From positions 1 through 64,000 of the forward strand of contig NZ_JAIXST010000322.1 in NCBI RefSeq assembly GCF_027484545.1: DNA of 64,000 bases, read 5' to 3'. This DNA comes from Runella sp. (GTDB taxonomy: Bacteria > Bacteroidota > Bacteroidia > Cytophagales > Spirosomataceae). Shown here piece by piece: positions 1-64,000 of the stretch. The notes under the pieces were generated by a model. It saw nothing but the letters and a program-made list of their open reading frames with translations, was not told the DNA's origin and did not search any database. Numbering within the stretch: position 1 is the stretch's first letter; each line of letters opens with the position of its first letter. The position numbers were made by a program, and so were the translations under genes.

Positions 1-2
1 GG

Positions 3-617
3 TCAGAAAGTCGCTATCCTTTTCCAAATTGGACAAGTGGCACAACTTGGCGATTGGTTGGTGCTTTTGGCAATTCAACTTGGAGAGGCAGCATTACATT
101 TGATACACCGCCAAAATTTCTAACTCCGGACGAATTTCACCACCGAGTGGAAAACCCCGTAGTAGTATGGGAACGTAACAAACAACTGACAACTATTATT
201 GAGAACACAATCTCTACTTGGCCTTATCCTGATTATCAATGGATTGAAGACCGATTTTGGGTGTGGATACATTACGCTGCGCTGAAAATTGGTAGAGGTG
301 AATTGTTTGAAGCCTTTGATTTTCTTGGATTCCTAAGAATGATGGTACTGGGACCTTTGCTTCACATCAAAAATGGCAACCAACCCCTCGGAGTACGGAA
401 AGTAGAAACGAAATTGGCAACCGAAGACGTTGAAGCACTTACAAAAACAGCAGCCCAATTGAATGCAATTGCTTTAATTACGGCATTGTGGAAAGCAATT
501 GAACTCTATGAAGATTTGCGAATGCATCTTTTTGATTCAACTATTGAGCAAAAAACCGAAGCTGCAAAGGCCGTAAAAGCCTATTTAAAAGAAATTGAAG
601 CAAAAGCAGTATCCTGA
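3..617 (+). CDS. Nucleotidyltransferase-like protein, C-terminal part (5' end outside window)
   Basis: The frame is open from the first complete codon at position 3, so the gene begins upstream of the window. A TTG at 54 could start translation, but conserved-looking sequence precedes it (ending SGTTWRLVGAFGNSTWRGS), so a truncated longer protein is more likely. The visible part has a short beta-rich stretch followed by a helical domain with the motif EDRFWVWIHYAALKIGRGEL. That resembles the C-terminal helical domain of kanamycin-type nucleotidyltransferases, a family often mislabelled oxalate:formate antiporter in Bacteroidota. The catalytic N-terminal domain cannot be seen, so activity is not established. 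The next gene starts 22 bases downstream. Confidence 0.6.
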   Translation, partial: SESRYPFPNWTSGTTWRLVGAFGNSTWRGSITFDTPPKFLTPDEFHHRVENPVVVWERNKQLTTIIENTISTWPYPDYQWIEDRFWVWIHYAALKIGRGELFEAFDFLGFLRMMVLGPLLHIKNGNQPLGVRKVETKLATEDVEALTKTAAQLNAIALITALWKAIELYEDLRMHLFDSTIEQKTEAAKAVKAYLKEIEAKAVS

Positions 618-639
618 AAGTAAATCAATTTAAAAACTC

Positions 640-1617
640 ATGCCTTTCCTCCGCATCTGCACTCCCGGCGGCGTAGTTACGCCCGACGAACTCCAACAAT
701 TAGCGGTTTTGTCGCGGCAATGGGCATTGGGTAAAATGGAAGTGGGCTTCCGTCAGGACCTGCTGTTGCCTTGCACGGAGGCCCAAATTCGGGCACTCCG
801 ACAACAACTCGAAAAACAGGGATTTCAGGTAGAAGACGCAACACCTTTGCATCCTAATATTGTACCGTCGGTGGTGGCGCAAAATATTTTTCCCCAGTTA
901 TCGTGGTTGCGTTCCGGCGATTACTTGGATATTCTGGATGCGTTTGATTTCCAACCTCGTTTTAAAGTCAATCTCATTGACCCCACTCAGGAACTTATCC
1001 GACCACTGACCGGCGAACTGAATTTTATTGCTTCTTCTACGCCTTCCTCCTGGTATTTGGCAGTCAACCTTCCTGATTTAGGCAGCACGCACGTATGGCC
1101 CAAACTGCTTGATGGAGAGCAAATTGCGCTTTGGGTCAAACACATTGAAGCCTATTGGTTTGATCAAATGACATTCTTTAAGGATGTTACGAACTCAACT
1201 CCAACTTTTGATGAATTGTACGAAGCCGTGACGGCAAAGTTTGCGGGACGTACCCGACTTATCCAAAAAGAACTCAAACTCACCCCCAAACCTTACCCGC
1301 ATCACGAAGGAATCTACCGCTATGAAGACCGCTATTGGATTGGTTTGTACCAACGCGACAATGAATTTGAAGCATCCTTTCTTGAAGCTCTTTGTCAGCT
1401 TTGCATTGACACCAAAATTGGGCGCCTGTACCCTAACCCATTCAAAACGTTCATAATAAGAGACATTCCAAAGGAAACCATTTACCGGTGGGAAAAACTG
1501 CTCGGTATGTGGGAAATTCATTCCCACTATTCTTCACTCGGCTTCTCCCTGTTTGGCAGGAAAACGATTAGCGAAGAATTGCTCAAATTTAGAAAACATA
1601 AAATAGCCAAAGCGTGA
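640..1617 (+). CDS. Nitrite/sulfite reductase ferredoxin-like (rubredoxin-family) protein, probably truncated at the C terminus
   Basis: The first ~70 residues (PFLRICTPGGVVTPDELQQL, then a VGFRQDLLLPC segment) resemble the ferredoxin-like half-domain of nitrite/sulfite reductases. In Cytophagales I know this domain at the start of longer proteins of ~450-490 aa that end in a rubredoxin CxxC...CxxC domain. This reading frame is 325 aa and ends in a basic, low-similarity tail (KTISEELLKFRKHKIAKA) with no rubredoxin cysteines. Family-like sequence seems to stop near residue 300 (about position 1540), where a reverse-strand reading frame of different character begins. I infer truncation by a rearrangement linked to the neighbouring transposase remnant. 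Product function is uncertain. Confidence 0.55.
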   Translation: MPFLRICTPGGVVTPDELQQLAVLSRQWALGKMEVGFRQDLLLPCTEAQIRALRQQLEKQGFQVEDATPLHPNIVPSVVAQNIFPQLSWLRSGDYLDILDAFDFQPRFKVNLIDPTQELIRPLTGELNFIASSTPSSWYLAVNLPDLGSTHVWPKLLDGEQIALWVKHIEAYWFDQMTFFKDVTNSTPTFDELYEAVTAKFAGRTRLIQKELKLTPKPYPHHEGIYRYEDRYWIGLYQRDNEFEASFLEALCQLCIDTKIGRLYPNPFKTFIIRDIPKETIYRWEKLLGMWEIHSHYSSLGFSLFGRKTISEELLKFRKHKIAKA

Positions 1618-1827
1618 GTACTGATTTTCAGGCTTTTGGAGGAATAACAATTCTTCAAACCTGCGTTTGATAGCGTGGCGTGCTTGGTCAATGGTAATTA
1701 TTCTGGCCTCTAAATCCCTCAGTTTCTTCTGAATAGCATCAAATAATTTATTCAAAATCCCTAACCGTTCGACTACCAATTCAGGGCGATGCAGTGCGCC
1801 ATAAAGGTATAGATTCGTCAGGGACAT
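1534..1827 (-). CDS. Unrecognised small reading frame, possible gene fragment
   Basis: 97-codon minus-strand frame starting with ATG at 1827. The N-terminal ~65 residues are helical and charged (LGILNKLFDAIQKKLRDLEA, RHAIKRRFEELL) and look more protein-like than a random shadow. The last ~25 residues run antisense into the 3' end of the truncated gene on the plus strand. It sits between that gene and the transposase remnant. It may be the remains of a small coiled-coil protein brought in or cut by the same rearrangement. No family was recognised. Confidence 0.3.
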   Translation of the reverse strand: MSLTNLYLYGALHRPELVVERLGILNKLFDAIQKKLRDLEARIITIDQARHAIKRRFEELLFLQKPENQYSRFGYFMFSKFEQFFANRFPAKQGEAE

Positions 1828-1866
1828 TAAGTTGACTACTTTTACTCTTTGACATGAGGGTTAATT

Positions 1867-3093
1867 ATGGGACGAGCTATCGAAATGGGGCAGGGGGAGC
1901 AACTTATTACGCTCAAACAACAAGGCCAATCGCTGGAGGCCATTGCTCAACAATTGAATTTATCGCTTTCGACTATACGCCAGTTATCAGCTCGCTTTAA
2001 GCAACAATGCCACCGCTTCGGCGGTCTGATTAAAAGTCACGTATGCCAACTGTGGACCCCAACAAGCCCTGAGCGAACCACTCCTTCAACGGGCCAGTCT
2101 GTGGCTCAAACGCCATCACCCCCGATGGGGTACCCCCCTGATCCGACTCAAACTGTTCAAACGCTATGGTGCCAAACGAACCCCATCGGTGCGAACCCTA
2201 CAACGATGGTTTGTCGATCAACACCTGACTAAACCCCGCCAACAACTCCAACAGCCCCCTATTGGACAAGCCAAAGCAGTGCATAACATCCGCTCCGGCG
2301 GCCCGGTGGCAAGTGGACGCTAAAGAGAACTTGGTCTTGCGCGACGGTAGCCCAGGATGCTATCTGACCATCACCGATGAACGCAGCGGGGCGGGTTTAG
2401 CCGCGCTGGTTTTCCCCCCACAGAAGGATTAGCCAGGTACCCCTGGACCAACTCCGCCAGCGATTGATTGACACGTTTGCCCGTTGGGGTAAACCAGGAG
2501 CCATGCGGGTCGATAATGGCTTGCCTCTGGGATCACCGACCCGCCAGCTGACGCCTGTTTTGGCTCTGTGGCTGATTGCCGTGGATATAGACATGATTTG
2601 GAACAAACCCGCTTGCCCCCAACAGAATGGACGGGTTGAAAAAATGCAGGACACGACTGCCCGTTGGGCCGAAATTCAGCAGGCCAGCAGCCTGAGCAAT
2701 TTACAAACTCGATTAGATGGGGCCTTAGCTTTGCAATGACAAACGTATCCAGTGGTTCGGTTAGGGGGTAAAACCCGTCTGATGGCTTTTCCGCAGTTAG
2801 AAATTAGTCGCCGAGTCTATGCAGCCAGTGATTTCTGTATTGAGCGGGTGTATAGCTTTTTGAGTCCCAAACTTTACACCCGCAAGGTCTCGGCGAGTGG
2901 TCAAATCAGCCACTACGGTCGGGTTTATAGTGTGGGTTTAGCCTACAAACAGCACTGGGTTCAACTTCGGCTGACTGGGGAGGGTAGTAACTGGGAAGTA
3001 CTGGCGGGCCATCAAGTTATCAAACAACTGGATGCCTCCATGCTCACGACCCCGTGTATTCAAAATTTAACCGTCTTTCAAAGCACGAAATGA
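1867..3093 (+). pseudogene. Degraded IS transposase (helix-turn-helix plus DDE integrase core)
   Basis: Translating piecewise recovers one ancestral protein. An N-terminal helix-turn-helix (LKQQGQSLEAIAQQLNLSLS) is read from ATG 1867. A second block (ALSEPLLQRASLWLKRHHPR, RTLQRWFVDQHLTKPRQQLQ) is in another frame from about 2042. WQVDAKENLVLRDGSPGCYL follows in a third frame from about 2310. The catalytic core from about 2464 contains RVDNG and NGRVEKMQ, and the tail (2740-3093) lies beyond an in-frame TGA at 2737. The three acidic residues expected of a DDE integrase (VDA, VDNG, GRVEK) are all recognisable across the pieces. At least three frameshifts and one stop make it non-functional. No convincing terminal inverted repeats were found at either edge. 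Confidence 0.8.
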
Positions 3094-3188
3094 CAAACTT
3101 GATGGCGCAGGCCTACTTTAAAACTTTATGTCGTACAGCAATAACGAACACTTTGTTTGAATTTGGGAACGAATAAAAACAGACCCTT

Positions 3189-4088
3189 TTATTCGTTTTT
3201 CAATTTTTCCAATTCTTCCTCTGTCAGCCCTGTTAAACGAATTATGATATCAATGGGAATATTTTCGGCAATGGCATTGCGAGCTATCTCTATTTTTCCC
3301 TCAATTTTACCTTCAATTAAGCCTTCTGTTTTCCCTTCGATAAGCCCTATCATTCGGCCTTCTGTTTTCCCTTCGGCAATAGCCGTATCGATGACGTTTT
3401 TCAAATCTCTATAATATTTAACACTCGCCTCATAACTATCGCGTTCGGCAGCGGTGAATTTTGCAATTTCGGCGGCTTCAAACAATCGGGCAAAAATCTT
3501 CTCTTGCAGTGCTTTAGGGCGATTGTCTAAATAAGGAAGATGTTTTAAAACGTATAGCCATTTGTCATAGGTGGTTTCCAATTCGTCTTCAGTTTTTGTA
3601 AAATGAGGCATTTCTAAATAGATAAAAGTCAATTTATCGTAAAATACCCGACAGTTTTGGTCCTTTAGCTTAACTTCATGCCGTACTTCTTTTTCATCGC
3701 TATCTTCCTTAAATACAAAATCAAGGATACCAACAGTGTATATCTCTGATAATTTAAAGTCCCAATCTCCTTGTTTAGCTTGTTCCTGTATGGGAAAAGA
3801 GGCATAAAAAATACTACGGTCTTTAAAGTAGTTCTGTTTAGCCTTTTGCATTTCCACAATGAAGCGCTCGCCATTTGTACCTATGCAATATAAATCAAAT
3901 ACAGCTTTTCTGTCAACCTTTGAATTGCCGATATGCTCATTTTTAGCATAGGATAAATCGGCAATCTTATGGCGGTTAGGTAGCACTACCTGATTTAAAA
4001 AATCAATTAATAAATCTTTATTCAACTCTGTACCAAACAGCTTTTTGAAGCCGAAATCGGTAAAGGGATTTACATACTTTTCTTTCAT
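3189..4088 (-). CDS. Rpn family recombination-promoting nuclease / PD-(D/E)XK nuclease family transposase
   Basis: The ATG at 4088 is chosen because the protein then opens MKEKYVNPFTDFGFKKLFG, the usual family start. An upstream ATG at 4166 would add 26 unconserved residues. The PD-(D/E)XK core is visible as RKAVFDLYCIGTNGERFIVEMQKAKQNYF, with the D and the E-x-Q elements of this nuclease fold. The C-terminal part has short glycine-charged repeats (GKTEGRMIGLIEGKTEGLIE), which vary in number in this family. RpnA-type proteins of E. coli are known to stimulate RecA-independent recombination. The gene appears intact and lies next to the decayed transposase but is a different family. Confidence 0.85.
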   Translation of the reverse strand: MKEKYVNPFTDFGFKKLFGTELNKDLLIDFLNQVVLPNRHKIADLSYAKNEHIGNSKVDRKAVFDLYCIGTNGERFIVEMQKAKQNYFKDRSIFYASFPIQEQAKQGDWDFKLSEIYTVGILDFVFKEDSDEKEVRHEVKLKDQNCRVFYDKLTFIYLEMPHFTKTEDELETTYDKWLYVLKHLPYLDNRPKALQEKIFARLFEAAEIAKFTAAERDSYEASVKYYRDLKNVIDTAIAEGKTEGRMIGLIEGKTEGLIEGKIEGKIEIARNAIAENIPIDIIIRLTGLTEEELEKLKNE

Positions 4089-4326
4089 ACTCACGTGGTT
4101 ATGCAGTTTTGAAACAAATTTACAATTTTGTAAGTAAACGTCACTTTTAAAATTATTAGTAAGCAACCATCCTCCAAACCTATGTATATTTACTCAATAA
4201 ACAATTCAATTCCGATTTCGTCGTCAACGAAAGGCTGTTCGTCGCTAAGGAGACGGGGAGATGCTTGCGAATTCTAACTTTTATCTTCAACTTTATGTTA
4301 CATACCAAATTAAACCTTTTTTAAAC

Positions 4327-4791
4327 ATGGCATTATTTAACCTGAAAATTAACGGAAAAACGTACAAAGCAGACGTGGACGGCAATACGCCCCTGTTGTG
4401 GGTACTGCGCGACCACCTTGACTTAGTAGGCACCAAATATGGCTGTGGAATAGCCATGTGCGGAGCTTGTACAGTACATATCAATGGAGAAGCCACACGC
4501 TCCTGCGTACTGCCTGTCTCAACCGTTGCAAATGCCACAATCGCCACGGTCGAGGGTCTTTCTGAAACAGCCGAACACCCTGTGCAACAAGCTTGGGATG
4601 AAGTGGATGTTCCGCAATGCGGCTATTGCCAGGCAGGTCAAATGATGACAGCGGCGGCGTTATTATCTAAAAACGCGAATCCTTCTGACAAAGACATTGA
4701 AGACGCAATGGTGGGTAACATTTGCCGTTGCGGCACGTACCATCGTATTCACGATGCGGTTAAGTTGGCAGCCGTCAAAATGAAAAAATAG
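4327..4791 (+). CDS. iorA: Isoquinoline 1-oxidoreductase-type alpha subunit, (2Fe-2S)-binding
   Basis: 154 aa small subunit of a molybdenum hydroxylase. The start at 4327 gives the family-typical MALFNLKINGKTY; an in-frame ATG at 4261 would add 22 residues without similarity. It has the N-terminal plant-type ferredoxin cluster (C40, C45, C48, C60 in KYGCGIAMCGACTVHINGEA) and the C-terminal helical 2Fe-2S domain (C98, C101, C133, C135 in CGYCQAGQ and CRCGTY). The large molybdopterin subunit follows 124 bases downstream on the same strand. Together they should hydroxylate an N-heterocycle or oxidise an aldehyde; the real substrate cannot be read from sequence. No FAD subunit is nearby, as is usual for Ior-type enzymes with external acceptors. 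Confidence 0.9.
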   Translation: MALFNLKINGKTYKADVDGNTPLLWVLRDHLDLVGTKYGCGIAMCGACTVHINGEATRSCVLPVSTVANATIATVEGLSETAEHPVQQAWDEVDVPQCGYCQAGQMMTAAALLSKNANPSDKDIEDAMVGNICRCGTYHRIHDAVKLAAVKMKK

Positions 4792-4880
4792 GCGGTTTTA
4801 GAAATCTATAATCTTTTGACCTTCAAACATGATTCCCATGATTTATATCGCACTCAAAGCGATAAACAAATCTGAATAAA

Positions 4881-4910
4881 ACCTCCCCCATTGGGGCTGG
4901 GGGGCTATAT
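4881..4910. repeat. C/G-rich intergenic palindromic tract
   Basis: The iorA-iorB gap holds CCTCCCCCATTGGGGCTGGG followed by GGGCT, which can fold into a CCCC-ATT-GGGG hairpin. A similar tract lies at 25001-25056. Both contrast with the surrounding AT-rich spacers and look like members of an interspersed repeat. Confidence 0.4.
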
Positions 4911-4915
4911 ACATT

Positions 4916-7045
4916 ATGAGCAATATTCAATCAAGAAGAGACTTTTTAAAGTCCACTGCTACTGCGGGTGGTGGTTTGGTATTGGGTTTCAGTTGGTTTA
5001 CTACCGAAGCATTTAAACCCAAAGTACTGGCTAATACCGCAGCGGATGTCATAGATTTTAACGCTTATCTGGCCATTTCTCCGTCAGGAATTGTAACCAT
5101 TTTCTCACCAAATCCCGAAATTGGACAAGGTATCAAAACAGCCTTTCCGATTGTAGTAGCCGAGGAATTGGATGCCGATTGGGAGAAAGTGAAGGTAGAA
5201 CAATCACCATTGGATACCAAAAAATTTGAACGCCAACTCACGGGAGGAAGCGGAGCCATTCGTCACTCGTGGGAGCGCTTACGCAAAGCCGGTGCCACTG
5301 CCCGCGCCATGCTCGTAGAAGCTGCTGCAAAAAAATGGAGTGTACCCGTAAGCGAATGCACTACAAGCAAAGGATTTGTAATGCACAGCTCGGGTAAAAA
5401 GCTGAGTTATGGAGAGTTGGCTACAGCTGCCGCTCAAATCACTCCTCCCAAAGATGTAAAACTGAAAGCCACGAAAGATTTTACATTGATTGGAACCTCA
5501 GTTAAAGGGATTGATAACAAAGACATTCTTAGAGGAAAACGTTTGTTTGGCATTGATTACAAAGTGGAAGGAATGCTTCAGGCTACCATTCAGCGTCCTC
5601 CTGCATTTGGCCTCAAACTCAAATCTTTTGACGCAACCGAAGCGAAGAAAATGCCCGGCATTACGGATGTTGTATCGTTTGGCAATAAAGTAGCCATTGT
5701 AGGCAAAACTACGTGGGAAGTAATGCAGGCACGGAAAGCAGTGAAAATACAGTGGGAGAAAGACAAAGACCTCGAAAGCTCTACCGACCACGACCGTATT
5801 TTCAAAGAAATGCTTAACAGCACCACGCCAACCGTACAACGTAAGGACGGAGATGTGGAAGCGGCTTTCAAAAATGCTTACAAAGTAATTGAGGCAGAAT
5901 ACCAATGCCCATTTCTGCCGCACAGCCCGATGGAGCCAATGAATTTCTTTGCGCATTTCAAAGGTGACAGTATCGAAATGGCAGGTCCAAGCCAAACGCC
6001 CCAAGCCGCTCAAGGCCAAATTGCGAAAATGTTCAATTTGGCCCCCGAAAAAGTCACAATAGAACTAACCCGTATGGGCGGAGGGTTTGGTCGTCGCCTC
6101 AACACCGATTATGCCGTCGAAGCTGCTGAATTATCAAGCATCATCAAAGCTCCTGTAAAAGTAACTTGGTCGCGTGAGGATGATATGACGGGTGGAATCT
6201 ATCGCCCTGCCGTTCGGTATCGTTTTAAAGCTTCCATCGACAAAGCAGGCAATATGACGGGTTATATGCTGCACGGAGCAAGTATCAATGCCGGCAACTC
6301 CACACGTCAGGATAATTTTCCTGCCGGAGCCGTTGAGAATTTATTGATTCAATCCAACGACTATAAATCACCGATTACCACCGGTCCTTGGCGAGCGCCG
6401 ATTACTAACTTTTTGGCGTATGCCGAGCAGGCTTTTCTGGACGAAGTGGCAATGGCCGGAGGCAAGGACCCTATCCAATTCCGTTTGGAACTGTTGGATA
6501 AAGCCCAGCAAAGACCCGTCGGAAAAATCACTTACGAGCCCAATCGTTTCCGTGAGGTTACTAAACTCGTAGCCGAAAAAGCGGGTTGGAACAAAAAGAA
6601 AAAAGGCGTATTCCAAGGCTTCAGTGTCTATTTTTCTCACGCCTCTTACGTAGCACAAATTGCCGAAATGGCAGTTGTCAAAGGAAAACCGGTTTTGAAG
6701 AAAGTATATGCTGCCGTTGATTGTGGAATTGTTATCAACGAAAGCAGCGCCCGTAACCAAGTTTTCGGCGCTGTTGTGGATGGATTAGGTCACGCCATGT
6801 ACGGCAATATTACCTTTAAAGAAGGCGCTCCTCAACAGGACAATTTTAACAAATACCGTTTGATTCGCTACAACGAAGTTCCTGAAATAGAAGCCCATTT
6901 TGTAAACAACGGTGTAGATCCTACCGGTCTTGGGGAGCCTGCTTTACCCCCAACAGGTGGTGCAATTGCGAACGCAATTTTTAAATCTACCGGCAAGCGA
7001 CTCTACAATCAGCCATTTTCTGAGCAAGGTGCTACCTTAGGCTAA
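4916..7045 (+). CDS. iorB: Isoquinoline 1-oxidoreductase-type beta subunit, molybdopterin-binding, Tat-exported
   Basis: 709 aa, close to the ~720-750 aa of IorB-type subunits of the xanthine dehydrogenase family. The N terminus carries a twin-arginine signal (SRRDFLKSTATAGGGLVLGF), so the folded complex is probably exported to the periplasm with its small partner. Two molybdopterin-binding segments are visible: MGGGFGRRLNTDYAVE near residue 386 and GLGEPALPPTGGAIANAIF near 671-690. The latter contains the glutamate of the GEP motif that acts as active-site base in this family. Known homologues bind molybdopterin cytosine dinucleotide. No maturation factor (XdhC type) is in the window. Confidence 0.9.
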   Translation: MSNIQSRRDFLKSTATAGGGLVLGFSWFTTEAFKPKVLANTAADVIDFNAYLAISPSGIVTIFSPNPEIGQGIKTAFPIVVAEELDADWEKVKVEQSPLDTKKFERQLTGGSGAIRHSWERLRKAGATARAMLVEAAAKKWSVPVSECTTSKGFVMHSSGKKLSYGELATAAAQITPPKDVKLKATKDFTLIGTSVKGIDNKDILRGKRLFGIDYKVEGMLQATIQRPPAFGLKLKSFDATEAKKMPGITDVVSFGNKVAIVGKTTWEVMQARKAVKIQWEKDKDLESSTDHDRIFKEMLNSTTPTVQRKDGDVEAAFKNAYKVIEAEYQCPFLPHSPMEPMNFFAHFKGDSIEMAGPSQTPQAAQGQIAKMFNLAPEKVTIELTRMGGGFGRRLNTDYAVEAAELSSIIKAPVKVTWSREDDMTGGIYRPAVRYRFKASIDKAGNMTGYMLHGASINAGNSTRQDNFPAGAVENLLIQSNDYKSPITTGPWRAPITNFLAYAEQAFLDEVAMAGGKDPIQFRLELLDKAQQRPVGKITYEPNRFREVTKLVAEKAGWNKKKKGVFQGFSVYFSHASYVAQIAEMAVVKGKPVLKKVYAAVDCGIVINESSARNQVFGAVVDGLGHAMYGNITFKEGAPQQDNFNKYRLIRYNEVPEIEAHFVNNGVDPTGLGEPALPPTGGAIANAIFKSTGKRLYNQPFSEQGATLG

Positions 7046-7065
7046 ATGAGGGCAATAGATGATTG

Positions 7066-7095
7066 TTGTCAAACCAACTTTTCCATCTATTTTTG
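7066..7095 (+). promoter_or_regulatory. Predicted Bacteroidota-type promoter for lpdA
   Basis: TTG at 7066-7068 and TATTTTTG at 7088-7095 are separated by 19 bases, matching the TTG-N19-20-TAnnTTTG pattern of the Bacteroidota primary sigma factor. The predicted transcription start (~7102) would leave a leader of ~100 bases that holds AGTAGTG/CACTACTC repeats. Confidence 0.55.
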
Positions 7096-7200
7096 CAGTG
7101 AAATCTGTATTGAGTAGTGGGTATAGAGTATTAAGTTAAAACAGTGACTTTTTACCCAAAATCCACTACTCACTACTCAACACTCAATACTTAATTAGAA

Positions 7201-8592
7201 ATGGCTTCACAGTACGATTTGATAATTATTGGCAGCGGGCCGGGCGGTTACGTAGCCGCCATCCGTGCTTCACAATTAGGATTAAAAACCGCTATTGTAG
7301 AAAGAGAAAGCCTCGGCGGAATTTGCTTGAACTGGGGTTGTATTCCCACGAAAGCGTTGTTGAAAAGCGCACAGGTATTTCAGTATATCAATCACGCCAA
7401 AGACTACGGCATTACAGTTGGCAGCGCAGAAGCTGATTTTGGAGCAGTCATCAAGCGCAGCCGCGATGTGGCTAACGGAATGAGCAAAGGCGTGAATTTC
7501 TTGATGAAGAAAAATAAAATCGACATTATTGAAGGCTCCGGCCGTGTTAAACCGGGCAAAAAAGTAGAAGTCGAAAAAGACGGTAAAAAAACAGAATATA
7601 CCGCCACCAGTATCATTATTGCTACCGGAGGCCGCGCTCGTCAATTGCCTAACGTACCCATTGACGGCCAGAAAGTTATTGAATACCGAAAGGCTATGTC
7701 GTTGGAAAAACAGCCCAAATCATTGCTTGTGATTGGCTCCGGTGCGATTGGCGTTGAGTTTGCGTACGTATATGCCAGCATGGGCACGAAAGTGACGATT
7801 GTAGAGTTTATGTCAAACGTGGTTCCTGTTGAAGACGAAGAAGTCTCGAAAGAATTGGCAAAGCAATACAAAAAAATGGGTATCGAAATCTACCTTAATT
7901 CAAGTGTAGAGAAAGTAGATACCGGTGGAGCAGGTTGTGTTTCGACGGTTAAAACTCCAACGGGCGAAATTAAAATCGAAACCGACATCGTGCTTTCGGC
8001 AGCCGGTGTAGTAGCCAACATCGAAAATGTAGGTCTTGAAGAAACAGGTATTAAAGTCGAAAAAGGCAAAATCGTTACTGACGATTATTACCAAACCAAC
8101 GTTCCGGGCTATTATGCCATCGGAGACGTGACCAAAGGACAGGCATTGGCACACGTAGCTTCAGCCGAAGGAATTATTTGCGTTGAAAAAATCGCAGGGC
8201 TGAAAGTACATGCGCTTAACTACAACAATATTCCAGGCTGTACGTATTGCACCCCTGAGATTGCTTCCGTAGGATATACCGAAAAAGCGGCTAAAGAAGC
8301 CGGCTACGAAATTAAAGTAGGTAAATTCCCCTTCTCAGCCTCAGGTAAAGCCAAAGCCGCCGGTGTACCGGAGGGTTTTGTTAAATTGATTTTTGACGCA
8401 AAATACGGTGAATGTCTCGGTGCTCACATGATTGGCGCTAACGTAACCGAAATGATTGCTGAAATAGTAGTTGCCCGTAATTTAGAAACTACAGGTCACG
8501 AAATCATCAAGTCGGTTCATCCCCACCCTACCATGTCGGAAGCGATTATGGAAGCCGCTGCGGCTGCTTACGGTGAGGTTATTCACCTGTAA
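7201..8592 (+). CDS. lpdA: Dihydrolipoyl dehydrogenase
   Basis: 463 aa flavoprotein that reoxidises dihydrolipoamide in 2-oxo acid dehydrogenase complexes or the glycine cleavage system, using NAD+. In order: the FAD-binding GSGPGGYVAAIRASQLG; the redox disulphide motif GGICLNWGCIPTK (C-x4-C); the NAD-binding GSGAIGVEFAYVYASMGTKV; and the C-terminal catalytic HPHPTMSE with the His-Glu pair. Length is normal for the family. It stands alone, with no E1 or E2 gene beside it, so it probably serves several complexes. It has its own predicted promoter and a strong terminator. Confidence 0.95.
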   Translation: MASQYDLIIIGSGPGGYVAAIRASQLGLKTAIVERESLGGICLNWGCIPTKALLKSAQVFQYINHAKDYGITVGSAEADFGAVIKRSRDVANGMSKGVNFLMKKNKIDIIEGSGRVKPGKKVEVEKDGKKTEYTATSIIIATGGRARQLPNVPIDGQKVIEYRKAMSLEKQPKSLLVIGSGAIGVEFAYVYASMGTKVTIVEFMSNVVPVEDEEVSKELAKQYKKMGIEIYLNSSVEKVDTGGAGCVSTVKTPTGEIKIETDIVLSAAGVVANIENVGLEETGIKVEKGKIVTDDYYQTNVPGYYAIGDVTKGQALAHVASAEGIICVEKIAGLKVHALNYNNIPGCTYCTPEIASVGYTEKAAKEAGYEIKVGKFPFSASGKAKAAGVPEGFVKLIFDAKYGECLGAHMIGANVTEMIAEIVVARNLETTGHEIIKSVHPHPTMSEAIMEAAAAAYGEVIHL

Positions 8593-8611
8593 TTTTTTTA
8601 ATACTGATTTT

Positions 8612-8651
8612 AAACCCGTATCGGTTCATTGCCGTTACGGGTTTATTTTTT
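8612..8651 (+). terminator. Intrinsic terminator of lpdA
   Basis: Inverted repeat AAACCCGTA (8612-8620) / TACGGGTTT (8636-8644), followed by a T-rich run to 8651, 20 bases after the lpdA stop. Confidence 0.8.
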
Positions 8652-8828
8652 AAATATACTATTAGATTCCAGCTTGCCAGCACAGGTTTTTATTGGTTAA
8701 AATGGGATAAATTTTATTGATTCACCCCATTTTATTACTTTTCGTCACAATAGTCAAACCATTTGTCCGTTTTGGATTGCGTATTTATTTTCCATCTGCC
8801 ATCTTCGCGTCAAATCTCTATCAATGCC

Positions 8829-9602
8829 ATGATTCGCATTTTCAATCATTCAATACTCCTTATTATTTGCTGCCTTTTATTTTCCTGTTTTTCGGAAGAA
8901 AAAAAGGCAGCCGTTACAGAAGGCCCTATTTACACCTTGGTGTTTATGGACAAAACCCAGAGTGTCAATGTAAACAAGGCATTTGTGGCACAGAAATACC
9001 AACAAATTTTAAGTGACCTCGTAGAACAAAATATTCGGCAAAAAGGCGATAAATTAGAAGTGTATTTCATTCACGAAAATACCCAAAAAGCGCGTGCATT
9101 GTCGCTCACGTGCCGTACCCAAGTGGATGACATCAGCCACATGAACGCTACCGACCGCGAAGCAGCTCAAACGACTGCCGACCTTACCCTCCAGCGTGAA
9201 CGAATGATATTTTTGCGGCAACTCATGGCAAAATTGGGAGTCCAGAACGTAGGGACTTCACAACGCTATACAGACATTTGGGCAAGTTTGCCGGTGATTA
9301 ACAAAGCCGCCGAAACGGGTGCAGAAGTAAAAGTATATTATCTGAGCGATATGATTGAAAGCATGAGAGGTGCCAATCGTCGTGATTTTCATACGAATCC
9401 GCCGCAAGACAATGCGCAAGCCGACAATTGGGCCAAAACGGATGCCAAATTAATGAAACAATACGCGCTCAACGCGGCAGAAATAAAAATTGCCTTACCT
9501 TTTGACCCTACAAGCAGCACTAAAGAAAATAATCCTACAGTGACTCAATATTGGAGTACGCTGTTGCAGGAATTAGGAGCAGGTACGGTAGATGAATTGT
9601 AG
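8829..9602 (+). CDS. Predicted lipoprotein with von Willebrand factor A-like start
   Basis: 257 aa from the ATG at 8829. This start places a lipoprotein signal directly at the N terminus (MIRIFNHSILLIICCLLFSC, cysteine at the end of LLFSC). An upstream ATG at 8763 would bury the signal. After the lipid anchor comes YTLVFMDKTQSVN, a hydrophobic strand followed by D-x-T-x-S, which resembles the metal-ion-dependent adhesion motif of vWA domains. Later segments (AEVKVYYLSDMIESM) fit the alternating strand/helix pattern of that fold. I did not recognise a named family. It is convergent, with a 3-base gap, to the minus-strand envelope operon 9606-12986, which suggests a shared function. Confidence 0.65.
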   Translation: MIRIFNHSILLIICCLLFSCFSEEKKAAVTEGPIYTLVFMDKTQSVNVNKAFVAQKYQQILSDLVEQNIRQKGDKLEVYFIHENTQKARALSLTCRTQVDDISHMNATDREAAQTTADLTLQRERMIFLRQLMAKLGVQNVGTSQRYTDIWASLPVINKAAETGAEVKVYYLSDMIESMRGANRRDFHTNPPQDNAQADNWAKTDAKLMKQYALNAAEIKIALPFDPTSSTKENNPTVTQYWSTLLQELGAGTVDEL

Positions 9603-9605
9603 GAA

Positions 9606-10112
9606 TTAGTTAAATAATTTCCGCCAGCCCCACAACATTACTACCAACAAAACGGCAAAAATCACTAAGACGTACTCAAATTTGAGGTACGAGAATACTA
9701 CAATGTGGGTTCTGTCCACTATCCACATTATTGCTATAGTTGCAAAAATCATCAGCACCAATCCGCTCAGTTTCTGGAAACCCGGGATATAATCAAACGA
9801 AATGACGTTGCGCCGAATGAGCCACAGCGTAAGCAGCATTGAAAAGAAGGGAAGAATCTGGGTATAGATGTTAAAGTCGAAGATACTTCTGCGTTCAAAC
9901 AGAAACAAATAGGCGTTTAATGCCACTGCAAAAATGCCCGGTATACAGGCTAAATAAATCAAAAAAGCATAGAAATAATTCCAGGGAGGCAGGTGGCCGT
10001 CGTTCTTACCTAACCAGCCGGCCAATAAAGCCATGAGCGGTATGACGGCAAAATAAAAAAGCACCCAATCCGGGTGTTCACCTACTCGATCGAAGAATTG
10101 TTGTAAGGTCAT
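9606..10112 (-). CDS. Multi-pass inner-membrane protein of unknown function
   Basis: 168 aa with about five predicted membrane segments (near residues 17-34, 46-68, 80-100, 115-133, 147-165) and a short basic C-terminal tail (WGWRKLFN). There is no signal peptide beyond the first membrane helix and no recognisable catalytic motif. It is the last gene of a four-gene minus-strand series that continues upstream with coiled-coil, actin-fold and Lys/Ala/Pro-rich membrane proteins. An 80-base spacer holding a long hairpin separates it from the preceding gene. Confidence 0.65.
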   Translation of the reverse strand: MTLQQFFDRVGEHPDWVLFYFAVIPLMALLAGWLGKNDGHLPPWNYFYAFLIYLACIPGIFAVALNAYLFLFERRSIFDFNIYTQILPFFSMLLTLWLIRRNVISFDYIPGFQKLSGLVLMIFATIAIMWIVDRTHIVVFSYLKFEYVLVIFAVLLVVMLWGWRKLFN

Positions 10113-10130
10113 TGTTTAGGAGTCAGAATA

Positions 10131-10188
10131 GAGGAGCCGGAAGTGAGAAGGTGAGTATTTAAAACTCACTCCTCACTTCCGGCTCCTC
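10131..10188. repeat. Long intergenic hairpin made of GTGAG-type repeats
   Basis: GAGGAGCCGGAAGTGAG (from 10131) pairs with CTCACTTCCGGCTCCTC (ending 10188), and the inner GGTGAGT pairs with ACTCACT. This gives a stem of about 24 base pairs around an AT loop. It lies between two genes of the minus-strand operon and has no poly-T tail. The core GTGAG/CTCAC words recur in other spacers of the window. Confidence 0.6.
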
Positions 10189-10192
10189 ACTA

Positions 10193-11323
10193 CTAATTAA
10201 AAATATCCGTAATTCCCCCACCCGCGTTTTTCTGTTCTTGGGTAAGTTTGTAATTAGGATTTGAAACACGATTGGGGTCACTTACTTCAAACTCACCACC
10301 CTTGATTTGGTTGGCAAAGCTTTCAAGACGGGCATAAGCGCGTTCATCGTTAGGATTAAAATCTTTAACAATATTGTCCAAATCACGAATATTGGCCTGT
10401 GTACTGGCAATATCGCTGGCAATTTGCCCGGAAATTACTTCCAATGCGTAGTCTAACTGCCAGTCTTGGCTCTGACCCAACACTTTACGAGCACGAGTTG
10501 TAGCGTTATTGGCGGCAGCCATGGCGCGTGATTCCGTTTTGAGTAAGTTGATACTGGTTGCAAAGTCTTTCAGTTTTTCGTCGAAAGCGTGACCATAGCC
10601 GACCAACTTACGGTCTAATTTTGCAAACACATTAGCCCGTGAACCAAAAGTATCCACCAATCTTCTGTACGTTTCAGCCTCCGAAACCGAACGATTACCA
10701 TCACCAATAGCCGCGTTGAGTTTGCCTTCTAGTTCCACAAAATCGTCCGTTTCACGGGCAGCATCACCGCCTTTTTCCAACATTTTATCCAATTTTACTT
10801 TCAGAACTTTCGCTTCTTCCTGGCAGTAAACTACCTTTTGACCGGCATCTTTTGCTAATTTCTCAGCTTTAATCGCCTCTTGTTTCATCTGAATTTTACA
10901 GGCGTTGATTTCGGCTTTCACTGTTTCAAATTCCTGACGAGAGTCTTTCATTTTACCCAATTGGTCATCCAATTCGGCAAACGGATCCACTTTTATCAAA
11001 AACTTGTGTAATCCGCGAATAATGCGACGAAACAACTTGAAAATGAACGGCGCTAACATCACGCCGAAAATGACCGTTCCAACTACGACTAATGCCGCTA
11101 ACGCTTTGGTGAATGCCGCTACAATAATGGGCAACACAAACATAAAGAAGCCATAGACAATCCCCAAGATGAGAATGAGTCCCACAAACCAGGCAATGGA
11201 TTTCTCTCCTTTTTTCCAATTGGCCATGTTTTCGGGTAATACTTTTAATTTATTTTCACCGCCATCTAAATGTTTCAGAATCGGCAAATCACTAAGTTTA
11301 GTTAATGCTTGGTTATTTTCCAT
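10193..11323 (-). CDS. Membrane-anchored coiled-coil protein of unknown function
   Basis: 376 aa. Residues 1-40 are polar. Two membrane helices follow (about 43-65 and 70-95), then a basic segment (KLFRRIIRGLHKFLIK). A long, mostly helical, charged region (about 110-330) is rich in E, K, A and Q with heptad-like spacing, reminiscent of PspA- or TelA-like coiled coils, though no family match is claimed. The tail (residues 340-376) is polar and Asn/Gly-rich. Topology suggests an inner-membrane anchor holding a large cytoplasmic coiled coil. It lies 36 bases after the exported actin-fold protein gene, in the same direction. Confidence 0.65.
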   Translation of the reverse strand: MENNQALTKLSDLPILKHLDGGENKLKVLPENMANWKKGEKSIAWFVGLILILGIVYGFFMFVLPIIVAAFTKALAALVVVGTVIFGVMLAPFIFKLFRRIIRGLHKFLIKVDPFAELDDQLGKMKDSRQEFETVKAEINACKIQMKQEAIKAEKLAKDAGQKVVYCQEEAKVLKVKLDKMLEKGGDAARETDDFVELEGKLNAAIGDGNRSVSEAETYRRLVDTFGSRANVFAKLDRKLVGYGHAFDEKLKDFATSINLLKTESRAMAAANNATTRARKVLGQSQDWQLDYALEVISGQIASDIASTQANIRDLDNIVKDFNPNDERAYARLESFANQIKGGEFEVSDPNRVSNPNYKLTQEQKNAGGGITDIFN

Positions 11324-11358
11324 GAGAAAAGTGATTGGTTATATTTTTTCAAAAATAC

Positions 11359-12510
11359 TTATTTGAGTTGAAAATCCCCTTTGTACAAATCATATACAGT
11401 CGTATTTATCCAATAAGCATCACGAGTGAAATAAAACGTTTTGCGTTCAGGGTTGCCAATTTCTTTGACGGCTTGTAACACCAGCGAAATTCCTGCCAAA
11501 CACGCATCCCGATTATACACTTTTTTGGTCGCTTTATCGTGGTCTCTTATCATCAATTCTTTCAATTTGGCATCTTTGATGTTATCAAATTTACGAGTTT
11601 CAAACTCCGCCCATCCATCAGCCGACTGAAGCATGTTGTAAAAGCTGAGCAAATCGTCGTATTTGAACTCAATGATTTCTTCCTGCACTTTTTCGGGGAC
11701 CAACCACGTAATAAACTGATAGGACGCACCTCCAGTAGTATAAATTATGTTTCGAGTTGCCGAGCGAATTTCCGGGTTATCATTGAGCGACGACCGAATC
11801 AAGGGGGCAATGGAATCCTCTACCATCCCTTTAAGGTCTTTAGCATAAGCTTCAAAATTGCTTGTCCGTTTCAGCACTCTTTCCGATAAACGTCTCGCTC
11901 CGTATTCAATGTTATAGGATTTGAAGGTGTAACGTTCGCGTCCATCGGCTCCAATGTACTTTTGCAGAATTCCACCCTTGGTATTACCGCCACCCACATC
12001 TACCAAAATAGCGGAGTCAAAATCTTCCCGTGCCAAGCCTGCTCGTGCACCATAAGTCGCCTCAGTTTTAGCGGGCATATTCGTGTTTACGTGCATTGCA
12101 ATGTTTTTAAAAGCAAGGGCATCCAAATCAGCAATATTAGGAGCGATATTAACGCCTGAGGAAGCATAAATTACAAAATCCTTGTTGGTTAACTTATAGA
12201 CCGTTTTGGCGTCTTCCATCATTTCCTGCACAAACGCAATGGCTTCCTGGATATCAGCCGGACGAAGTTTCCCCCCATTGGTTTCCATTCCCTTCACCAA
12301 ACCTACCGTTTCCTGACGGTCATAGACCAGTTTGTAACGCAGTTTATTATTTTGAAAATAAAATCCAATTATAGACATCTTTACCCCCTGTGAACCAATG
12401 TCAAACCCGCCCCGATAACCCACGTATTTGGGGGCTTGAGCAAATGTGCCTACCGCTGCAAGTAGAAAAGCAATTAGAAGTAATAGCCCTTTATTAAAAT
12501 GATTTTTCAT
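11359..12510 (-). CDS. Exported actin-fold (ASKHA, Ppx/GppA-like) protein
   Basis: 383 aa with a clear Sec signal peptide (hydrophobic LLLLIAFLLAAVGTFAQ, cleavage after AQ likely). The mature part has the three nucleotide-site motifs of the ASKHA superfamily in order: phosphate 1 (GGFDIGSQGVKMSI, near residue 35), phosphate 2 (ILVDVGGGNTKGG, near 165) and an adenosine-type motif (IIYTTGGASYQF, near 250). The region LVKGMETNGGKLRPADIQEA followed by ASSGVN recalls Ppx/GppA phosphatases. Such proteins are normally cytoplasmic; export to a compartment without ATP is unusual and suggests a non-canonical ligand (polyphosphate or another phosphoester) or a structural role. It is second in the minus-strand envelope operon. 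Confidence 0.6.
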   Translation of the reverse strand: MKNHFNKGLLLLIAFLLAAVGTFAQAPKYVGYRGGFDIGSQGVKMSIIGFYFQNNKLRYKLVYDRQETVGLVKGMETNGGKLRPADIQEAIAFVQEMMEDAKTVYKLTNKDFVIYASSGVNIAPNIADLDALAFKNIAMHVNTNMPAKTEATYGARAGLAREDFDSAILVDVGGGNTKGGILQKYIGADGRERYTFKSYNIEYGARRLSERVLKRTSNFEAYAKDLKGMVEDSIAPLIRSSLNDNPEIRSATRNIIYTTGGASYQFITWLVPEKVQEEIIEFKYDDLLSFYNMLQSADGWAEFETRKFDNIKDAKLKELMIRDHDKATKKVYNRDACLAGISLVLQAVKEIGNPERKTFYFTRDAYWINTTVYDLYKGDFQLK

Positions 12511-12557
12511 AGATTTTTAACGATTACCAGATTCATGAAAACAAGGTACTTACCCGT

Positions 12558-12986
12558 TTAAATATCCACCTCTACGTCTTCGTTATTCTTTGTTTTCTTC
12601 TTTGGTTTTGCCGGGGCGGTCTCGTTTTTCTTTGCCGTTATTTTCTTCACTATTGGCTTCATTTTTTTATTGGCAGTGGCTTTTTTCTCTGGTTCAACTA
12701 CCTTAGCAGGAGCTTCATCCACCGCTACATCTTCTACTTTTGGTTTTTCTTCTTTGGCCGGTTCTTTTACATCTGAGGCTTGCGCATCGGTATTGACAGA
12801 AGTATTAGCACCTTCCGATACTGCAATAGTGTCCGTCGATGGAGTGGCTGTTACCGTTTTTTCTTTGTCACTATTGTAAATATACCATGCTGAGCCACCT
12901 AAAATACCAAGTACAACTAAGAAAATTAAAACTTTTGAAAAGGTAGTCAGTTGTGACCAGAAGCCGCGTTCTTGTTGAGGTTCCAT
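12558..12986 (-). CDS. Single-pass membrane protein with Lys/Ala/Pro/Glu-rich tail
   Basis: 142 aa. There is a short cytoplasmic N terminus (MEPQQERGFWSQLTTFSK), one membrane helix (about residues 19-35, VLIFLVVLGILGGSAWYIY), then a low-complexity periplasmic tail. The tail is first acidic (PAKEEKPKVEDVAVDEAPAK) and then strongly basic (MKPIVKKITAKKNETAPAKP), and ends acidic. The architecture resembles a TonB-like or spacer protein without a folded C-terminal domain. It is the first gene of the minus-strand operon, 47 bases before the exported actin-fold gene. Confidence 0.6.
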   Translation of the reverse strand: MEPQQERGFWSQLTTFSKVLIFLVVLGILGGSAWYIYNSDKEKTVTATPSTDTIAVSEGANTSVNTDAQASDVKEPAKEEKPKVEDVAVDEAPAKVVEPEKKATANKKMKPIVKKITAKKNETAPAKPKKKTKNNEDVEVDI

Positions 12987-13365
12987 GTTGGTTAATGATT
13001 GTTAATGATGGTTGATTGATTTGTTAGGTTGTAAAACGCAAATTTAGACTTAAATACTTGAAGTACATTACGCAAAAGCGAGCAATTATTATTCGGCAAT
13101 TTATACTATATATTTTTGATAATCACCTTACTGCGCTTTGGATGAGGCATATTTTTGTGTTTTGACAGTTCAAAAGTATATGGTCGTCAGATGATGCTTT
13201 CAAACATTTTTATGAGTGGTTGCGGGACGTTAAGAGGTGTATTTTTTGATTAAGATTAGTAGGTTTTTTAAAATTTGAAATTTCCTCAGACAATCTACCG
13301 ACCTTTATGGGCGTTAATTCGTCATCGTCGTTACAATTTTTATACAATAACTCTCGAAACAAACC
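12987..13365. other. 379-base divergent intergenic region
   Basis: AT-rich spacer between the minus-strand envelope operon and the plus-strand barrel gene. The only clear signal is CAAATTTA at 13039-13046, i.e. TAAATTTG on the minus strand. It fits a Bacteroidota -7 box about 53 bases before the 12986 start codon, but no TTG sits at the expected distance. TATTTTTG at 13111 and 13150 on the plus strand also lack a partner. No coding frame or RNA gene was seen. Confidence 0.35.
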
Positions 13366-14022
13366 ATGAAAAAGGCACTTTTTGCGTTGATTTTTCTATC
13401 TGCTTTACAGGCAAGCGCCCAATTTAACCGTAAGTTAATATTTGTAGGGATAAAAGGAGGAGCAAATTTTTCCAAACTCCAGACCGAAGGATTAACGATT
13501 TCAAAACCAGGAGCTTCCGTTCAGGATTTTTTCAAAAACAATTCTGCCAATCGTACAGGGTATATGGTAGGTGCATTTGCCCGAATTGGTCGGAAGCTTT
13601 TTATTCAGCCTGAAGTGTTATTGTCTTCAAAAGGAGGGACATTTGAGATTTTCAAAAATGGCAGTACCACCCCGGTCAATGTAGATGTTAAGTTCAGTCA
13701 AATTGATATCCCAGTATTAATTGGTTTCAAACTGGGGCCATTGCGAGTCAATGCGGGCCCAATGGCATCACTCAATGTAACACAGGGAGGCAAATTAGGC
13801 GACGCACTCAAAGAATATACGACTCAAAATATTAATAAAACCATTCAGCAGGCAACTTTCGGCTATCAGGCAGGAGTAGGTTTGGACATTCGCTCGTTCA
13901 ATATTGACCTTCGCTACGAAAGCGGTTTGTCAAACATATCACAGTTGAATCTCCAAAACAACGCTCAATTTAACAGCAAAGTGAGTTTATGGCAATTGAG
14001 CTTAGGCTTTGTTTTGTTCTAA
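13366..14022 (+). CDS. Outer-membrane beta-barrel (porin/PorT-like) protein
   Basis: 218 aa with a signal peptide (MKKALFALIFLSALQASAQ). The mature sequence opens with GIKGGANFSKLQTEG, the typical first strand of the Bacteroidota outer-membrane beta-barrel family, and ends with an aromatic-terminated strand (WQLSLGFVLF). Alternating short amphipathic strands (RKLFIQPEVLLSSKGGTFEI, YQAGVGLDIRSFNIDLRYE) fit an eight-stranded barrel. No pore or enzyme function can be assigned. It is monocistronic, ends at a strong bidirectional terminator, and converges on the LytTR regulator gene. Confidence 0.8.
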   Translation: MKKALFALIFLSALQASAQFNRKLIFVGIKGGANFSKLQTEGLTISKPGASVQDFFKNNSANRTGYMVGAFARIGRKLFIQPEVLLSSKGGTFEIFKNGSTTPVNVDVKFSQIDIPVLIGFKLGPLRVNAGPMASLNVTQGGKLGDALKEYTTQNINKTIQQATFGYQAGVGLDIRSFNIDLRYESGLSNISQLNLQNNAQFNSKVSLWQLSLGFVLF

Positions 14023-14031
14023 AAATAAACA

Positions 14032-14061
14032 AGCCGCTCCTCAAAAAAGGAGCGGCTGTAT
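14032..14061. terminator. Bidirectional intrinsic terminator
   Basis: Perfect 10-bp inverted repeat AGCCGCTCCT (14032-14041) / AGGAGCGGCT (14048-14057) with a CAAAAA loop and short T stretch, between two convergent genes. Confidence 0.75.
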
Positions 14062-14099
14062 TTCCAATTAACCCACTAAAATAGCATTTTTTAATCCAT

Positions 14100-14507
14100 T
14101 CAGGCACATTTTACAAGAGGATTCAATATTCCGCATACTTCACGTATCCTGCGGCGAGAAATCGCAATCTCTCTCCCTCCTCGTAATTTGAGCGAACGGT
14201 CGTACTCACAAAATTCCTGTAAATAGTTAAGATTTATAATCCATGATTTGTGAACTCGCACAAAAGTAAGCTGATCCAATATGGCAGCGTAACTTTTCAA
14301 AGTTTTAGATACTAAATATCGTTTTCCATCACTGGTATAAAGAAAAGCATAGTTTCCTGAACCTTCTATACACATCAGTTGATCCGTCTGTATAATTACC
14401 TGTCGGTTTCCATTAGGAATAATAATACTGTGCAGAGGTTGTGCAGCAATCGCAGAAGGAGCATGAAAGCTGTTAAGTATAGGTTGAGTGTTCATGATGC
14501 TTGTCAT
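14100..14507 (-). CDS. LytTR-domain DNA-binding regulator
   Basis: 135 aa consisting of a short N-terminal tail (about 35 residues) and one LytTR domain. The domain opens QTDQLMCIEGSGNYAFLYTS and contains the conserved FVRVHKSWIINLNYLQEFCE and GGREIAISRRRIREV segments. There is no receiver domain, so it is a stand-alone DNA-binding protein and not a classical response regulator. The start is uncertain between 14507 and an in-frame ATG at 14495. Two perfect 19-base direct repeats lie 68 and 161 bases upstream of the start and are candidates for its own or another regulator's binding sites. Confidence 0.85.
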   Translation of the reverse strand: MTSIMNTQPILNSFHAPSAIAAQPLHSIIIPNGNRQVIIQTDQLMCIEGSGNYAFLYTSDGKRYLVSKTLKSYAAILDQLTFVRVHKSWIINLNYLQEFCEYDRSLKLRGGREIAISRRRIREVCGILNPLVKCA

Positions 14508-14574
14508 TTAGAATTGGAAAGGGATGAATTTGTATCACATTGACAAGGCAAACTTAATATAAAAAAAATCGTCA

Positions 14575-14686
14575 ATAAAACACGTAGAAATACCTATAAC
14601 GACTTAATTAATTGAAAATCAAATAATTAAAAAACATCTACTCTACTTAAATCAGTACTACCACTTGATAAAACACGTAGAAATAC
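14575..14686. repeat. Perfect 19-bp direct repeat pair with interrupted palindrome
   Basis: ATAAAACACGTAGAAATAC occurs at 14575-14593 and again at 14668-14686, 93 bases apart, in the spacer between the LytTR gene and mscL. Each copy contains CGTA-N4-TAC; the second copy extends to CGTAGAAATACG, a perfect interrupted palindrome. Identity over 19 bases in a short AT-rich spacer is unlikely by chance and points to a protein-binding site. Confidence 0.6.
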
Positions 14687-14693
14687 GCATACA

Positions 14694-14730
14694 AAAAAGC
14701 CTCGTTTACCAGCTGCAAACGAGGCTTTTT
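14694..14730 (-). terminator. Intrinsic terminator of mscL
   Basis: AAAAAGCCTCGTTT / AAACGAGGCTTTTT inverted repeat of 14 bp around a short loop, 20 bases after the mscL stop. The A/T ends allow function in both directions. Confidence 0.8.
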
Positions 14731-14749
14731 ATATGTAAAAGTGTTATGA

Positions 14750-15088
14750 TTACTCTTTGGGAGCCAATGAGTTTGACAGTTTGGCTTTATTAGCAGCCTT
14801 CACAATCATAAAAATCACCCACATCGTAATCACAAACTGAATACCAATGTTCACGAAATTTCCATATCGAATAGCCACTTCAGCCGTGCCCGTAGCTGAA
14901 TCGGCAGCTTTCAATACTATCTTGAGCGCAGAAAAATCAACGCCTCCGATAGCCAAGCCTACTATTGGATTAATAATATCGTCCATAAAAGCTGTAACGA
15001 CTTTTCCAAAAGCAGCACCTATCAAGAAACCAACCGACAAATCAAGGACGTTACCTTGGGCAATAAATGTTTTGAATTCTTTAAGCAT
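14750..15088 (-). CDS. mscL: Large-conductance mechanosensitive channel MscL
   Basis: 112 aa. It opens MLKEFKTFIAQGNVLDLSVG, followed by FLIGAAFGKVVTAFMDDIINP, the conserved first pore helix and the signature of MscL. The second helix is FVITMWVIFMIVKAANK. The protein is slightly shorter than the ~130-140 aa average, mainly in the C-terminal cytoplasmic helix, which ends soon after KLSNSLAPKE. The channel opens at high membrane tension to release solutes on osmotic downshock. It lies downstream of an operon carrying an MscS-type channel, so two tension-gated channels are encoded within 2.5 kb. Confidence 0.93.
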   Translation of the reverse strand: MLKEFKTFIAQGNVLDLSVGFLIGAAFGKVVTAFMDDIINPIVGLAIGGVDFSALKIVLKAADSATGTAEVAIRYGNFVNIGIQFVITMWVIFMIVKAANKAKLSNSLAPKE

Positions 15089-15163
15089 TTGAATAAGGAT
15101 TTAAGGTTTAAAAGGAAGTAATAAACAAAATCAAAGTAAAAAGTTTATTTTTCAAAAACCAAA

Positions 15164-16052
15164 CTACCAGTTGTATAAAAACCCAAAATTGATGGATTGA
15201 GCCAGCTGCATCTTAGCAATTTGGTCTTGGTCATAAATCGCTATTAATCCTAAATTAACGTTGAAGTACTTAGCAAATTTAGCAGTTAGTTGGGCATCAA
15301 TGCGATTGTCAATGGCAGCAAGATCCTTTGTACTGGCAAATGCCTGATATCTCCACTTGAAGTTGAGATCTTTACAAGATCTTTATTATAGCTCATTACT
15401 AACTGTAAAATAGCGATTTCATTTCGAATACTTTTACCACGTTCCACTCCATAGTTGGAGAATTTATATTCAGGACTGAGACGGTCAATTTCCTTATATA
15501 AGTTCTTATTCCCTAAAATTGTTTGGCGAACGGCTCCCGGAGCAAACTGCATACTAAAAAATTTATTGGGCTTCCACTCGATACCAATAGCTTCCGTTAG
15601 ATACAGAGGAGTAAAAAAACTTGAAATAAAAGGGCGGCGCGCATCACCAAAATCTCGACCATTGGCAATTTGTGAAAGAAAGTTCAGGGTTGTAAAAAAG
15701 TACCACTGCGAATTTTCTCCCAATTTCCGTCCGTACTTAGAATCAAAAAATATACGGTCGATACTTTTACGAAAAGCATCTCCTTTGTTTTGAATTGCAC
15801 CCAATTGAAATTGAAAGTCATTGACCCAACTGTCACGGGCTTTGGTATATTCGCCTTTTGAGTTGAGATAAACACCAAGCACAATGTTGTTGACACCTCC
15901 TCCCTGCCAACTGCCACTAAAAGTTCCTTGGCTCAAATTGAGTCCAAATTGTGATTTTTTCTCCAATAACTGGTATCTTTTACTGCTTCCTGAGCAAAAG
16001 TAACCTGAGAAAAACAGCTGATAAGAAAAAAGGCAGTAACTATTCTTTTCAT
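15164..16052 (-). pseudogene. DUF3078 protein gene broken by two frame lesions
   Basis: Reading from ATG 16052 gives a signal peptide (MKRIVTAFFLISCFSQVTFA) and the start of the mature protein. The frame is lost at an A6 tract (15955-15960), where one base is missing relative to the continuation KKSQFGLNLSQGTFSGSWQG, the DUF3078 hallmark. The second frame is open until about 15375. An 11-base near-tandem duplication there (AGATCTTTACA at 15366, AGATCTTTATT at 15377) shifts it again. Removing one copy restores SYNKDLNFKWRYQAF and the frame then runs to the stop at 15164, ending INFGFLYNW. DUF3078 proteins are Bacteroidota envelope proteins, probably barrels. It lies 3 bases after the MscS gene. 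Confidence 0.8.
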
Positions 16053-16055
16053 ATT

Positions 16056-16886
16056 TTAATTTTTAAAAATTTCTACTTTTTTGGATTGCAGAGTTTGTAA
16101 AGGAAATACAGTTTTAGTGTCACCTGTTTGAAGAGTAATAGATGTAGAATCAAGGCTTACTATTTGACCTTTCACTTCATCTATTTGAATGATCTGCCCT
16201 TCCTCATAGCGATTTTTATTGTAGAATGAAGACAGGATATTGGCTAAAATATCTTTAGAAGCAAATCCATAGCCTACTGCAAAAGCTAAAATGATACCGC
16301 CAATTAAAAGATTAAAACTGGATTCCAATAACTCAGTATTAATACCGGCTTGTCCTAAAGCGCTGATAATTGTAATAACCAAAAAAAACGAAAAAACGAT
16401 TGTCCCGATGAGCTTAGCAGAAGGTACATTGAATGATTTACAAATAGAAACCACTGCATTCTTGATAGCTTCCGACACCAATACGCCAATTTGAAGCATA
16501 ATGGCGGCTACGATGAGCTGAGGTACAAAATTAACTAATTTCTCTACCAAACCGGTAATCGCTCCAACACCCAATGTCCGGGTAGCATCCGTTATAAAAC
16601 CCAGCATAATAAAATAATAAAGCACTTTAGAGACAATCTGACTGAGTTTTACCTCTGTCTGAAGTTGTTTTACAATACTTACTTCGTTCAGTTTATCTCC
16701 AATTTTGTCAAAGCCTATTCGCTCCAGCACTTTATTGGTTACAACAGCCAATCCTTTTGCTACTAAGTAACCAATAAGTAAAATAAAGGTGGCAAAAATG
16801 AATCGTGGGACAAAATCAACAAACTGATTAATCAGTTTGGTAAGTGTACTAATCAAAACTTCGGTGAGATTAGGCAATTCTTTCAT
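16056..16886 (-). CDS. MscS-family mechanosensitive ion channel
   Basis: 276 aa with about five membrane helices (first near residues 22-45, a pair near 85-140, then 160-180 and 195-215) followed by a short beta domain. The pore-lining region reads LLIGGIILAFAVGYGFASKD, with small Gly/Ala spacing like MscS TM3. The beta domain (GQIIQIDEVKGQIVSLDSTS, then TVFPLQTLQSKKVEI) matches the MscS middle domain. The large C-terminal alpha/beta cage of E. coli MscS is absent. The ATG overlaps the stop of the preceding small gene by 4 bases, so the two are translationally coupled. It belongs to the sigma factor-led operon. Confidence 0.85.
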   Translation of the reverse strand: MKELPNLTEVLISTLTKLINQFVDFVPRFIFATFILLIGYLVAKGLAVVTNKVLERIGFDKIGDKLNEVSIVKQLQTEVKLSQIVSKVLYYFIMLGFITDATRTLGVGAITGLVEKLVNFVPQLIVAAIMLQIGVLVSEAIKNAVVSICKSFNVPSAKLIGTIVFSFFLVITIISALGQAGINTELLESSFNLLIGGIILAFAVGYGFASKDILANILSSFYNKNRYEEGQIIQIDEVKGQIVSLDSTSITLQTGDTKTVFPLQTLQSKKVEIFKN

Positions 16887-17092
16887 AATAGGTCGTTATT
16901 GGTTTCCTGATTAGGTTTAGGGGTTGGTAGTTCAGGAGTCGCCATTACTCCTGCTGCATTAAAAAAATTACCTACATATAGTGTAATAAGCTCCATTGTG
17001 TTTCGAATGGTATCAATTTCTGATACGATAGCTTTTTCCAGCGACTCGGGGACTTTGTCCTCGGGGTCAATATCAAAAAAGGCATTATTCAT
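16883..17092 (-). CDS. Small acidic protein of unknown function in sigma/MscS operon
   Basis: 69 aa, rich in acidic residues at the N terminus (MNNAFFDIDPEDKVPESLEK) and Pro/Thr/Asn-rich at the C terminus (ATPELPTPKPNQETNNDLL). No membrane helix is predicted. It is supported by position: its ATG is 22 bases after the sigma factor stop and its stop overlaps the MscS start in an ATGA arrangement. Its place between a sigma factor and its likely target suggests an anti-sigma or adaptor role, but nothing in the sequence proves this. Confidence 0.6.
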   Translation of the reverse strand: MNNAFFDIDPEDKVPESLEKAIVSEIDTIRNTMELITLYVGNFFNAAGVMATPELPTPKPNQETNNDLL

Positions 17093-17114
17093 TGTAAGAA
17101 AGGCCTTTTAAGTT

Positions 17115-17735
17115 TTAGTGTTTCAACCACCATTTTAATATAATTGCAAATTTGCTGATTAGAAGCACCCAAAAGAGTACGCTTTCCAGATACCGTTTCC
17201 GAAGTTTTTCTTTCGTGCGTTTGAGCCTCATTTTCACCGCATTCTCAGTAAGGCCAAATGCATCCGCAATTTCTTTAATGCTGAAATCATCCTGATACTT
17301 CATCAATAAAATAGTACGCTCCTCGGGTGAAATACCTTCCAACACTTGTCGAAGACGTTTTGAGTCCATTTCAATTTCATCTGTATCCTCTGATTCTTCA
17401 GCAACATCTATCGTTTCTATCAACTCATCTTCGGCCATTTTCTTATTCAACCGTAACTGATCCATACAATAGTTGTATGTAATTGAAAAAAGCCATGTTG
17501 AAAATTTTGAAGTTTCCTTAAAGGTGCCGATGCGTACAATAAGCTTTATAAAGATATCGTGGGTAAAATCTTCGGCTTTTGCCTGATCTTTCACAAATGA
17601 CAAACATTTACGATATACTTTGTCGGCATATCGTTCGTAAAGCTCCTCAAAAAAAGTGTTGCGTTGCGTGTCAACGTACAAACGCACCAACTGTTCATCG
17701 GTATAACTATTCATTCCAACTGAATGTACGCTCAT
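17115..17735 (-). CDS. ECF sigma factor with C-terminal membrane segment
   Basis: 206 aa. Region 2 runs about residues 20-90 (RYADKVYRKCLSFVKDQAKA, DFTHDIFIKLIVRI, STWLFSITYNYCMDQLR). An acidic linker follows (DELIETIDVAEESEDTDEIE), then region 4 (about 125-178; EERTILLMKYQDDFSIKEIA, DAFGLTENAVKMRLKRTKEK). The protein then continues into a hydrophobic stretch (LFWVLLISKFAIILKWWL, about 183-203) that would be a membrane helix. Most ECF sigma factors end after region 4. The start at 17735 is used; ATG 17714 is possible. It heads an operon with a small protein, an MscS channel and a DUF3078 pseudogene. Confidence 0.85.
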   Translation of the reverse strand: MSVHSVGMNSYTDEQLVRLYVDTQRNTFFEELYERYADKVYRKCLSFVKDQAKAEDFTHDIFIKLIVRIGTFKETSKFSTWLFSITYNYCMDQLRLNKKMAEDELIETIDVAEESEDTDEIEMDSKRLRQVLEGISPEERTILLMKYQDDFSIKEIADAFGLTENAVKMRLKRTKEKLRKRYLESVLFWVLLISKFAIILKWWLKH

Positions 17736-17904
17736 TAGGACGGAGAAAAAGGTTTAGGGTAACGAAATGAAGGAGTAAAATAAAATAAAAAGTAGAAATA
17801 TCTTGCTAAAAAAGTTATAAATAGACGTTTTAATTTATTAAATGAGCTTTTAAGACCTCAAATGAAAGCTTGATTGCAATTTGTTAACGAAAAAGAATAC
17901 AAAA

Positions 17905-17933
17905 AAACCCGGAAGCAAGGTCCGGGTTTTATA
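17905..17933 (-). terminator. Intrinsic terminator of tsf
   Basis: AAACCCGGA (17905-17913) / TCCGGGTTT (17921-17929) with A-rich and T-rich ends, 19 bases after the tsf stop codon. Confidence 0.75.
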
Positions 17934-17951
17934 TGCTGAATATAGAACAGA

Positions 17952-18788
17952 TTAAGCTCCGATTGCTACGTGCTTAAACGTTTTTACTGTCAAACCTTTC
18001 TGCGTTTTTTCAAGCAGTTGGGCAATGGATAAAGAACCGTCTTTGATAAATTCTTGGTTCAGCAAAGTGCTTTCTTTGTAGAATTTGTTAAGACGGCCTA
18101 AAGCGATTTTTTCGAGCATCGCTTCAGCCTTACCTTCGTTGCGGGCCAATTCTTTACCTACTTCGATTTCACGCTCAATAGTTGCAGCGTCTACATCACC
18201 TTTATCCACTGCGATTGGCTTCATAGCAGCAACCTGCATTGCTACATCACGTCCTACTTCCGACAAATCAGCTCCGTTAGCGCCGGTAAAGGCAACAAGC
18301 ACACCACGTTTGTTGTTTGAGTGCACATACGAGCTAACCACATCTGCGGTTATGTTTTCATAAGCCAAAAGCTCAATTTTTTCACCAATCTTTCCAATCA
18401 ATTCGGTGATTAGAGCGTGAAGCGTCTGACCATCCGCTTGGGTAGTAGCTAACAAAGTTTCTTTGTCAGCAGCGTTAGTAGCTACGGCTTGGCTCATAAT
18501 GTTCATAGCCAAGTTTTGAAAACTTTCAACTTTAGAAACGGGTTCGGTTTCGCAAGCCAAACCAACGATTTTACCATTTGTACCATCGTGGCTTACGTGT
18601 ACCAATACGATACCTTCCGATACAACGTTATCAGCACGTTTAGCCGCCACTTTTTGGCCTTGTTTACGAAGAATATCAACTGCCTGTTCAAAATCACCAT
18701 CAGCTTCGGTAAGGGCTTTTTTGCAATCCATCATACCGGCGCCTGTCATTTGGCGAAGTTTGTTCACATCTGCTGCTGTAATAGCCAT
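17952..18788 (-). CDS. tsf: Translation elongation factor Ts
   Basis: 278 aa nucleotide exchange factor for EF-Tu. It opens with the UBA-like domain (ITAADVNKLRQMTGAGMMDC, KKALTEADGDFEQAVDILRK) and contains the EF-Tu-contacting core (VGLACETEPVSKVESFQNLA). The C terminus (EFIKDGSLSIAQLLEK) is typical. Length is normal for Bacteroidota. It lies 152 bases downstream of rpsB on the same strand, the usual rpsB-tsf pairing, and ends at an intrinsic terminator. Confidence 0.96.
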   Translation of the reverse strand: MAITAADVNKLRQMTGAGMMDCKKALTEADGDFEQAVDILRKQGQKVAAKRADNVVSEGIVLVHVSHDGTNGKIVGLACETEPVSKVESFQNLAMNIMSQAVATNAADKETLLATTQADGQTLHALITELIGKIGEKIELLAYENITADVVSSYVHSNNKRGVLVAFTGANGADLSEVGRDVAMQVAAMKPIAVDKGDVDAATIEREIEVGKELARNEGKAEAMLEKIALGRLNKFYKESTLLNQEFIKDGSLSIAQLLEKTQKGLTVKTFKHVAIGA

Positions 18789-18940
18789 TTTATTGAAATT
18801 TTATTTTTAATGATTAGTAGTGAGTAAAATGTATTGATTTACAATTCAACACTTATTTTATGAAATCGTTAAACGGAATAGCCCATAGCACAGAAGCAGC
18901 TACGGGCTATTCAGATCGGGAAGTATGATTTATCGTATTT

Positions 18941-19747
18941 TTATTCCCCGTCAGCTGCCTCAATAGCGGCTTGTGCTTGTGGCGCTGCTACAACATCCGA
19001 ATCTTCTGAACGTTTTGCATCTTCTTCTTCAGCCATGCGTGCATCGTCACGCTCCTGCTTGCGTTCAATCAACCCTTCTTCAATGGCTTTACCAATGGCA
19101 AGCGTAATCAAAGAAATAGATTTGTAGGCATCATCATTTGCCGGAATTACAAAATCAACCTCATTAGGGTTTGAGTTTGTATCGCACATAGCAATTACCG
19201 GAATACCCAAACGCTTTGCTTCTGCTACCGCAATATGCTCACGCTTCACATCAACAATAAACAAAGCTGCGGGCAAACGAGTCAGGTCAGCTACACCGCC
19301 CAACAAACGCTCCAACTTATCTTTTTCGCGGCCTTTAATGAGACGTTCGCGTTTGGCGATATTGCTTGCAGTCGCTTCATCTCCCAACATCTTGTCCAAT
19401 GTCTGCATTTTTTTCAATGACTTACGAATTGTGGCAAAGTTGGTCAGCATACCACCCAACCAACGCTCAGTTACGAATGGCATCTTCAAACGACGCGCTT
19501 CTTCCGATACGATTTCCTGAGCTTGTTTTTTGGTAGCTACAAACATCACCTTGCGACCTGAACGTACTACGCTTTTTACATAGTGACAGGCTTCGTCAAG
19601 GGAAGCAATTGTTTTATTGAGGTCAATAATATGGATTCCGTTTTTCTCCATGAAGATATACGGAGCCATCCGGGGATCCCACTTACGGGTTAAGTGACCA
19701 AAGTGTACACCTGCATCTAAGAGGTCTTTGTACTCTAATTGTGCCAT
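18941..19747 (-). CDS. rpsB: 30S ribosomal protein S2
   Basis: 268 aa from ATG 19747, which gives the canonical start MAQLEYKDLLDAGVHFGHLT. An upstream ATG at 19798 would add 17 atypical residues. Conserved S2 motifs include WDPRMAPYIFMEKNGIHIID, ERWLGGMLTNFATIRKSL and PVIAMCDTNSNPNEVDFVIP. The C-terminal extension is Ala/Asp/Glu-rich (EDAKRSEDSDVVAAPQAQAA), as often in Bacteroidota. It lies downstream of rplM-rpsI and upstream of tsf, all on the minus strand. Confidence 0.97.
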   Translation of the reverse strand: MAQLEYKDLLDAGVHFGHLTRKWDPRMAPYIFMEKNGIHIIDLNKTIASLDEACHYVKSVVRSGRKVMFVATKKQAQEIVSEEARRLKMPFVTERWLGGMLTNFATIRKSLKKMQTLDKMLGDEATASNIAKRERLIKGREKDKLERLLGGVADLTRLPAALFIVDVKREHIAVAEAKRLGIPVIAMCDTNSNPNEVDFVIPANDDAYKSISLITLAIGKAIEEGLIERKQERDDARMAEEEDAKRSEDSDVVAAPQAQAAIEAADGE

Positions 19748-19923
19748 TTTCTTGTTAAAATGAAAAGATGAATAAAATAAACTGATACGCAGCACCACGC
19801 GACGGACACCATAAGCGCAGTCTGGACTTTTTTATTAAACAATTAACATTTATCATTAAACAAATAGGAACAAATCCTTAGCTTGCTATTTAAATGTTTA
19901 ATGGTAATTGCTTAATGAAAATA

Positions 19924-20310
19924 TTAACGTTTCGAGAATTGGAAACGACGACGTGCCTTGGCGCGACCGTATTTCTTACGCTCAACCATACGTGCATCGC
20001 GTGTCAAGAAGCCTTCTTTCTTGAGTGCAGGACGAAAATCAAGGTTGATTTCGCACAAAGCGCGGGCAATTGCCATACGAGTAGCTTCTGCCTGACCACG
20101 AACGCCACCACCACGAACATTTACTTTAATGTCGTAGTTAGCAGCCAAATTAAGTAATGTCAGTGGTTGCTTCAAAATGATTTGCAGCGTTTCGATTGGA
20201 AAGTAATCAACAAATTCACGCCCGTTGATTTTGATATTGCCTTGCCCAGCAGATACATAGACGCGAGCTACTGAAGTTTTTCTTCTACCTATTGTGTTCG
20301 TAACTTCCAT
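19924..20310 (-). CDS. rpsI: 30S ribosomal protein S9
   Basis: 128 aa, normal length. It starts EVTNTIGRRKTSVARVYVSA and ends with the invariant basic tail KKYGRAKARRRFQFSKR that reaches the P-site tRNA. The ATG lies 2 bases after the rplM stop, so the two genes form the usual rplM-rpsI operon. Confidence 0.97.
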   Translation of the reverse strand: MEVTNTIGRRKTSVARVYVSAGQGNIKINGREFVDYFPIETLQIILKQPLTLLNLAANYDIKVNVRGGGVRGQAEATRMAIARALCEINLDFRPALKKEGFLTRDARMVERKKYGRAKARRRFQFSKR

Positions 20311-20312
20311 GA

Positions 20313-20756
20313 TTAGAATTTAATTTCTTTCGGTTGTTGAGCAGCATGTGGGTGTTCAGCACCAGCGTACACGTGCAAATTGGTAAAAATGCTACGACCA
20401 AGACGATTTTTAGGCAACATACCTTTCACCGCCATTTCGACTACTTTGTGAGGTTGTTTGGCCAAAATTTCACGCGGAGTAGCGAAACGCTGTCCACCCG
20501 GATAACCCGTGTGACGAACGTATTCTTTGTCAGTCATCTTCTTGCCGGTCAAGCGAATTTTGTCGGCATTGATGACAATCACATTGTCTCCACAGTCCAC
20601 GTGCGGAGTAAAATACGGCTTGTGCTTGCCGCGCAAAATTTTGGCAATCTGGCTGGCCAAACGTCCCAAGATTTCACCTTTGGCATCTACCACTATCCAT
20701 TCTTTTTGGACAGTAGCGGAGTTTGCCGAAACGGTTCTGTAACTGAGTGTATCCAC
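20313..20756 (-). CDS. rplM: 50S ribosomal protein L13
   Basis: 147 aa. Conserved stretches include [20 protein letters not shown], the HTGYPGG motif and [16 protein letters not shown]. First gene of the rplM-rpsI operon, preceded by a strong Bacteroidota-type promoter at 20831-20861. Confidence 0.97.
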
Positions 20757-20830
20757 TTTGCTAAGTGTTTTTCGTTGAAAATCAATTAATTAACTATATA
20801 AACGGGCATTCTAAGGCAAAAATCGGACTG

Positions 20831-20861
20831 CAAATATAGCGGTTTGGTTTTTGAATCGCAA
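20831..20861 (-). promoter_or_regulatory. Predicted Bacteroidota-type promoter for rplM-rpsI
   Basis: On the minus strand TTG (20861-20859) and TATATTTG (20838-20831) are separated by exactly 20 bases, a full match to TTG-N19-20-TAnnTTTG. The predicted start gives a leader of about 65-70 bases. Confidence 0.7.
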
Positions 20862-21004
20862 AATGATTCTAAAAATTAAATTTTTACTGATTTATTGTTT
20901 ATTCTTGCAGTGAAAGAAAGCAGCGTATTTTACGTACAAAGTTGCTTTTCTATTGTAAATTCAAACCGCGCGACGTACCGCTTCTATTCCATAAATTGAT
21001 TTTT

Positions 21005-22588
21005 ATGCCTCAATTCGATTTTTTAGTGATTGGCTCCGGGATTGCGGGCCTGAGTTACGCCGCCAAATTGGCGCGGCATTTTGATGCGCAACAGGAAAAA
21101 ATCTCCATTGCAGTGATCACTAAAGTACAAGCCGATGAAACCAATACCAAATATGCTCAGGGAGGGATCGCGGCCGTGTGGGCCGAAGAGGATTCTTTTG
21201 AAAAACACATCGAAGATACGATGGTGGCAGGTGGTGGTATCAGCAAGCGCAACATTGTTGAAATTGTGGTAACAGAAGCTCCTGAGCGCATTATGGAGCT
21301 GATTTCGTACGGAACCCGCTTTGACAAAGAAGCCGATGGTGAATATGATTTAGCGAAGGAAGGCGGGCATTCCGACCATCGAATTTTACACTTCAAAGAC
21401 GCTACCGGGGCCGAAATTGAACGGGCACTTTTGAGTGAAGTAAAGGCGCATCCTTCCATTCAAATCTTTACGCATTATTTTGCGGTAGACCTCATTACCC
21501 AACACCATTTAGGAGAAACTGTCTATCGTCACCGCGATGATATTAAATGCTTTGGGGCGTATGTTTTAAACACTAAAACGGGCGAAGTAGAGAAATTTTT
21601 GGCCAAGACCACCATGTTGGCGACGGGTGGAATCGGAAATATTTACCAAAATACGACCAATCCGCGTATTGCCACTGGTGACGGCATTGCGATGGCATAT
21701 CGGGCCAAAGGGGTATGTGATAACATGGAATTTATTCAATTTCACCCTACGGCATTGTACCAACCGGGCAAAAAACCTAACTTCCTGATTTCAGAAGCGG
21801 TACGCGGATTTGGCGGGATTTTACGGAATAAAAAAGGAGAGACTTTTATGGAGCATTATGACGCTCGCCTTTCACTTGCTCCTCGGGATATTGTAGCTCG
21901 TTCCATTGACTCAGAAATGAAAAAATACGGAGACGAACACGTTTATATTGATGTAACTCATTGCGATTACGAGAAATTTATTGAGCACTTTCCAAACATT
22001 ACTGCCTATTGCCGCGACAATTTGGGAATTGATGTTCGTAAGGATTATATTCCTGTGGTTCCTGCGCAACATTACATGTGCGGCGGAATCAAAGTCAATG
22101 AATTTGGACAAACCAATATTTTCTATTTGTATGCGACCGGCGAATGTGCCTGTACAGGATTGCACGGAGCTAATCGTTTGGCTTCCAATTCGTTGCTTGA
22201 GGCAGTGGTTTTTGCGCATCGGGCCTTTGTAAAAACCGTTGAGAACCTACCGGATGCTCATATTCCCGAAAATATTCCTGAGTGGAATGACGAAGGAACT
22301 ACGCACCCCGAAGAAGCGATTCTGGTAACGGAAATGACCAAGGAATTGGAGGCTATTATGTCTAACTACGTGGGCATTGTTCGTACCAATCGCCGTTTGC
22401 AGCGTGCCCATGACCGCGTAGAACTTATCTTCAAAGAACACGAAGAATTGTATTGGCAGTCAAAAGTTTCCGTACCTATTATGGAGCTTCGCAACATGAT
22501 TAACGTCTCTTATCTGGTACTGAAAATGGCGATGGCGCGTCGGGAAAATGTGGGGCTGCACTTTAATTTGGACCACGTGAAGAAATAA
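21005..22588 (+). CDS. nadB: L-aspartate oxidase
   Basis: 527 aa from ATG 21005, which gives the family start MPQFDFLVIGSGIAGLSYAA. The upstream ATG at 20942 adds 21 unrelated residues. NadB oxidises L-aspartate to iminoaspartate, the first step of de novo NAD synthesis. Visible features are the FAD-binding GSGIAGLSYAAKLAR, the segment TKYAQGGIAAVW, the substrate-loop motif EGGHSDHRILHFKDATG and the FAD-contacting GECACTGLHGANRLASNSLL. Length matches the family. NadA and NadC are not in the window. A tandem hairpin pair follows the stop. Confidence 0.95.
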   Translation: MPQFDFLVIGSGIAGLSYAAKLARHFDAQQEKISIAVITKVQADETNTKYAQGGIAAVWAEEDSFEKHIEDTMVAGGGISKRNIVEIVVTEAPERIMELISYGTRFDKEADGEYDLAKEGGHSDHRILHFKDATGAEIERALLSEVKAHPSIQIFTHYFAVDLITQHHLGETVYRHRDDIKCFGAYVLNTKTGEVEKFLAKTTMLATGGIGNIYQNTTNPRIATGDGIAMAYRAKGVCDNMEFIQFHPTALYQPGKKPNFLISEAVRGFGGILRNKKGETFMEHYDARLSLAPRDIVARSIDSEMKKYGDEHVYIDVTHCDYEKFIEHFPNITAYCRDNLGIDVRKDYIPVVPAQHYMCGGIKVNEFGQTNIFYLYATGECACTGLHGANRLASNSLLEAVVFAHRAFVKTVENLPDAHIPENIPEWNDEGTTHPEEAILVTEMTKELEAIMSNYVGIVRTNRRLQRAHDRVELIFKEHEELYWQSKVSVPIMELRNMINVSYLVLKMAMARRENVGLHFNLDHVKK

Positions 22589-22593
22589 ATAGA

Positions 22594-22643
22594 GCGAATT
22601 ACAAATTCGCAATCACTTTAGGGCAAGATTACAAATCTTGCCC
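22594..22643. repeat. Two consecutive perfect palindromes sharing an ACA loop
   Basis: GCGAATT-ACA-AATTCGC (22594-22610) is followed after 10 bases by GGGCAAGATT-ACA-AATCTTGCCC (22621-22643). Both have perfect stems (7 and 10 bp) and the same core ATTACAAAT. Neither is followed by a T run, so they resemble small interspersed palindromic repeats more than terminators. Confidence 0.6.
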
Positions 22644-22663
22644 AGCATACACAAAGAATAACA

Positions 22664-22692
22664 TTGCCGAAACGTAGAATTTGATATTTTTG
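22664..22692 (+). promoter_or_regulatory. Possible promoter for the DUF5690 transporter gene
   Basis: TTG (22664-22666), 18 bases, then TATTTTTG (22685-22692). The -7 box fits; the spacer is one base short. A terminator-like hairpin begins at its last base. Confidence 0.4.
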
Positions 22693-22719
22693 CGTGTTTG
22701 TCAACAAACACGCTTTTTT
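22692..22719 (+). terminator. Perfect intrinsic terminator just before the transporter start codon
   Basis: GCGTGTTTGT (22692-22701), CA loop, ACAAACACGC (22704-22713), then TTTTTT. It is 20 bases upstream of the ATG at 22739 and 100 bases after the nadB stop. It may end nadB transcription or act as a leader attenuator. Confidence 0.7.
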
Positions 22720-22738
22720 ATTATTCCTAAACCATTTT

Positions 22739-24001
22739 ATGAAAAAACCTTCTGAATTTCGCCTCATGGTATGGGGGTCGACTGCTGCTTTTTGTGCTTA
22801 TGCCTGTATGTATGCTTTTCGGCGGGGAATAACGGCCGCCACGTTTGACGGAATGGTTTTTTGGGGAGTCAATTATAAAATTTGGTTAATTACGCTGCAA
22901 GTATTGGGCTACGCTTTTTCAAAACTGATTGGAATTAAGGTAGTTTCAGAAATGAAACCTGCCCAACGCGCCATCTATTTGTTATCTTTTGTAGGTTTTG
23001 CCGAACTGGCTTTACTGGGTTTTGCCTTGGTACCAGCCCCGTATAACATTCCTTTTTTGTTTCTGAACGGGCTTCCTTTGGGCATGGTGTACGGGACAGT
23101 ATTAGGCTTTTTGGAGGGGCGCCGCCAAACGGATGCGTTGGTGGCAGGGTTGACCGCTTCTTTCATTTTTGCGTCTGGATTTGTCAAAACCATTGGCAAA
23201 ACGCTACTCAACAACGGGGTTTCGGAGTTTTGGATGCCGTTTACTACGGGTTTGCTGTTTACGTTGCCGTTGCTGTTGGCGATTTGGGCTTTAGCCAAAC
23301 TCCCCGCCCCGACGGCCGAAGATCGCGCTGAGCGCACCGAGCGAGCGCCGATGAATGCCGCCGACCGCAGCCGCTTTATCAACACCTTTTCAGTTGGCTT
23401 GGTTACCCTGATTGTTTCCTACGTTTTCCTGACCGCGTTCCGTGATTTCAGAGACAATTTTGCGCCCGAAATATTAAAACTTGCTGGTGTAGATAATCCC
23501 TTGATTTTTACCCAAACCGAAACTTTTGTGTCGGTCTTTATTTTGTTGCTGATGGCTACGCTGCGTTGGGTAAAAGACAATTGGAAGGCATTTTATCTCA
23601 TTAATCTTTTGCTGATTGCTGGAGGAATTACGGTAGGCGTCAGCACTTGGATGTTTCAGCAGGGATTATTATCGCCGGGAGTGTGGTTTACCCTGACGGG
23701 CGTAGGACTATATTTAGCGTATGTGCCTTGCAACGGTCTTTATTTTGAGCGGTTTGTAGCTTCGTTCAAGTACGTCAGCACAGTGAGTTTTGTAGTGACT
23801 TTGGCCGATTGGTGGGGCTATTTGGGAACGGTCATGGTATTGATCTACAAAAATTTCGGCCAACCCAACATCAGTTTTCTGGACTTTTTTATCTACGGTG
23901 CTTACGTTTTGGCGGTGGTATATGTGGTTTTGGTAATCGTTTCCTTTGGATTTTTTAAGAGAAAATATCACGCGAGAGAATTGCAAGAAGCGGTCATTTA
24001 A
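22739..24001 (+). CDS. DUF5690 family / MFS-type membrane transporter
   Basis: 420 aa from ATG 22739 (MKKPSEFRLMVWGSTAAFCA). The ATG at 22694 would be encoded inside the preceding terminator hairpin. About 12 membrane helices are visible in two halves, separated by a charged cytoplasmic loop (PTAEDRAERTERAPMNAADR). The motif ACMYAFRRGITAATFDG in the first loop and TAFRDFRDNFAPEILK in the second half are features I associate with DUF5690, a Bacteroidota branch of the major facilitator fold. The substrate is unknown. It is convergent to the RraA-like gene; with the enolase-superfamily gene beyond, it may serve the same sugar-acid pathway. Confidence 0.8.
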   Translation: MKKPSEFRLMVWGSTAAFCAYACMYAFRRGITAATFDGMVFWGVNYKIWLITLQVLGYAFSKLIGIKVVSEMKPAQRAIYLLSFVGFAELALLGFALVPAPYNIPFLFLNGLPLGMVYGTVLGFLEGRRQTDALVAGLTASFIFASGFVKTIGKTLLNNGVSEFWMPFTTGLLFTLPLLLAIWALAKLPAPTAEDRAERTERAPMNAADRSRFINTFSVGLVTLIVSYVFLTAFRDFRDNFAPEILKLAGVDNPLIFTQTETFVSVFILLLMATLRWVKDNWKAFYLINLLLIAGGITVGVSTWMFQQGLLSPGVWFTLTGVGLYLAYVPCNGLYFERFVASFKYVSTVSFVVTLADWWGYLGTVMVLIYKNFGQPNISFLDFFIYGAYVLAVVYVVLVIVSFGFFKRKYHARELQEAVI

Positions 24002-24009
24002 AAACAAAT

Positions 24010-24043
24010 CACTGGACATCAGAAAAGTTTCTAATGTCCGGTG
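24010..24043. terminator. Hairpin between convergent genes, weak terminator
   Basis: CACTGGACAT (24010-24019) pairs with ATGTCCGGTG (24034-24043) with one wobble, and inner AGAAA/TTTCT extends the stem. No T run follows on either strand, so terminator function is uncertain. Confidence 0.35.
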
Positions 24044-24070
24044 AGCGCACTATCCAATACTTTGATTACC

Positions 24071-24991
24071 CTACTCTCTTGCCAGGAATTTCTCAATCTG
24101 CTCCGCAGTCAGGTATACTTTTCCTGAGCGGGTTTTTATGTGTTCGCGGAAGGAATTTTTGATTGCATCGTTCCATTTCATATCGATTTCACCAGGAGTA
24201 TATTTCCCTTCCCGAAGCATTTTGTGGCCAAATTCATCTTGCAGAGCAATGAATTCTGCCTGATTCACTACTTTTTCAGCCAAATGCGCCGGAATAAAAA
24301 TCACCCCTTCGGGTTTTCCCAAAACTAAATCTCCCGGCAATACCGACGCCCGTCCAATACGGATGGGGCAGTTGATACATGTCATGGTCATGTCTTTAAT
24401 GGCAGAGGGGTCGTAGCCACGCGTATAACCGACGAAACCATCAATGGCGCTTAATCCTTCCAAGTCTCGCACGCTTCCATCAAACACGATACCTGTTTTG
24501 GATTTGGCGTAGATAGAGTTGCCGAGGTTATCACCAATGAGCGTTCCGTCCACAATTTTTCCGTAACCATCCGCCACGTACACATCATTGATTTGAAGGG
24601 CGTCAATAGGCCAAGAATTAGTATTCCCTTTCCGACCATCGGCTTTGCCTTTTTCCTTAATTGGCTTTTCCATGTCAGGGCGAGCAGGCATGTATTGAGC
24701 CGTCAATACACGTCCGACGAGCGGTTTTTCGGGGTGAATGATTTGAAAGTTTCCTTCAAACTGATTGTTATATCCATCGCCTCGCATAATGCCCCATGCT
24801 TCTTCGATAGAGACGTTCGCTAAACGTTTTACAATCTCGTCGGGTACTTTGGGACGACCGTCCGGGAAGCGTTCGCCTTTCCATTCCTGCGTGTAAAATT
24901 GGATGAGCTCTTTAGGGGCTTGAATTTGCGCAAATGCAGGAGAAAGCAACAAGGAAGAAAGGAGCAAGGAGAAAAGAAATAGCTTTTTCAT
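24071..24991 (-). CDS. RraA-like (HMG/CHA aldolase fold) protein with signal peptide
   Basis: 306 aa from ATG 24991, giving a Sec signal peptide (MKKLFLFSLLLSSLLLSPAF, cleavage after FAQ). The longer frame from 25072 would place the signal internally. The core has the RraA-family signature: GDNLGNSIYAKSKTGIVFDG followed by SVRDLEGL, with the substrate-binding arginine-aspartate pair. GRASVLPGDLVLGKPEGVIF and PAHLAEKV then follow as in 4-hydroxy-4-methyl-2-oxoglutarate aldolases and RNase E regulator RraA. Export is unusual for this normally cytoplasmic fold. A divergent Tat-exported enolase-superfamily gene shares the upstream region. Confidence 0.8.
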   Translation of the reverse strand: MKKLFLFSLLLSSLLLSPAFAQIQAPKELIQFYTQEWKGERFPDGRPKVPDEIVKRLANVSIEEAWGIMRGDGYNNQFEGNFQIIHPEKPLVGRVLTAQYMPARPDMEKPIKEKGKADGRKGNTNSWPIDALQINDVYVADGYGKIVDGTLIGDNLGNSIYAKSKTGIVFDGSVRDLEGLSAIDGFVGYTRGYDPSAIKDMTMTCINCPIRIGRASVLPGDLVLGKPEGVIFIPAHLAEKVVNQAEFIALQDEFGHKMLREGKYTPGEIDMKWNDAIKNSFREHIKTRSGKVYLTAEQIEKFLARE

Positions 24992-25000
24992 AATCAAAGG

Positions 25001-25056
25001 CCCCGCCCCGATGGGGAGTTTTTTTAGTGATAATCCCCTTCGGGGCTTAGGGGGCT
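25001..25056. repeat. C/G-rich palindromic tract upstream of the RraA-like gene
   Basis: CCCCGCCCCGATGGGGAG and, 18 bases later, CCCCTTCGGGGCTTAGGGGG form two short GC hairpins in the leader of the minus-strand gene. The composition resembles the tract at 4881-4910. Confidence 0.45.
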
Positions 25057-25260
25057 TACAAAAGTCCAACAAATACCTTTTGTATACTTCTATCTTTTTC
25101 CAACGGTGAATTTTGAAATATTTTCAGAAAAAATTGTCCTAATCTTGTGCCAAGGTAGTATTGATTACCAATTATAAATTGAAAATTGGCAATCGACCCT
25201 CGACAATTGAAAATTAAGAATCATTTATAACCGTGCCTCCGCACTTAATTCTAAGCCCAA

Positions 25261-26694
25261 ATGAAAAAATTATTTGACCGATTCAAGCTCCCTGATGCCC
25301 ACGCCCAATCCGAAACTAAACGCCGTGATTTTCTTAAAAAAGGCGTATTAGGCGGCCTGTCATTGGGGTTAATGCTGGATGGTAAGCATGAGCAGGAAAT
25401 GGAGTATATCACCCAAAAAGTAAAACGCGATTCCAAACCTGCGGAGTTAAAAATTACTGACATACGCATTGCTCACTTACAGGGAGTACCTTTTAAAAGC
25501 CCCATTATTCGGATTGATACCAATCAGGGGTTAGTAGGCTGGGGAGAAGTGCGCGATGGAGCCAGCCCAAATTATGCCTTGATGCTGAAAAGTCGTTTGT
25601 TGGGACAAAACCCCTGTAACGTTGAAAAGATTTTTAAGGAAATCAAACAATTTGGTGGACATGGTCGCGCAGCGGGCGGTGTTTGCGGTGTGGAGATGGC
25701 GCTGTGGGATTTGGCCGGCAAAGCGTATAACGTACCAGTGTATCAAATGTTGGGTGGAAAATACCGCGATGAAGTCAGAATGTATGCCGATACTCCCGAA
25801 ATAGACGACCCAAGCAATTTTGCCAAAAAATTGAAAGAAACACGTTTGGATAAAGGCTATACATTCCTGAAAATGGACTTCGGTATTGGGCTATTGGCCG
25901 ATAAGCCGGGAATGTTGATTGGAGCCAATGTCTGGAAACTCAGCCAAAAAGACAACAAAACAAAAACTGTGGGTAATTACGGTGCAACCAAACACCCTTT
26001 TACCCGTATTCAAATAACCGATAAAGGTCTGGATTACATTTCCGAATACGTGAGTAAAATTCGCGAAGGAGTAGGCTATAACATCCCCGTCGCGGCTGAC
26101 CACTTTGGGCATTTTGACGTCAATACGGCGATTCGCCTTGGTAAAGCCGTTGAAAAATATCAATTAGCTTGGCTCGAAGATTTGGTGCCGTGGTTTTATA
26201 CCGATCAATGGAAACAAATTTCAGATGCTATTGATACCCCTACTTTGACAGGCGAAGACATTTTCCTCAAAGAAGAATTTATTAAACTCATCAATGCGAA
26301 AGCGGTGGATATGATTCACCCTGATTTAGCGTCTTCGGGTGGAATTTTGGAAACTAAAAAAATTGGTGACTACGCCGAAGAGCATGGTATTCCGATGGCA
26401 ATGCACTTTGCTGGAAGTCCGATTTCATTTATGGCCAACGTGCATTGTGCCGCCGCCACCGAAAACTTTGTGGCTCTTGAACACCACGGTGTTGATGTTG
26501 CCGGTTGGGAAGACATAGTCACCGGAGGAAAACCTTTGGTAGTAAATGGATTTGCGCCCGTGCCTAACAAACCGGGCCTTGGTGTAGAATTGAATGAAGA
26601 AGTAGCCAAACGTTTCCTTATGAAAGACCAAAAATGGTTTGCCCCAACCGACGAATGGAATACAAAAGATTCTTGGGATCGGGATTGGAGTTAG
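25261..26694 (+). CDS. Mandelate racemase/muconate lactonizing enzyme family protein, Tat-exported
   Basis: 477 aa enolase-superfamily protein. The N terminus carries a twin-arginine signal (ETKRRDFLKKGVLGGLSLGL). The capping domain runs from about residue 60 (KITDIRIAHLQGVPFKSPII). The barrel shows TFLKMDFGIG (K-x-D, acid/base lysine position), AADHFGHFDVNTAIRLGKAV (first metal ligand region), WLEDLVPW (second ligand E) and LTGEDIF (third ligand E). Members abstract a proton alpha to a carboxylate, typically dehydrating or isomerising sugar acids. The reaction here is unknown. Divergent from the exported RraA-like gene, it ends in a strong terminator. Confidence 0.88.
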   Translation: MKKLFDRFKLPDAHAQSETKRRDFLKKGVLGGLSLGLMLDGKHEQEMEYITQKVKRDSKPAELKITDIRIAHLQGVPFKSPIIRIDTNQGLVGWGEVRDGASPNYALMLKSRLLGQNPCNVEKIFKEIKQFGGHGRAAGGVCGVEMALWDLAGKAYNVPVYQMLGGKYRDEVRMYADTPEIDDPSNFAKKLKETRLDKGYTFLKMDFGIGLLADKPGMLIGANVWKLSQKDNKTKTVGNYGATKHPFTRIQITDKGLDYISEYVSKIREGVGYNIPVAADHFGHFDVNTAIRLGKAVEKYQLAWLEDLVPWFYTDQWKQISDAIDTPTLTGEDIFLKEEFIKLINAKAVDMIHPDLASSGGILETKKIGDYAEEHGIPMAMHFAGSPISFMANVHCAAATENFVALEHHGVDVAGWEDIVTGGKPLVVNGFAPVPNKPGLGVELNEEVAKRFLMKDQKWFAPTDEWNTKDSWDRDWS

Positions 26695-26730
26695 TATTAT
26701 TTTTAACCTATCAATAAATATCAGTAATCT

Positions 26731-26771
26731 AAGCGTCGGACGGTTTTGAACCGTCTGACGCTTTTTTTTGG
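26731..26771 (+). terminator. Intrinsic terminator
   Basis: AAGCGTCGGACGGTT (26731-26745) / AACCGTCTGACGCTT (26749-26763), a 15-bp stem with one G-T wobble and TTG loop, followed by eight further T residues. Confidence 0.85.
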
Positions 26772-26821
26772 CAAACAATCCGTTTTTTGCAACTTTACCG
26801 CTGTACCACAAAATATTGCAG

Positions 26822-28096
26822 ATGAAAATTGGTTTTGTTGTCTCTTTTTTTGATTTCCGCAACGACGTGCGGCGTGTCATTGCCCAAGTTGCCAAACAGC
26901 ACGAAGTAGTTATTTTTGGACGCCCCGAAAACCGCGACGAGATTTTACGACACTTACCCGAAGGGCTGGAATTTCGGCTCATTAATGAGAGAAAACAGAG
27001 CCTTTGGAATACGCTTTGGATAAAGATTTACATTCTTTTTAAACGGATTCCAAAAAGTCGCCACAACTTTTTTTTGATGGAGTTGTTTAAGGCTTCGCTT
27101 ACTTCTGACCCTAAAATCCTGAAAAAAAATCACGAAATCATAAAATGGGTACGACGTCTGCCCAAAGTGATTTCTTACGATTTTTATTTAAAACAACTTC
27201 AATATCAAGGTGCTACCGATTTATCAGGAATTGACCAATTTGTGTGTTTTACGGCCATTGCCGACGATTTTTTGATGGCCCGTCTCCTGCACGAAAAGTA
27301 TCCCGTAAAAGTCTATGTGTATAGTTGGGATCATGCCTGCAAACATATCTGCTTTTCGGAACGAGCCCACTATGTGTGTTGGAATGAACGAATCAGAGAA
27401 GATGTGATTGAACTTCAGCACATTCCGTCAACCCAAGTTAAGGAAGTTGGAGCAAGTCAGTTTGCGTACATTGAAGAGTTTCGACGCGCTCAATCAGAAC
27501 TTTCGCGGACGTATCCGTTCAAATACGTCTACGTAGGTTGCGCTATTGGGGTGGTAGAATTGGTCAAAGAGGAAGTCAATGTAGTGATGTCTATCGCTAA
27601 CGTATTGGCAAAAGCACGCCCTGATTTAAAATTAGTGGTTCGTCCTTATCCGGTACAGGGCAATTGGGAGTTGTACAGTACGCTTCGCTCCTTACCCAAT
27701 GTAGTGATGGACGATGGTTTCAGGACCTTGGATTTATCGGTAAAGGACGGGCACATTCTGGAAAAATTCGAGAAAATTTCCAATGCAGAAGCCTTTTTTC
27801 ATTTAGGGACAACGATGGGTTTGGAAGCCTGTTTTACCGATACTCCTTCTTTTATGATGGATTATGGTTATACTTCCAAAGACGGTTTGAGTCTGTATAG
27901 TTTTATTCACCAATATCAAAACGACCGCCATTTGATTGATTTGGCACCACAAAATGCGGTAAAATCGGAAGAGCAATTGGCGCAAATTTTTAAAGATTTA
28001 GCCAATCCTATTTACTGCGAACTAAATCAAAAAGTGCAGGCTCAGTATCAGATTAAGTCGTTTGAAGAATTTGCAAAGGATTTGGCTGCGATTTAA
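26822..28096 (+). CDS. Glycosyltransferase-like (GT-B fold) protein of unknown function
   Basis: 424 aa from ATG 26822 (MKIGFVVSFFDFRNDVRRVI). The upstream ATG at 26768 lies inside the terminator tail. The N-terminal half has Rossmann-like strands. The C-terminal half contains LVVRPYPVQGNWE and FFHLGTTMGLEACFTDTPSF, a pattern (G-[ST]-T-x-x-x-E-A-x-x-x-x-x-P) shared by many GT-B polysaccharide and glycerophosphate transferases. There is no signal peptide or membrane helix, so it is cytoplasmic or peripheral. Donor and acceptor cannot be inferred, and no other cell-surface polysaccharide genes flank it. Confidence 0.55.
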   Translation: MKIGFVVSFFDFRNDVRRVIAQVAKQHEVVIFGRPENRDEILRHLPEGLEFRLINERKQSLWNTLWIKIYILFKRIPKSRHNFFLMELFKASLTSDPKILKKNHEIIKWVRRLPKVISYDFYLKQLQYQGATDLSGIDQFVCFTAIADDFLMARLLHEKYPVKVYVYSWDHACKHICFSERAHYVCWNERIREDVIELQHIPSTQVKEVGASQFAYIEEFRRAQSELSRTYPFKYVYVGCAIGVVELVKEEVNVVMSIANVLAKARPDLKLVVRPYPVQGNWELYSTLRSLPNVVMDDGFRTLDLSVKDGHILEKFEKISNAEAFFHLGTTMGLEACFTDTPSFMMDYGYTSKDGLSLYSFIHQYQNDRHLIDLAPQNAVKSEEQLAQIFKDLANPIYCELNQKVQAQYQIKSFEEFAKDLAAI

Positions 28097-28134
28097 TTTC
28101 CCCTAATTTTGCTTATCCTCAAACCCTCATCTTC

Positions 28135-29448
28135 ATGTATAATCGTTCCCTTTTTCGTACTCTCGCGTTAGTGGTTTTCTCGACCCTTTCGCTTTATTCT
28201 CAAACAAGTACAAAACCGGCTCCTCCCCTGTTGTCGGCAGCTGCTCCTGAAGCAGCCAGAATGGATTCTGAGCGTCTCAATCGCCTAGATGGCATTATTC
28301 AGTCTTATATCGACAAAGGAGCGTTTCCGGGTGTAGTAGCGATTGTGGTGCGAAACGGTAAAATCGTCTACTACAAAGCCTTTGGGAAAGCGGATCTAGA
28401 AACTAATAAACCTTTATCCAAAGATGCCATTTATCGCATCGCCTCTATGACCAAGGCCATCACTTCGCTGTCGATAATGATGTTACACGAAGAAGGAAAA
28501 ATCATGCTGGATGACCCTATCAGCAAATATATTCCTGAATTTGCCAAGCCCATAGTTCTTGACCAATTCAATCCTAAAGACAGTAGCTACACTACAATTC
28601 CTGCAAAAAGAGAAATTTCGGTTCGCCATTTGCTGACCCACATGTCGGGCATCAACTATAATTCGATTGCAAACGACGAAAGAATGAGGGCTATTTATAC
28701 CAAAGCAGGAATTATTGATGCTTTCACGCTGGAGAATGTAAAAATTGGGGATAATGTCAAAAAATTGGCAAAGCTCCCTCTTAACCACCAACCCGGAGAA
28801 AAATGGACGTACGGATTAAGCACTGATGTGTTAGGATATCTGGTAGAAGTAGTTTCGGGAATGACGTTGGATCAATTTTTCCAAAAGCGCATTTTCGAAC
28901 CTTTGGGCATGAAAGACACTTACTTTTATTTGCCGGACGCAAAAAAAGACCGTTTAGTGCCTTTGTACGCAGAAGATAAAGAAGAGGGACTGGTAAAGAA
29001 TGTCACCAATTCAATGACAGCCAACCCTGATTATCCCATTAAAGGAGCCAAGACTTACTATTCCGGCGGTGGTGGATTGTCAAGTACCGCCTATGATTAT
29101 GCTGTATTTTTGCAAATGTTATTGAATGGAGGTATTTACAATGGCAAGCGATTATTGAGTCCCAAAGGCGTCGAACTTTTTACCAATAGCAACCAAAGTG
29201 GTACACTCTTCCCCGACCCCCGTAGCTATTTTAGTTTGGGTTTTAGCGTCATCAACGAAGCAGGACGCTCCAACGACCTTTACAGCAGTGTAGGTGCTTT
29301 CGGTTGGGGCGGGGCCTTCAGTACGCACTATTTCGCTGATCCTAAGGAAAAAATCTGTGCCGTTTTGATGAAACAAATGTGGCCAACGAGCTATGGCGGC
29401 GAACTCGACCGTAAGTTTGACCTGATGATTTATCAGGCGTTGGAGTAG
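28135..29448 (+). CDS. Exported serine hydrolase, class C beta-lactamase/EstB family
   Basis: 437 aa with a signal peptide (MYNRSLFRTLALVVFSTLSL, then YSQ). The catalytic S-x-x-K is SMTKAITSLSIMML at about residue 103. HLLTHMSGI follows, then the tyrosine motif YGLSTDVLGYLVEVVSG, which has Y-x-x instead of the Y-x-N of true beta-lactamases and resembles EstB-type esterases. GWGGAFSTHYFADP sits at the third active-site position. It is likely a periplasmic esterase or D-amino-peptide hydrolase and should not be taken as antibiotic resistance without evidence. It stands alone on the plus strand. Confidence 0.88.
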   Translation: MYNRSLFRTLALVVFSTLSLYSQTSTKPAPPLLSAAAPEAARMDSERLNRLDGIIQSYIDKGAFPGVVAIVVRNGKIVYYKAFGKADLETNKPLSKDAIYRIASMTKAITSLSIMMLHEEGKIMLDDPISKYIPEFAKPIVLDQFNPKDSSYTTIPAKREISVRHLLTHMSGINYNSIANDERMRAIYTKAGIIDAFTLENVKIGDNVKKLAKLPLNHQPGEKWTYGLSTDVLGYLVEVVSGMTLDQFFQKRIFEPLGMKDTYFYLPDAKKDRLVPLYAEDKEEGLVKNVTNSMTANPDYPIKGAKTYYSGGGGLSSTAYDYAVFLQMLLNGGIYNGKRLLSPKGVELFTNSNQSGTLFPDPRSYFSLGFSVINEAGRSNDLYSSVGAFGWGGAFSTHYFADPKEKICAVLMKQMWPTSYGGELDRKFDLMIYQALE

Positions 29449-29455
29449 TAATGGC

Positions 29456-29523
29456 AACCACATAGAAAAATAGAACATATAGAAACAAAATTCAATCTAT
29501 GTGACCTATGCATCTATGTGGTT
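29456..29523. repeat. Imperfect inverted repeat of ACCACATAG type
   Basis: AACCACATAG (29456-29465) and CTATGTGGTT (29514-29523) are perfect 10-bp arms. Further CATAG/CTATG words lie between them. The right arm contains the stop codon of the minus-strand quinone oxidoreductase. The same word occurs at 47019-47028. Confidence 0.55.
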
Positions 29524-30485
29524 ACAAGGACGATTTTCCCGATATGTTCGCTGCTTTCCATCAAGCGATGGGCAGCAGCGGCTTCTTCCAACGGAAACGT
29601 TTTATAAAGTATCGGTTTGTATTGTCCCGTTTCAATCAACGGCCAAACGTGTTTTTCCACTTCAGCAGCCAACGCAGCTTTGAAATCACCATCACGGGGA
29701 GCAAGCATACTGCCCGTGATGGTGAGCCTTTTACTCATTACCTCCAAAATATTGAACTGCGTTTGAGCTCCACCTAAACTTGCAATGAAACACAATCGTC
29801 CATCGGGACGCAGAAGGCGAATATTTTTAGGTGTGTAGTCCCCGCCAACGTAATCTAAAATCACATCTATACCAAAGGATTTAAGCTCTTCGACAAAGTC
29901 CTGTGTTTTGTAATTGACGCATTTTACAGCGCCCAGTGTTTCGCAAAATTGACATTTTTCATCACTGCCCGCCGTAGCAAATGCCTGTGCGCCAAACGCC
30001 TTTGCCAGTTGAATAGCCGTTACTCCAATGCCGCTTGTACCGCCGTGCACCAGAAAATTTTCACCGACTTTAAGGTGCATTCGTTGAAACACATTACTCC
30101 ACACCGTCATGATGGTTTCGGGCAAACACGCCGCTTCTTCAAATGAAAGCCCCGTTGGAATAGGCAAACAGTGGCGGGCATCAGCCAAAGCGTATTCTGC
30201 ATAACCACCGTTACGAATAAGCGCGCAGACTCGGTCACCTATTTTCCAACGTGTTACCTCTGCGCCTACCTGTTCGACAACCCCTGCGATTTCCAGGCCT
30301 AAAGGTTCAGCAGGAGGTTGAGAATTAATCCCATAGCGTCCCTGTCGCATGAGTAAATCGGCACGATTAATGCCCGATGCATGTACTCTGATCAGTACTT
30401 CCAAATCAGTAGAAACAGGCAGGGGACGGTCTTGTAGATGTAAAACTTCGGGACCGCCAGTTTGAGAAACAAGAATGGCTTTCAT
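29514..30485 (-). CDS. NAD(P)H-quinone oxidoreductase, zinc-independent MDR (PIG3-type)
   Basis: 323 aa medium-chain dehydrogenase/reductase. It opens MKAILVSQTGGPEVLHLQDR and contains GINRADLLMRQGRYGINSQP and LGLEIAGVVEQVGAEVTRWK. The NAD(P)-binding motif is GGTSGIGVTAIQLAKAFGAQ. There are no zinc-ligand cysteines, placing it with quinone oxidoreductases. It reduces quinones or enoyl compounds with NADPH. It is divergent from the rhamnose genes, with a 131-base shared upstream region that contains a perfect CACAAAA/TTTTGTG repeat. Confidence 0.9.
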   Translation of the reverse strand: MKAILVSQTGGPEVLHLQDRPLPVSTDLEVLIRVHASGINRADLLMRQGRYGINSQPPAEPLGLEIAGVVEQVGAEVTRWKIGDRVCALIRNGGYAEYALADARHCLPIPTGLSFEEAACLPETIMTVWSNVFQRMHLKVGENFLVHGGTSGIGVTAIQLAKAFGAQAFATAGSDEKCQFCETLGAVKCVNYKTQDFVEELKSFGIDVILDYVGGDYTPKNIRLLRPDGRLCFIASLGGAQTQFNILEVMSKRLTITGSMLAPRDGDFKAALAAEVEKHVWPLIETGQYKPILYKTFPLEEAAAAHRLMESSEHIGKIVLVTT

Positions 30486-30543
30486 GCCGTAAATTTAGTA
30501 AATTTAAAAATAAAATGACTCCATGAAGGTACATGACACTCCC

Positions 30544-30568
30544 CACAAAAATGTCATATACTTTTGTG
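30544..30568. promoter_or_regulatory. Candidate operator upstream of the rhamnose genes
   Basis: Perfect inverted repeat CACAAAA (30544-30550), 11 bases, TTTTGTG (30562-30568), 48 bases before the aldolase start. It overlaps TACTTTTG (30559-30566), a possible plus-strand -7 box, so a bound protein could control initiation. Confidence 0.4.
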
Positions 30569-30616
30569 TTATAATACCAAGAACAGACAACATTTATCAT
30601 AATCGCAAAAAATATT

Positions 30617-32749
30617 ATGTCAGCGACTACCACGCAATTCAATCATGTGAGCTACCTCTGGGACGAAGCTAAAGCTGCCGAATTGGCGGGTGACGAAGTA
30701 GCCCTCTTTATTTATCGTTCTAATCTCCTCGGAGCTGACCTGCGCTTAACCAACTATGGCGGCGGAAATACATCTGTGAAAATCACTGATAAAGACCCGC
30801 TTACGGGCAAAAAAGTGGAAGTGATGTGGATAAAAGGTTCAGGTGGCGATATTGGAACACTCAAAAAATCAGGTTGTGCAGCCTTGTACGTGGAGCGCTT
30901 AAGAAATTTAGAAAACGTGTATCGCGGCGTTGAATTTGAAGATGAAATGGTTGAGTTATTCAATCACTGCATTTTTGATTTGGCCTCCAAAGCTCCTTCT
31001 ATTGATACACCTTTGCACGGCTTCCTGCCGTTTGCGCACATTGATCACTTGCACCCGGACGCTGCTATTGCGATTGCAGCGGCCAAAGACGGCAAAAAAA
31101 TCACTGACGAGCTCTTTGGCGGAGAAGTTGGCTGGGTTGAGTGGCGTCGCCCGGGTTTTGAATTAGGGCTTGAACTCCGCGCCTGTTTAGAAGAAGCAGC
31201 AGCGCGCGGTGTTAAGTTGCGTGGAATTATGTTGGGCTCACATGGCTTGTTTACGTGGGGAGATACTTCCTACGAAAGTTATATCAACACCCTTGAAGTC
31301 ATTGAAAAATGTGCTGAGTATTTAGAGGCGAACTACGGAAAAACACGACCTGTATTTGGGGGACCGAAAATCGAAAGCCTGCCCGAAGAAAGCCGTAAAA
31401 AACAAGCGTCAAAATTAGCTCCTGTACTCCGTGGTTTCTGTTCGTCTTACCGCACCATGGTTGGTCATTTTACAGATGACCAACGGGTCTTGGAATTTAT
31501 CAATTCCAATGATTTAGATAAACTCGCACCACTCGGCACCTCTTGTCCCGATCACTTTTTGCGTACCAAAATCAGTCCGTTGGTATTAAATCTGGCCCCA
31601 GACGAAGATTTGTCAGATGTGGCGACATTAAAAGAGAAACTTACTCCTGGTTTTGTGGCGTATCGTGAGCTTTATGCCGACTATTACGAAACGTGCAAAC
31701 ACCCTAACTCACCCGCGATGCGTGACCCTAATCCGGTCGTAATTCTGTATCCGGGAGTTGGAATGTTTACTTTCTCAAAAGATAAAACGACGGCTCGTTT
31801 GGCATCCGAATATTACATCAATGCCGTCAACGTAATGAAAGGGGCTGAAGCAGTTTCTGAATACACTTCATTGCCCCGTCAGGAAGCGTTTAACATCGAA
31901 TATTGGTTATTGGAAGAAGCCAAACTTCAACGGATGCCCAAACCCAAAGCCCTTTCCGGACGCGTAGCATTAGTAACCGGGAGTGCGGGAGGAATAGGAA
32001 AAGCAATTGCCAAACGATTTGCCGAAGAAGGCGCCGTTGTGGTTTTGAACGATATTAACGAGGAGCGTTTGGCAGGTGCAAAAGAAGAATTTGTGAAAAA
32101 ATTCGGGAAAGACGCCGTATCAACTACCCTTTTGAACGTAACCGATGCCAGCAGCATTGTTTCGGCAATGGACGCTGCCGCACTGGCATTTGGAGGAGTG
32201 GATATCATCGTAAACAACGCGGGTATCAGCATTTCGAAACCTATCCAAGACCATACCATTGAAGACTGGGATAGATTATATGATATATTAGTGAAAGGTC
32301 AATTCCTTGTTACTCAGGCAGGTGTAGAAGTAATGCGCAAACAGGGTTTTGGCGGAGACATAGTAAATATAGTGAGCAAAAATGCCTTGGTTTCAGGACC
32401 GAACAATGCAGGATACGGTTCGGCGAAAGCCGCTCAATTGCACTTGAGCCGTTTGAACGCCGCCGAATTGGGAGGAGATAAGATTCGGGTAAATACCGTC
32501 AATCCTGATGCCGTCATTGCCGATTCCAATATTTGGGCCGGCGGTTGGGCCGAAGGCCGTGCCAAAGCGTACGGTATTAAGATTGAAGAGCTTCCGGCTT
32601 ATTACGCCAAGCGTACCCTGTTGAACGAAACCATTTTGCCGGACGATATCGCCAACGCCTGCTTTGCATTTGTCGGTGGCTTGCTCAGCAAATCTACCGG
32701 CAACGTTTTGAACGTAGACGGCGGTGTAGCCATGGCTTTTGTTCGCTAA
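30617..32749 (+). CDS. rhaD: Bifunctional rhamnulose-1-phosphate aldolase / short-chain dehydrogenase
   Basis: 710 aa fusion. The N-terminal ~420 residues are a class II aldolase: NYGGGNTSVKITDKDPLTGK, then the zinc-ligand histidines in HGFLPFAHIDHLHPDA and GSHGLFTWG. It should split L-rhamnulose 1-phosphate to dihydroxyacetone phosphate and L-lactaldehyde. The C-terminal ~260 residues are a short-chain dehydrogenase with TGSAGGIGKAIAKRFAEEGA near residue 455, NNAG, and the catalytic GYGSAKAAQ (Y-x3-K). It presumably oxidises the lactaldehyde to lactate. A perfect hairpin with T run separates it from the isomerase gene downstream. Confidence 0.92.
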   Translation: MSATTTQFNHVSYLWDEAKAAELAGDEVALFIYRSNLLGADLRLTNYGGGNTSVKITDKDPLTGKKVEVMWIKGSGGDIGTLKKSGCAALYVERLRNLENVYRGVEFEDEMVELFNHCIFDLASKAPSIDTPLHGFLPFAHIDHLHPDAAIAIAAAKDGKKITDELFGGEVGWVEWRRPGFELGLELRACLEEAAARGVKLRGIMLGSHGLFTWGDTSYESYINTLEVIEKCAEYLEANYGKTRPVFGGPKIESLPEESRKKQASKLAPVLRGFCSSYRTMVGHFTDDQRVLEFINSNDLDKLAPLGTSCPDHFLRTKISPLVLNLAPDEDLSDVATLKEKLTPGFVAYRELYADYYETCKHPNSPAMRDPNPVVILYPGVGMFTFSKDKTTARLASEYYINAVNVMKGAEAVSEYTSLPRQEAFNIEYWLLEEAKLQRMPKPKALSGRVALVTGSAGGIGKAIAKRFAEEGAVVVLNDINEERLAGAKEEFVKKFGKDAVSTTLLNVTDASSIVSAMDAAALAFGGVDIIVNNAGISISKPIQDHTIEDWDRLYDILVKGQFLVTQAGVEVMRKQGFGGDIVNIVSKNALVSGPNNAGYGSAKAAQLHLSRLNAAELGGDKIRVNTVNPDAVIADSNIWAGGWAEGRAKAYGIKIEELPAYYAKRTLLNETILPDDIANACFAFVGGLLSKSTGNVLNVDGGVAMAFVR

Positions 32750-32790
32750 ATTAAAGATTGTTTTTTCATCATAGGTTAGTTTAATACTCG

Positions 32791-32823
32791 AATCTACCGC
32801 CTGAATTCAGGCGGTAGATTTTT
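32791..32823 (+). terminator. Intrinsic terminator between rhamnose genes
   Basis: Perfect 15-bp palindrome AATCTACCGCCTGAA (32791-32805) / TTCAGGCGGTAGATT (32806-32820) followed by TTT. It would uncouple the aldolase from the isomerase-kinase pair, or act as a partial terminator. Confidence 0.7.
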
Positions 32824-32866
32824 CAAAATTAAGCCATCCTTTTCTCTTCCAACCCAACCAATTACC

Positions 32867-34141
32867 ATGCAACTCGAAAAGTACAAGATACAACAATACA
32901 ACGACGATCAATTGAAAGGTCATGAGCGTCGTTTGAGCTTTGCCGTTTCAGAAATTGAAAATGCAGAAGCCATTATCCAAAAACTCGTTGATTTCCAGAT
33001 TGCCATTCCTTCTTGGGCTTTGGGTACGGGGGGAACCCGTTTCGGACGTTTCCCCGGTGGTGGTGAGCCTCGCAGTTTGGAAGAAAAAATTGAAGATGTA
33101 GGCTTGCTGCATTCATTGAATCAATCGTCAGGAGCTATTTCTTTGCATATTCCGTGGGATATTCCAAAAGATGCCAAAGCCATTAAAGCGCTTGCCGCGC
33201 AATACGGTCTGAAATTTGACGCGGTCAATTCTAATACCTTTCAAGACCAACCCGATCAGGCGTTAACCTATAAATTCGGTTCATTGCAAAATGTGGACAA
33301 GGCCATACGCAAACAAGCTATTGAACACAATATTGAAGTAATCAAACACGGTGTCGAATTGGGGTCTGAATCACTAACGGTTTGGCTATCGGACGGCTCT
33401 TGCTTTCCGGGGCAATTGAATTTTCGTAAAGCGTATCAAAATACCCTCGAAAGTTTACAGGAAATCTACGCAGCGATGCCCGAAAACTGGAAAATGTTTC
33501 TGGAGTACAAAGCCTACGAGCCTAATTTTTATTCAACGACCGTTGGTGATTGGGGTCAATCCTATTCGTACGTTCAAAAATTAGGGGAAAAAGCCTTTAC
33601 GCTCGTTGACTTAGGCCACCATTTACCCAATGCCAACATCGAACAAATTGTGGCTTTGTTGCTCATGGAAGGAAAATTGGGTGGTTTCCACTTCAATGAC
33701 TCTAAATACGGTGACGACGACCTTACCGCCGGTGCGATGAAGCCTTATCAATTGTTTTTGATATTCAATGAATTGGTAGAAGGCATGGACGCTCGTGGGA
33801 TGAATCACGCAACTGATTTGGGCTGGATGATTGATGCGTCGCACAACGTAAAAGACCCACTCGAAGACTTACTACAATCAGTAGAAGGTATTATGATGTC
33901 GTATGCACAGGCATTGTCGGTAGACAGAAAAGCGTTAGAAGAAGCCCAAGCCATTAATGACGTAGTACGTTGTCAGGAAATTCTTCAAAATGCTTTCCGT
34001 ACCGATGTGCGGGCATTAGCTGCCGAAGCACGTTTACGCGCAGGAGGGGCTTTAAATCCTTTAGGATTGTTCCGCAGTCTAAAAGTGCGCGAAAATCTGA
34101 TTGCTGAAAGAGGACTTAAAACCATAGCGACTGGCCTGTAG
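32867..34141 (+). CDS. rhaI: L-rhamnose isomerase (TIM-barrel sugar isomerase, RhaI type)
   Basis: 424 aa TIM-barrel isomerase, closer in length to Pseudomonas-type L-rhamnose isomerase (~430 aa) than in detail to E. coli RhaA. Segments include IPSWALGTGGTRFGRFPGGG, SLTVWLSDGSCFPGQLNFRK, EYKAYEPNFYSTTVGDWGQS, VDLGHHLPNANIEQIVALLL and GGFHFNDSKYGDDDL. The last three carry the E, D/H and D residues expected to bind the two metal ions. It converts L-rhamnose to L-rhamnulose. The kinase starts 1 base after its stop, so the two are cotranscribed. Confidence 0.88.
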   Translation: MQLEKYKIQQYNDDQLKGHERRLSFAVSEIENAEAIIQKLVDFQIAIPSWALGTGGTRFGRFPGGGEPRSLEEKIEDVGLLHSLNQSSGAISLHIPWDIPKDAKAIKALAAQYGLKFDAVNSNTFQDQPDQALTYKFGSLQNVDKAIRKQAIEHNIEVIKHGVELGSESLTVWLSDGSCFPGQLNFRKAYQNTLESLQEIYAAMPENWKMFLEYKAYEPNFYSTTVGDWGQSYSYVQKLGEKAFTLVDLGHHLPNANIEQIVALLLMEGKLGGFHFNDSKYGDDDLTAGAMKPYQLFLIFNELVEGMDARGMNHATDLGWMIDASHNVKDPLEDLLQSVEGIMMSYAQALSVDRKALEEAQAINDVVRCQEILQNAFRTDVRALAAEARLRAGGALNPLGLFRSLKVRENLIAERGLKTIATGL

Positions 34142-34142
34142 T

Positions 34143-35561
34143 ATGAAAACCCCCGTCTGTGCCGTATTGGATATTGGAAAAACCAATAAAAAACTCTTTC
34201 TTTTTGACGAAAACTACCGAATTGTCTTAGAAAACTCGGGACAATTTCCCGAAACTACCGATGAAGACGGCGACCCTTGCGAAGACGTTTCGCTGTTGAC
34301 TGAGTGGGTTATTCAGTCGTTGCAAAATATTTTGGCTTTGGAAGAGTACGATGTCAAAGCGATTAATTTCTCCACCTACGGAGCGAGTTTTGTTCACGTT
34401 GGTGAAGATGGTACCCCTGTTGCTCCCCTTTACAATTATCTTAAGCCCTATCCCGAAACGCTTAAAAAGCAGTTCTATGATACGTACGGCGGAGAACAGG
34501 AATTTTCTCGCAAAACGGCCTCTCCTATCTTGGGAAGTTTAAATTCAGGGATGATTATCTATCGACTAAAGTACGAAAACCCTGAATTGTTTGCCCAAAT
34601 TAAGTATTCTCTCCATCTTCCTCAATACGTTGCTTCTTTGGTTTCGGGACAATTTGCTTCCGACATTACAAGCATTGGCTGCCATACCAACCTCTGGGAT
34701 TTTGACATAAATGAGTATCATGCGTGGGTTACTCAAGAACAAATTATGGACAAATTGGCTCCTACCCACCCCGGCGATTTGGTCACTACTCAATCCATGA
34801 ATGGTCAGAAGCGTTTGGTAGGAGTTGGTTTACACGATAGCTCGGCCGCATTGATTCCCTACTTGGTTAGCTTTCAGGAACCTTTTGTATTGATTTCGAC
34901 GGGAACATGGTGCATCAGCCTTAATCCTTTTAATCACACGCCTCTTACCAACGAAGAGCTTCAGTATGATTGTCTCTGCTTTATGCAATACAATCGTAAG
35001 CCTGTGAAGGCATCACGTTTATTTGCAGGGTACGAACATGAACAACAAACCAAACGACTGTCTGCACACTTTGAAAAAGAAGCCAATTATTACAAAACAG
35101 TAGCGTTTGACAATACCATAATTAATCAACTAAAATCAGACAAGAAAACCGACGGTATAGATTTTGAACAACTTTCAAAACCACCTATGCCCAAGACACT
35201 CTTTGGCTACCGTGACTTAGCGGGGTTTGATTCGTACGAACAGGCGTATCATCAATTGATTTTAGATATCGTAAGTCAGCAGATTGTTTCGACAGGACTC
35301 GTGCTAACGGGTTCAAGCGTTAAACGTATTTTTGTGGATGGCGGCTTTGGCAAAAACCCTATCTATATGAATTTGCTCGCGGCTGCTTTTCCTGAAATGG
35401 AAATCTTCGCGGCCTCGGTAGCTCAGGCAACTTCATTAGGAGCAGCGTTGAGTATTCACCGGCATTGGAACAACAAAACGTTACCTCCCGATTTGATTGA
35501 CTTACGGTTCTACAACAGTCACCTTACACCCGATGGATTGGGGTTTGTAAAAAACAGTTGA
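34143..35561 (+). CDS. rhaB: FGGY-family carbohydrate kinase (rhamnulokinase)
   Basis: 472 aa. The N-terminal phosphate-binding loop is AVLDIGKTNKKLFLFDEN, a variant of the FGGY D-x-G-T motif. The second half has SFQEPFVLISTGTWCISLNP and FVDGGFGKNPIYMNLLAAAF, the ATP-binding elements of the actin-like fold. Location directly after the isomerase and near the fused aldolase supports L-rhamnulose as substrate, giving rhamnulose 1-phosphate. The stop is 2 bases from the convergent Nramp gene stop, with no room for a dedicated terminator. Confidence 0.88.
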   Translation: MKTPVCAVLDIGKTNKKLFLFDENYRIVLENSGQFPETTDEDGDPCEDVSLLTEWVIQSLQNILALEEYDVKAINFSTYGASFVHVGEDGTPVAPLYNYLKPYPETLKKQFYDTYGGEQEFSRKTASPILGSLNSGMIIYRLKYENPELFAQIKYSLHLPQYVASLVSGQFASDITSIGCHTNLWDFDINEYHAWVTQEQIMDKLAPTHPGDLVTTQSMNGQKRLVGVGLHDSSAALIPYLVSFQEPFVLISTGTWCISLNPFNHTPLTNEELQYDCLCFMQYNRKPVKASRLFAGYEHEQQTKRLSAHFEKEANYYKTVAFDNTIINQLKSDKKTDGIDFEQLSKPPMPKTLFGYRDLAGFDSYEQAYHQLILDIVSQQIVSTGLVLTGSSVKRIFVDGGFGKNPIYMNLLAAAFPEMEIFAASVAQATSLGAALSIHRHWNNKTLPPDLIDLRFYNSHLTPDGLGFVKNS

Positions 35562-35563
35562 GA

Positions 35564-36892
35564 TTACTTAAACGTATCTACCAACAAATAGATATTCAGT
35601 CCTACAATAACCACTGCGATAGCCCAACTGACGAGTATGAGTAAGCGTGAGTTTACAAAACGCCCCATCCAATCACTTTTGCTGGTGAAGATAATCAAGG
35701 GAATCACGGCAAAACTCAGTTGGGCAGAAAGTATTACCTGACTGAAAACCAATAATTCACTTGAGCCGTGTTCGCCGTATTGAATGGCTACAAACAAAGC
35801 AGGGATAATGGCAATCAGACGTGTGATAAGCTGACGCACCCATTGTTTTAGTTGAATATTCAAAAATCCTTCCATCACAATCTGTCCTGCCAGCGTACCG
35901 GTAATGGTCGCATTTTGTCCCGCCGCCAAAAGAGCTACGGCAAACAGTACACTTGCCCATCTACTTCCCAACAACGGGTCTAAAAGTTGGTGAGCATCGG
36001 TAATGTCCGCTACATTTTGGTTTCCTGAATTGTGAAAAGTAGCCGCTGCCAAAATCAAAATAGCAGCGTTGATAAAAAATGCAATCCCTAACGAAGCTGT
36101 GGAGTCGATAGTCGCATAATGAATGGCAGAACGACGACCTTCCTCTGTGCGAGCGTAAGCCCGGGTTTGAACGATGCTGGAATGAAGATATAAGTTATGC
36201 GGCATCACGGTTGCTCCCAAAATCCCGATGGCTACATACAGCATACGGGGATTGGCAACCACTTCTTTTTGGGGGATAAACCCTCCGGCTACTGCCATCC
36301 ACTCAGGATTGGAAACGATAACTTCATACACAAAACACATCAAAACAACGGCTATCAACCCTCCCACAATGCTTTCAATAATACGGAAGCCTTTGTTTTG
36401 AAAATATAAAATCAGCAGAACGTCTAAGGTGGTAATGACAACACCCACTGCTAATGGAATACCGAACAGCAAATTAAGTGCGATTGCCGACCCAATTACC
36501 TCTGCCAAGTCACAGGCAGCAATGGCAATTTCGGCCAATACCCACAACGCCATCGCAACAGGTTTAGGAAAATAAGCCTTACACGCCTGTGCCAAATCCA
36601 TACCCGTGGCAATGCCAAGTTTGAGCGATAAATGTTGCAACAGCATCGCAAATAAATTGGAAATCAAAATCACTGAAAGCAGTGTATAACCAAATCGCGC
36701 TCCGCCTGCAATATCAGTAGCCCAGTTGCCCGGGTCCATATAACCTACCGCTACCATTAGGCCGGGGCCAACGTAAGCGCGCATATTTTTCCAAAAACCC
36801 TTGGTAAGAGGAACTTGAATAGATGCATTGACTTCAGAAAGTGACGTATGTTCAGAAGGCGTCATATCGTGAGGTGAATAAGTAGGAATCAT
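35564..36892 (-). CDS. mntH: Nramp-family divalent metal (Mn2+/Fe2+) transporter
   Basis: 442 aa with eleven or so membrane helices. The metal-site motif in TM1 is VGYMDPGNWATDIAGG (DPGN) and that in TM6 is ATVMPHNLYLHSSIVQTRAY (MPH), both diagnostic of Nramp. It imports Mn2+ or Fe2+ with protons. It is divergent from a DtxR/MntR-type repressor gene. On its own strand, TATATTTG (36942-36935) is a good -7 box, and a DtxR-like palindrome at 36962-36981 would cover the -33 region, consistent with metal-dependent repression. Confidence 0.93.
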   Translation of the reverse strand: MIPTYSPHDMTPSEHTSLSEVNASIQVPLTKGFWKNMRAYVGPGLMVAVGYMDPGNWATDIAGGARFGYTLLSVILISNLFAMLLQHLSLKLGIATGMDLAQACKAYFPKPVAMALWVLAEIAIAACDLAEVIGSAIALNLLFGIPLAVGVVITTLDVLLILYFQNKGFRIIESIVGGLIAVVLMCFVYEVIVSNPEWMAVAGGFIPQKEVVANPRMLYVAIGILGATVMPHNLYLHSSIVQTRAYARTEEGRRSAIHYATIDSTASLGIAFFINAAILILAAATFHNSGNQNVADITDAHQLLDPLLGSRWASVLFAVALLAAGQNATITGTLAGQIVMEGFLNIQLKQWVRQLITRLIAIIPALFVAIQYGEHGSSELLVFSQVILSAQLSFAVIPLIIFTSKSDWMGRFVNSRLLILVSWAIAVVIVGLNIYLLVDTFK

Positions 36893-36934
36893 CGTTTTTT
36901 ATCGTTTTCATGGCTTGTTAATTAGTAAACGTTA

Positions 36935-36942
36935 CAAATATA
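36935..36942 (-). promoter_or_regulatory. Predicted -7 box of the mntH promoter
   Basis: TATATTTG on the minus strand, 43-50 bases before the mntH ATG. No TTG lies at the usual distance; the DtxR-like site occupies that position instead. Confidence 0.5.
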
Positions 36943-36961
36943 GGCAATTCCAAATATTATT

Positions 36962-36981
36962 TTTAGGTTAGTCTAAATTTT
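36962..36981. promoter_or_regulatory. Candidate DtxR/MntR-family operator
   Basis: TTTAGGTTAGTCTAAATTTT contains TTTAG-N6-CTAAA and closely resembles the start of the DtxR consensus TTAGGTTAGCCTAACCTAA. It sits between the divergent metal transporter and metal-dependent regulator genes, overlapping the expected -33 region of mntH. Confidence 0.6.
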
Positions 36982-37068
36982 TTATTTGAGCTTCAAAAAA
37001 ATTATTTTTGCAAAAACAAAAGTGAGCAAACAGGATTCATTTTTAATTCCTGTCTTGACACCCTAAAA

Positions 37069-37722
37069 ATGCAAACCTTTACCGAAGAAAATTATTTAAA
37101 AACCATCTTCTTTCTGTCAATAGATATCGAAGTATGGGTCTCGACCAATGCCTTGGCCGAAAGTACCAATACGCGCGCAGCTTCGGTTTCGGACATGCTG
37201 AAACGTTTGGCAGAGAAGGGGTTAATCAACTACCAAAAGTACCGCGGCGTCCGGCTTACGGAGGAAGGTGAGCGGCTTGCCTTACTTGTAATCAGAAAAC
37301 ATCGTCTTTGGGAAGTGTTCTTAGCCGAAAAATTGCAGTTTGGTTGGGATGAAGTTCACGTTATTGCCGAAGAATTGGAGCACATTCGTTCAGAACGGCT
37401 GGTTGAAAAACTGGACGCTTTTTTAGGCCATCCTCAATTTGACCCGCACGGCGACCCTATACCCGACGCTGATGGACAAATGCCTGCCTTTCGCTATCGG
37501 AAACTTTCTGAAATCAACGAGGGCAATACTGTAATTGTGACGGGTGTATCTGAGCATTCTTCTGCTTTTCTGCAACACTTGGATAAATCGGGTATTATGC
37601 TCGGTTGTCAGGTGAAAGTACAGGAAATCAACCGATTTGATAAGTCCATCCATGTACTGATTGACAATCAACAAACGGTATTTATAAGCCATGAAGTAGC
37701 CAAAAATCTTTTGGTAAAATAA
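37069..37722 (+). CDS. mntR: Metal-dependent transcriptional repressor, DtxR/MntR family
   Basis: 217 aa. The N-terminal winged helix is [20 protein letters not shown] with [20 protein letters not shown]. The dimerisation/metal domain follows ([40 protein letters not shown]), with the histidine and glutamate ligands typical of the family. The C-terminal FeoA/SH3-like domain is at about 150-217. On binding Mn2+ or Fe2+ such proteins repress uptake genes; the adjacent divergent Nramp gene is the obvious target. Which metal it senses cannot be settled from sequence. Confidence 0.9.
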
Positions 37723-37766
37723 AAACTACCCAATCCCAACTCCCCGCTTCTTCGTACATTTGCATT

Positions 37767-38822
37767 ATGGAATTATTACAAAATGACCTTCTTCTGCGCG
37801 CCGCACGCGGAGAAAAAACAGAACGCGTTCCCGTCTGGATGATGCGTCAAGCGGGCCGAATATTGGCCGAATACCGCGCCGTGCGCGAAAAAGCAGGAAG
37901 TTTTATCCAATTGGCCACCAACCCCGAACTTGCCGCTGAAGTTACCATTCAACCGGTAGATTTATTGGGAGTAGATGCAGCCATCATATTTTCTGATATT
38001 CTGGTGGTACCGGAAGCCATGGGACTTCCTTATGAAATGGAAGAAAAGCGTGGGCCGGTGTTTCCAAATGTAGTCAGAACGATAGCCGACATTGATAGGC
38101 TTCGAATAGCGGAACCGGAAAGGGATTTAAAATACGTTTTGGATGCTATCAAAATAGTGAAACGAGAATTGAACGGTCGGGTGCCTTTGATTGGCTTTGC
38201 CGGTGCTCCGTTCACTATTTTTTGTTATATGGTGGAAGGACGCGGTTCCAAGACGTTCTCCATCGCTAAAAAAGCCCTTTATGCTGATGCCGAGTTTTCT
38301 CATACATTATTACAAAAAATAACCGACAGCACGATTGCCTACCTAAAAGCTCAGATTGCAGCAGGTGCCAATTTGGTGCAATTATTTGATTCGTGGGCAG
38401 GAATTCTTTCCCCTGCTCAGTATCGGGAATACTCACTCCCCTATATCAAACAAATTTGTGATGCCATTTTCGAAGTGCCTTTAACGGTATTTGCCAAAGG
38501 GGCATTTTTTGCCCGTCAGGAAATTGGACAGCTTAATTGTTCAGTTGTAGGTTTAGACTGGAACATGGACCCTGCCGAATCTCGTTTATTAATTCCTGAC
38601 AAAACATTACAGGGAAACCTTGACCCCTGCGTATTATATGCGTCTTTCAGTCAAATTAAAGTGGAAGTGCGCAAAATGATTGAAACTTTCGGAACACAAC
38701 ATTACATCGCAAATTTGGGTCATGGAGTATATCCCGATACGAACCCTGATAAAGTCCGTTGTTTCATTGAATCAGTCAAAGAATATTCCGAATCACCGGC
38801 TCAAACCTCCTCTATAGGATAA
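37767..38822 (+). CDS. hemE: Uroporphyrinogen decarboxylase
   Basis: 351 aa haem-biosynthesis enzyme that removes the four acetate carboxyls of uroporphyrinogen III. The signature [20 protein letters not shown] is at residues ~20-40. The conserved aspartate follows in [20 protein letters not shown], and the second signature [20 protein letters not shown] is present. The C-terminal [17 protein letters not shown] is also diagnostic. TACATTTG at 37755 is close to a -7 box but only 12 bases before the ATG. No other haem gene is adjacent. Confidence 0.96.
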
Positions 38823-38914
38823 TTAACTTTTTTTAACGATTTTTTCACATACTTACATTAGTTTGGAATCGTTTTTGTATTAGTACTATTAACATCCCAA
38901 ACCTGGTCAAAGCT

Positions 38915-39694
38915 ATGAAAGAGTGTGTGGTCGTGATTCCGACATTTAATGAAATTGAGAACATTGAGGCTATTATCCGTAAGGTATTCAGTCTCAACCA
39001 TCCGTTTGATGTATTGATTGTTGATGATGGCTCGCCCGATGGAACGGCCTTCAAAGTGAAAGACATGCAATTGGAGTTTCCTGAGCGTTTGCATCTATTG
39101 GAACGCAAAGGCAAGCAAGGGTTGGGTACGGCTTATATACACGGTTTCAAATGGGCTATTAGTAAAGGCTATCGGTATTTGTTTGAAATGGATGCCGATT
39201 TTTCTCATAATCCTGTTGATTTGGTACGGCTTTATGAAGCCTGTACAGAAGGTGGCTATGATGTTGCCATTGGCTCTCGCTATATTAAGGGAGTAAATGT
39301 GGTCAATTGGCCCATCGGTCGCGTACTGATGTCTTACTTTGCGGGAGTTTATGTTCGTTTTGTAACAGGAATGCAAATTATGGACCCTACTGCCGGATTT
39401 ATCTGCTATAAGCGTGAAGTTTTACAGGGAATTGGTTTGGATGAAATTCAGTTTGTAGGATATGCCTTCCAAATTGAAATGAAATTTAATACCTGGAAGT
39501 ATGGGTACGAAATCAATGAGGTGCCCATTATTTTCACGGATCGTACCCGAGGTGTTTCAAAAATGTCGACGAAGATATTTAAAGAAGCTGTATTGGGTGT
39601 TTTGTATCTAAAAATCAGAAGTTTTTTCAAAACATATATTCGACAAAATGAACCTAAGTCTGTAGCATTGCTAACAGTAGCTGAAATGGGATAA
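38915..39694 (+). CDS. Polyprenol-phosphate glycosyltransferase (dolichol-phosphate mannosyltransferase-like, GT2)
   Basis: 259 aa GT-A enzyme. Motifs are VVIPTFNEIENIEAIIRKVF, the nucleotide-binding VDDGSPDGTAFKVKDM, GLGTAYIHGFKWAISKGYRY, and the DxD-type MDADFSHNP. VPIIFTDRTRGVSKMS near the end is typical of the DPM1-like branch. There is no C-terminal GtrA-like membrane part, so it should act at the inner membrane surface, moving a sugar (often mannose) from GDP onto a lipid carrier. It ends at a strong terminator. Confidence 0.9.
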   Translation: MKECVVVIPTFNEIENIEAIIRKVFSLNHPFDVLIVDDGSPDGTAFKVKDMQLEFPERLHLLERKGKQGLGTAYIHGFKWAISKGYRYLFEMDADFSHNPVDLVRLYEACTEGGYDVAIGSRYIKGVNVVNWPIGRVLMSYFAGVYVRFVTGMQIMDPTAGFICYKREVLQGIGLDEIQFVGYAFQIEMKFNTWKYGYEINEVPIIFTDRTRGVSKMSTKIFKEAVLGVLYLKIRSFFKTYIRQNEPKSVALLTVAEMG

Positions 39695-39713
39695 TATATT
39701 AACACAATAGGTG

Positions 39714-39762
39714 ATAAGGTGCCGCTATCAATTATTTTTTGTTAGCGGCACCTTATTTTTTA
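39714..39762 (+). terminator. Intrinsic terminator
   Basis: ATAAGGTGCCGCTA (39714-39727) / TAGCGGCACCTTAT (39743-39756), perfect 14-bp stem with a 15-base loop, followed by a T run. Confidence 0.8.
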
Positions 39763-39790
39763 CCGTTTTTAAAAAAATAAATAAAATGTC

Positions 39791-39821
39791 TTGACATTAT
39801 ATGTATATACACATATATTTG
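39791..39821 (+). promoter_or_regulatory. Predicted Bacteroidota-type promoter for the YceI gene
   Basis: TTG (39791-39793), 20 bases, TATATTTG (39814-39821): a full consensus match. The spacer is itself palindromic (ATATGTATATACACATAT), which could be an operator. The leader would be about 35 bases. Confidence 0.65.
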
Positions 39822-39862
39822 CATCATCAATTTCGATTCCACATAAACACTCAAATAAAAAC

Positions 39863-40405
39863 ATGGAAACTTTAGCAAAAACCACTTGGGCCATTGACCC
39901 CACCCACTCGGAAGTACAATTCAAAGTAAAGCACTTAGTGATTTCAACCGTAACCGGTAGCTTTAAAAGTTTTGAGGGCACCCTCGAAACAGATGGAGAC
40001 AGTTTTGAAGGAGCTTTCATTCAGTTCAGTGCGGATGTGAACAGCATTGATACCAACATGTCACAACGTGATGCCCACTTGAAAAGTGCCGATTTCTTTG
40101 ATGCTGAAAATCATCCAAAATTAACTTTTGTATCGACTTCTTTTACTCAAAAAGACGAAGATGAGTACACTTTGGTAGGTGATCTGACAATGAGAGGTGT
40201 AAGCAAGTCAGTAACTCTTTCAGCAACCTACGGCGGTCAAATGGTTGATTTTTATGGCAATACCAAAGCAGGTTTTGAAATTTCAGGAAAAGTGAATCGT
40301 AAAGATTTTGGACTAAACTGGAGCGCCGTAACTGAAGCAGGCGGTGTGGTAGTAAGTGATGAAGTGAAACTTCACTTCAACATTCAAATAGCAAAACAAG
40401 GCTAA
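39863..40405 (+). CDS. YceI-family protein
   Basis: 180 aa from ATG 39863 (METLAKTTWAIDPTHSEVQF). The ATG at 39791 overlaps the promoter and is rejected. Family marks are DPTHSEVQFKVKHLVISTVT, GSFKSFEGTLETDG, the RDAHLKSADFFDAENHPKLT motif and DFGLNW near the end. YceI proteins form a lipocalin-like barrel that binds isoprenoid or amphiphilic ligands. There is no signal peptide, so this one is cytoplasmic. It has its own promoter and a perfect terminator, i.e. a monocistronic unit. Confidence 0.92.
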   Translation: METLAKTTWAIDPTHSEVQFKVKHLVISTVTGSFKSFEGTLETDGDSFEGAFIQFSADVNSIDTNMSQRDAHLKSADFFDAENHPKLTFVSTSFTQKDEDEYTLVGDLTMRGVSKSVTLSATYGGQMVDFYGNTKAGFEISGKVNRKDFGLNWSAVTEAGGVVVSDEVKLHFNIQIAKQG

Positions 40406-40422
40406 TTGCAACAATTAGAACT

Positions 40423-40469
40423 GCAAAAAACAAGGGGCATTCTCATCGAGAATGCCCCTTGTTTTTTGC
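40423..40469 (+). terminator. Very strong bidirectional intrinsic terminator
   Basis: Perfect 22-bp stem, from GCAAAAAACAAGGGGCATTC at 40423 to its complement ending at 40469, with an ATC loop. The A6/T6 ends serve both the YceI gene and the convergent lytic transglycosylase gene. Confidence 0.9.
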
Positions 40470-40483
40470 AAAGAGAAGTTTAT

Positions 40484-41509
40484 TTACACCAATTTTGACT
40501 TGGTCCGTGGACTATTGGGTTTCGTTCGAGACTCCGCCAACAACGTTTGAAGGTCATTGCGACGTCGCTGATTCACCCGAGGAGCACGCCACCAAACAAG
40601 GCGCCTGTTTTTCTCCGTATTTTGAGCTAATTCCGACTCTGATTCATTTTTTATAAAAATGCTTCTGAAAGCCCCTTCGCGTTTGAAAGACAAAGGAATC
40701 AATTCGTCAAAACCGGTCATAAGCGCATTATCCAATGTAGCTTCTACGTCAGAAATCTGCAATTCGCTTTTTGCACTTGGCTTTATTTTAATTTTAGGCG
40801 GAGCAATCAACCCCATTGTAAGACCGTAAAGTCGAATAAATTTGGTAAGCGTGATTTCTTCCGCTACCACGGCTGCATACATTTCAGGCCGGGTAAACAA
40901 CTCTTTGGCAGCTAACACGCGATACAGATACTTCCGATTTTCGGCACTGATTCGTAAATTGTAATAGCTTGTTTTGCCATGGTTATTCAAATATCTCTTT
41001 ACCTTCGTAGGACCTGCATTGTAAGCAGCAGCAACGAGCGACCAAGAACCGAGCTGCTTGTACAAATCCAAAAAGTACAGACAGGCGGCGTGAGTAGATT
41101 TTACTAAACTTTCACGTTCATCTACCTTACCTTCCACTACAAGGCCCATGGAGCGAGCCGTATGGGGCATAAACTGCCAATATCCATAAGCGCCTTTGTG
41201 TGACATTGCCTTTGACTCAAGTGCACTTTCAACAACGCACAGGTATTTAAAATCCAATGGAATTTGGTACTGCTTCAGAATTGGGTCAATGACCTGAAAA
41301 AATTTCTGTGCGCGAGGTTTAATTTGATGAAGCGGCAGACTTGCCGTGTGACGCAAAGCAGACTGAAAATAAGTCAGTACTTGGTTTTCGTAAACAGGTA
41401 ACGGTTCGTTACAAAAACGGATACAGGAGGATTCGTTAAAGCCCTCGGCTTTAGCTCCTAAACTTGACAACAAAAGCGTTGATAGAATGATACATTGTCT
41501 TCTTTTCAA
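40484..41509 (-). CDS. Membrane-bound/periplasmic lytic transglycosylase (SLT domain)
   Basis: 341 aa with a signal peptide (MKRRQCIILSTLLLSSLGAK, then AEG). The SLT domain starts around residue 80: the catalytic glutamate is E94 in YLCVVESALESKAMSHKGAY, followed by GYWQFMPHTARSMGL and LVAAAYNAGPTKVKRYLNNH, all hallmarks of MltD-like enzymes. It cleaves murein with formation of 1,6-anhydromuramic acid. The C-terminal ~100 residues are basic and lack LysM repeats. It converges with the YceI gene at a shared terminator. Confidence 0.9.
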   Translation of the reverse strand: MKRRQCIILSTLLLSSLGAKAEGFNESSCIRFCNEPLPVYENQVLTYFQSALRHTASLPLHQIKPRAQKFFQVIDPILKQYQIPLDFKYLCVVESALESKAMSHKGAYGYWQFMPHTARSMGLVVEGKVDERESLVKSTHAACLYFLDLYKQLGSWSLVAAAYNAGPTKVKRYLNNHGKTSYYNLRISAENRKYLYRVLAAKELFTRPEMYAAVVAEEITLTKFIRLYGLTMGLIAPPKIKIKPSAKSELQISDVEATLDNALMTGFDELIPLSFKREGAFRSIFIKNESESELAQNTEKNRRLVWWRAPRVNQRRRNDLQTLLAESRTKPNSPRTKSKLV

Positions 41510-41742
41510 AACTGTTTTTGGTTAGTTAAACATTGCGACGAAGGATTCCCAAAAGGTCACTTTTTGCCGCTTTTCCATAGCTGATTATGCTTTGTTAACG
41601 TAAAGATATTCAAATATTGTACAATTTGCAAACAAATTACTGAAAGATTATCAGATAGTTGCAATTTAAGCGTCTGTGTTTTATCACAAAAACTATGCCA
41701 AAACGACCTAATTTCAGAGCAAAATACTCCTTCAAATAACTA

Positions 41743-41775
41743 CAAAAAAAGAGGCTGTCCATAACGACAACCTCT
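41743..41775 (-). terminator. Intrinsic terminator of the BNR-repeat protein gene
   Basis: On the minus strand AGAGGTTGTC / GACAGCCTCT forms a stem with one mismatch, followed by a run of seven T residues (A-run 41743-41750 on the plus strand). Confidence 0.7.
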
Positions 41776-41797
41776 CGATAATTGTATTTTTTCAGGC

Positions 41798-44700
41798 CTA
41801 TTTTTTTCCTTCCAAATCCATTTCCTCCATCCATTCTTCAAACTCGCCCGGAGTAGAAATATTGGCCGGAACAGCATTCATTCGACGGGAAGAGCGACGT
41901 TCCGGAGCTTTAATTTCAAGCACTTGCTCCGCTTTTGTTCCCGTAGTCGTTTCTACTACCACTTTGTATTTACCAGCACGTATGTACAGTTTACCGTCGT
42001 CTGCTTTTTCCAACTTTATTTCTTTTTCGTCCTTTTTCTTAGCAGCGTTCAAAAACTTTTCATACTCTGCTTTTGCAGTAGTATCAATGGCCAAGTCGAA
42101 ATCAACAAAATTCAATCCCGCTTCGCTGTCATCAGTCAGGGTACGCAACGTAAGACCTTTATCGGTTTGAATCCTAATACTGCTTTTTCCAGAAGCTTTA
42201 GTATAAAATGGAATTTCGTATTTTTGAACTCTTGGCTCACTGTATTTGTCAAACATTCTCCCCCAATTCGGCGAATAATTAAGAGGCTTGAGCGCAAAAA
42301 AGTGGATTTCTTTATTTGTAAGCGTATCCGCCAGTTGCTGTATCAAACTCACATCCCCTATATAAATAGAGCGTCCATGAGTGCCCACTACTAATTCATT
42401 ATCGCGTGAATGCACAATAAGGTCATGTACAGCTACGGCAGGGAGCCCCCTACTCATTCGCATGAAGGTCTTTCCCTGATTAAGCGAAACATACACACCA
42501 TTGTCGGTCCCCACGTACAAAATAGCGGCATTTTTGGGATCTTCCCGAACAACATTAATAGGTTCCGCAGGCAAATCAGTACCAATAGGTTGCCAGTTCT
42601 GGCCATAATCAGTCGATACGTACAAATAAGGTTTAAAAATATCATCACGATAGCCGTTGAGAGACGCATACACTACTGCCTCGTTATGAGTTGACGCGAC
42701 TACACGACTTATCCACAGATTTTGCGGCAAAGCGTCCGAGATTTTGGTCCAAGTGTATCCTCCGTCTTTGGATACGTGAATCAGGCCGTCGTCGCTGCCC
42801 GCGTAGAGAAGCCCGAATTTTTTAGGAGATTCATCGAGTGTAGTCAACGTTCCAAAAGGCACATCCCCTTCTTTAGGTCCTTTGGTCAAATCGCCTGAAA
42901 GTGTTTGAAAGGTTTCCCCCTTATCCAAACTGCGATGAAATTTATTGGAACCAAAATAAACTATGTCTTGATTATGACGACTCACCACAATCGGTGATTG
43001 CCAGTTAAAACGAAGTTTTGCTTCTCCAATATCAACGAGTGGCATTTGTAGGCGTTTCATCCCCGCAGGGTATGTGTTTTTGTTGACTTTGAAATAATTT
43101 CCAAATTGAAATCCAGTGTACACCGTCGAATTGTCGCGCCAGTCCACCTGAATTTGCATTCCGTCACCGCCCATCACTGACTTCCAAGGTCTTACTTCCT
43201 CACCCGGCTGTGAAGTTCCCCACCATACGCCATTGTCCTGCATACCGCCATATACATTATATGGTTTTTCCATATCTACCGCAATTGCATACAACTGCCC
43301 TACCGGAATCGGGTTGAGATGAGACCAGTTTTTGCCTCCATCGTACGTTAAGTTAAGCCCGCCGTCATTACCAATCAGAATATGGTCAGCGTTTTTAGGG
43401 TTAAACCAAAGAGCATGGTGATCAGAATGGACATTGGAGGCATCCAAACTTTTCCAGGTTTTTCCAGCATCCATGGATTGAAGTATGGGGACACCATAAA
43501 TAATGATTCTATCAGGGTTTTCAGTACTGACAAAGATTTGCCCAAAATAATAGCCAAAAGAAGAAACGGCGTCAATAGGTTCGGTATGGGTTTTCTTCCA
43601 AGTTTGACCTCCATCTTCGCTTTTATATACCTCAGCTCCCGATACAGGCGAATTAACCACTTCATCGTTCGCGCCAGTGACGTAATCGTATAAATTTTTA
43701 ACCGTCAGTTTGTCGGCTGTAATTTGCTCACGGATTTTTTTGCCGTTGTATTTTTCGGGAAAATTAGCCGCATCCAAAAACTCATTGATTTCCGCATCCG
43801 AAAATTTCAGAAAATCTTCTTTATTCATAGTTCTGAGTGCACGGGTAGTAATCCCTGTAGGGGCAGTTCGGGGAGGAGTTTCCTTACGACGTACCTGATT
43901 GTCGATAAATGCATACATCAAGTTGGGGTTTTTCGGGTAAATACTCAACCCAATGCGCCCGTTGCCATCTCCCGTTGGAAAACCGCTGTTTTCGACCGTC
44001 AGCAATTTCCAGGTTTCACCACTGTCTGTTGATTTATAAATGCCTGAAGTTTTTCCTCCTTCCACAAAATTCCACGCCCGACGCTCTTTGTGCCACATGG
44101 ATGCGTATAAAACCGCCGGATTTGAAGGGTCAAGGTCAAGGTCAATTGCGCCCGTTTTGTCATCAATGTAGAGCGTTTTCTTCCACGTCTTCCCTCCATC
44201 GGTGGTTTTATAGATGCCTCGCTCTGTGTTGGAAGAATAAAGATGCCCTACTGCTGCTACCCAAACGGTATTGGGATCAGTAGGGTGCAGGATTACCTGT
44301 CCAATATGGTGAGTATCCTCCAATCCTAAATGCTGCCACGTTTTACCGCCATTGGTGCTCTTGTAGATTCCTGTACCCGAATACGTAGACCGGCTGGCGT
44401 TGTTTTCACCTGTCCCAACCCAAATCGTTTGACCGTTGGTCTTCCAATCCACGGTAATGTCTCCAATCGTCATTGAAGCCTCATTATCAAACAAAGGCGT
44501 AAAACTCATGCCATTGTTTTCGGTTTTCCAAAGACCACCCGAAGCATACGCCACAAAGAAATGCGTAGGATTGGCATTATTTACATCCAAATCCACTACC
44601 CGACCGCTCATATTAGTTGGACCAATACTCCGAAATTTAACATTGTTGACCAACGACGAAGCATCTATCTTTTTACGTTGTTCGTACCCTGCCATGCGCT

Positions 44701-44830
44701 CAGCGGCAGTTGTCGAAGAAATCGCTTGAGGGATGGCTTGTTTGGGCGTTTGAGTTGTCGATTTTTTCTTTTGGGAAAAGGAGGCAGTACCCAAAAGAAG
44801 GAGAATAGGGATAATGTAGCGGTTTTTCAT
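41798..44830 (-). CDS. Exported BNR/sortilin-like beta-propeller protein
   Basis: 1010 aa with a signal peptide (MKNRYIIPILLLLGTASFSQ). From residue ~60 it carries many BNR/Asp-box repeats of S-x-D-x-G-x-T-W type (STNGGKTWQHLG, TTDGGKTWKKTL, STDSGETWKLL, SEDGGQTWKKTH, SMDAGKTWKSLD, SKDGGYTWTK, STDYGQNWQPIG). These build two large propellers like VPS10/sortilin and xyloglucan-binding proteins. The last ~200 residues include a beta-sandwich-like part and a basic tail (KAPERRSSRRMNAVPANIST). It is often annotated as glycosyl hydrolase, but no catalytic residues can be confirmed. There is no T9SS sorting domain. Confidence 0.88.
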   Translation of the reverse strand: MKNRYIIPILLLLGTASFSQKKKSTTQTPKQAIPQAISSTTAAERMAGYEQRKKIDASSLVNNVKFRSIGPTNMSGRVVDLDVNNANPTHFFVAYASGGLWKTENNGMSFTPLFDNEASMTIGDITVDWKTNGQTIWVGTGENNASRSTYSGTGIYKSTNGGKTWQHLGLEDTHHIGQVILHPTDPNTVWVAAVGHLYSSNTERGIYKTTDGGKTWKKTLYIDDKTGAIDLDLDPSNPAVLYASMWHKERRAWNFVEGGKTSGIYKSTDSGETWKLLTVENSGFPTGDGNGRIGLSIYPKNPNLMYAFIDNQVRRKETPPRTAPTGITTRALRTMNKEDFLKFSDAEINEFLDAANFPEKYNGKKIREQITADKLTVKNLYDYVTGANDEVVNSPVSGAEVYKSEDGGQTWKKTHTEPIDAVSSFGYYFGQIFVSTENPDRIIIYGVPILQSMDAGKTWKSLDASNVHSDHHALWFNPKNADHILIGNDGGLNLTYDGGKNWSHLNPIPVGQLYAIAVDMEKPYNVYGGMQDNGVWWGTSQPGEEVRPWKSVMGGDGMQIQVDWRDNSTVYTGFQFGNYFKVNKNTYPAGMKRLQMPLVDIGEAKLRFNWQSPIVVSRHNQDIVYFGSNKFHRSLDKGETFQTLSGDLTKGPKEGDVPFGTLTTLDESPKKFGLLYAGSDDGLIHVSKDGGYTWTKISDALPQNLWISRVVASTHNEAVVYASLNGYRDDIFKPYLYVSTDYGQNWQPIGTDLPAEPINVVREDPKNAAILYVGTDNGVYVSLNQGKTFMRMSRGLPAVAVHDLIVHSRDNELVVGTHGRSIYIGDVSLIQQLADTLTNKEIHFFALKPLNYSPNWGRMFDKYSEPRVQKYEIPFYTKASGKSSIRIQTDKGLTLRTLTDDSEAGLNFVDFDLAIDTTAKAEYEKFLNAAKKKDEKEIKLEKADDGKLYIRAGKYKVVVETTTGTKAEQVLEIKAPERRSSRRMNAVPANISTPGEFEEWMEEMDLEGKK

Positions 44831-44882
44831 TGATGAAGTTAAGTAAAAAGGTTATGGTTATTACGTAAAAAACTTGACTTAC

Positions 44883-45386
44883 TTATTGCAAATAGCCTTT
44901 ATCGGGCAAAGAACTGTCATCTACCACGTAAGTATCAGACCAACGGTCATGCCAGCCCTGAGGAGTTTCGGTTAAAAAACTAAATCCATCGAAAGGGACG
45001 ATTCTGGAAAAATTGCGCGTTATCAACTGATTCAAAGTAGGCCTAGTACCGTCGATGCTTACCACTCTGGTTTTGGTCAGCATTTTTCCGATGGATTTGC
45101 CGTTGGCAACGTATTCAAAAAACAAACAATAAAGACAGTACATTACTCCCGTAAAGATGCGATCCAGTATAGGATTCATCCGCTCCAAATCAGAGAAAAA
45201 AGTAAATTCTTCGTCGCCCGTCACTAATCCGGCAATGATACCGATAGCAACGACCAAAAACATGAAAAAGCCAAGAAAGATAATGTAATCAACAATAAAG
45301 TTAACCAATAGCTTTGCCAACGTAGTAGGACGAAGGGAATTACGATAGAGTTCATTTTCATCTAACAAAGGCAAATCCTCTTCCAT
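44883..45386 (-). CDS. RDD-family membrane protein
   Basis: 167 aa. A polar N terminus leads to LRPTTLAKLLVNFIVDYIIF and a first helix ending GFFMFLVVAIGIIAGLVT. A second helical segment follows (RIFTGVMYCLYCLFFEYVAN), then GKSIGKMLTKTRVVSIDGTR and ITRNFSRIVPFDGFSF, which match the RDD family pattern. The function of the family is poorly defined; some are implicated in transport. The gene lies between GH3 and the BNR-repeat gene on the same strand, with spacers of ~50 bases on both sides, so it is probably cotranscribed. Confidence 0.82.
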   Translation of the reverse strand: MEEDLPLLDENELYRNSLRPTTLAKLLVNFIVDYIIFLGFFMFLVVAIGIIAGLVTGDEEFTFFSDLERMNPILDRIFTGVMYCLYCLFFEYVANGKSIGKMLTKTRVVSIDGTRPTLNQLITRNFSRIVPFDGFSFLTETPQGWHDRWSDTYVVDDSSLPDKGYLQ

Positions 45387-45435
45387 TAGTTTGAAACGAT
45401 TAGGTCAAAATGATAGGGCATCCTTTTTCAAAAAA

Positions 45436-46926
45436 TCAATCAACAACTAATTCATTGGCAATTTTACGGTCATTGGCCAAACGGGGCACTTTGTTTTGCC
45501 CCCCTAATTTTCCCTGAGAGCGCATATAATCAATGAAAGCATTTTTTGGAAGCGATGTAATTCGTAAAGGGCGCAAAATACTGCCTGAAATTAAATCATC
45601 GTAATACACATTGAGTTCAGACAAACGCTTATCAACATCAAACGAAAACCGTGTCAGATCGTTAGGCGGTGTAGAAAACTCAACAAGCCACTCATGATAA
45701 GGAAGTCCTTCCGCTGGGGTAACCATGGGGGCTACGGTAAATTCTACGACCTCTGTTTCAGGATGATGATGCATAGCGTATTGAAGTGCTTTTTCTACTT
45801 CTTCGCCAATTACGTGCTCGCCAAAAGCCGAAATAAAGTGTTTTATTCGGCCCGTTACCAACAAACGATACGGGTCTTTAGAAACAAATTTGACTGTATC
45901 GCCAATCGAATACCCCCAAAGTCCCGCATTATTGTTGATGATAAGGGCGTAATTCTTTCCCACTTCTACCTGCTCTAAACTCAGACGCGTAGGGTTTTCA
46001 TTGAAAAATTCTTCCGTAGGAATAAATTCAAAAAATATTCCCGTATCAGCTAAAAGCAATAACCCTTCTGCGTGTTGAGAATCCTGATAGGCAATAAAGC
46101 CTTCGGAAGCAGGATACATTTCGATAGAGTCAATTTTTTTACCAATCGACTCGTACAATTTAGCTCGGTACGGTTCAAAATTGACTCCGCCATATACAAA
46201 CAACTGAAATTCTGGAAAAACATCTTTGACAGGCTTGCCCGTGCGAGCAATGATACGGTCAAAGTACATCTGAACCCAAGGCGGAATCCCCGAAATCAAC
46301 GACATCGGTTGAGCAATGGTCTCGTCTATAATTCGTTCGAGTTTTTCTTCCCATTCTTCAATACAATTGGTTTCGTAGCTTGGAAGTTGATTGGTGCGCA
46401 GGTAAGCAGGAACGTGGTGATTGGAAATCCCCGACAGTCGCCCTGTAGGAACGCTGCCTTTGGTATCCAAAACCGGGCTTCCCGACAGGAAAATAAGTTT
46501 ATTATCCAAAAATTCCGCTCGACCTGTCTCATTGATATAATTCAAGAGCGCGTCTCGGGCAGAATTGATATGATTTGAAATGGAATCTTTACTGATAGGA
46601 ATGTATTTGACGCCCGAAGTGGTGCCCGAAGTTTTGGCAAAATAAAGAGGCTTTCCCGGCCAAAGGACGTCATCTTGACCATCAATGATTTGATGAATGT
46701 ACCCTTTTAAATCTTCGTAATCCCGAACGGGAACGGCTTGTTTAAAATCTTCGTACATACGAATGTCTTTAAAAAAATGGTCTCGTCCGAAAGAAGTATT
46801 TTTAGCTTGATTTACCAGCTGTTGGCGCCATTGGTCTTGAGCGGCCGGTGCGTTGTACATCCAACTTTGTTGCTGACTGACTATGTATTGAGCCAGAGGT
46901 TTACTGAGCGAAGAGCGGAAGCCCAT
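45436..46926 (-). CDS. GH3 (auxin-responsive promoter) family acyl-adenylating protein
   Basis: 496 aa. The adenylate-forming motifs are visible: YFAKTSGTTSGVKYIPISKD (ATP/AMP-binding loop), FVYGGVNFEPYRAKL, IEMYPASEGFIAYQDSQ and YRLLVTGRIKHFISAFGEHV. Bacterial GH3 proteins belong to the firefly luciferase superfamily and are presumed to activate a carboxylic acid and join it to an amino acid or another acceptor. Substrates in Bacteroidota are unknown. It is the first gene of a probable operon with the RDD and BNR-repeat genes. Confidence 0.92.
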   Translation of the reverse strand: MGFRSSLSKPLAQYIVSQQQSWMYNAPAAQDQWRQQLVNQAKNTSFGRDHFFKDIRMYEDFKQAVPVRDYEDLKGYIHQIIDGQDDVLWPGKPLYFAKTSGTTSGVKYIPISKDSISNHINSARDALLNYINETGRAEFLDNKLIFLSGSPVLDTKGSVPTGRLSGISNHHVPAYLRTNQLPSYETNCIEEWEEKLERIIDETIAQPMSLISGIPPWVQMYFDRIIARTGKPVKDVFPEFQLFVYGGVNFEPYRAKLYESIGKKIDSIEMYPASEGFIAYQDSQHAEGLLLLADTGIFFEFIPTEEFFNENPTRLSLEQVEVGKNYALIINNNAGLWGYSIGDTVKFVSKDPYRLLVTGRIKHFISAFGEHVIGEEVEKALQYAMHHHPETEVVEFTVAPMVTPAEGLPYHEWLVEFSTPPNDLTRFSFDVDKRLSELNVYYDDLISGSILRPLRITSLPKNAFIDYMRSQGKLGGQNKVPRLANDRKIANELVVD

Positions 46927-47018
46927 TGTAGAGTCGTTATTGGTTAGTGGTCAATCGTCAAAAAACGGACACAAGCACCAAAAATAGACGTTTTATGCTT
47001 TACGCTCAATAAAAAAGT

Positions 47019-47046
47019 AACCACATAGACACAGAGTCCACATAGC
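47019..47046. repeat. ACCACATAG-type repeat fragment
   Basis: AACCACATAGACACAGAGTC followed by CACATAG repeats the word found at 29456-29465, here in the spacer between the OmpA-type gene and GH3. Confidence 0.45.
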
Positions 47047-47057
47047 TTTACTGTTAA

Positions 47058-49523
47058 TTATCTGATTTCCAAAACCTTAAATTCAGTTCTTCGATTACGT
47101 TGATACTCTCCTTCGGTGCAAATTACTCCATCTACACAGCCATTTACCAGCATACTTTCTCCCATGCCAGTTGCTTGCATACGAGTGCGGGCTATCCCTT
47201 TTGCCGCCATATAATCAACCACTGCCTGAGCCCGTTTTTGAGAAAGAGATTTATTATATCCCGCATCGCCACGGCTATCGGTATGAGATAAAATTTCGGC
47301 TTGCAGCGAAGGGTATCTTTTCATGGTAGCTACTAATTTATCCAACTCCCGGGCAGCATCCGGCCGAATTGCCTGTTTTCCCTGATCATGGTAGATGTTA
47401 TCCAACTGAACAATATCTCCTTTTTTCAACAACCCTACGTCTTTGGACAGGACTTTCGGCTGTGCCTTTTTAGGTACTTTGCCAATTTTGAGGGTATTGG
47501 TTCCGTAGGTGTCTTTTGAATAAATTAAGGTATAATCACAGCCTTCGGCAATCTCAAAATCATATCGGCCATCAGGACCCGTAATCGCCTCATAAATCTT
47601 TTTATCACATTCATTCCGAAGTTTTACCAATACACCTTCAATCGGCTGACGGTCTGTTTCGGTGCGGACAATTCCGCGAACCCGAGAGTGCTTCAAATTT
47701 TGGGCAGCATCGGTTTGATTAGTCTTTTTTTTTTCCGGAATTAACGCTTTAGCAACCGTTTCAGTAACAATGGTAGGCTTGGACAAACTCACTTCCAGAC
47801 GGGTAGGTTTATCATCCGTTAAATAACGAGTTGAAAAACCGATTGTATTCCCCATAAAACCATCCTTAGAAACGGTAAAAACAAAGTCATTGTCAGAAGC
47901 TAAGCACAAGTGTGCCCAACCGTTGGCATCCGTTTGGAGAATCTTATCAGTCCCTTCTCCTCCTATTTTTGAGCGAATGGTAATGGTAGCACTGTCTAAA
48001 TGCTGCATGTTTTGAGTATCAAATACCCGCAACAACAACTCACGGCATTCGTAAAGTGAACTTTCACGAGTAAAGCGATAAATATCATCATCTCCTTCAC
48101 GGCGGTTACTGCTGAAATACCCTGTTGTACGGGAAGCATCAGTAACGAGTCCAAAATCATCTGCTTTAGAGTTGATCGGAGCATCCAAATGAATTACTTC
48201 AATCACTTTTGTGCCGTCTTTGCTAAGAATTGCATAAAACAAATCCAGTCCACCCAATCCACCTTTTCGTCCCGAAGTAGAAAAATATAAATTACCGCGC
48301 TCATCTACCGTAGGAAAAACTTCGTCTTGGCGCGTGTTGAGTTCTTTTCCCAAATTAATGGGTTTAGACCACTGCCCGTTTTCAAAATGTGATACGTAAA
48401 TATCCTTTCCTCCGATACCCTTGGGCATATCTGACACAAAATAAAGGAGCGTACCATCTTTACTCAAAGAGGGGTGAGCCGTAGAATATTCGTCGCTGTT
48501 GAAAGGCAATTCCTGCACATTTGCCCAATCTCCGTTGCCCCATTGTGCTGTATACAATTTGAGTTTGATGTTATTGTCATCACTTATCCCTTTTTGACCT
48601 TCATTGAAATTATTTCTTGTAAAAATAATTCGAGAGCCATCGGCGCTGAAAGTTGCGGGTCCTTCGTGAAAGCGAGTATTCAATTCTTTACTGAAAGGCG
48701 CGGGCTTTCCAGGTTTTGCCACTGCTCCGGTTGTATTATTCACTTGTTCGTTCAGGCCATAACTATTATAAACGCCAATGGTCCTTGAATCATTAGAAGT
48801 AATACGTGTATACGAATCGCTACCCAATTTTGTATTTTTAGGACGGTCTGCATGAGTAGTTTCTTTGGCTTCCGCTTCTGAACCATCGGCATTAAGTGAC
48901 CCTAACGATTTTATTTCATCGGGTTTGGTTACATAAAACAAATCCAAGTAGCCTTTTTCGGGAGATTCAGAAGAAACGGCAGCGGGCGCTTTTCCCGAAA
49001 CATAAACCAGTCCATCCCGAAAATACATAGGACTAAATTCTGCGTTAGGCGTGTTTATGGCCAAATAATCTATCCGATACGTAATTTTCTTTTTGGTAAA
49101 AGTTTCCGCATTCTGGGCCTGCCGACTCTCTGTCAATTTTGAACTTTGATACCGTTCAAAAAACCGCTGAGATTCCTGCATTTTTCCATTATTCGCCAAC
49201 ACTTTCGCATAATGCAAATAGTGATTTGCCAACGACCCGGAAAGCGGTTCTTCAGGAAGACCCTCCTGATAAAATTGCTCTGCTTTGACATTATCTCCCA
49301 ACTTAAAATACGAATACGCCATGTTAAGTTGAGCCAGTTTACGCTGCTCAAGAGGCAACATGCCTTCGTCAAGTACTTCCTGATACAATGCAACCGCTTT
49401 GGCGTAAGATTGCGTATCAAACTGACGATTAGCTTGCTGTAACAACGTTTCTCGAATGGGTGTCTGTGCCATTGCAGCAACTGAAAAGAGTGTTGCCAAA
49501 CAAAAATGCTTTAATTTAATCAT
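47058..49523 (-). CDS. PorE-like protein: TPR, PD40 propeller, regulatory domain, OmpA domain
   Basis: 821 aa from ATG 49523, which puts the signal peptide first (MIKLKHFCLATLFSVAAMAQ). Domains: TPR repeats (~20-130; AKAVALYQEVLDEGMLPLEQ), PD40 propeller blades (~180-480; GPATFSADGSRIIFTRNNFN, AHPSLSKDGTLLYFVSDMPK, EVFPTVDERGNLYFSTSGRK), a carboxypeptidase-regulatory-like domain (~605-680; RGIVRTETDRQPIEGVLVKL) and a C-terminal OmpA peptidoglycan-binding domain (LQAEILSHTDSRGDAGYNKS, ending RRTEFKVLEIR). The order matches PorE, a T9SS outer-membrane component, and its paralogues. It lies 58 bases after a T9SS-type cargo gene and probably serves it. Confidence 0.88.
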   Translation of the reverse strand: MIKLKHFCLATLFSVAAMAQTPIRETLLQQANRQFDTQSYAKAVALYQEVLDEGMLPLEQRKLAQLNMAYSYFKLGDNVKAEQFYQEGLPEEPLSGSLANHYLHYAKVLANNGKMQESQRFFERYQSSKLTESRQAQNAETFTKKKITYRIDYLAINTPNAEFSPMYFRDGLVYVSGKAPAAVSSESPEKGYLDLFYVTKPDEIKSLGSLNADGSEAEAKETTHADRPKNTKLGSDSYTRITSNDSRTIGVYNSYGLNEQVNNTTGAVAKPGKPAPFSKELNTRFHEGPATFSADGSRIIFTRNNFNEGQKGISDDNNIKLKLYTAQWGNGDWANVQELPFNSDEYSTAHPSLSKDGTLLYFVSDMPKGIGGKDIYVSHFENGQWSKPINLGKELNTRQDEVFPTVDERGNLYFSTSGRKGGLGGLDLFYAILSKDGTKVIEVIHLDAPINSKADDFGLVTDASRTTGYFSSNRREGDDDIYRFTRESSLYECRELLLRVFDTQNMQHLDSATITIRSKIGGEGTDKILQTDANGWAHLCLASDNDFVFTVSKDGFMGNTIGFSTRYLTDDKPTRLEVSLSKPTIVTETVAKALIPEKKKTNQTDAAQNLKHSRVRGIVRTETDRQPIEGVLVKLRNECDKKIYEAITGPDGRYDFEIAEGCDYTLIYSKDTYGTNTLKIGKVPKKAQPKVLSKDVGLLKKGDIVQLDNIYHDQGKQAIRPDAARELDKLVATMKRYPSLQAEILSHTDSRGDAGYNKSLSQKRAQAVVDYMAAKGIARTRMQATGMGESMLVNGCVDGVICTEGEYQRNRRTEFKVLEIR

Positions 49524-49581
49524 GGGTAAGTGCATTTTTGCCCGAATTGGGCTATTATCATTTTTAACGAACCACTATTAA

Positions 49582-51922
49582 TTAACGGCTTATGGTCATA
49601 AATCTCGAAAACTCCCGCCCGTCATTGAATTTAATCACATAAAAATTAGGTGCCAGCAGGAACATTGGTTTGGGCGATAACGCCACCATTCCAATCATTT
49701 TTATAATCCTCTGTTTTATAAACCAGTCCACCCCAACGATTATAAATTTCTAAAGCGGCTCGGAGGTTGACTGGCTTTTTTATGACAAAAAAGTCATTGA
49801 TACCATCTGAATTGGGCGAAAACCCTTCAGGGATAAAAATGTCATTATCACTTCCTCTTAAGCTGCTAAGTACTAAAGGGGTTGCTTCTGTGTCATCCGT
49901 TGGATCCTCATTTTGATTAACATCGGGCCAATTTCCGTTGGCTGATTTGTCGGCACAAATATTTCCGTTAATGTCTAAGGCCGTTACCAAGGCTGTATTA
50001 AAATAGACACTATCCTGAGCATTGGTAAAATCAACTTTTGTTTTTACAATCACTGAGCGAGACTGCCCTGCCAACAATGAACTTTTTGCGGGTATTAATA
50101 ACTCAGACAGCCCTCCTTTACCCGTATAGCTTGTGTCAATACCCCACACTACTTCAGTACCGGTACTCGGGTCAATTGCTTTTATATCAGGCTTGCCTAC
50201 AATAACTGAGCCATTTTTAAATACTTTGTCCAAACTATCCACGATTCGTATTTCCACCAAATCATTTGTACCCATATTCACCACCTGAATCGCGTATTCT
50301 ATTTCAAACAAGTTGGCATTAAGGCGTGTCCAGCCTTTCACCAATTTGTTGATCCCAATCATTTCTTTGGGTTTACCGGTATCCGAATTAATTTTCAGCT
50401 CAGTCAAATCAGACCCTGCTTTACAAGGGCCTTCCCCGTCAGGGTCATCATTAAGAAATCGAACAGTTACTTTTCCCGCCTGACGGTCTTCGGGAGAAGG
50501 TGTATAAATCACTGACAACCCATTCGTTGTATTAAAATAACCGGTTCCGTTCGTACTCCAGTGTCCTGTATTGGCTGCCCCACCCACTTTGCCTTCCAGA
50601 TAATAATTCCCAGCAGTAGTCCGCTCTGTTTTAGTAATAAAAGCAGTTGCGGGGTTATTGGTACATACTAGTAACGGTTTATCACAAGAGGTAATAGTAA
50701 CTGCTATTGCCGCAGGCGCACTATAACAACCATTCGCATTGCGGGCAAATACGTAATAGGTACGATTTTCAGAAACGGCTCCTACGTCCGTCACCGGAGA
50801 AGATTCAGGAGAAGTTCCCATTCTGGCCTCATAATACACACCCACCGTTTGTTTTTGATTTACTGCCGATGACAAATCTACCGTAACAAAAGGGCACACA
50901 TTTTTTAGTTCTGCAACTACCTGCGGTAAAGCAGGAACTTCACTGTTGACTGAAACTGTAAGTGGAAGAGACGCGATGCTTTGACAATCCCCCCGCTGAC
51001 AAATCGCAGTATATTGGGCAGTTTCTTTAGGCTCTATAGTTAAGGTTCGTCCCTGCATTGTATTGTTCCATTGCACAACACCTCCAGTACACCCCTCCGC
51101 CGTAATCGTTACTTTTTCGCCAAGACAAACCGTCGTTTTACTGACTTTAAGTACCGGCGGTAAAGGAGGTGTTACCTGTACGCTAAACAAACTTTTAATT
51201 GGCTCACAACCTTCCGTCTCGCACATGGCCCAGTATTCCGTTGTATTTTCAGGCTTAACCGTAATTGTTTTGCCTATCTCGTTGCTCGACCATTTTACCT
51301 GTCCTGCACAATTCACTTTCGCTTCCAGAATATTGGTTTCGCCTTTACAAATCACCGATTTTGAGGCGCTTATCAACAAAGGTTCGCCCCCCATGACCGC
51401 CACAATAACCTCATCTGCAAAACAACTGACACAACCTTCAGAGCGGCAGGTAGCCGTATATTTTGTAGTACCAGTTGGCTGAACGGTTATTTCCTTCCCC
51501 GTCATTCCATTGGACCAAATAATATCACCTGTGCATCCCGTGGCATTCAAAACAACGGATTCACCAAAACAGATTTTTGTTTTATTCGCCTTTACGAGCG
51601 GAGTGCTCGGTATATTGATTGTGATTGTAAGTGCATTGGACTCGGCGCTTTTACAATCTTCTTTTTTACAGTAGGCCTTATACGTAGTTGTCTTAGTAGG
51701 GTATACGGTAAGCGTACTACCCGTTTTTTTATTTGACCATATTACTGTTCCATCACAACCGCCCGATTTAAGAATAATAGGCTGACCAACACAACTTACC
51801 TGTTTTTCGCTGCTGATTACAGGAGCAGAGATACTATCACAATCAGCTGTTTTATTTGCCCACAAAAGATTAGGAAATTGGGTAAATGCCGAGAATAATA
51901 CAGTTAGTAATATTGATTTCAT
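49582..51922 (-). pseudogene. Modular surface protein with frameshifted gliding-motility C-terminal (T9SS type B) sorting domain
   Basis: From ATG 51922 the protein begins with a signal peptide (MKSILLTVLFSAFTQFPNLL, then WA). Four Ig-like repeats of ~72 aa follow, each with C-x-G-E/Q, GC-x-G-x-[VI]-x-W-[SN]-N and a final paired cysteine (for example TKICFGESVVLNATGCTGDI). A fifth diverged repeat, a DUF11-like segment (VKGWTRLNANLFEIEYAIQV) and the gliding motility-associated C-terminal domain (IFIPEGFSPNSDGINDFFVI, YNRWGGLVYKTEDYKNDWNG) complete it. The open frame ends at 49646 with NVPAGT. Removing one base at about 49645 continues FYVIKFNDGREFSRFMTISR to a stop at 49582, the usual domain end. 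So the last ~22 residues are out of frame. Confidence 0.8.
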
Positions 51923-52022
51923 AGTTTGCCTTTTGCTTACAGTGTAGTATTTTATCACAAATCGTGCCAAGCTCTATTTATGCTTTTGTTTAATCCCATT
52001 CACCCAAAATATACCATTAATT

Positions 52023-52850
52023 ATGAGTCACTTTCAGGACAAAACCGTTTTCATTACCGGAGCAAGCAGGGGAATTGGATTGGCTATTGGTCTGCGATTA
52101 GCCCAGGAAGGGGCCAATATTGTCATTGCCGCCAAGACAGTGACGCCTCATCCCAAACTACCGGGCACCATCTATACCGCTGCTGCTGAAATTGAAGCGG
52201 CGGGAGGAAAAGCCCTTCCACTGGCGGTGGATGTGCGGGAAGAAGAACAAGTTTATGCTGCCGTTGAAGAAACCGTCCGAGTATTTGGCGGGATAGACAT
52301 TCTGATTAACAATGCCAGTGCGATCAACCTTACTCCTACCCTTGCCACCGACATGAAGCGCTATGATTTGATGCATAGCATTAATACGAGAGGTACCTTT
52401 CTGACCAGTAAGGCGTGTTTGCCTTATCTGCTGAAAGCCAACAATCCTCATGTACTCAATCTATCACCGCCGCTAAACATGGAAGCCCGTTGGTTTGCCC
52501 CCCATGTAGCCTATACCATGGCAAAGTTTGGAATGAGTATGTGTGTATTGGGGATGTCAGCTGAATTTCGAAAACAAGGGGTAGCTTTTAATGCTTTATG
52601 GCCCAAAACGGCGATTGCTACAGCTGCTGTTAACAATTTGCTGGGAGGAGAAGAATCCATTAAAAGATGTCGCAAACCGGAAATTATGGCCGATGCAGCC
52701 TACATGATTTTCACCAAAAACAGCCGGGAATGTACAGGCAATTTTTTTGTGGATGAGGACATATTACGTGAGAATGGCATTACAGACTTCAACCAATACA
52801 AATACGCCAACGTAGAAGACAACGAATTGCTTCCCGATTTTTTTCTATGA
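52023..52850 (+). CDS. Short-chain dehydrogenase/reductase (HSDL2-like)
   Basis: 275 aa. The cofactor motif is FITGASRGIGLAIGLRLAQE at residues 10-30, followed by an AAKT-type loop (VIAAKTVTPHPKLPGTIYTA) typical of the hydroxysteroid dehydrogenase-like 2 group. ILINNASAINLTPT and the catalytic YTMAK are present; the serine lies in NLSPPLN. Substrates of bacterial members are not established (citronellol or steroid-like alcohols have been proposed). The gene is alone on the plus strand, divergent from the surface protein gene with a 100-base shared spacer. Confidence 0.9.
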   Translation: MSHFQDKTVFITGASRGIGLAIGLRLAQEGANIVIAAKTVTPHPKLPGTIYTAAAEIEAAGGKALPLAVDVREEEQVYAAVEETVRVFGGIDILINNASAINLTPTLATDMKRYDLMHSINTRGTFLTSKACLPYLLKANNPHVLNLSPPLNMEARWFAPHVAYTMAKFGMSMCVLGMSAEFRKQGVAFNALWPKTAIATAAVNNLLGGEESIKRCRKPEIMADAAYMIFTKNSRECTGNFFVDEDILRENGITDFNQYKYANVEDNELLPDFFL

Positions 52851-53311
52851 CAGGTATTTTATTTGAAATAATAGACATACATCCAATCAGTTATTTTTTT
52901 AACTGCTAAAGAACAAATAGAGTAAAATCCAATGGCTGCTTACTTTGGATTAAACCTCAATATTCTAAAATTATAACTTATTGCTAATACTTGTGATGAG
53001 GACTGTTGGGGGTTGATAATCGAGGAGTTAAACCTCGGCAATGCTTTGCCAAAGCAAATTTATGAGTCGGTATTTTAAAAAAAATGCGTTTTCAAATGAC
53101 AGATTTCAAAAAAAATAAAAAAAAACTAATACCCAGCTTGAACGTTTTTTTTATGAAATCTTATAGCTTTGTACCACATTTTCTCTAACTATTTTAGAGA
53201 ATAGCCAACAAAAATTTTCTTGGTGAAAGCATTAACCATTTAAAATTTTCGTTTTCTTTACAGCGCAAACACTTAAACTATTTTTTCAATTAAACCCTAA
53301 AAGTAAGTCTG
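52851..53311. other. 461-base spacer upstream of the exbB operon
   Basis: It contains two small hairpins: CGAGG/CCTCG (53021-53037) and TGCTTT-GCC-AAAGCA (53042-53056). Long A and T tracts follow from 53090. TAGCTTTG (53164-53171) is a good -7 box with a TTG at 53138, 23 bases upstream and slightly too far. It is the best promoter candidate for the energy-transduction operon and would give a ~135-base leader. No coding frame was seen. Confidence 0.45.
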
Positions 53312-54145
53312 ATGGAAAAGAAGGCTACATCTCCCGCACCGGCCAAGGCGGCCGCTCCAAAAAAATCAGCTGGTGGTCTTAACCCCATTCTGGTAATTCC
53401 TGTTTTATTAGTAATCGGTCTTTTGGCGTACAATTTCATTTGCGGTGACGCCAGTCACTTCGTAGATGGAGATCATGAAAAAGGACCAAAGTCCGGTGAT
53501 TATTTCGGTATCGTTTATGAAGGGGGACCTATCGTACCGTTGTTGTTTACCTGTTTTTTAACAGTATTAGTTTTCTCAATTGAGCGTTTTTTCATTCTTG
53601 GACGTGCAAATGGTTCGGGTTCGATTGATGAGTTTGTTCGTAAAATTAAAAGCCTTCTTGACAAAAACGACGTTGAAGCTGCTGTTAAAGAATGTGACAA
53701 ACAAAAAGGTTCAGTAGGAAACGTTGTGAAAACAGCTCTCCACAAGTTCATCGAGCTTCGTAGTGAAACTGAATTAACAAAAGATCAAAAATTGGCAGCT
53801 CTTCAGAAAGAAGTAGAAGAAGCTACCAGCCTTGAGCTTCCCATGCTTGAGAAAAACTTAACCATCATCGCTACCTTGGCGTCAGTTTCTACATTGACTG
53901 CACTTTTAGGTACGGTATTGGGTATGATTCGTGCCTTTGCCGCTATGGGTAACACAGGTGCTCCTGATACAGGTGCTCTTGCAACGGGTATCTCAGAAGC
54001 CCTTGTAAACACAGCTCTCGGTATTGGTACTGCAGCTATCGCGACCATCATGTATAGCTATTTTACCAGCCGTATTGATACGTTAACTTACAAAATTGAC
54101 GAAATCGGGTTGAGCATTCAGCAAAATTTCTCGGCTCATAACTAG
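53312..54145 (+). CDS. exbB: MotA/TolQ/ExbB proton channel family protein
   Basis: 277 aa. An Ala/Lys/Pro-rich N terminus (EKKATSPAPAKAAAPKKSAG) precedes a first membrane helix (NPILVIPVLLVIGLLAYNFI). A second helix (IVPLLFTCFLTVLVFSIERF) leads into a cytoplasmic helical domain, followed by two long pore helices (LTIIATLASVSTLTALLGTV, LGMIRAFAAMG and ALVNTALGIGTAAIATIMYS) that hold the family signature. With ExbD it forms the proton-driven motor energising TonB. It heads a seven-gene plus-strand series. Confidence 0.94.
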   Translation: MEKKATSPAPAKAAAPKKSAGGLNPILVIPVLLVIGLLAYNFICGDASHFVDGDHEKGPKSGDYFGIVYEGGPIVPLLFTCFLTVLVFSIERFFILGRANGSGSIDEFVRKIKSLLDKNDVEAAVKECDKQKGSVGNVVKTALHKFIELRSETELTKDQKLAALQKEVEEATSLELPMLEKNLTIIATLASVSTLTALLGTVLGMIRAFAAMGNTGAPDTGALATGISEALVNTALGIGTAAIATIMYSYFTSRIDTLTYKIDEIGLSIQQNFSAHN

Positions 54146-54250
54146 TGAGCTAACAAAGTAAATATGATATATAAAAAAATTATATATAAATATTTGCTTT
54201 GTATTTGTTTGTGTTCTACATTTGTATAGTCAATTAAACCATAACGTATT

Positions 54251-54880
54251 ATGCCTGCTATAAAACCCAAACGGAATTATCCGATGATGGACATGACGGC
54301 GATGTGCGACGTGGCTTTCCTGCTTCTGACCTTCTTTATCTTGACGGCTCAGTTCAAAGCACAGGATGCTGCAACCATCGAAACGCCTTCGTCTATCTCT
54401 GCGATTAAAGTTCCGGACAAGGATATTATGATTATCAGCATCGGTAAGGACGGCAAAGTTTATTTTGGGGTTGACAATCAGCAAACGCGCCTTGCGATGC
54501 TTGAGAACATCACCCAAACCGAAGGTGTTCAGTTTACTGATAAGCAGAAGAAAATGTTCTCTCTGCAAGCCAACTTTGGTGTTCCTATCCGTGGTTTGTC
54601 TCAATGGCTACAGGCAGGAATTGTCAATCCTGACAAAATGAAGGAAATAGTCCAACCTGGTATCCCAACCGATTCAACCGCGCAAAACGAGTTAGCCAAG
54701 TGGATTTATCAAGCCCGCCGCGCTAATAATTTGCTTCGTATCGCTATCAAAGGTGACAACGTAGCTAAGTTCCCGGTTTTCAAAGATGTAATGGCGTCTT
54801 TGCAAGCTCAGAACATCAATAAATTTAACTTGATTACCGGGACAGAGGCTCCGCCTGCGGGTTGGAGTTCTGATAAGTAG
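54251..54880 (+). CDS. exbD: Biopolymer transport protein ExbD (first copy)
   Basis: 209 aa. The membrane helix MTAMCDVAFLLLTFFILTAQ holds the essential proton-carrying aspartate. It is preceded by a short basic N terminus (PAIKPKRNYPMM) and followed by a periplasmic domain larger than that of E. coli ExbD (141 aa), including an Ala/Gln-rich insert. It lies 105 bases after exbB. It differs clearly from the second copy downstream, so the motor may be a heteromeric ExbB-ExbD1-ExbD2 complex, as known in Flavobacterium and Xanthomonas. Confidence 0.92.
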   Translation: MPAIKPKRNYPMMDMTAMCDVAFLLLTFFILTAQFKAQDAATIETPSSISAIKVPDKDIMIISIGKDGKVYFGVDNQQTRLAMLENITQTEGVQFTDKQKKMFSLQANFGVPIRGLSQWLQAGIVNPDKMKEIVQPGIPTDSTAQNELAKWIYQARRANNLLRIAIKGDNVAKFPVFKDVMASLQAQNINKFNLITGTEAPPAGWSSDK

Positions 54881-54917
54881 TCATCGTACATTGTTTCACT
54901 ATTAACATTTTAAAGAA

Positions 54918-55481
54918 ATGTCAGAAATAGCACAAGGCGGTGGTGGCGGACACGGTGATAAGAAAGTCCGCAGTAAGAAAGCCTCAACGCGTGTAGATAT
55001 GACCCCGATGGTGGACTTGGGCTTCCTGCTCATTACGTTCTTCATCTTGGCCACAACGCTTAGCAAGCCCTCGTCCATGTCATTGGCCGTACCTGATAAG
55101 CAAACAGAAAAGCAAGAAACAGAGCCTTTAAAAGCATCCAAAGTACTGACTTTGTTTTTAGGTAAAGACAATACAGTATGGGCGCTTGACCGGCTCGCAG
55201 CAGATGACGACAAAGCTAAAACAGACCTAAAGAAAGTTGCTTACGGTCCTGATTTGCGCACTCTTATTTTTCAATCGCAGGCACAGGTCGATCGCGAACA
55301 TGGAAAAGACGAGAAAGGTTTAAGTCAGTTTGTGTGCGTCATTAAACCTTTAAATACCAGTACCTACAAAAATGTTGTAGATGTACTTGATGAAATGACG
55401 GTAACCAAAAGTAAACGATACGCGCTGGTAGATGCGCTCACAACCAGCGAGAAAGAACTTTTAGGTGATAAAGCGAATTAA
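54918..55481 (+). CDS. exbD: Biopolymer transport protein ExbD (second copy)
   Basis: 187 aa. A Gly/His/Lys-rich N terminus (SEIAQGGGGGHGDKKVRSKK) is followed by RVDMTPMVDLGFLLITFFIL, with the conserved aspartate in the single membrane helix, and a periplasmic domain ending in ALTTSEKELLGDKAN. It starts 37 bases after the first exbD and ends 23 bases before tonB, so it is part of the same operon. Confidence 0.92.
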   Translation: MSEIAQGGGGGHGDKKVRSKKASTRVDMTPMVDLGFLLITFFILATTLSKPSSMSLAVPDKQTEKQETEPLKASKVLTLFLGKDNTVWALDRLAADDDKAKTDLKKVAYGPDLRTLIFQSQAQVDREHGKDEKGLSQFVCVIKPLNTSTYKNVVDVLDEMTVTKSKRYALVDALTTSEKELLGDKAN

Positions 55482-55504
55482 CGTAATCAAATTAACCAAA
55501 CGCA

Positions 55505-56332
55505 ATGGCTGAAACTAAAGCATCCGCGATGACGCTCGATGACATAGTATTCGAGAATCGCAATAAAGCGTATGGTGCGTATGACCTGAGAAAATCCTAT
55601 CGCCCAACGCTTACCAAATCCATGCTGATTGGTGGTGCGCTGTTTCTATTAGCGATGCTTTCTCCGGCCCTCATCAGTCTGATTCCTTCGCAAGAGCAGG
55701 AATTGAACATGTCCGAAGTGGACTTGATGAAACTACCGCCACCGCCGATTGACCCTAACGAACCACCGCCGCCGCCGCCACCACCAGTGGAGCTGCCTAA
55801 AGTGGCCACCATCAAATTCCTTCCTCCCGAAGTGAAGAAAGATGAAGAAGTACCTGAAGAAACTCCTCCACCGGTTGTGGAAGAATTGGAGAAAGCAGTT
55901 GTGGCTGACAAAACTCAGGAAGGTGATGAAAATGCTCAGGAAGCAATCATCGCTCCGGAAGAAACCGCTCCTGTAAAGGAAGAGGTGAAAGTTGTGGAAG
56001 CAGCCCCTGTGGAAGAACAAATTTTCCAAGTGGTGGAGCAAAACCCCGAATTCCCGGGTGGTTTAGGAGCATTAGGACAGTATTTAGGTAAAAATATCAA
56101 ATACCCTGCTGCTGCTTCGCGTGCCAACGTATCTGGTAAAGTGTTCTTAACATTTGTTGTTAATACGGACGGAAGTATTCAAGACGTATCTGTGCTTAAA
56201 GGTCTTGGCTTTGGCTGTGACGAAGAAGCTCTCCGGGTTGTGAAAGGTATGCCAAAATGGAAGCCGGGTAAACAATCAGGACGTAACGTTCGTGTAAAAT
56301 ATAATTTACCAGTTAGCTTCGTGTTGGAGTAG
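55505..56332 (+). CDS. tonB: TonB energy transducer
   Basis: 275 aa. The cytoplasmic N terminus resembles other Bacteroidota TonBs (DDIVFENRNKAYGAYDLRKS). One membrane helix follows (SMLIGGALFLLAMLSPALIS), then a periplasmic spacer with PPPPIDPNEPPPPPPPPVEL and an acidic Glu/Val/Pro-rich stretch. The C-terminal TonB fold is at residues ~185-275 (FPGGLGALGQYLGKNIKYPA, VFLTFVVNTDGSIQDVSVLK, MPKWKPGKQSGRNVRVKYNL). It transmits motor energy to TonB-dependent outer-membrane receptors. No receptor gene is adjacent. Confidence 0.93.
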   Translation: MAETKASAMTLDDIVFENRNKAYGAYDLRKSYRPTLTKSMLIGGALFLLAMLSPALISLIPSQEQELNMSEVDLMKLPPPPIDPNEPPPPPPPPVELPKVATIKFLPPEVKKDEEVPEETPPPVVEELEKAVVADKTQEGDENAQEAIIAPEETAPVKEEVKVVEAAPVEEQIFQVVEQNPEFPGGLGALGQYLGKNIKYPAAASRANVSGKVFLTFVVNTDGSIQDVSVLKGLGFGCDEEALRVVKGMPKWKPGKQSGRNVRVKYNLPVSFVLE

Positions 56333-56339
56333 TTAATGT

Positions 56340-56558
56340 ATGAAGCGTAAACCACTTCACCAGCAAATATCGGCTACGCTTTCGATGGCCATTGGGCTGG
56401 CATATTTAGGAGGAGGCCTCTTTTTAGTGGCCTCCTCCGCTACTTTTGGGATGTTACCTTCCGGGTTAATCAGATACCTGTTTGGAGGGATGCTGATTGT
56501 ATATGGCGGATATAGACTTTATCGTGGGTATAATCATTACAAAAGTGAAAATGAGTAA
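56340..56558 (+). CDS. Small two-helix membrane protein in the tonB operon
   Basis: 72 aa: a short basic N terminus (KRKPLHQQISATLSM), two hydrophobic segments (AIGLAYLGGGLFLVASSATF and LIRYLFGGMLIVYGGYRLYR) and a polar tail (YNHYKSENE). The ATG is 7 bases after tonB, and the 3' end overlaps the next start by 8 bases, so it is translationally coupled in the operon. No family with known function was recognised. Confidence 0.7.
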   Translation: MKRKPLHQQISATLSMAIGLAYLGGGLFLVASSATFGMLPSGLIRYLFGGMLIVYGGYRLYRGYNHYKSENE

Positions 56559-57483
56559 ATCCATCTTTTTTTACTTACTTGTAATTGTTTTAGGCAGTTT
56601 ATCCTCGTGCAAAAGACCTGAAGATTCAACGTCACATGGAAAGATAACCATTACGGCCGACGAATCACTGCAACCGATGGTGGAACAGTTATGCCAAGCC
56701 TATGAAGCTATCCACCCTGAAACAAGTTTCAAGGTACTTTACCGTCCCGAACAACAAGCTACCGCGGCTGTACTCAAAGACAGTTCGCGTTTGGCTTTTA
56801 TTACCCGAGAACTCACCTCTGACGAACAGAGAATGCTTACTTCAAAAGGGATTAGATATAATCCGCAATACATTGCCACCGATGGAGTGGCATTGCTTAC
56901 TAATCGGACCAATATAGATAGTCTAATAACATTAGAAGAATTGTCGAGCGTTTTTAAAGGGAAAACCAGAAACTGGAATCAATTAAAAAACGGGAATAAA
57001 AATAATGACATTGTATTAGTATTTGACAATGCGAACTCAAGTAATCTAAATTTTATAATGAAAAAATTTGGCCTGACTGACGTCAAAGGATTGAATATTT
57101 TTTCAGCAGGTTCAAACAAAAAAGTAATAGAGTATGTACGTGAGAATCCCAATGCCTTAGGGTTTATTGGGGTAAACTGGATTAGCGATGGAGACGTGCC
57201 ACTTACTGCAGAATTATCAAAAGGTTTGCGTGTAATGGGGGTTTCTGAAAAAGCGAACCCGACTAAAGAAGATTATTATCAGCCCTTCCAGCGAGATTTA
57301 AAATATAAGACATATCCACTCCATCGCAAAGTTTATGTCATTAACCGAGAGATGCACGCAGGGTTGGGGAGTGGAATGGTCAATTATATCATGCGGGATG
57401 TGGGAAGTTTAATTATCGAAAAATGTGGTCTTTGGCCCACAAAACCATTTAATCGGGAAGTAATTATAAAGAAAGACATATAA
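56551..57483 (+). CDS. PstS-like substrate-binding lipoprotein
   Basis: 310 aa from ATG 56551, giving a lipoprotein signal (FYLLVIVLGSLSSCKRPEDS, lipidated cysteine in SSC). The mature protein has a PstS-type periplasmic binding fold: ITITADESLQPMVEQLCQAY, LAFITRELTSDEQRM, VALLTNRTNIDSLITLEELS, VFKGKTRNWNQLKNGNKNND and GFIGVNWISDGD. PstS normally delivers phosphate to PstCAB, but no permease or ATPase genes are here. In this context it may bind a ligand for or modulate the TonB motor. It overlaps the preceding small membrane gene. Confidence 0.85.
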   Translation: MSKSIFFYLLVIVLGSLSSCKRPEDSTSHGKITITADESLQPMVEQLCQAYEAIHPETSFKVLYRPEQQATAAVLKDSSRLAFITRELTSDEQRMLTSKGIRYNPQYIATDGVALLTNRTNIDSLITLEELSSVFKGKTRNWNQLKNGNKNNDIVLVFDNANSSNLNFIMKKFGLTDVKGLNIFSAGSNKKVIEYVRENPNALGFIGVNWISDGDVPLTAELSKGLRVMGVSEKANPTKEDYYQPFQRDLKYKTYPLHRKVYVINREMHAGLGSGMVNYIMRDVGSLIIEKCGLWPTKPFNREVIIKKDI

Positions 57484-57509
57484 TTTTTTTCGGTTAAGAG
57501 ACAATTTCA

Positions 57510-57517
57510 TAGTTTTG
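57510..57517 (+). promoter_or_regulatory. Possible internal -7 box before the TPR gene
   Basis: TAGTTTTG in the 97-base spacer after the PstS-like gene. No TTG at -33, so support is weak. If active it would let the TPR gene be expressed on its own. Confidence 0.3.
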
Positions 57518-57580
57518 TTTCCCGTTTTTGAGTCACTAAATTTTTTCTAATATCACCCCACATTTTCAACCTACTGAAAG

Positions 57581-59362
57581 ATGAACATCAGATTCAAATC
57601 GTGGTTGGTAGCGTTTGCCGCAAGTGCGTTCGTTTACAGTCAGGCTTTTGCCCAGGACATTGCCACAGGTTTAAAACAACTGGAAGGTAACCAAGCATGT
57701 TTGGCTAAAGAAACCTTCGAAAAGTTAGCAACTGCCACACCCACTGCCGACAATCAATTTTATTTGGGCTATTTCTATCTTCGCACCAAGCAGGCAGATC
57801 TTGCCAAAGCTGCTTTTGAAAAAGGCTTTGCGGCCGACCCTAAAAACCCTCTCAGTAAAGTAGGGATGGGAGCAGTAGCTCTGGCGAAAGGTGATCGTAC
57901 CGGCGCGCAAACTATTTTTGCCGAAGTTCTTAAATCCACTAAGAATAAGAATTTGGATGTATTACAACGTATCAGTGAAGCTTATACGGGTTACGTAGTA
58001 ATAGATTCAATGAAACCCATTTATAAGACAACTGATCCTGCTCAGGCAATTGCGTTGGCTGATATAGCTATTGCACTTATGCTGAAAGGCGGTGCTAAAA
58101 ATCAGGAAGTCTATATGTCCAAAGGGGATGCATTTTACATTAAAGGAGAAGCCGGTCCTGCGGTCTCTGCTTATGAGGATGCCATTAATGCCAATCCAAG
58201 TTTGGGTAAAGCTTTTGCGAAAATTGCAAAAATTTATTGGGGCGGTCGTAACTATGAATTGGCACAGACCAATTTTAAAAAAGCAATTGAAGTAGACCCA
58301 GAGTATAGTCCCGCTAATAAAGAATATGCTGAGCTATATTTTTACGTTCGTCAGTATAAGCAGGCTTCAAAATACATGGATGCTTACATAGAGAAAATTG
58401 GAGCGTGTGCATCAGATGACGAAGTGCTTCGAAGTGCTCAATTTAACTTCGTAGCTGAGGAGTTTGCAAAAGTAAACACCAAAATCGCGAAGGTAATGAG
58501 CAGTGGCCGTACAAGCGATGTATTGTTTCGGATGCAGGGATGGGCTGCTTACAAAGAAAATCAGTACCCAAAGGCAATTGAAAACTTGAAGAAGTTTTTA
58601 CAGGCAGCTCCACAAAAGGCAATTGACAATGACTATCGTTATTTAGGAAACTCAATGTTGCGTATTTCTCCCGTTGATACTGCCTCTGCCATTGCTAATT
58701 TAGAAAAAGCTGCCGAAATTGATACAGTTGATAACGGTTATAAAGAAATTGCCGCATTCTATAATTCTGCTAAAGACTACGAAAAAGCAATCGTTTATTA
58801 TGACAAAGTAATCAAACGGGAAAAAAATCCAACAATGCAGGATTACGTAAATCTTTCGTTGCCAATTTACAACGTGGCTAACCGGCTTTTTCCTTCTGGA
58901 GCAGATTCATTAGCTATGCGCCAGAAAAAGCGTGACTACTTCATGAGAACTGATGAGTTATACAAAAAGATGATTGAACGGAAAGCAGATTATCTCTATG
59001 CACACGGTCAAAGAGCCAAAGCAAACTATTATGCTTACACACGTGAAGAAGCTATGGCAAACGGAATAGCAATTCCTCTCATGGAAAATTATGTTAAAAT
59101 GGCTGAAGCTGCTCCAATGGATGACGCTATAAAAGCAAACTTGAAGACCTTCTACCAAATCCTTGGTGCTTATAGCGTTATCACTTTGAAAGACGATACG
59201 AAAGCCAAAGAATGGTTTCAGAAATTATTAGGAATTGACCCGAGTAACAAAGTAGCGGATGATTTTTTGAACCCTAAACCAGAAGCTCCTGCGCCTGCTC
59301 AACCTGCGCCTAAAACACCGGCAAAGACTCCTGCAAAGCCCCCTGTGAAGAAAACAAGTTAG
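57581..59362 (+). CDS. Exported tetratricopeptide repeat protein
   Basis: 593 aa with a signal peptide (MNIRFKSWLVAFAASAFVYS, then QAFAQ). TPR motifs run through most of the protein (NQFYLGYFYLRTKQADLAKA, EVYMSKGDAFYIKGEAGPAV, KAFAKIAKIYWGGRNYELAQ, GYKEIAAFYNSAKDYEKAIV). It ends in a Pro/Ala/Lys-rich tail (PEAPAPAQPAPKTPAKTPAK). It is last in the exbB-exbD-exbD-tonB series and ends at a strong terminator. It is probably a periplasmic scaffold for the energy-transduction complex; the partner is not known. Confidence 0.88.
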   Translation: MNIRFKSWLVAFAASAFVYSQAFAQDIATGLKQLEGNQACLAKETFEKLATATPTADNQFYLGYFYLRTKQADLAKAAFEKGFAADPKNPLSKVGMGAVALAKGDRTGAQTIFAEVLKSTKNKNLDVLQRISEAYTGYVVIDSMKPIYKTTDPAQAIALADIAIALMLKGGAKNQEVYMSKGDAFYIKGEAGPAVSAYEDAINANPSLGKAFAKIAKIYWGGRNYELAQTNFKKAIEVDPEYSPANKEYAELYFYVRQYKQASKYMDAYIEKIGACASDDEVLRSAQFNFVAEEFAKVNTKIAKVMSSGRTSDVLFRMQGWAAYKENQYPKAIENLKKFLQAAPQKAIDNDYRYLGNSMLRISPVDTASAIANLEKAAEIDTVDNGYKEIAAFYNSAKDYEKAIVYYDKVIKREKNPTMQDYVNLSLPIYNVANRLFPSGADSLAMRQKKRDYFMRTDELYKKMIERKADYLYAHGQRAKANYYAYTREEAMANGIAIPLMENYVKMAEAAPMDDAIKANLKTFYQILGAYSVITLKDDTKAKEWFQKLLGIDPSNKVADDFLNPKPEAPAPAQPAPKTPAKTPAKPPVKKTS

Positions 59363-59384
59363 TGGTTGATAGTTGTTTGATAAT

Positions 59385-59422
59385 AAAAAAGCCTCCCGTT
59401 TTCAATGACGGGAGGCTTTTTT
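59385..59422. terminator. Bidirectional intrinsic terminator
   Basis: AAAAAAGCCTCCCGT (59385-59399) / ACGGGAGGCTTTTTT (59408-59422), perfect 15-bp stem, between convergent genes. Confidence 0.85.
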
Positions 59423-59437
59423 GTGGCGTTTTAGAAA

Positions 59438-59644
59438 CTAAAGAGCCAATTGCTGCCTACTGAAATACTGATGCAATACGAGGTGGTATTTGTCGCTGAA
59501 TTGCTCATAACACCAAGCTTTAAGCTGTTTAACTTCTTCGGGCAACAACACCTTTAGCGCTTTGCGCAATTCTTTCTCAAACAGTTTTTTGTCAAAACTA
59601 ACTTTCACAAGCACAGTCTTGAAAAATTCCAACATAGTTGCCAT
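59438..59644 (-). CDS. Small conserved-looking cytoplasmic protein of unknown function
   Basis: 68 aa: an amphipathic N terminus (ATMLEFFKTVLVKVSFDKKL) and a charged helical remainder (FEKELRKALKVLLPEEVKQL, KAWCYEQFSDKYHLVLHQYF). It has no membrane helix and one cysteine. It is supported by an ATG start, a bidirectional terminator 16 bases after its stop, and the lack of a better frame in the interval. No function can be proposed. Confidence 0.6.
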   Translation of the reverse strand: MATMLEFFKTVLVKVSFDKKLFEKELRKALKVLLPEEVKQLKAWCYEQFSDKYHLVLHQYFSRQQLAL

Positions 59645-59756
59645 AATAATTACGGGATTTTAAAGAACGCGTAAGAGGATGGGGACTTTACAAAATTAAC
59701 GTAATAGATTAAGGATTATATGCTAAGAGTCTGTTAATTTTGCATTAAATATAACG

Positions 59757-61166
59757 ATGAAAAATCACAATAGATATATACTTTTTTTGATTTTTTTTTG
59801 CACTATAACTGCACTCAAAGCGCAAGTTGCTCAAAACCCTTTTTCTATTGAGTTCAGCGGCACACAAATCACCCTTCAAGAGCCATTTACAGTCTCGGTC
59901 AAAGTAACCGGACTTGAGCAGGTTCCACTCATTTTTTTTCCAGATAATATAAAAAACTTCCAAAAACGAGAAAGTTCACGTTCAAGCCTTACCAGTAAAG
60001 TAGGAGGAACAACCGTAGTAAGCTATACGATTTCACAGAATTACTATCCAACCAAAACAGGAACGTTTAATACCGGCCCACTTGAAATTCTTGTCAATAA
60101 ACAGGTACTTCGTTCTGAAGGGACTTCTATAACGGTAGAAAAGGCAACAGAATTAGTTGAAGAATCCGAAACAGTTACAGAGTTAACTCCTGAATTGCAA
60201 AATGAGGCCAACGAAGGGGCATTTTTAGCTGTCAGTGTCAGTAAAAGGCGGGTGTACGTAGAGGAAGGATTTAATTTAAGGCTATCGTTGCTAGTATCGG
60301 AAAACAATGCCACAGAAATGGACTTTTATGAGGTAGAAAAACAATTGGAACAACTATTGAAAGTCCTTAAACCGGCCAATTGTTGGGAAGAAAGTTTCGG
60401 GATACAGGAAATCCCCGCTATCCCTATTACAATCGGAGGGAAAAGTTTTACCGAATACCGTATTTACCAAGCTTCCTTTTTCCCGCTGAATAACCAGTCA
60501 ATTCAGATTCCTGCTGTGAAATTGACTATGAAAGTAATGCCAAAAATGGAACAAGAAACGGCAAGCGTAACACTGCAAACATTTATTTCCAAACCTTTAA
60601 CTATTACCGTGGTTGACCTTCCCCCTCATCCGCTTCGCAACCAGGTACTGGTTGGAAATTTTCGATTGGAAGAAAAAATCAGCAACAATCAACTGGAGAC
60701 AGGTAAAAGCTACCGTTATGACTTCAAGATTATAGGGGAAGGAAATATTCAATCCATTCGGGAACCGACATTTACAAATAATGCTTTATTTGATGTATAT
60801 CCTCCTGATATTGAAAACAATGTATTGCGACAGAAAAGTCGAATAGGTGGTGACAAAACATTCAGATACCAAATTATCCCTAAACAAAATGGGAGTTTTG
60901 TGTTAGACAACATGATTTTCTGGGTGTATTTCAACCCTCAAAAGCAAATGTATGATACATTGCACTCAACGTTAAAACTTACTATAAAAGGCGAAAATAT
61001 AAGGAGTACACAATTGGCTTTGTCGGAGTCAGAATCAGTCTATACGGGTATAGAACATTGGGATACCACTAAATTAGTTATTGATTATCAAACGATTATT
61101 CGCAACATTGCCAATGTTTTAGTCATCATCATGTTGGTCGGAATGATTTTTATTTTTAAGAAGTAA
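59757..61166 (+). CDS. BatD-like (BatD/oxygen tolerance) protein
   Basis: 469 aa with a signal peptide ([15 protein letters not shown]) and one C-terminal membrane helix ([20 protein letters not shown]). Several Ig-like beta domains lie between; [40 protein letters not shown] and [20 protein letters not shown] correspond to the start of Bacteroides BatD. BatD usually sits with BatA/B/C (vWA and TPR proteins) and MoxR. Here none of these is adjacent, and the protein is shorter than the ~590 aa I expect, so it is an orphan member. Its stop overlaps the aroC start (TAATG). Confidence 0.82.
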
Positions 61167-62248
61167 TGAGCAGTACTTACGGAAAAATTTTCAAAATCGC
61201 TACTTTCGGCGAATCACACGGAGCTGCCATAGGGGTAGTGGTGGACGGCTGCCCTGCTGGGGTAGCTTTTGATTTAGATTTTATTCAACAGGAATTGGAT
61301 CGTCGCAAACCCGGGCAGTCGCGCATCACGACCCAGCGCAAAGAAGCCGATAGCGTACAGGTATTATCGGGGGTTTTTGAAGATAAAACAACCGGAACTC
61401 CTATCGCTATGGTCATTTGGAACGAAGACCAACGAAGTAAAGATTATTCGCATATTGCCCAACAATATCGTCCCTCACACGCTGATTATACCTATCAAGT
61501 CAAATACGGCGTACGCGATTACCGAGGCGGTGGGCGCAGTTCTGCCCGCGAAACCGCGGCTCGTGTGGCGGCAGGAGCATTGGCAAAATTGGTACTGAAA
61601 GAGGTAGGGGTAACTATACAGGCGTATGTCTCGCAAGTCGGGAAGTTAAAATTGCAAAAAGAATACCAAGAACTTGACCTGTCACTGACAGATTCAAATG
61701 CCGTTCGTTGCCCTGACCCCGACATGGCCTCCGAGATGTTTGACTACATCGATGATATTCGTAAACAGGGCGACTCCATTGGCGGTGTTGTGAGTTGTGT
61801 CGTCACAGGCACGCCCGTAGGATGGGGAGAACCTGTTTTTGATAAACTCCATGCGGAGTTAGGCAAAGCCATGCTAAGTATTAATGCTGTTAAAGGTTTT
61901 GAATACGGAAGTGGATTTGCAGGCGTAGAACTTCAGGGCTCTGCACATAACGATGCTTTCTTTACTGATGAAACAGGTCATGTCAGAACACGTACCAATC
62001 ATTCAGGTGGGATTCAGGGAGGTATTTCAAATGGAGAAGATATTTTCTTTCGCGTAGCCTTTAAGCCCGTTGCCACTATTATGCAAGGTCAGGAAAGCGT
62101 AAACCAAGAAGGAGAAACAATAACGGTACAGGGCAAAGGAAGACACGACCCATGTGTGTTGCCACGAGCTGTACCCATTGTGGAAGCAATGGCGGCATTG
62201 GTTTTAGTTGATTTCTATTTGCGTGATAGGACTATTCGGCAGGCGTAA
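61166..62248 (+). CDS. aroC: Chorismate synthase
   Basis: 360 aa, normal length. It opens [20 protein letters not shown] and contains the FMN-binding signatures [38 protein letters not shown] and [20 protein letters not shown], and the C-terminal [20 protein letters not shown]. It makes chorismate from EPSP with reduced FMN. The start codon overlaps the BatD stop by one base, an unusual partner likely giving translational coupling. Confidence 0.96.
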
Positions 62249-62280
62249 TTTGATTTTAGCCTTATTTTTTATTAAATTTG
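62249..62280 (+). promoter_or_regulatory. Predicted Bacteroidota-type promoter for dnaN
   Basis: TTTG (62249-62252), 20 bases, TAAATTTG (62273-62280): a complete consensus match. The predicted start at about 62287 gives a leader of roughly 20 bases before the dnaN ATG. It begins directly after the aroC stop. Confidence 0.75.
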
Positions 62281-62305
62281 TTGTTTAATAAACATATTTT
62301 GCGCT

Positions 62306-63433
62306 ATGAAATTTATTGTATCGTCGTCGGTTTTACTAAAGCAGCTTTCGGCTATAAACGGCGTCGTTTCTACCAACCCAATTGTACCTATCCTTGAGAA
62401 TTTTCTGTTTCAATTAGATAGCAACCAGCTTACTGTTACGGCTTCTGATTTGCAAACAGTAATGATTACTGAGCTGCAAGTGGAGTCTGCTGATAAAGGA
62501 GCGATCGCGATTCCTGCTAAACTACTTTTAGATACGTTACGCGGTTTACCTGAGCAGCCCATTGCCCTCAAAGTGGATGGCGAAACTTTCGGAATAGAAA
62601 TTGTGTCGGACAATGGCCGCTATAAACTTTCGGGAGAGAACCCTATTGACTTTCCAAAAATCCCGTCTGTCAATCGGGCCTTTTCGGTAGAGTTATCTTC
62701 TATTGCTTTATCACACGCAATTGCCAATACGATTTTTGCGACCAGCACCGACGAACTTCGTCCGGCTATGACGGGCGTGTTTCTACAATTAGGAGCAGAC
62801 CACGCAACTTTTGTCGCGACAGATGGCCACCGATTGATTCGTTATCGCCGTTTTGACGTGAAGTCAGCTGTCGATACAACGATGATTATTCCTCGTAAAG
62901 CATTGAATTTGCTGAAAGCTTGTTTACCTTCTGAAAGCGTTCTGGTAAAAGCGGAATTCAGTCAGGCAAATGCGTTTTTTAGTTTTGCCAATATCAAAAT
63001 GGTATGTCGGTTGATAGATGAGCGTTTTCCTGATTACGAAAATGCCATTCCAACCAACAATCCCAATGTTCTTACCATCAGTCGTGGTGAAATCTTAAAT
63101 TCGCTTCGCCGAATTTCGATTTATTCTAACCGTACGACTCACCAAATCCGTCTTAAATTGACGCCTCCTAACGAATTGGTCATTTCGGCCGAGGATTTAG
63201 ATTATTCTAATGAAGCCAATGAGCGTTTGCTTTGTGAATACAACGGCGATGAAATGGAGATTGGATTTAATGCGAAGTTTTTAATAGAAATGCTCAATAA
63301 TGTAAATTCAAATACGCTTTCATTTGAGTTATCAGCTCCTAATCGTGCCGGATTGGTAGTGCCACTCGATAAGGAAAGCGACGAAGATATTTTGATGCTC
63401 GTCATGCCGGTAATGTTGAATACCTACGCTTAA
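62306..63433 (+). CDS. dnaN: DNA polymerase III sliding clamp (beta subunit)
   Basis: 375 aa, normal length. Three clamp domains are recognisable: MKFIVSSSVLLKQLSAINGV with the first domain to ~120, DELRPAMTGVFLQLGADHAT and FVATDGHRLIRYRR in the second, and RISIYSNRTTHQIRLKLTPP plus NAKFLIEMLNNVNSNTLSFE in the third. The C-terminal DEDILMLVMPVMLNTYA carries the clamp-loader-contacting tail. dnaA and gyrB are not next to it, so this is not the classic dnaA-dnaN origin arrangement. Confidence 0.96.
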   Translation: MKFIVSSSVLLKQLSAINGVVSTNPIVPILENFLFQLDSNQLTVTASDLQTVMITELQVESADKGAIAIPAKLLLDTLRGLPEQPIALKVDGETFGIEIVSDNGRYKLSGENPIDFPKIPSVNRAFSVELSSIALSHAIANTIFATSTDELRPAMTGVFLQLGADHATFVATDGHRLIRYRRFDVKSAVDTTMIIPRKALNLLKACLPSESVLVKAEFSQANAFFSFANIKMVCRLIDERFPDYENAIPTNNPNVLTISRGEILNSLRRISIYSNRTTHQIRLKLTPPNELVISAEDLDYSNEANERLLCEYNGDEMEIGFNAKFLIEMLNNVNSNTLSFELSAPNRAGLVVPLDKESDEDILMLVMPVMLNTYA

Positions 63434-63479
63434 ATTTGGAGTGAGTTGTCAGAAGTGAGTAGTGATGAATATAGGTAGG

Positions 63480-64000
63480 ATGAATAAGCAAAAAAGATTA
63501 TTAATGCCGAGTCTCTCGGCATTTTTTTTGACCATACTCCCTTTTTTAACAAGCTCGGGCATTGGAGTATGGATGATTCAAAACGAGGTCCTGATAAAAG
63601 GTTTTGGAATTAAAGAATGGACAGTCGTGTGCTTAGTTTGCGCTGTGGCCTGTGCCTTGGCATTAATTCCTCCTACTTTACTTGCTTTTGGATTTGGTTA
63701 TTTTTTGGGATGGCAAGCTGTTATTCCTTTGATTTTGCTCAACCTTACCGCCATTTCAATCGTTTATTTCATTGTAAATCAGCTGGATAAAGTCGGCCTG
63801 CTAAATTATTTATCCCAATTCCCACGAGTTGCTTCCTTCTTAAATCGCATCCATGCCGACGAAATCCGCTTTGTGTTCTTTACTAAATTATCGCCCGTTT
63901 TGCCTTTTGCCCTTACCAATTTAGTATTTTCCTTAATGGGGATACGTTTTAAAAACATTATTCTTGGAGGCTTTTTGGGAATGATACCGCGTACTGTTTT
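63480..64000 (+). CDS. VTT-domain (TVP38/TMEM64, DedA-like) membrane protein, 3' end outside window
   Basis: The frame from ATG 63480 (MNKQKRLLMPSLSAFFLTIL) stays open to the window end, 173 codons. Membrane segments are near residues 12-34, 50-75 and 80-105. The VTT core includes LIPPTLLAFGFGYFLGWQAV, EIRFVFFTKLSPVLPFALTN and RFKNIILGGFLGMIPRTV, which match the TVP38/TMEM64 group. Family members are membrane proteins linked to lipid scrambling or transport. A later ATG at 63573 is possible. The first 17 codons overlap the predicted dnaN terminator, a notable arrangement. Confidence 0.8.
   Translation, partial: MNKQKRLLMPSLSAFFLTILPFLTSSGIGVWMIQNEVLIKGFGIKEWTVVCLVCAVACALALIPPTLLAFGFGYFLGWQAVIPLILLNLTAISIVYFIVNQLDKVGLLNYLSQFPRVASFLNRIHADEIRFVFFTKLSPVLPFALTNLVFSLMGIRFKNIILGGFLGMIPRTV
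63503..63529 (+). terminator. Intrinsic terminator of dnaN inside the next coding region
   Basis: AATGCCGAG (63503-63511), TCT loop, CTCGGCATT (63515-63523), then T6. Perfect 9-bp stem 70 bases after dnaN. It falls within codons 8-17 of the downstream membrane protein if ATG 63480 is its start. Confidence 0.7.

Follow-up and report, generated by a model that had tools for sequence, protein, structure and literature searches.

The question raised by this locus is whether five adjoining genes, each with a product predicted in or across the envelope, act together as one system, and of what kind. The cluster (8829-12986) lies in a window of 64,000 nucleotides, the whole stretch that was analysed, corresponding to positions 1-64,000 of contig NZ_JAIXST010000322.1 of Runella sp. 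(GCF_027484545.1). A first-pass annotation had described a lipoprotein with a D-x-T-x-S motif, convergent with genes for a five-helix membrane protein, a membrane-anchored coiled coil, an exported protein with ASKHA motifs and a single-pass protein with a low-complexity tail. It assigned none of them to a nameable family, and proposed that all five form one envelope assembly, possibly for stress response or force transmission, as the best candidate in the window for an undescribed system. The five ORFs, here P1 to P5, were confirmed in the window sequence with the positions and strands first given (Table 1), and the individual descriptions also held, as detailed below.

Table 1. Features of the cluster, in window positions.
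Feature	Positions	Strand	Remark
P1, lipoprotein, MIDAS-like D-x-T-x-S...T...D set	8829..9602	+	convergent neighbour, probably outside module
P2, five-helix membrane protein, 168 aa, unnamed family	9606..10112	-	
Inverted repeat, 20-nt arms, 95% complementary, 18-nt spacer	10131..10188	.	within P3-P2 gap
P3, long-helix, membrane-anchored protein, PspA/ESCRT-III-related family by profile	10193..11323	-	
P4, exported ASKHA (Ppx/GppA-like) protein	11359..12510	-	
P4 signal sequence, residues 1-25	12436..12510	-	cleavage TFA-QA, judged by eye
P5, single-pass protein with anchor, low-complexity linker and conserved C-terminal peptide	12558..12986	-	
P5 N-terminal anchor, residues 1-41	12864..12986	-	related by profile to SBP-OmpA and anchored ASKHA anchors
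P5 C-terminal peptide, residues 126-142	12561..12611	-	putative P4 docking motif

The end of P1 is separated from the convergent P2 by 3 bases (9603-9605), and the gaps P2/P3, P3/P4 and P4/P5 measure 80, 35 and 47 bases. The order P2-P3-P4-P5 is not due to chance, because it is unchanged in the 5 other P4-bearing genomes of the same genus. P4 is absent from 7 of the 13 congeners. All seven retain P2 and P3, and their loci showed no trace of a former P4, so that P4 and P5 are dispensable there.

P3 has a hydrophobic stretch at residues 39-102, followed by long helices, and its family can be named. In HHalign, a profile of 36 family members matched 20 PspA proteins with a probability of 93.7 and E = 1.8e-7 over 188 columns, against E = 0.011 for reversed PspA and 0.031 for HlyD-type proteins with the same profile. 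The match is clear only at this depth: with only 5 PspA sequences it was weak (E = 0.016), and the long subtype that includes the window's P3 (13 members) gave on its own E = 0.009, no better than its reversed-PspA control (0.004), and joins PspA through the other P3 subtype (subtype to subtype, E = 4e-10). PspA_IM30 was the most frequent Pfam match among the 36 members (9 members, best 4.2e-8). The window's P3 has no match to PF04012, and the best P3-type gene in a genome search for PF04012 reached 33.1 bits, the gathering score being 33.9. The P3 profile also retrieves canonical PspA in two genomes (6.3e-5 and 9.7e-4), and the DP of PspA aligns with a conserved D/N-P that opens the long-helix region of P3. 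Sequence profiles make the P3 family a relative of PspA/ESCRT-III with a membrane anchor. It differs from PspA, Vipp1 and ESCRT-III by its extra N-terminal membrane part, by the greater length of the window's subtype and by its scores below the Pfam threshold.

The structural model of P3 is weak (pLDDT 65). The best E from Foldseek was 0.012; Vipp1 scored 0.043, in the company of other coiled coils. In VIA-align, the model aligned with the BAR domain 3ok8_A over 188 residues (Z 11.3, rmsd 4.0) and with IST1-CHMP1B 3jc1_Ab over 81 residues (Z 10.2, rmsd 1.9), values in a range that is common for helical models. Coiled coils may score by composition in profile comparisons: c17, a third coiled-coil protein of related loci, reached 3.2e-4 against reversed PspA. 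It scored worse against real PspA (E = 0.0024), so we call it a coiled coil only.

The N-terminus of P4 is of signal type, with a hydrophobic segment at 5-28 followed by TFA-QA (by eye), and the protein carries the ASKHA phosphate-1, phosphate-2 and adenosine motifs, whose glycines are invariant in all 14 aligned members. P4 matched NCBIfam TIGR03706 with E = 2e-8 and 33.9 bits, below the 307-bit cut-off, and PF02541 with 17 bits, below the 27-bit cut-off, while a profile of the 14 members found GppA/Ppx chains in the PDB (best 8.6e-11). PMC5417653 and PMC3411833 give an Arg and a Glu as catalytic and an Asp and a second Glu as metal-binding residues of Ppx/GppA. P4 retains the Glu (E150) and the Asp (D171), whereas Asn stands in place of the Arg, at a position set by alignment to GppA/Ppx and by the 28-residue spacing to the Glu, and K178 replaces the second Glu; neither the Arg nor the second Glu is found in any of the 14 members, and the Lys is invariant. 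Homology places P4 among the ASKHA proteins, close to Ppx/GppA. With these phosphatases it has in common the ASKHA motifs, a catalytic Glu and the Asp of phosphate-2; it differs in being of an exported or anchored type, in the two replaced residues and in its scores below the family cut-offs. The same PDB search also returned unrelated TAL-effector repeats (best 3.2e-7).

In the window, the ASKHA domain and the anchor are encoded by separate genes, P4 and P5. P5 has a single membrane segment (10-38), and K, A, E, V and T are abundant in the 102 residues of the tail behind it. When a 17-member profile of the SBP-OmpA anchor was compared with 1393 other ORF N-termini, the top 16 were 9 P5 proteins and 7 anchored ASKHA proteins, at E = 6e-10 to 1.8e-4, the next one being at 0.0026. 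The window's P5 scored 29.9 bits, against a maximum of 14.2 bits for 100 column-shuffled profiles. The P5 anchor is thus related, as judged by these profiles, to the anchors of SBP-OmpA and of anchored ASKHA proteins. In a second genus, however, the anchor of a P5-like protein does not match the SBP-OmpA anchor profile (E = 1.1). The C-terminal peptide of P5 occurs in 10 of the 12 genomes with P4 and in none of the 7 congeners without it; in G006 the peptide and P4 lie on different contigs, and the P4 genomes G040 and G069 gave no match to the exact peptide pattern, which variants would escape.

The model of P2 has a short helix (3-12) followed by five membrane-length helices (mean pLDDT 77), and its best Foldseek match in the PDB had E = 1.4. 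Among 150 genomes of the window's family, P2 is found in 88, all of which have P3, and in 57 of the 88 it lies within 6 kb of P3. P3 is present in 112 of the 150 genomes, an anchored ASKHA protein in 110 and both in 108; counted by genus, P3 occurs in 27/36 and the anchored ASKHA protein in 26/36 (per-genome Fisher tests treat relatives as independent). The four P3 genomes lacking the anchored ASKHA protein are G006, which has P4 in its c17-P3 operon, G022 and G123, which have SBP-OmpA in that place, and G035, which is 63% complete. In the window's family, a PspA-like gene therefore co-occurs with an ASKHA protein on an SBP-OmpA-type anchor, an association that is new here.

The neighbours of P3-type genes were read at loci hand-picked from the match lists, which are not a random sample. 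Outside the window locus, these PspA-like genes sit in operons with c17, SBP-OmpA, an ABC permease, an ABC ATPase and sometimes an AAA+ gene. The c17 gene adjoins P3 in 41 of the 45 loci examined outside the window's genus, and 26 of these 45 loci fall outside the family, 16 of them with an SBP-OmpA gene within 6 kb downstream. L092, L099, L101 and L126 have a further gene of one family, identified by Pfam as AAA+ for L092, the one tested. The window locus has no PBPB-OmpA, ABC permease or ABC ATPase gene, and no AAA+ ATPase is found among the cluster genes. On contig C111 of the same genome there is a same-strand run of c17, SBP-OmpA, ABC permease, ABC ATPase and anchored ASKHA genes, without P3. 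As both heads stand in this one run, the idea that ASKHA always substitutes for SBP-OmpA is ruled out. An anchored ASKHA protein is encoded elsewhere in the genomes of all 13 congeners, so that P4 and P5 may be accessory. A simple substitution of P4 and P5 for it is also ruled out, since all 13 have the anchored ASKHA protein as well, although G006 fits.

We propose that P2-P3-P4-P5 are one half of a split envelope module of PspA/ESCRT-III type, an explanation to which, with its switch included, we give an even chance. It draws on the computed homologies of the P3 family and P4, the common anchor, the co-occurrence, the peptide that tracks P4 and the further locus on contig C111. Topology, docking, the direction of the signal and membrane maintenance as the output are what we infer from these. 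P3 would assemble at the inner face of the inner membrane, with P2 as a five-helix membrane partner. The tail of P5, anchored in the same membrane, would extend into the periplasm and dock exported P4 through its C-terminal peptide. P4 would be a ligand-controlled switch instead of an active exopolyphosphatase; it counts against this explanation that the periplasm is not expected to contain ATP. The anchor and P2 would relay the state of this periplasmic head to P3 and thereby control P3 assembly on the stressed membrane; the SBP-OmpA/ABC head presumably plays an equivalent role in related operons. More tentatively, and with clearly less confidence, the peptide-docked ASKHA head on a swappable inner-membrane anchor could be an outside-in switch over the ESCRT-III relative that replaces the SBP-OmpA/ABC head and perhaps a Vps4-like AAA+ step.

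P4 and P5 could instead be an independent exported ASKHA pair that stands beside P2-P3 in the window's genus with no functional connection, which we consider unlikely, with about one chance in four in its favour. Three genomes of the second genus (L039-L041) have P4 and the P5-like protein beside lpdA, far from P3, and the seven congeners with P2-P3 and without P4 also fit such independence. Against it, P5 shares its anchor with the SBP-OmpA proteins and the anchored ASKHA proteins encoded in P3 operons, and G006, in which no anchored ASKHA protein was found, has P4 inside a c17-P3-P2 operon (L002). In another, improbable reading, P4 is an exported phosphatase that acts on polyphosphate or some similar ligand and supplies an SBP/ABC transporter, the module then serving nutrient uptake and not membrane maintenance. 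The similarity of P4 to Ppx/GppA and the ABC permease and ATPase genes at the second locus and in related operons agree with this, but the replaced Arg and second Glu and the invariant Lys of all 14 members do not, and the NMT1-like matches of the SBP part are weak and were obtained for 1 of 3 members scanned.

The assembly of all five proteins in one envelope-spanning complex, lipoprotein P1 included, is very improbable. In its favour, P1 is convergent at 3 bases, and in 12 of the 13 congeners it is found close to P2. In P1 the lipobox Cys20, D41, S45, T148 and D174 are invariant in 22 aligned sequences, residue 43 is T or S, and the MIDAS residue set is complete in all 22. Since neither Pfam (22 members) nor the PDB gave a vWA match, in searches that distant vWA domains could escape, the label 'vWA-like' rests on the motif. 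P1 is present in 126 of the 150 family genomes, and yet it is within 6 kb of P3 in only 12 of the 109 genomes having both, and near P2 in 12 of 87, all from the window's genus; elsewhere it has other neighbours. P1 is probably just a neighbour of the module and not a demonstrated part. An envelope module as first proposed is accordingly supported for P2, P3 and the ASKHA proteins, which are predicted as membrane or exported proteins and co-occur well beyond the genus, and is not supported for P1. Nor is the statement supported that the families are all without a name, given the assignments of P3 and P4. A defence role was rejected as well, all PADLOC matches of the cluster being weak (P1 to PycC, 0.0021; P3 to JetC, 0.0032, and to DpdH, 0.018).

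If the proposal of a split module is right, bacterial ESCRT-III-like proteins could be governed from the periplasm through a modular anchor with interchangeable heads, one of them an exported actin/Ppx relative; PMC11237479 counts among the unknowns how PspA homologues that lack an AAA+ ATPase are controlled. P5 and P4 would offer a short peptide-protein pair open to direct testing.

Two known systems come close to this arrangement. The TerY-P triad consists of a vWA protein, a PP2C and a Ser/Thr kinase, according to PMC11090510, which cites Anantharaman et al. 2012. In two genomes of another genus (L160 and L161; Pfam on L160 only), anchored ASKHA and c17 genes follow a same-strand vWA-PP2C-kinase set that resembles the triad as described there, whereas the window locus has no such genes and P1 is a lipoprotein. 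Ravi et al. 2024 (PMC11237479) describe operons in which a transmembrane PspA/Snf7 protein is accompanied by AAA+, ABC ATPase, permease and PBPB-OmpA proteins. The wider operon type is thus published, and 'undescribed system' could hold for the ASKHA variant only. The terms 'ASKHA', 'Ppx' and 'exopolyphosphatase' are absent from the main text of that paper, and we recognised no description of the variant in the open literature searched. These operons and those of the P3 family share a P3-type protein with a membrane segment, a third coiled coil, SBP-OmpA, and an ABC permease and ATPase, whereas the head in the window's family is an ASKHA protein, either fused to the same anchor or split into P5 and exported P4, and P2 is added.

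Each of the five open reading frames listed in the first-pass annotation was found in place.

Genes of the cluster in the window
Gene	Position	Strand	Product
P1	8829-9602	opposite to P2-P5	lipoprotein with MIDAS-like residues
P2	9606-10112	opposite to P1	five-helix membrane protein
P3	10193-11323	opposite to P1	membrane-anchored long-helix protein
P4	11359-12510	opposite to P1	predicted exported ASKHA (Ppx/GppA-like) protein
P5	12558-12986	opposite to P1	single-pass protein: anchor, linker, C-terminal peptide

The genome is from Runella or a close neighbour of it: the P4 matches in Runella defluvii and R. limosa stand at 86-87%. The P3-P2 gap contains a near-perfect inverted repeat (10131-10188), whose 15-base core has no second copy within the window. 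P2 is apparently broken in one congener (G129; matches in several frames with stops at locus L037:1929-2277), and P3, P4 and P5 are open there. Adjoining the cluster (14100-16886) are genes for a LytTR regulator, MscL, a DUF3078 protein and an MS_channel_1st_1 protein (Pfam), retained at many congener loci.

The lipoprotein P1 had been proposed as part of an envelope assembly, a claim that the counts do not support. P1 occurs in 126 of the 150 genomes sampled from the taxonomic family, with the MIDAS-like residues kept; where both genes are present it lies near P2 in 12/87 genomes and near P3 in 12/109, all congeners. P1 is most likely a neighbour of P2-P5. In other genera P1 adjoins c18, of about 310-340 aa (loci L016, L018, L020, L022, L061, L063, L079, L080), which is a better candidate partner; the one c18 tested (L016) has no Pfam match.

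On profile comparison, P3 is a predicted relative of PspA/ESCRT-III. Pfam returned no match for P3 itself; among 36 members of its protein family, PspA_IM30 is the most frequent match (nine members with E no higher than 0.1, the lowest 4.2e-8). In whole-genome searches the PspA model picks up two P3-type genes (33.1 and 24.2 bits, cut-off 33.9), and the P3 profile recovers canonical PspA in genomes G651 (6.3e-5) and G623 (9.7e-4). Compared with a profile of 20 PspA, the P3 profile gives a probability of 93.7 and E 1.8e-7 over 188 columns, the controls being 0.011 (reversed PspA) and 0.031 (HlyD-type family). Counted against this kinship are the 0.009 obtained with the long subtype alone (13 members, the window's P3 included), no better than its 0.004 to reversed PspA, and the 3.2e-4 to reversed PspA of c17, another coiled coil. 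What joins the long subtype to the family is its match to the other subtype, with probability 96.7 and E 4e-10. AF2 models P3 as several long helices (pLDDT 65), and fold searches with this model did not tell ESCRT-III, BAR and other helical proteins apart. PspA above the Pfam cut-off is found in none of the 13 congeners and in 5 of the 29 genomes searched; the P3 profile has matches, some weak, in 18/395 phylum and 24/295 class genomes.

Outside the genus, 45 P3 loci were inspected: 19 within the family and 26 beyond. c17 adjoins P3 in 41 and is absent at L089, L095, L097 and L098. Beyond the family, a gene for SBP-OmpA, an anchored protein, lies downstream of P3 in 16/26 loci (with two ORFs between in L131), accompanied by an ABC permease in 15 of these (exception L088) and then, in those that were read, by ABC ATPase genes; the other ten loci, from G186, G213, G307, G311 and G327, have no SBP-OmpA gene downstream. 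At both L092 and L154 the OmpA, permease and ATPase assignments were confirmed by Pfam, with the L092 permease scoring below cut-off (21.9 of 26.4 bits). Pfam also assigned the gene that follows the L092 ATPase to AAA+; its family occupies the same place in L099, L101 and L126.

Within the family, 11 of the 19 loci encode c37 (~350 aa: anchor, linker, ASKHA domain) at most 6 kb from P3 on the same strand, and among the 150 genomes 112 have P3, 110 have c37 and 108 have both. P3 occurs without c37 in G006, where P4, c17 and P3 form one operon, in G022 and G123, with SBP-OmpA in the operon (L162, L052), and in G035, which is 63% complete. In the two genomes with c37 and no P3 found (G015, G042), c37 and c17 follow, on one strand, genes for a vWA protein, a PP2C phosphatase and a Ser/Thr kinase, a TerY-P-like triad (L160:4988-10357, with Pfam, and L161:1724-7084). 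Beyond the family c37 is rare: 8/242 class genomes match, one of them the own genome, and of the others just G213 and G651 match strongly. P2 is found in 88 of the 150 genomes, always with P3, and at most 6 kb from it in 57, 13 of them congeners. Further ASKHA genes lie close to Ser/Thr kinase and PP2C genes (L169:5738-11721, L026:2520-14648). At L026 the product is an exported TPR-ASKHA protein, and genes for an FHA protein and for a caspase-TPR protein of 1505 aa are close by as well (Pfam). TPR-ASKHA proteins that look exported, mainly of about 465-500 aa, occur in many family genomes (L016-L035), with no P3 in the surrounding stretches that were examined.

On another contig of the own genome (C111; L154 2049-7510), c17, SBP-OmpA, ABC permease, ABC ATPase and c37 form one run, the usual operon order minus P3 and plus c37. 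This run would be the second half of the module, and the P3 it lacks is thus the one at the window locus. In the four further congeners inspected, the corresponding site has c17 and c37 only (L155, L156, L157, L170). Sulfatase-like genes, identified by sequence motif, lie near the C111 run and in L155 and L157.

A profile built from the N-terminal 45 residues of 17 SBP-OmpA proteins, searched against 1393 other ORF N-termini from the loci, ranked nine P5 (eight from the window genus, one from G006) and seven c37 proteins as its top 16 (E 6e-10 to 1.8e-4; next 0.0026). The profile does not pick up the P5-like proteins of a second genus, one of which is listed at E 1.1. A control with 100 shuffled profiles, in which columns within the hydrophobic core and columns outside it were permuted separately, reached at most 8.8 bits versus 26.3 for c37, 19.1 versus 35.3 for any P5 and 14.2 versus 29.9 for the window's P5. 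From this control and the ranking, SBP-OmpA, c37 and P5 appear to have one anchor in common, with differing heads. Any OmpA domain with a peptidoglycan-binding role has to be periplasmic, which suggests that the c37 head and P5 tail are also in the periplasm.

P4 retains E150, the connect-1 Glu, and D171, the phosphate-2 Asp, and has Asn121 at the position of the catalytic Arg, read from the alignment by eye, and Lys178 at that of the second Glu, following residue roles in excerpts of PMC5417653 and PMC3411833. In 14 aligned members that Arg and Glu are absent and the Lys is invariant. These alterations, with the export predicted for P4, favour ligand binding rather than exopolyphosphatase action.

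In seven P5 from P4 genomes, mean identity is 83% in the anchor, 50% in the linker (lowest pair 18%) and 93% in the last 17 residues (lowest 88%). This peptide is present in 10/12 P4 genomes, counting as such those with a P4 match of at least 60% identity (exceptions G040, G069): it ends P5 in 6/6 P4-bearing congeners, and is found in 3/5 P4 genomes of the second genus and in G006, whose P5 is on a different contig from P4, beside relatives of the window genes at 13366 and 14100. An exact-pattern search of 16 genomes (reversed-pattern control 0), which left out three P4 congeners with the peptide already visible at their loci, found it in 0/7 P4-less congeners. Two of these retain P5 with another C-terminus (L047, L048), and inspection of the seven loci for remnants of P4 found none. 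Because its presence tracks P4, we read the peptide as a putative docking peptide for P4, with FtsZ-FtsA and PilN-PilM as analogues.

The cluster is real and represents a new form of the PspA/ESCRT-III operon type described not long ago, here combined with a predicted exported actin/Ppx-fold partner; the mechanism of the P2-P5 module is a proposal. The association of P3, c17, SBP-OmpA, ABC and AAA+ genes is the one reported by Ravi et al. 2024 (PMC11237479). Relative to that operon type, what is new is the actin/Ppx-fold partner, together with a putative peptide link that lends itself to testing.
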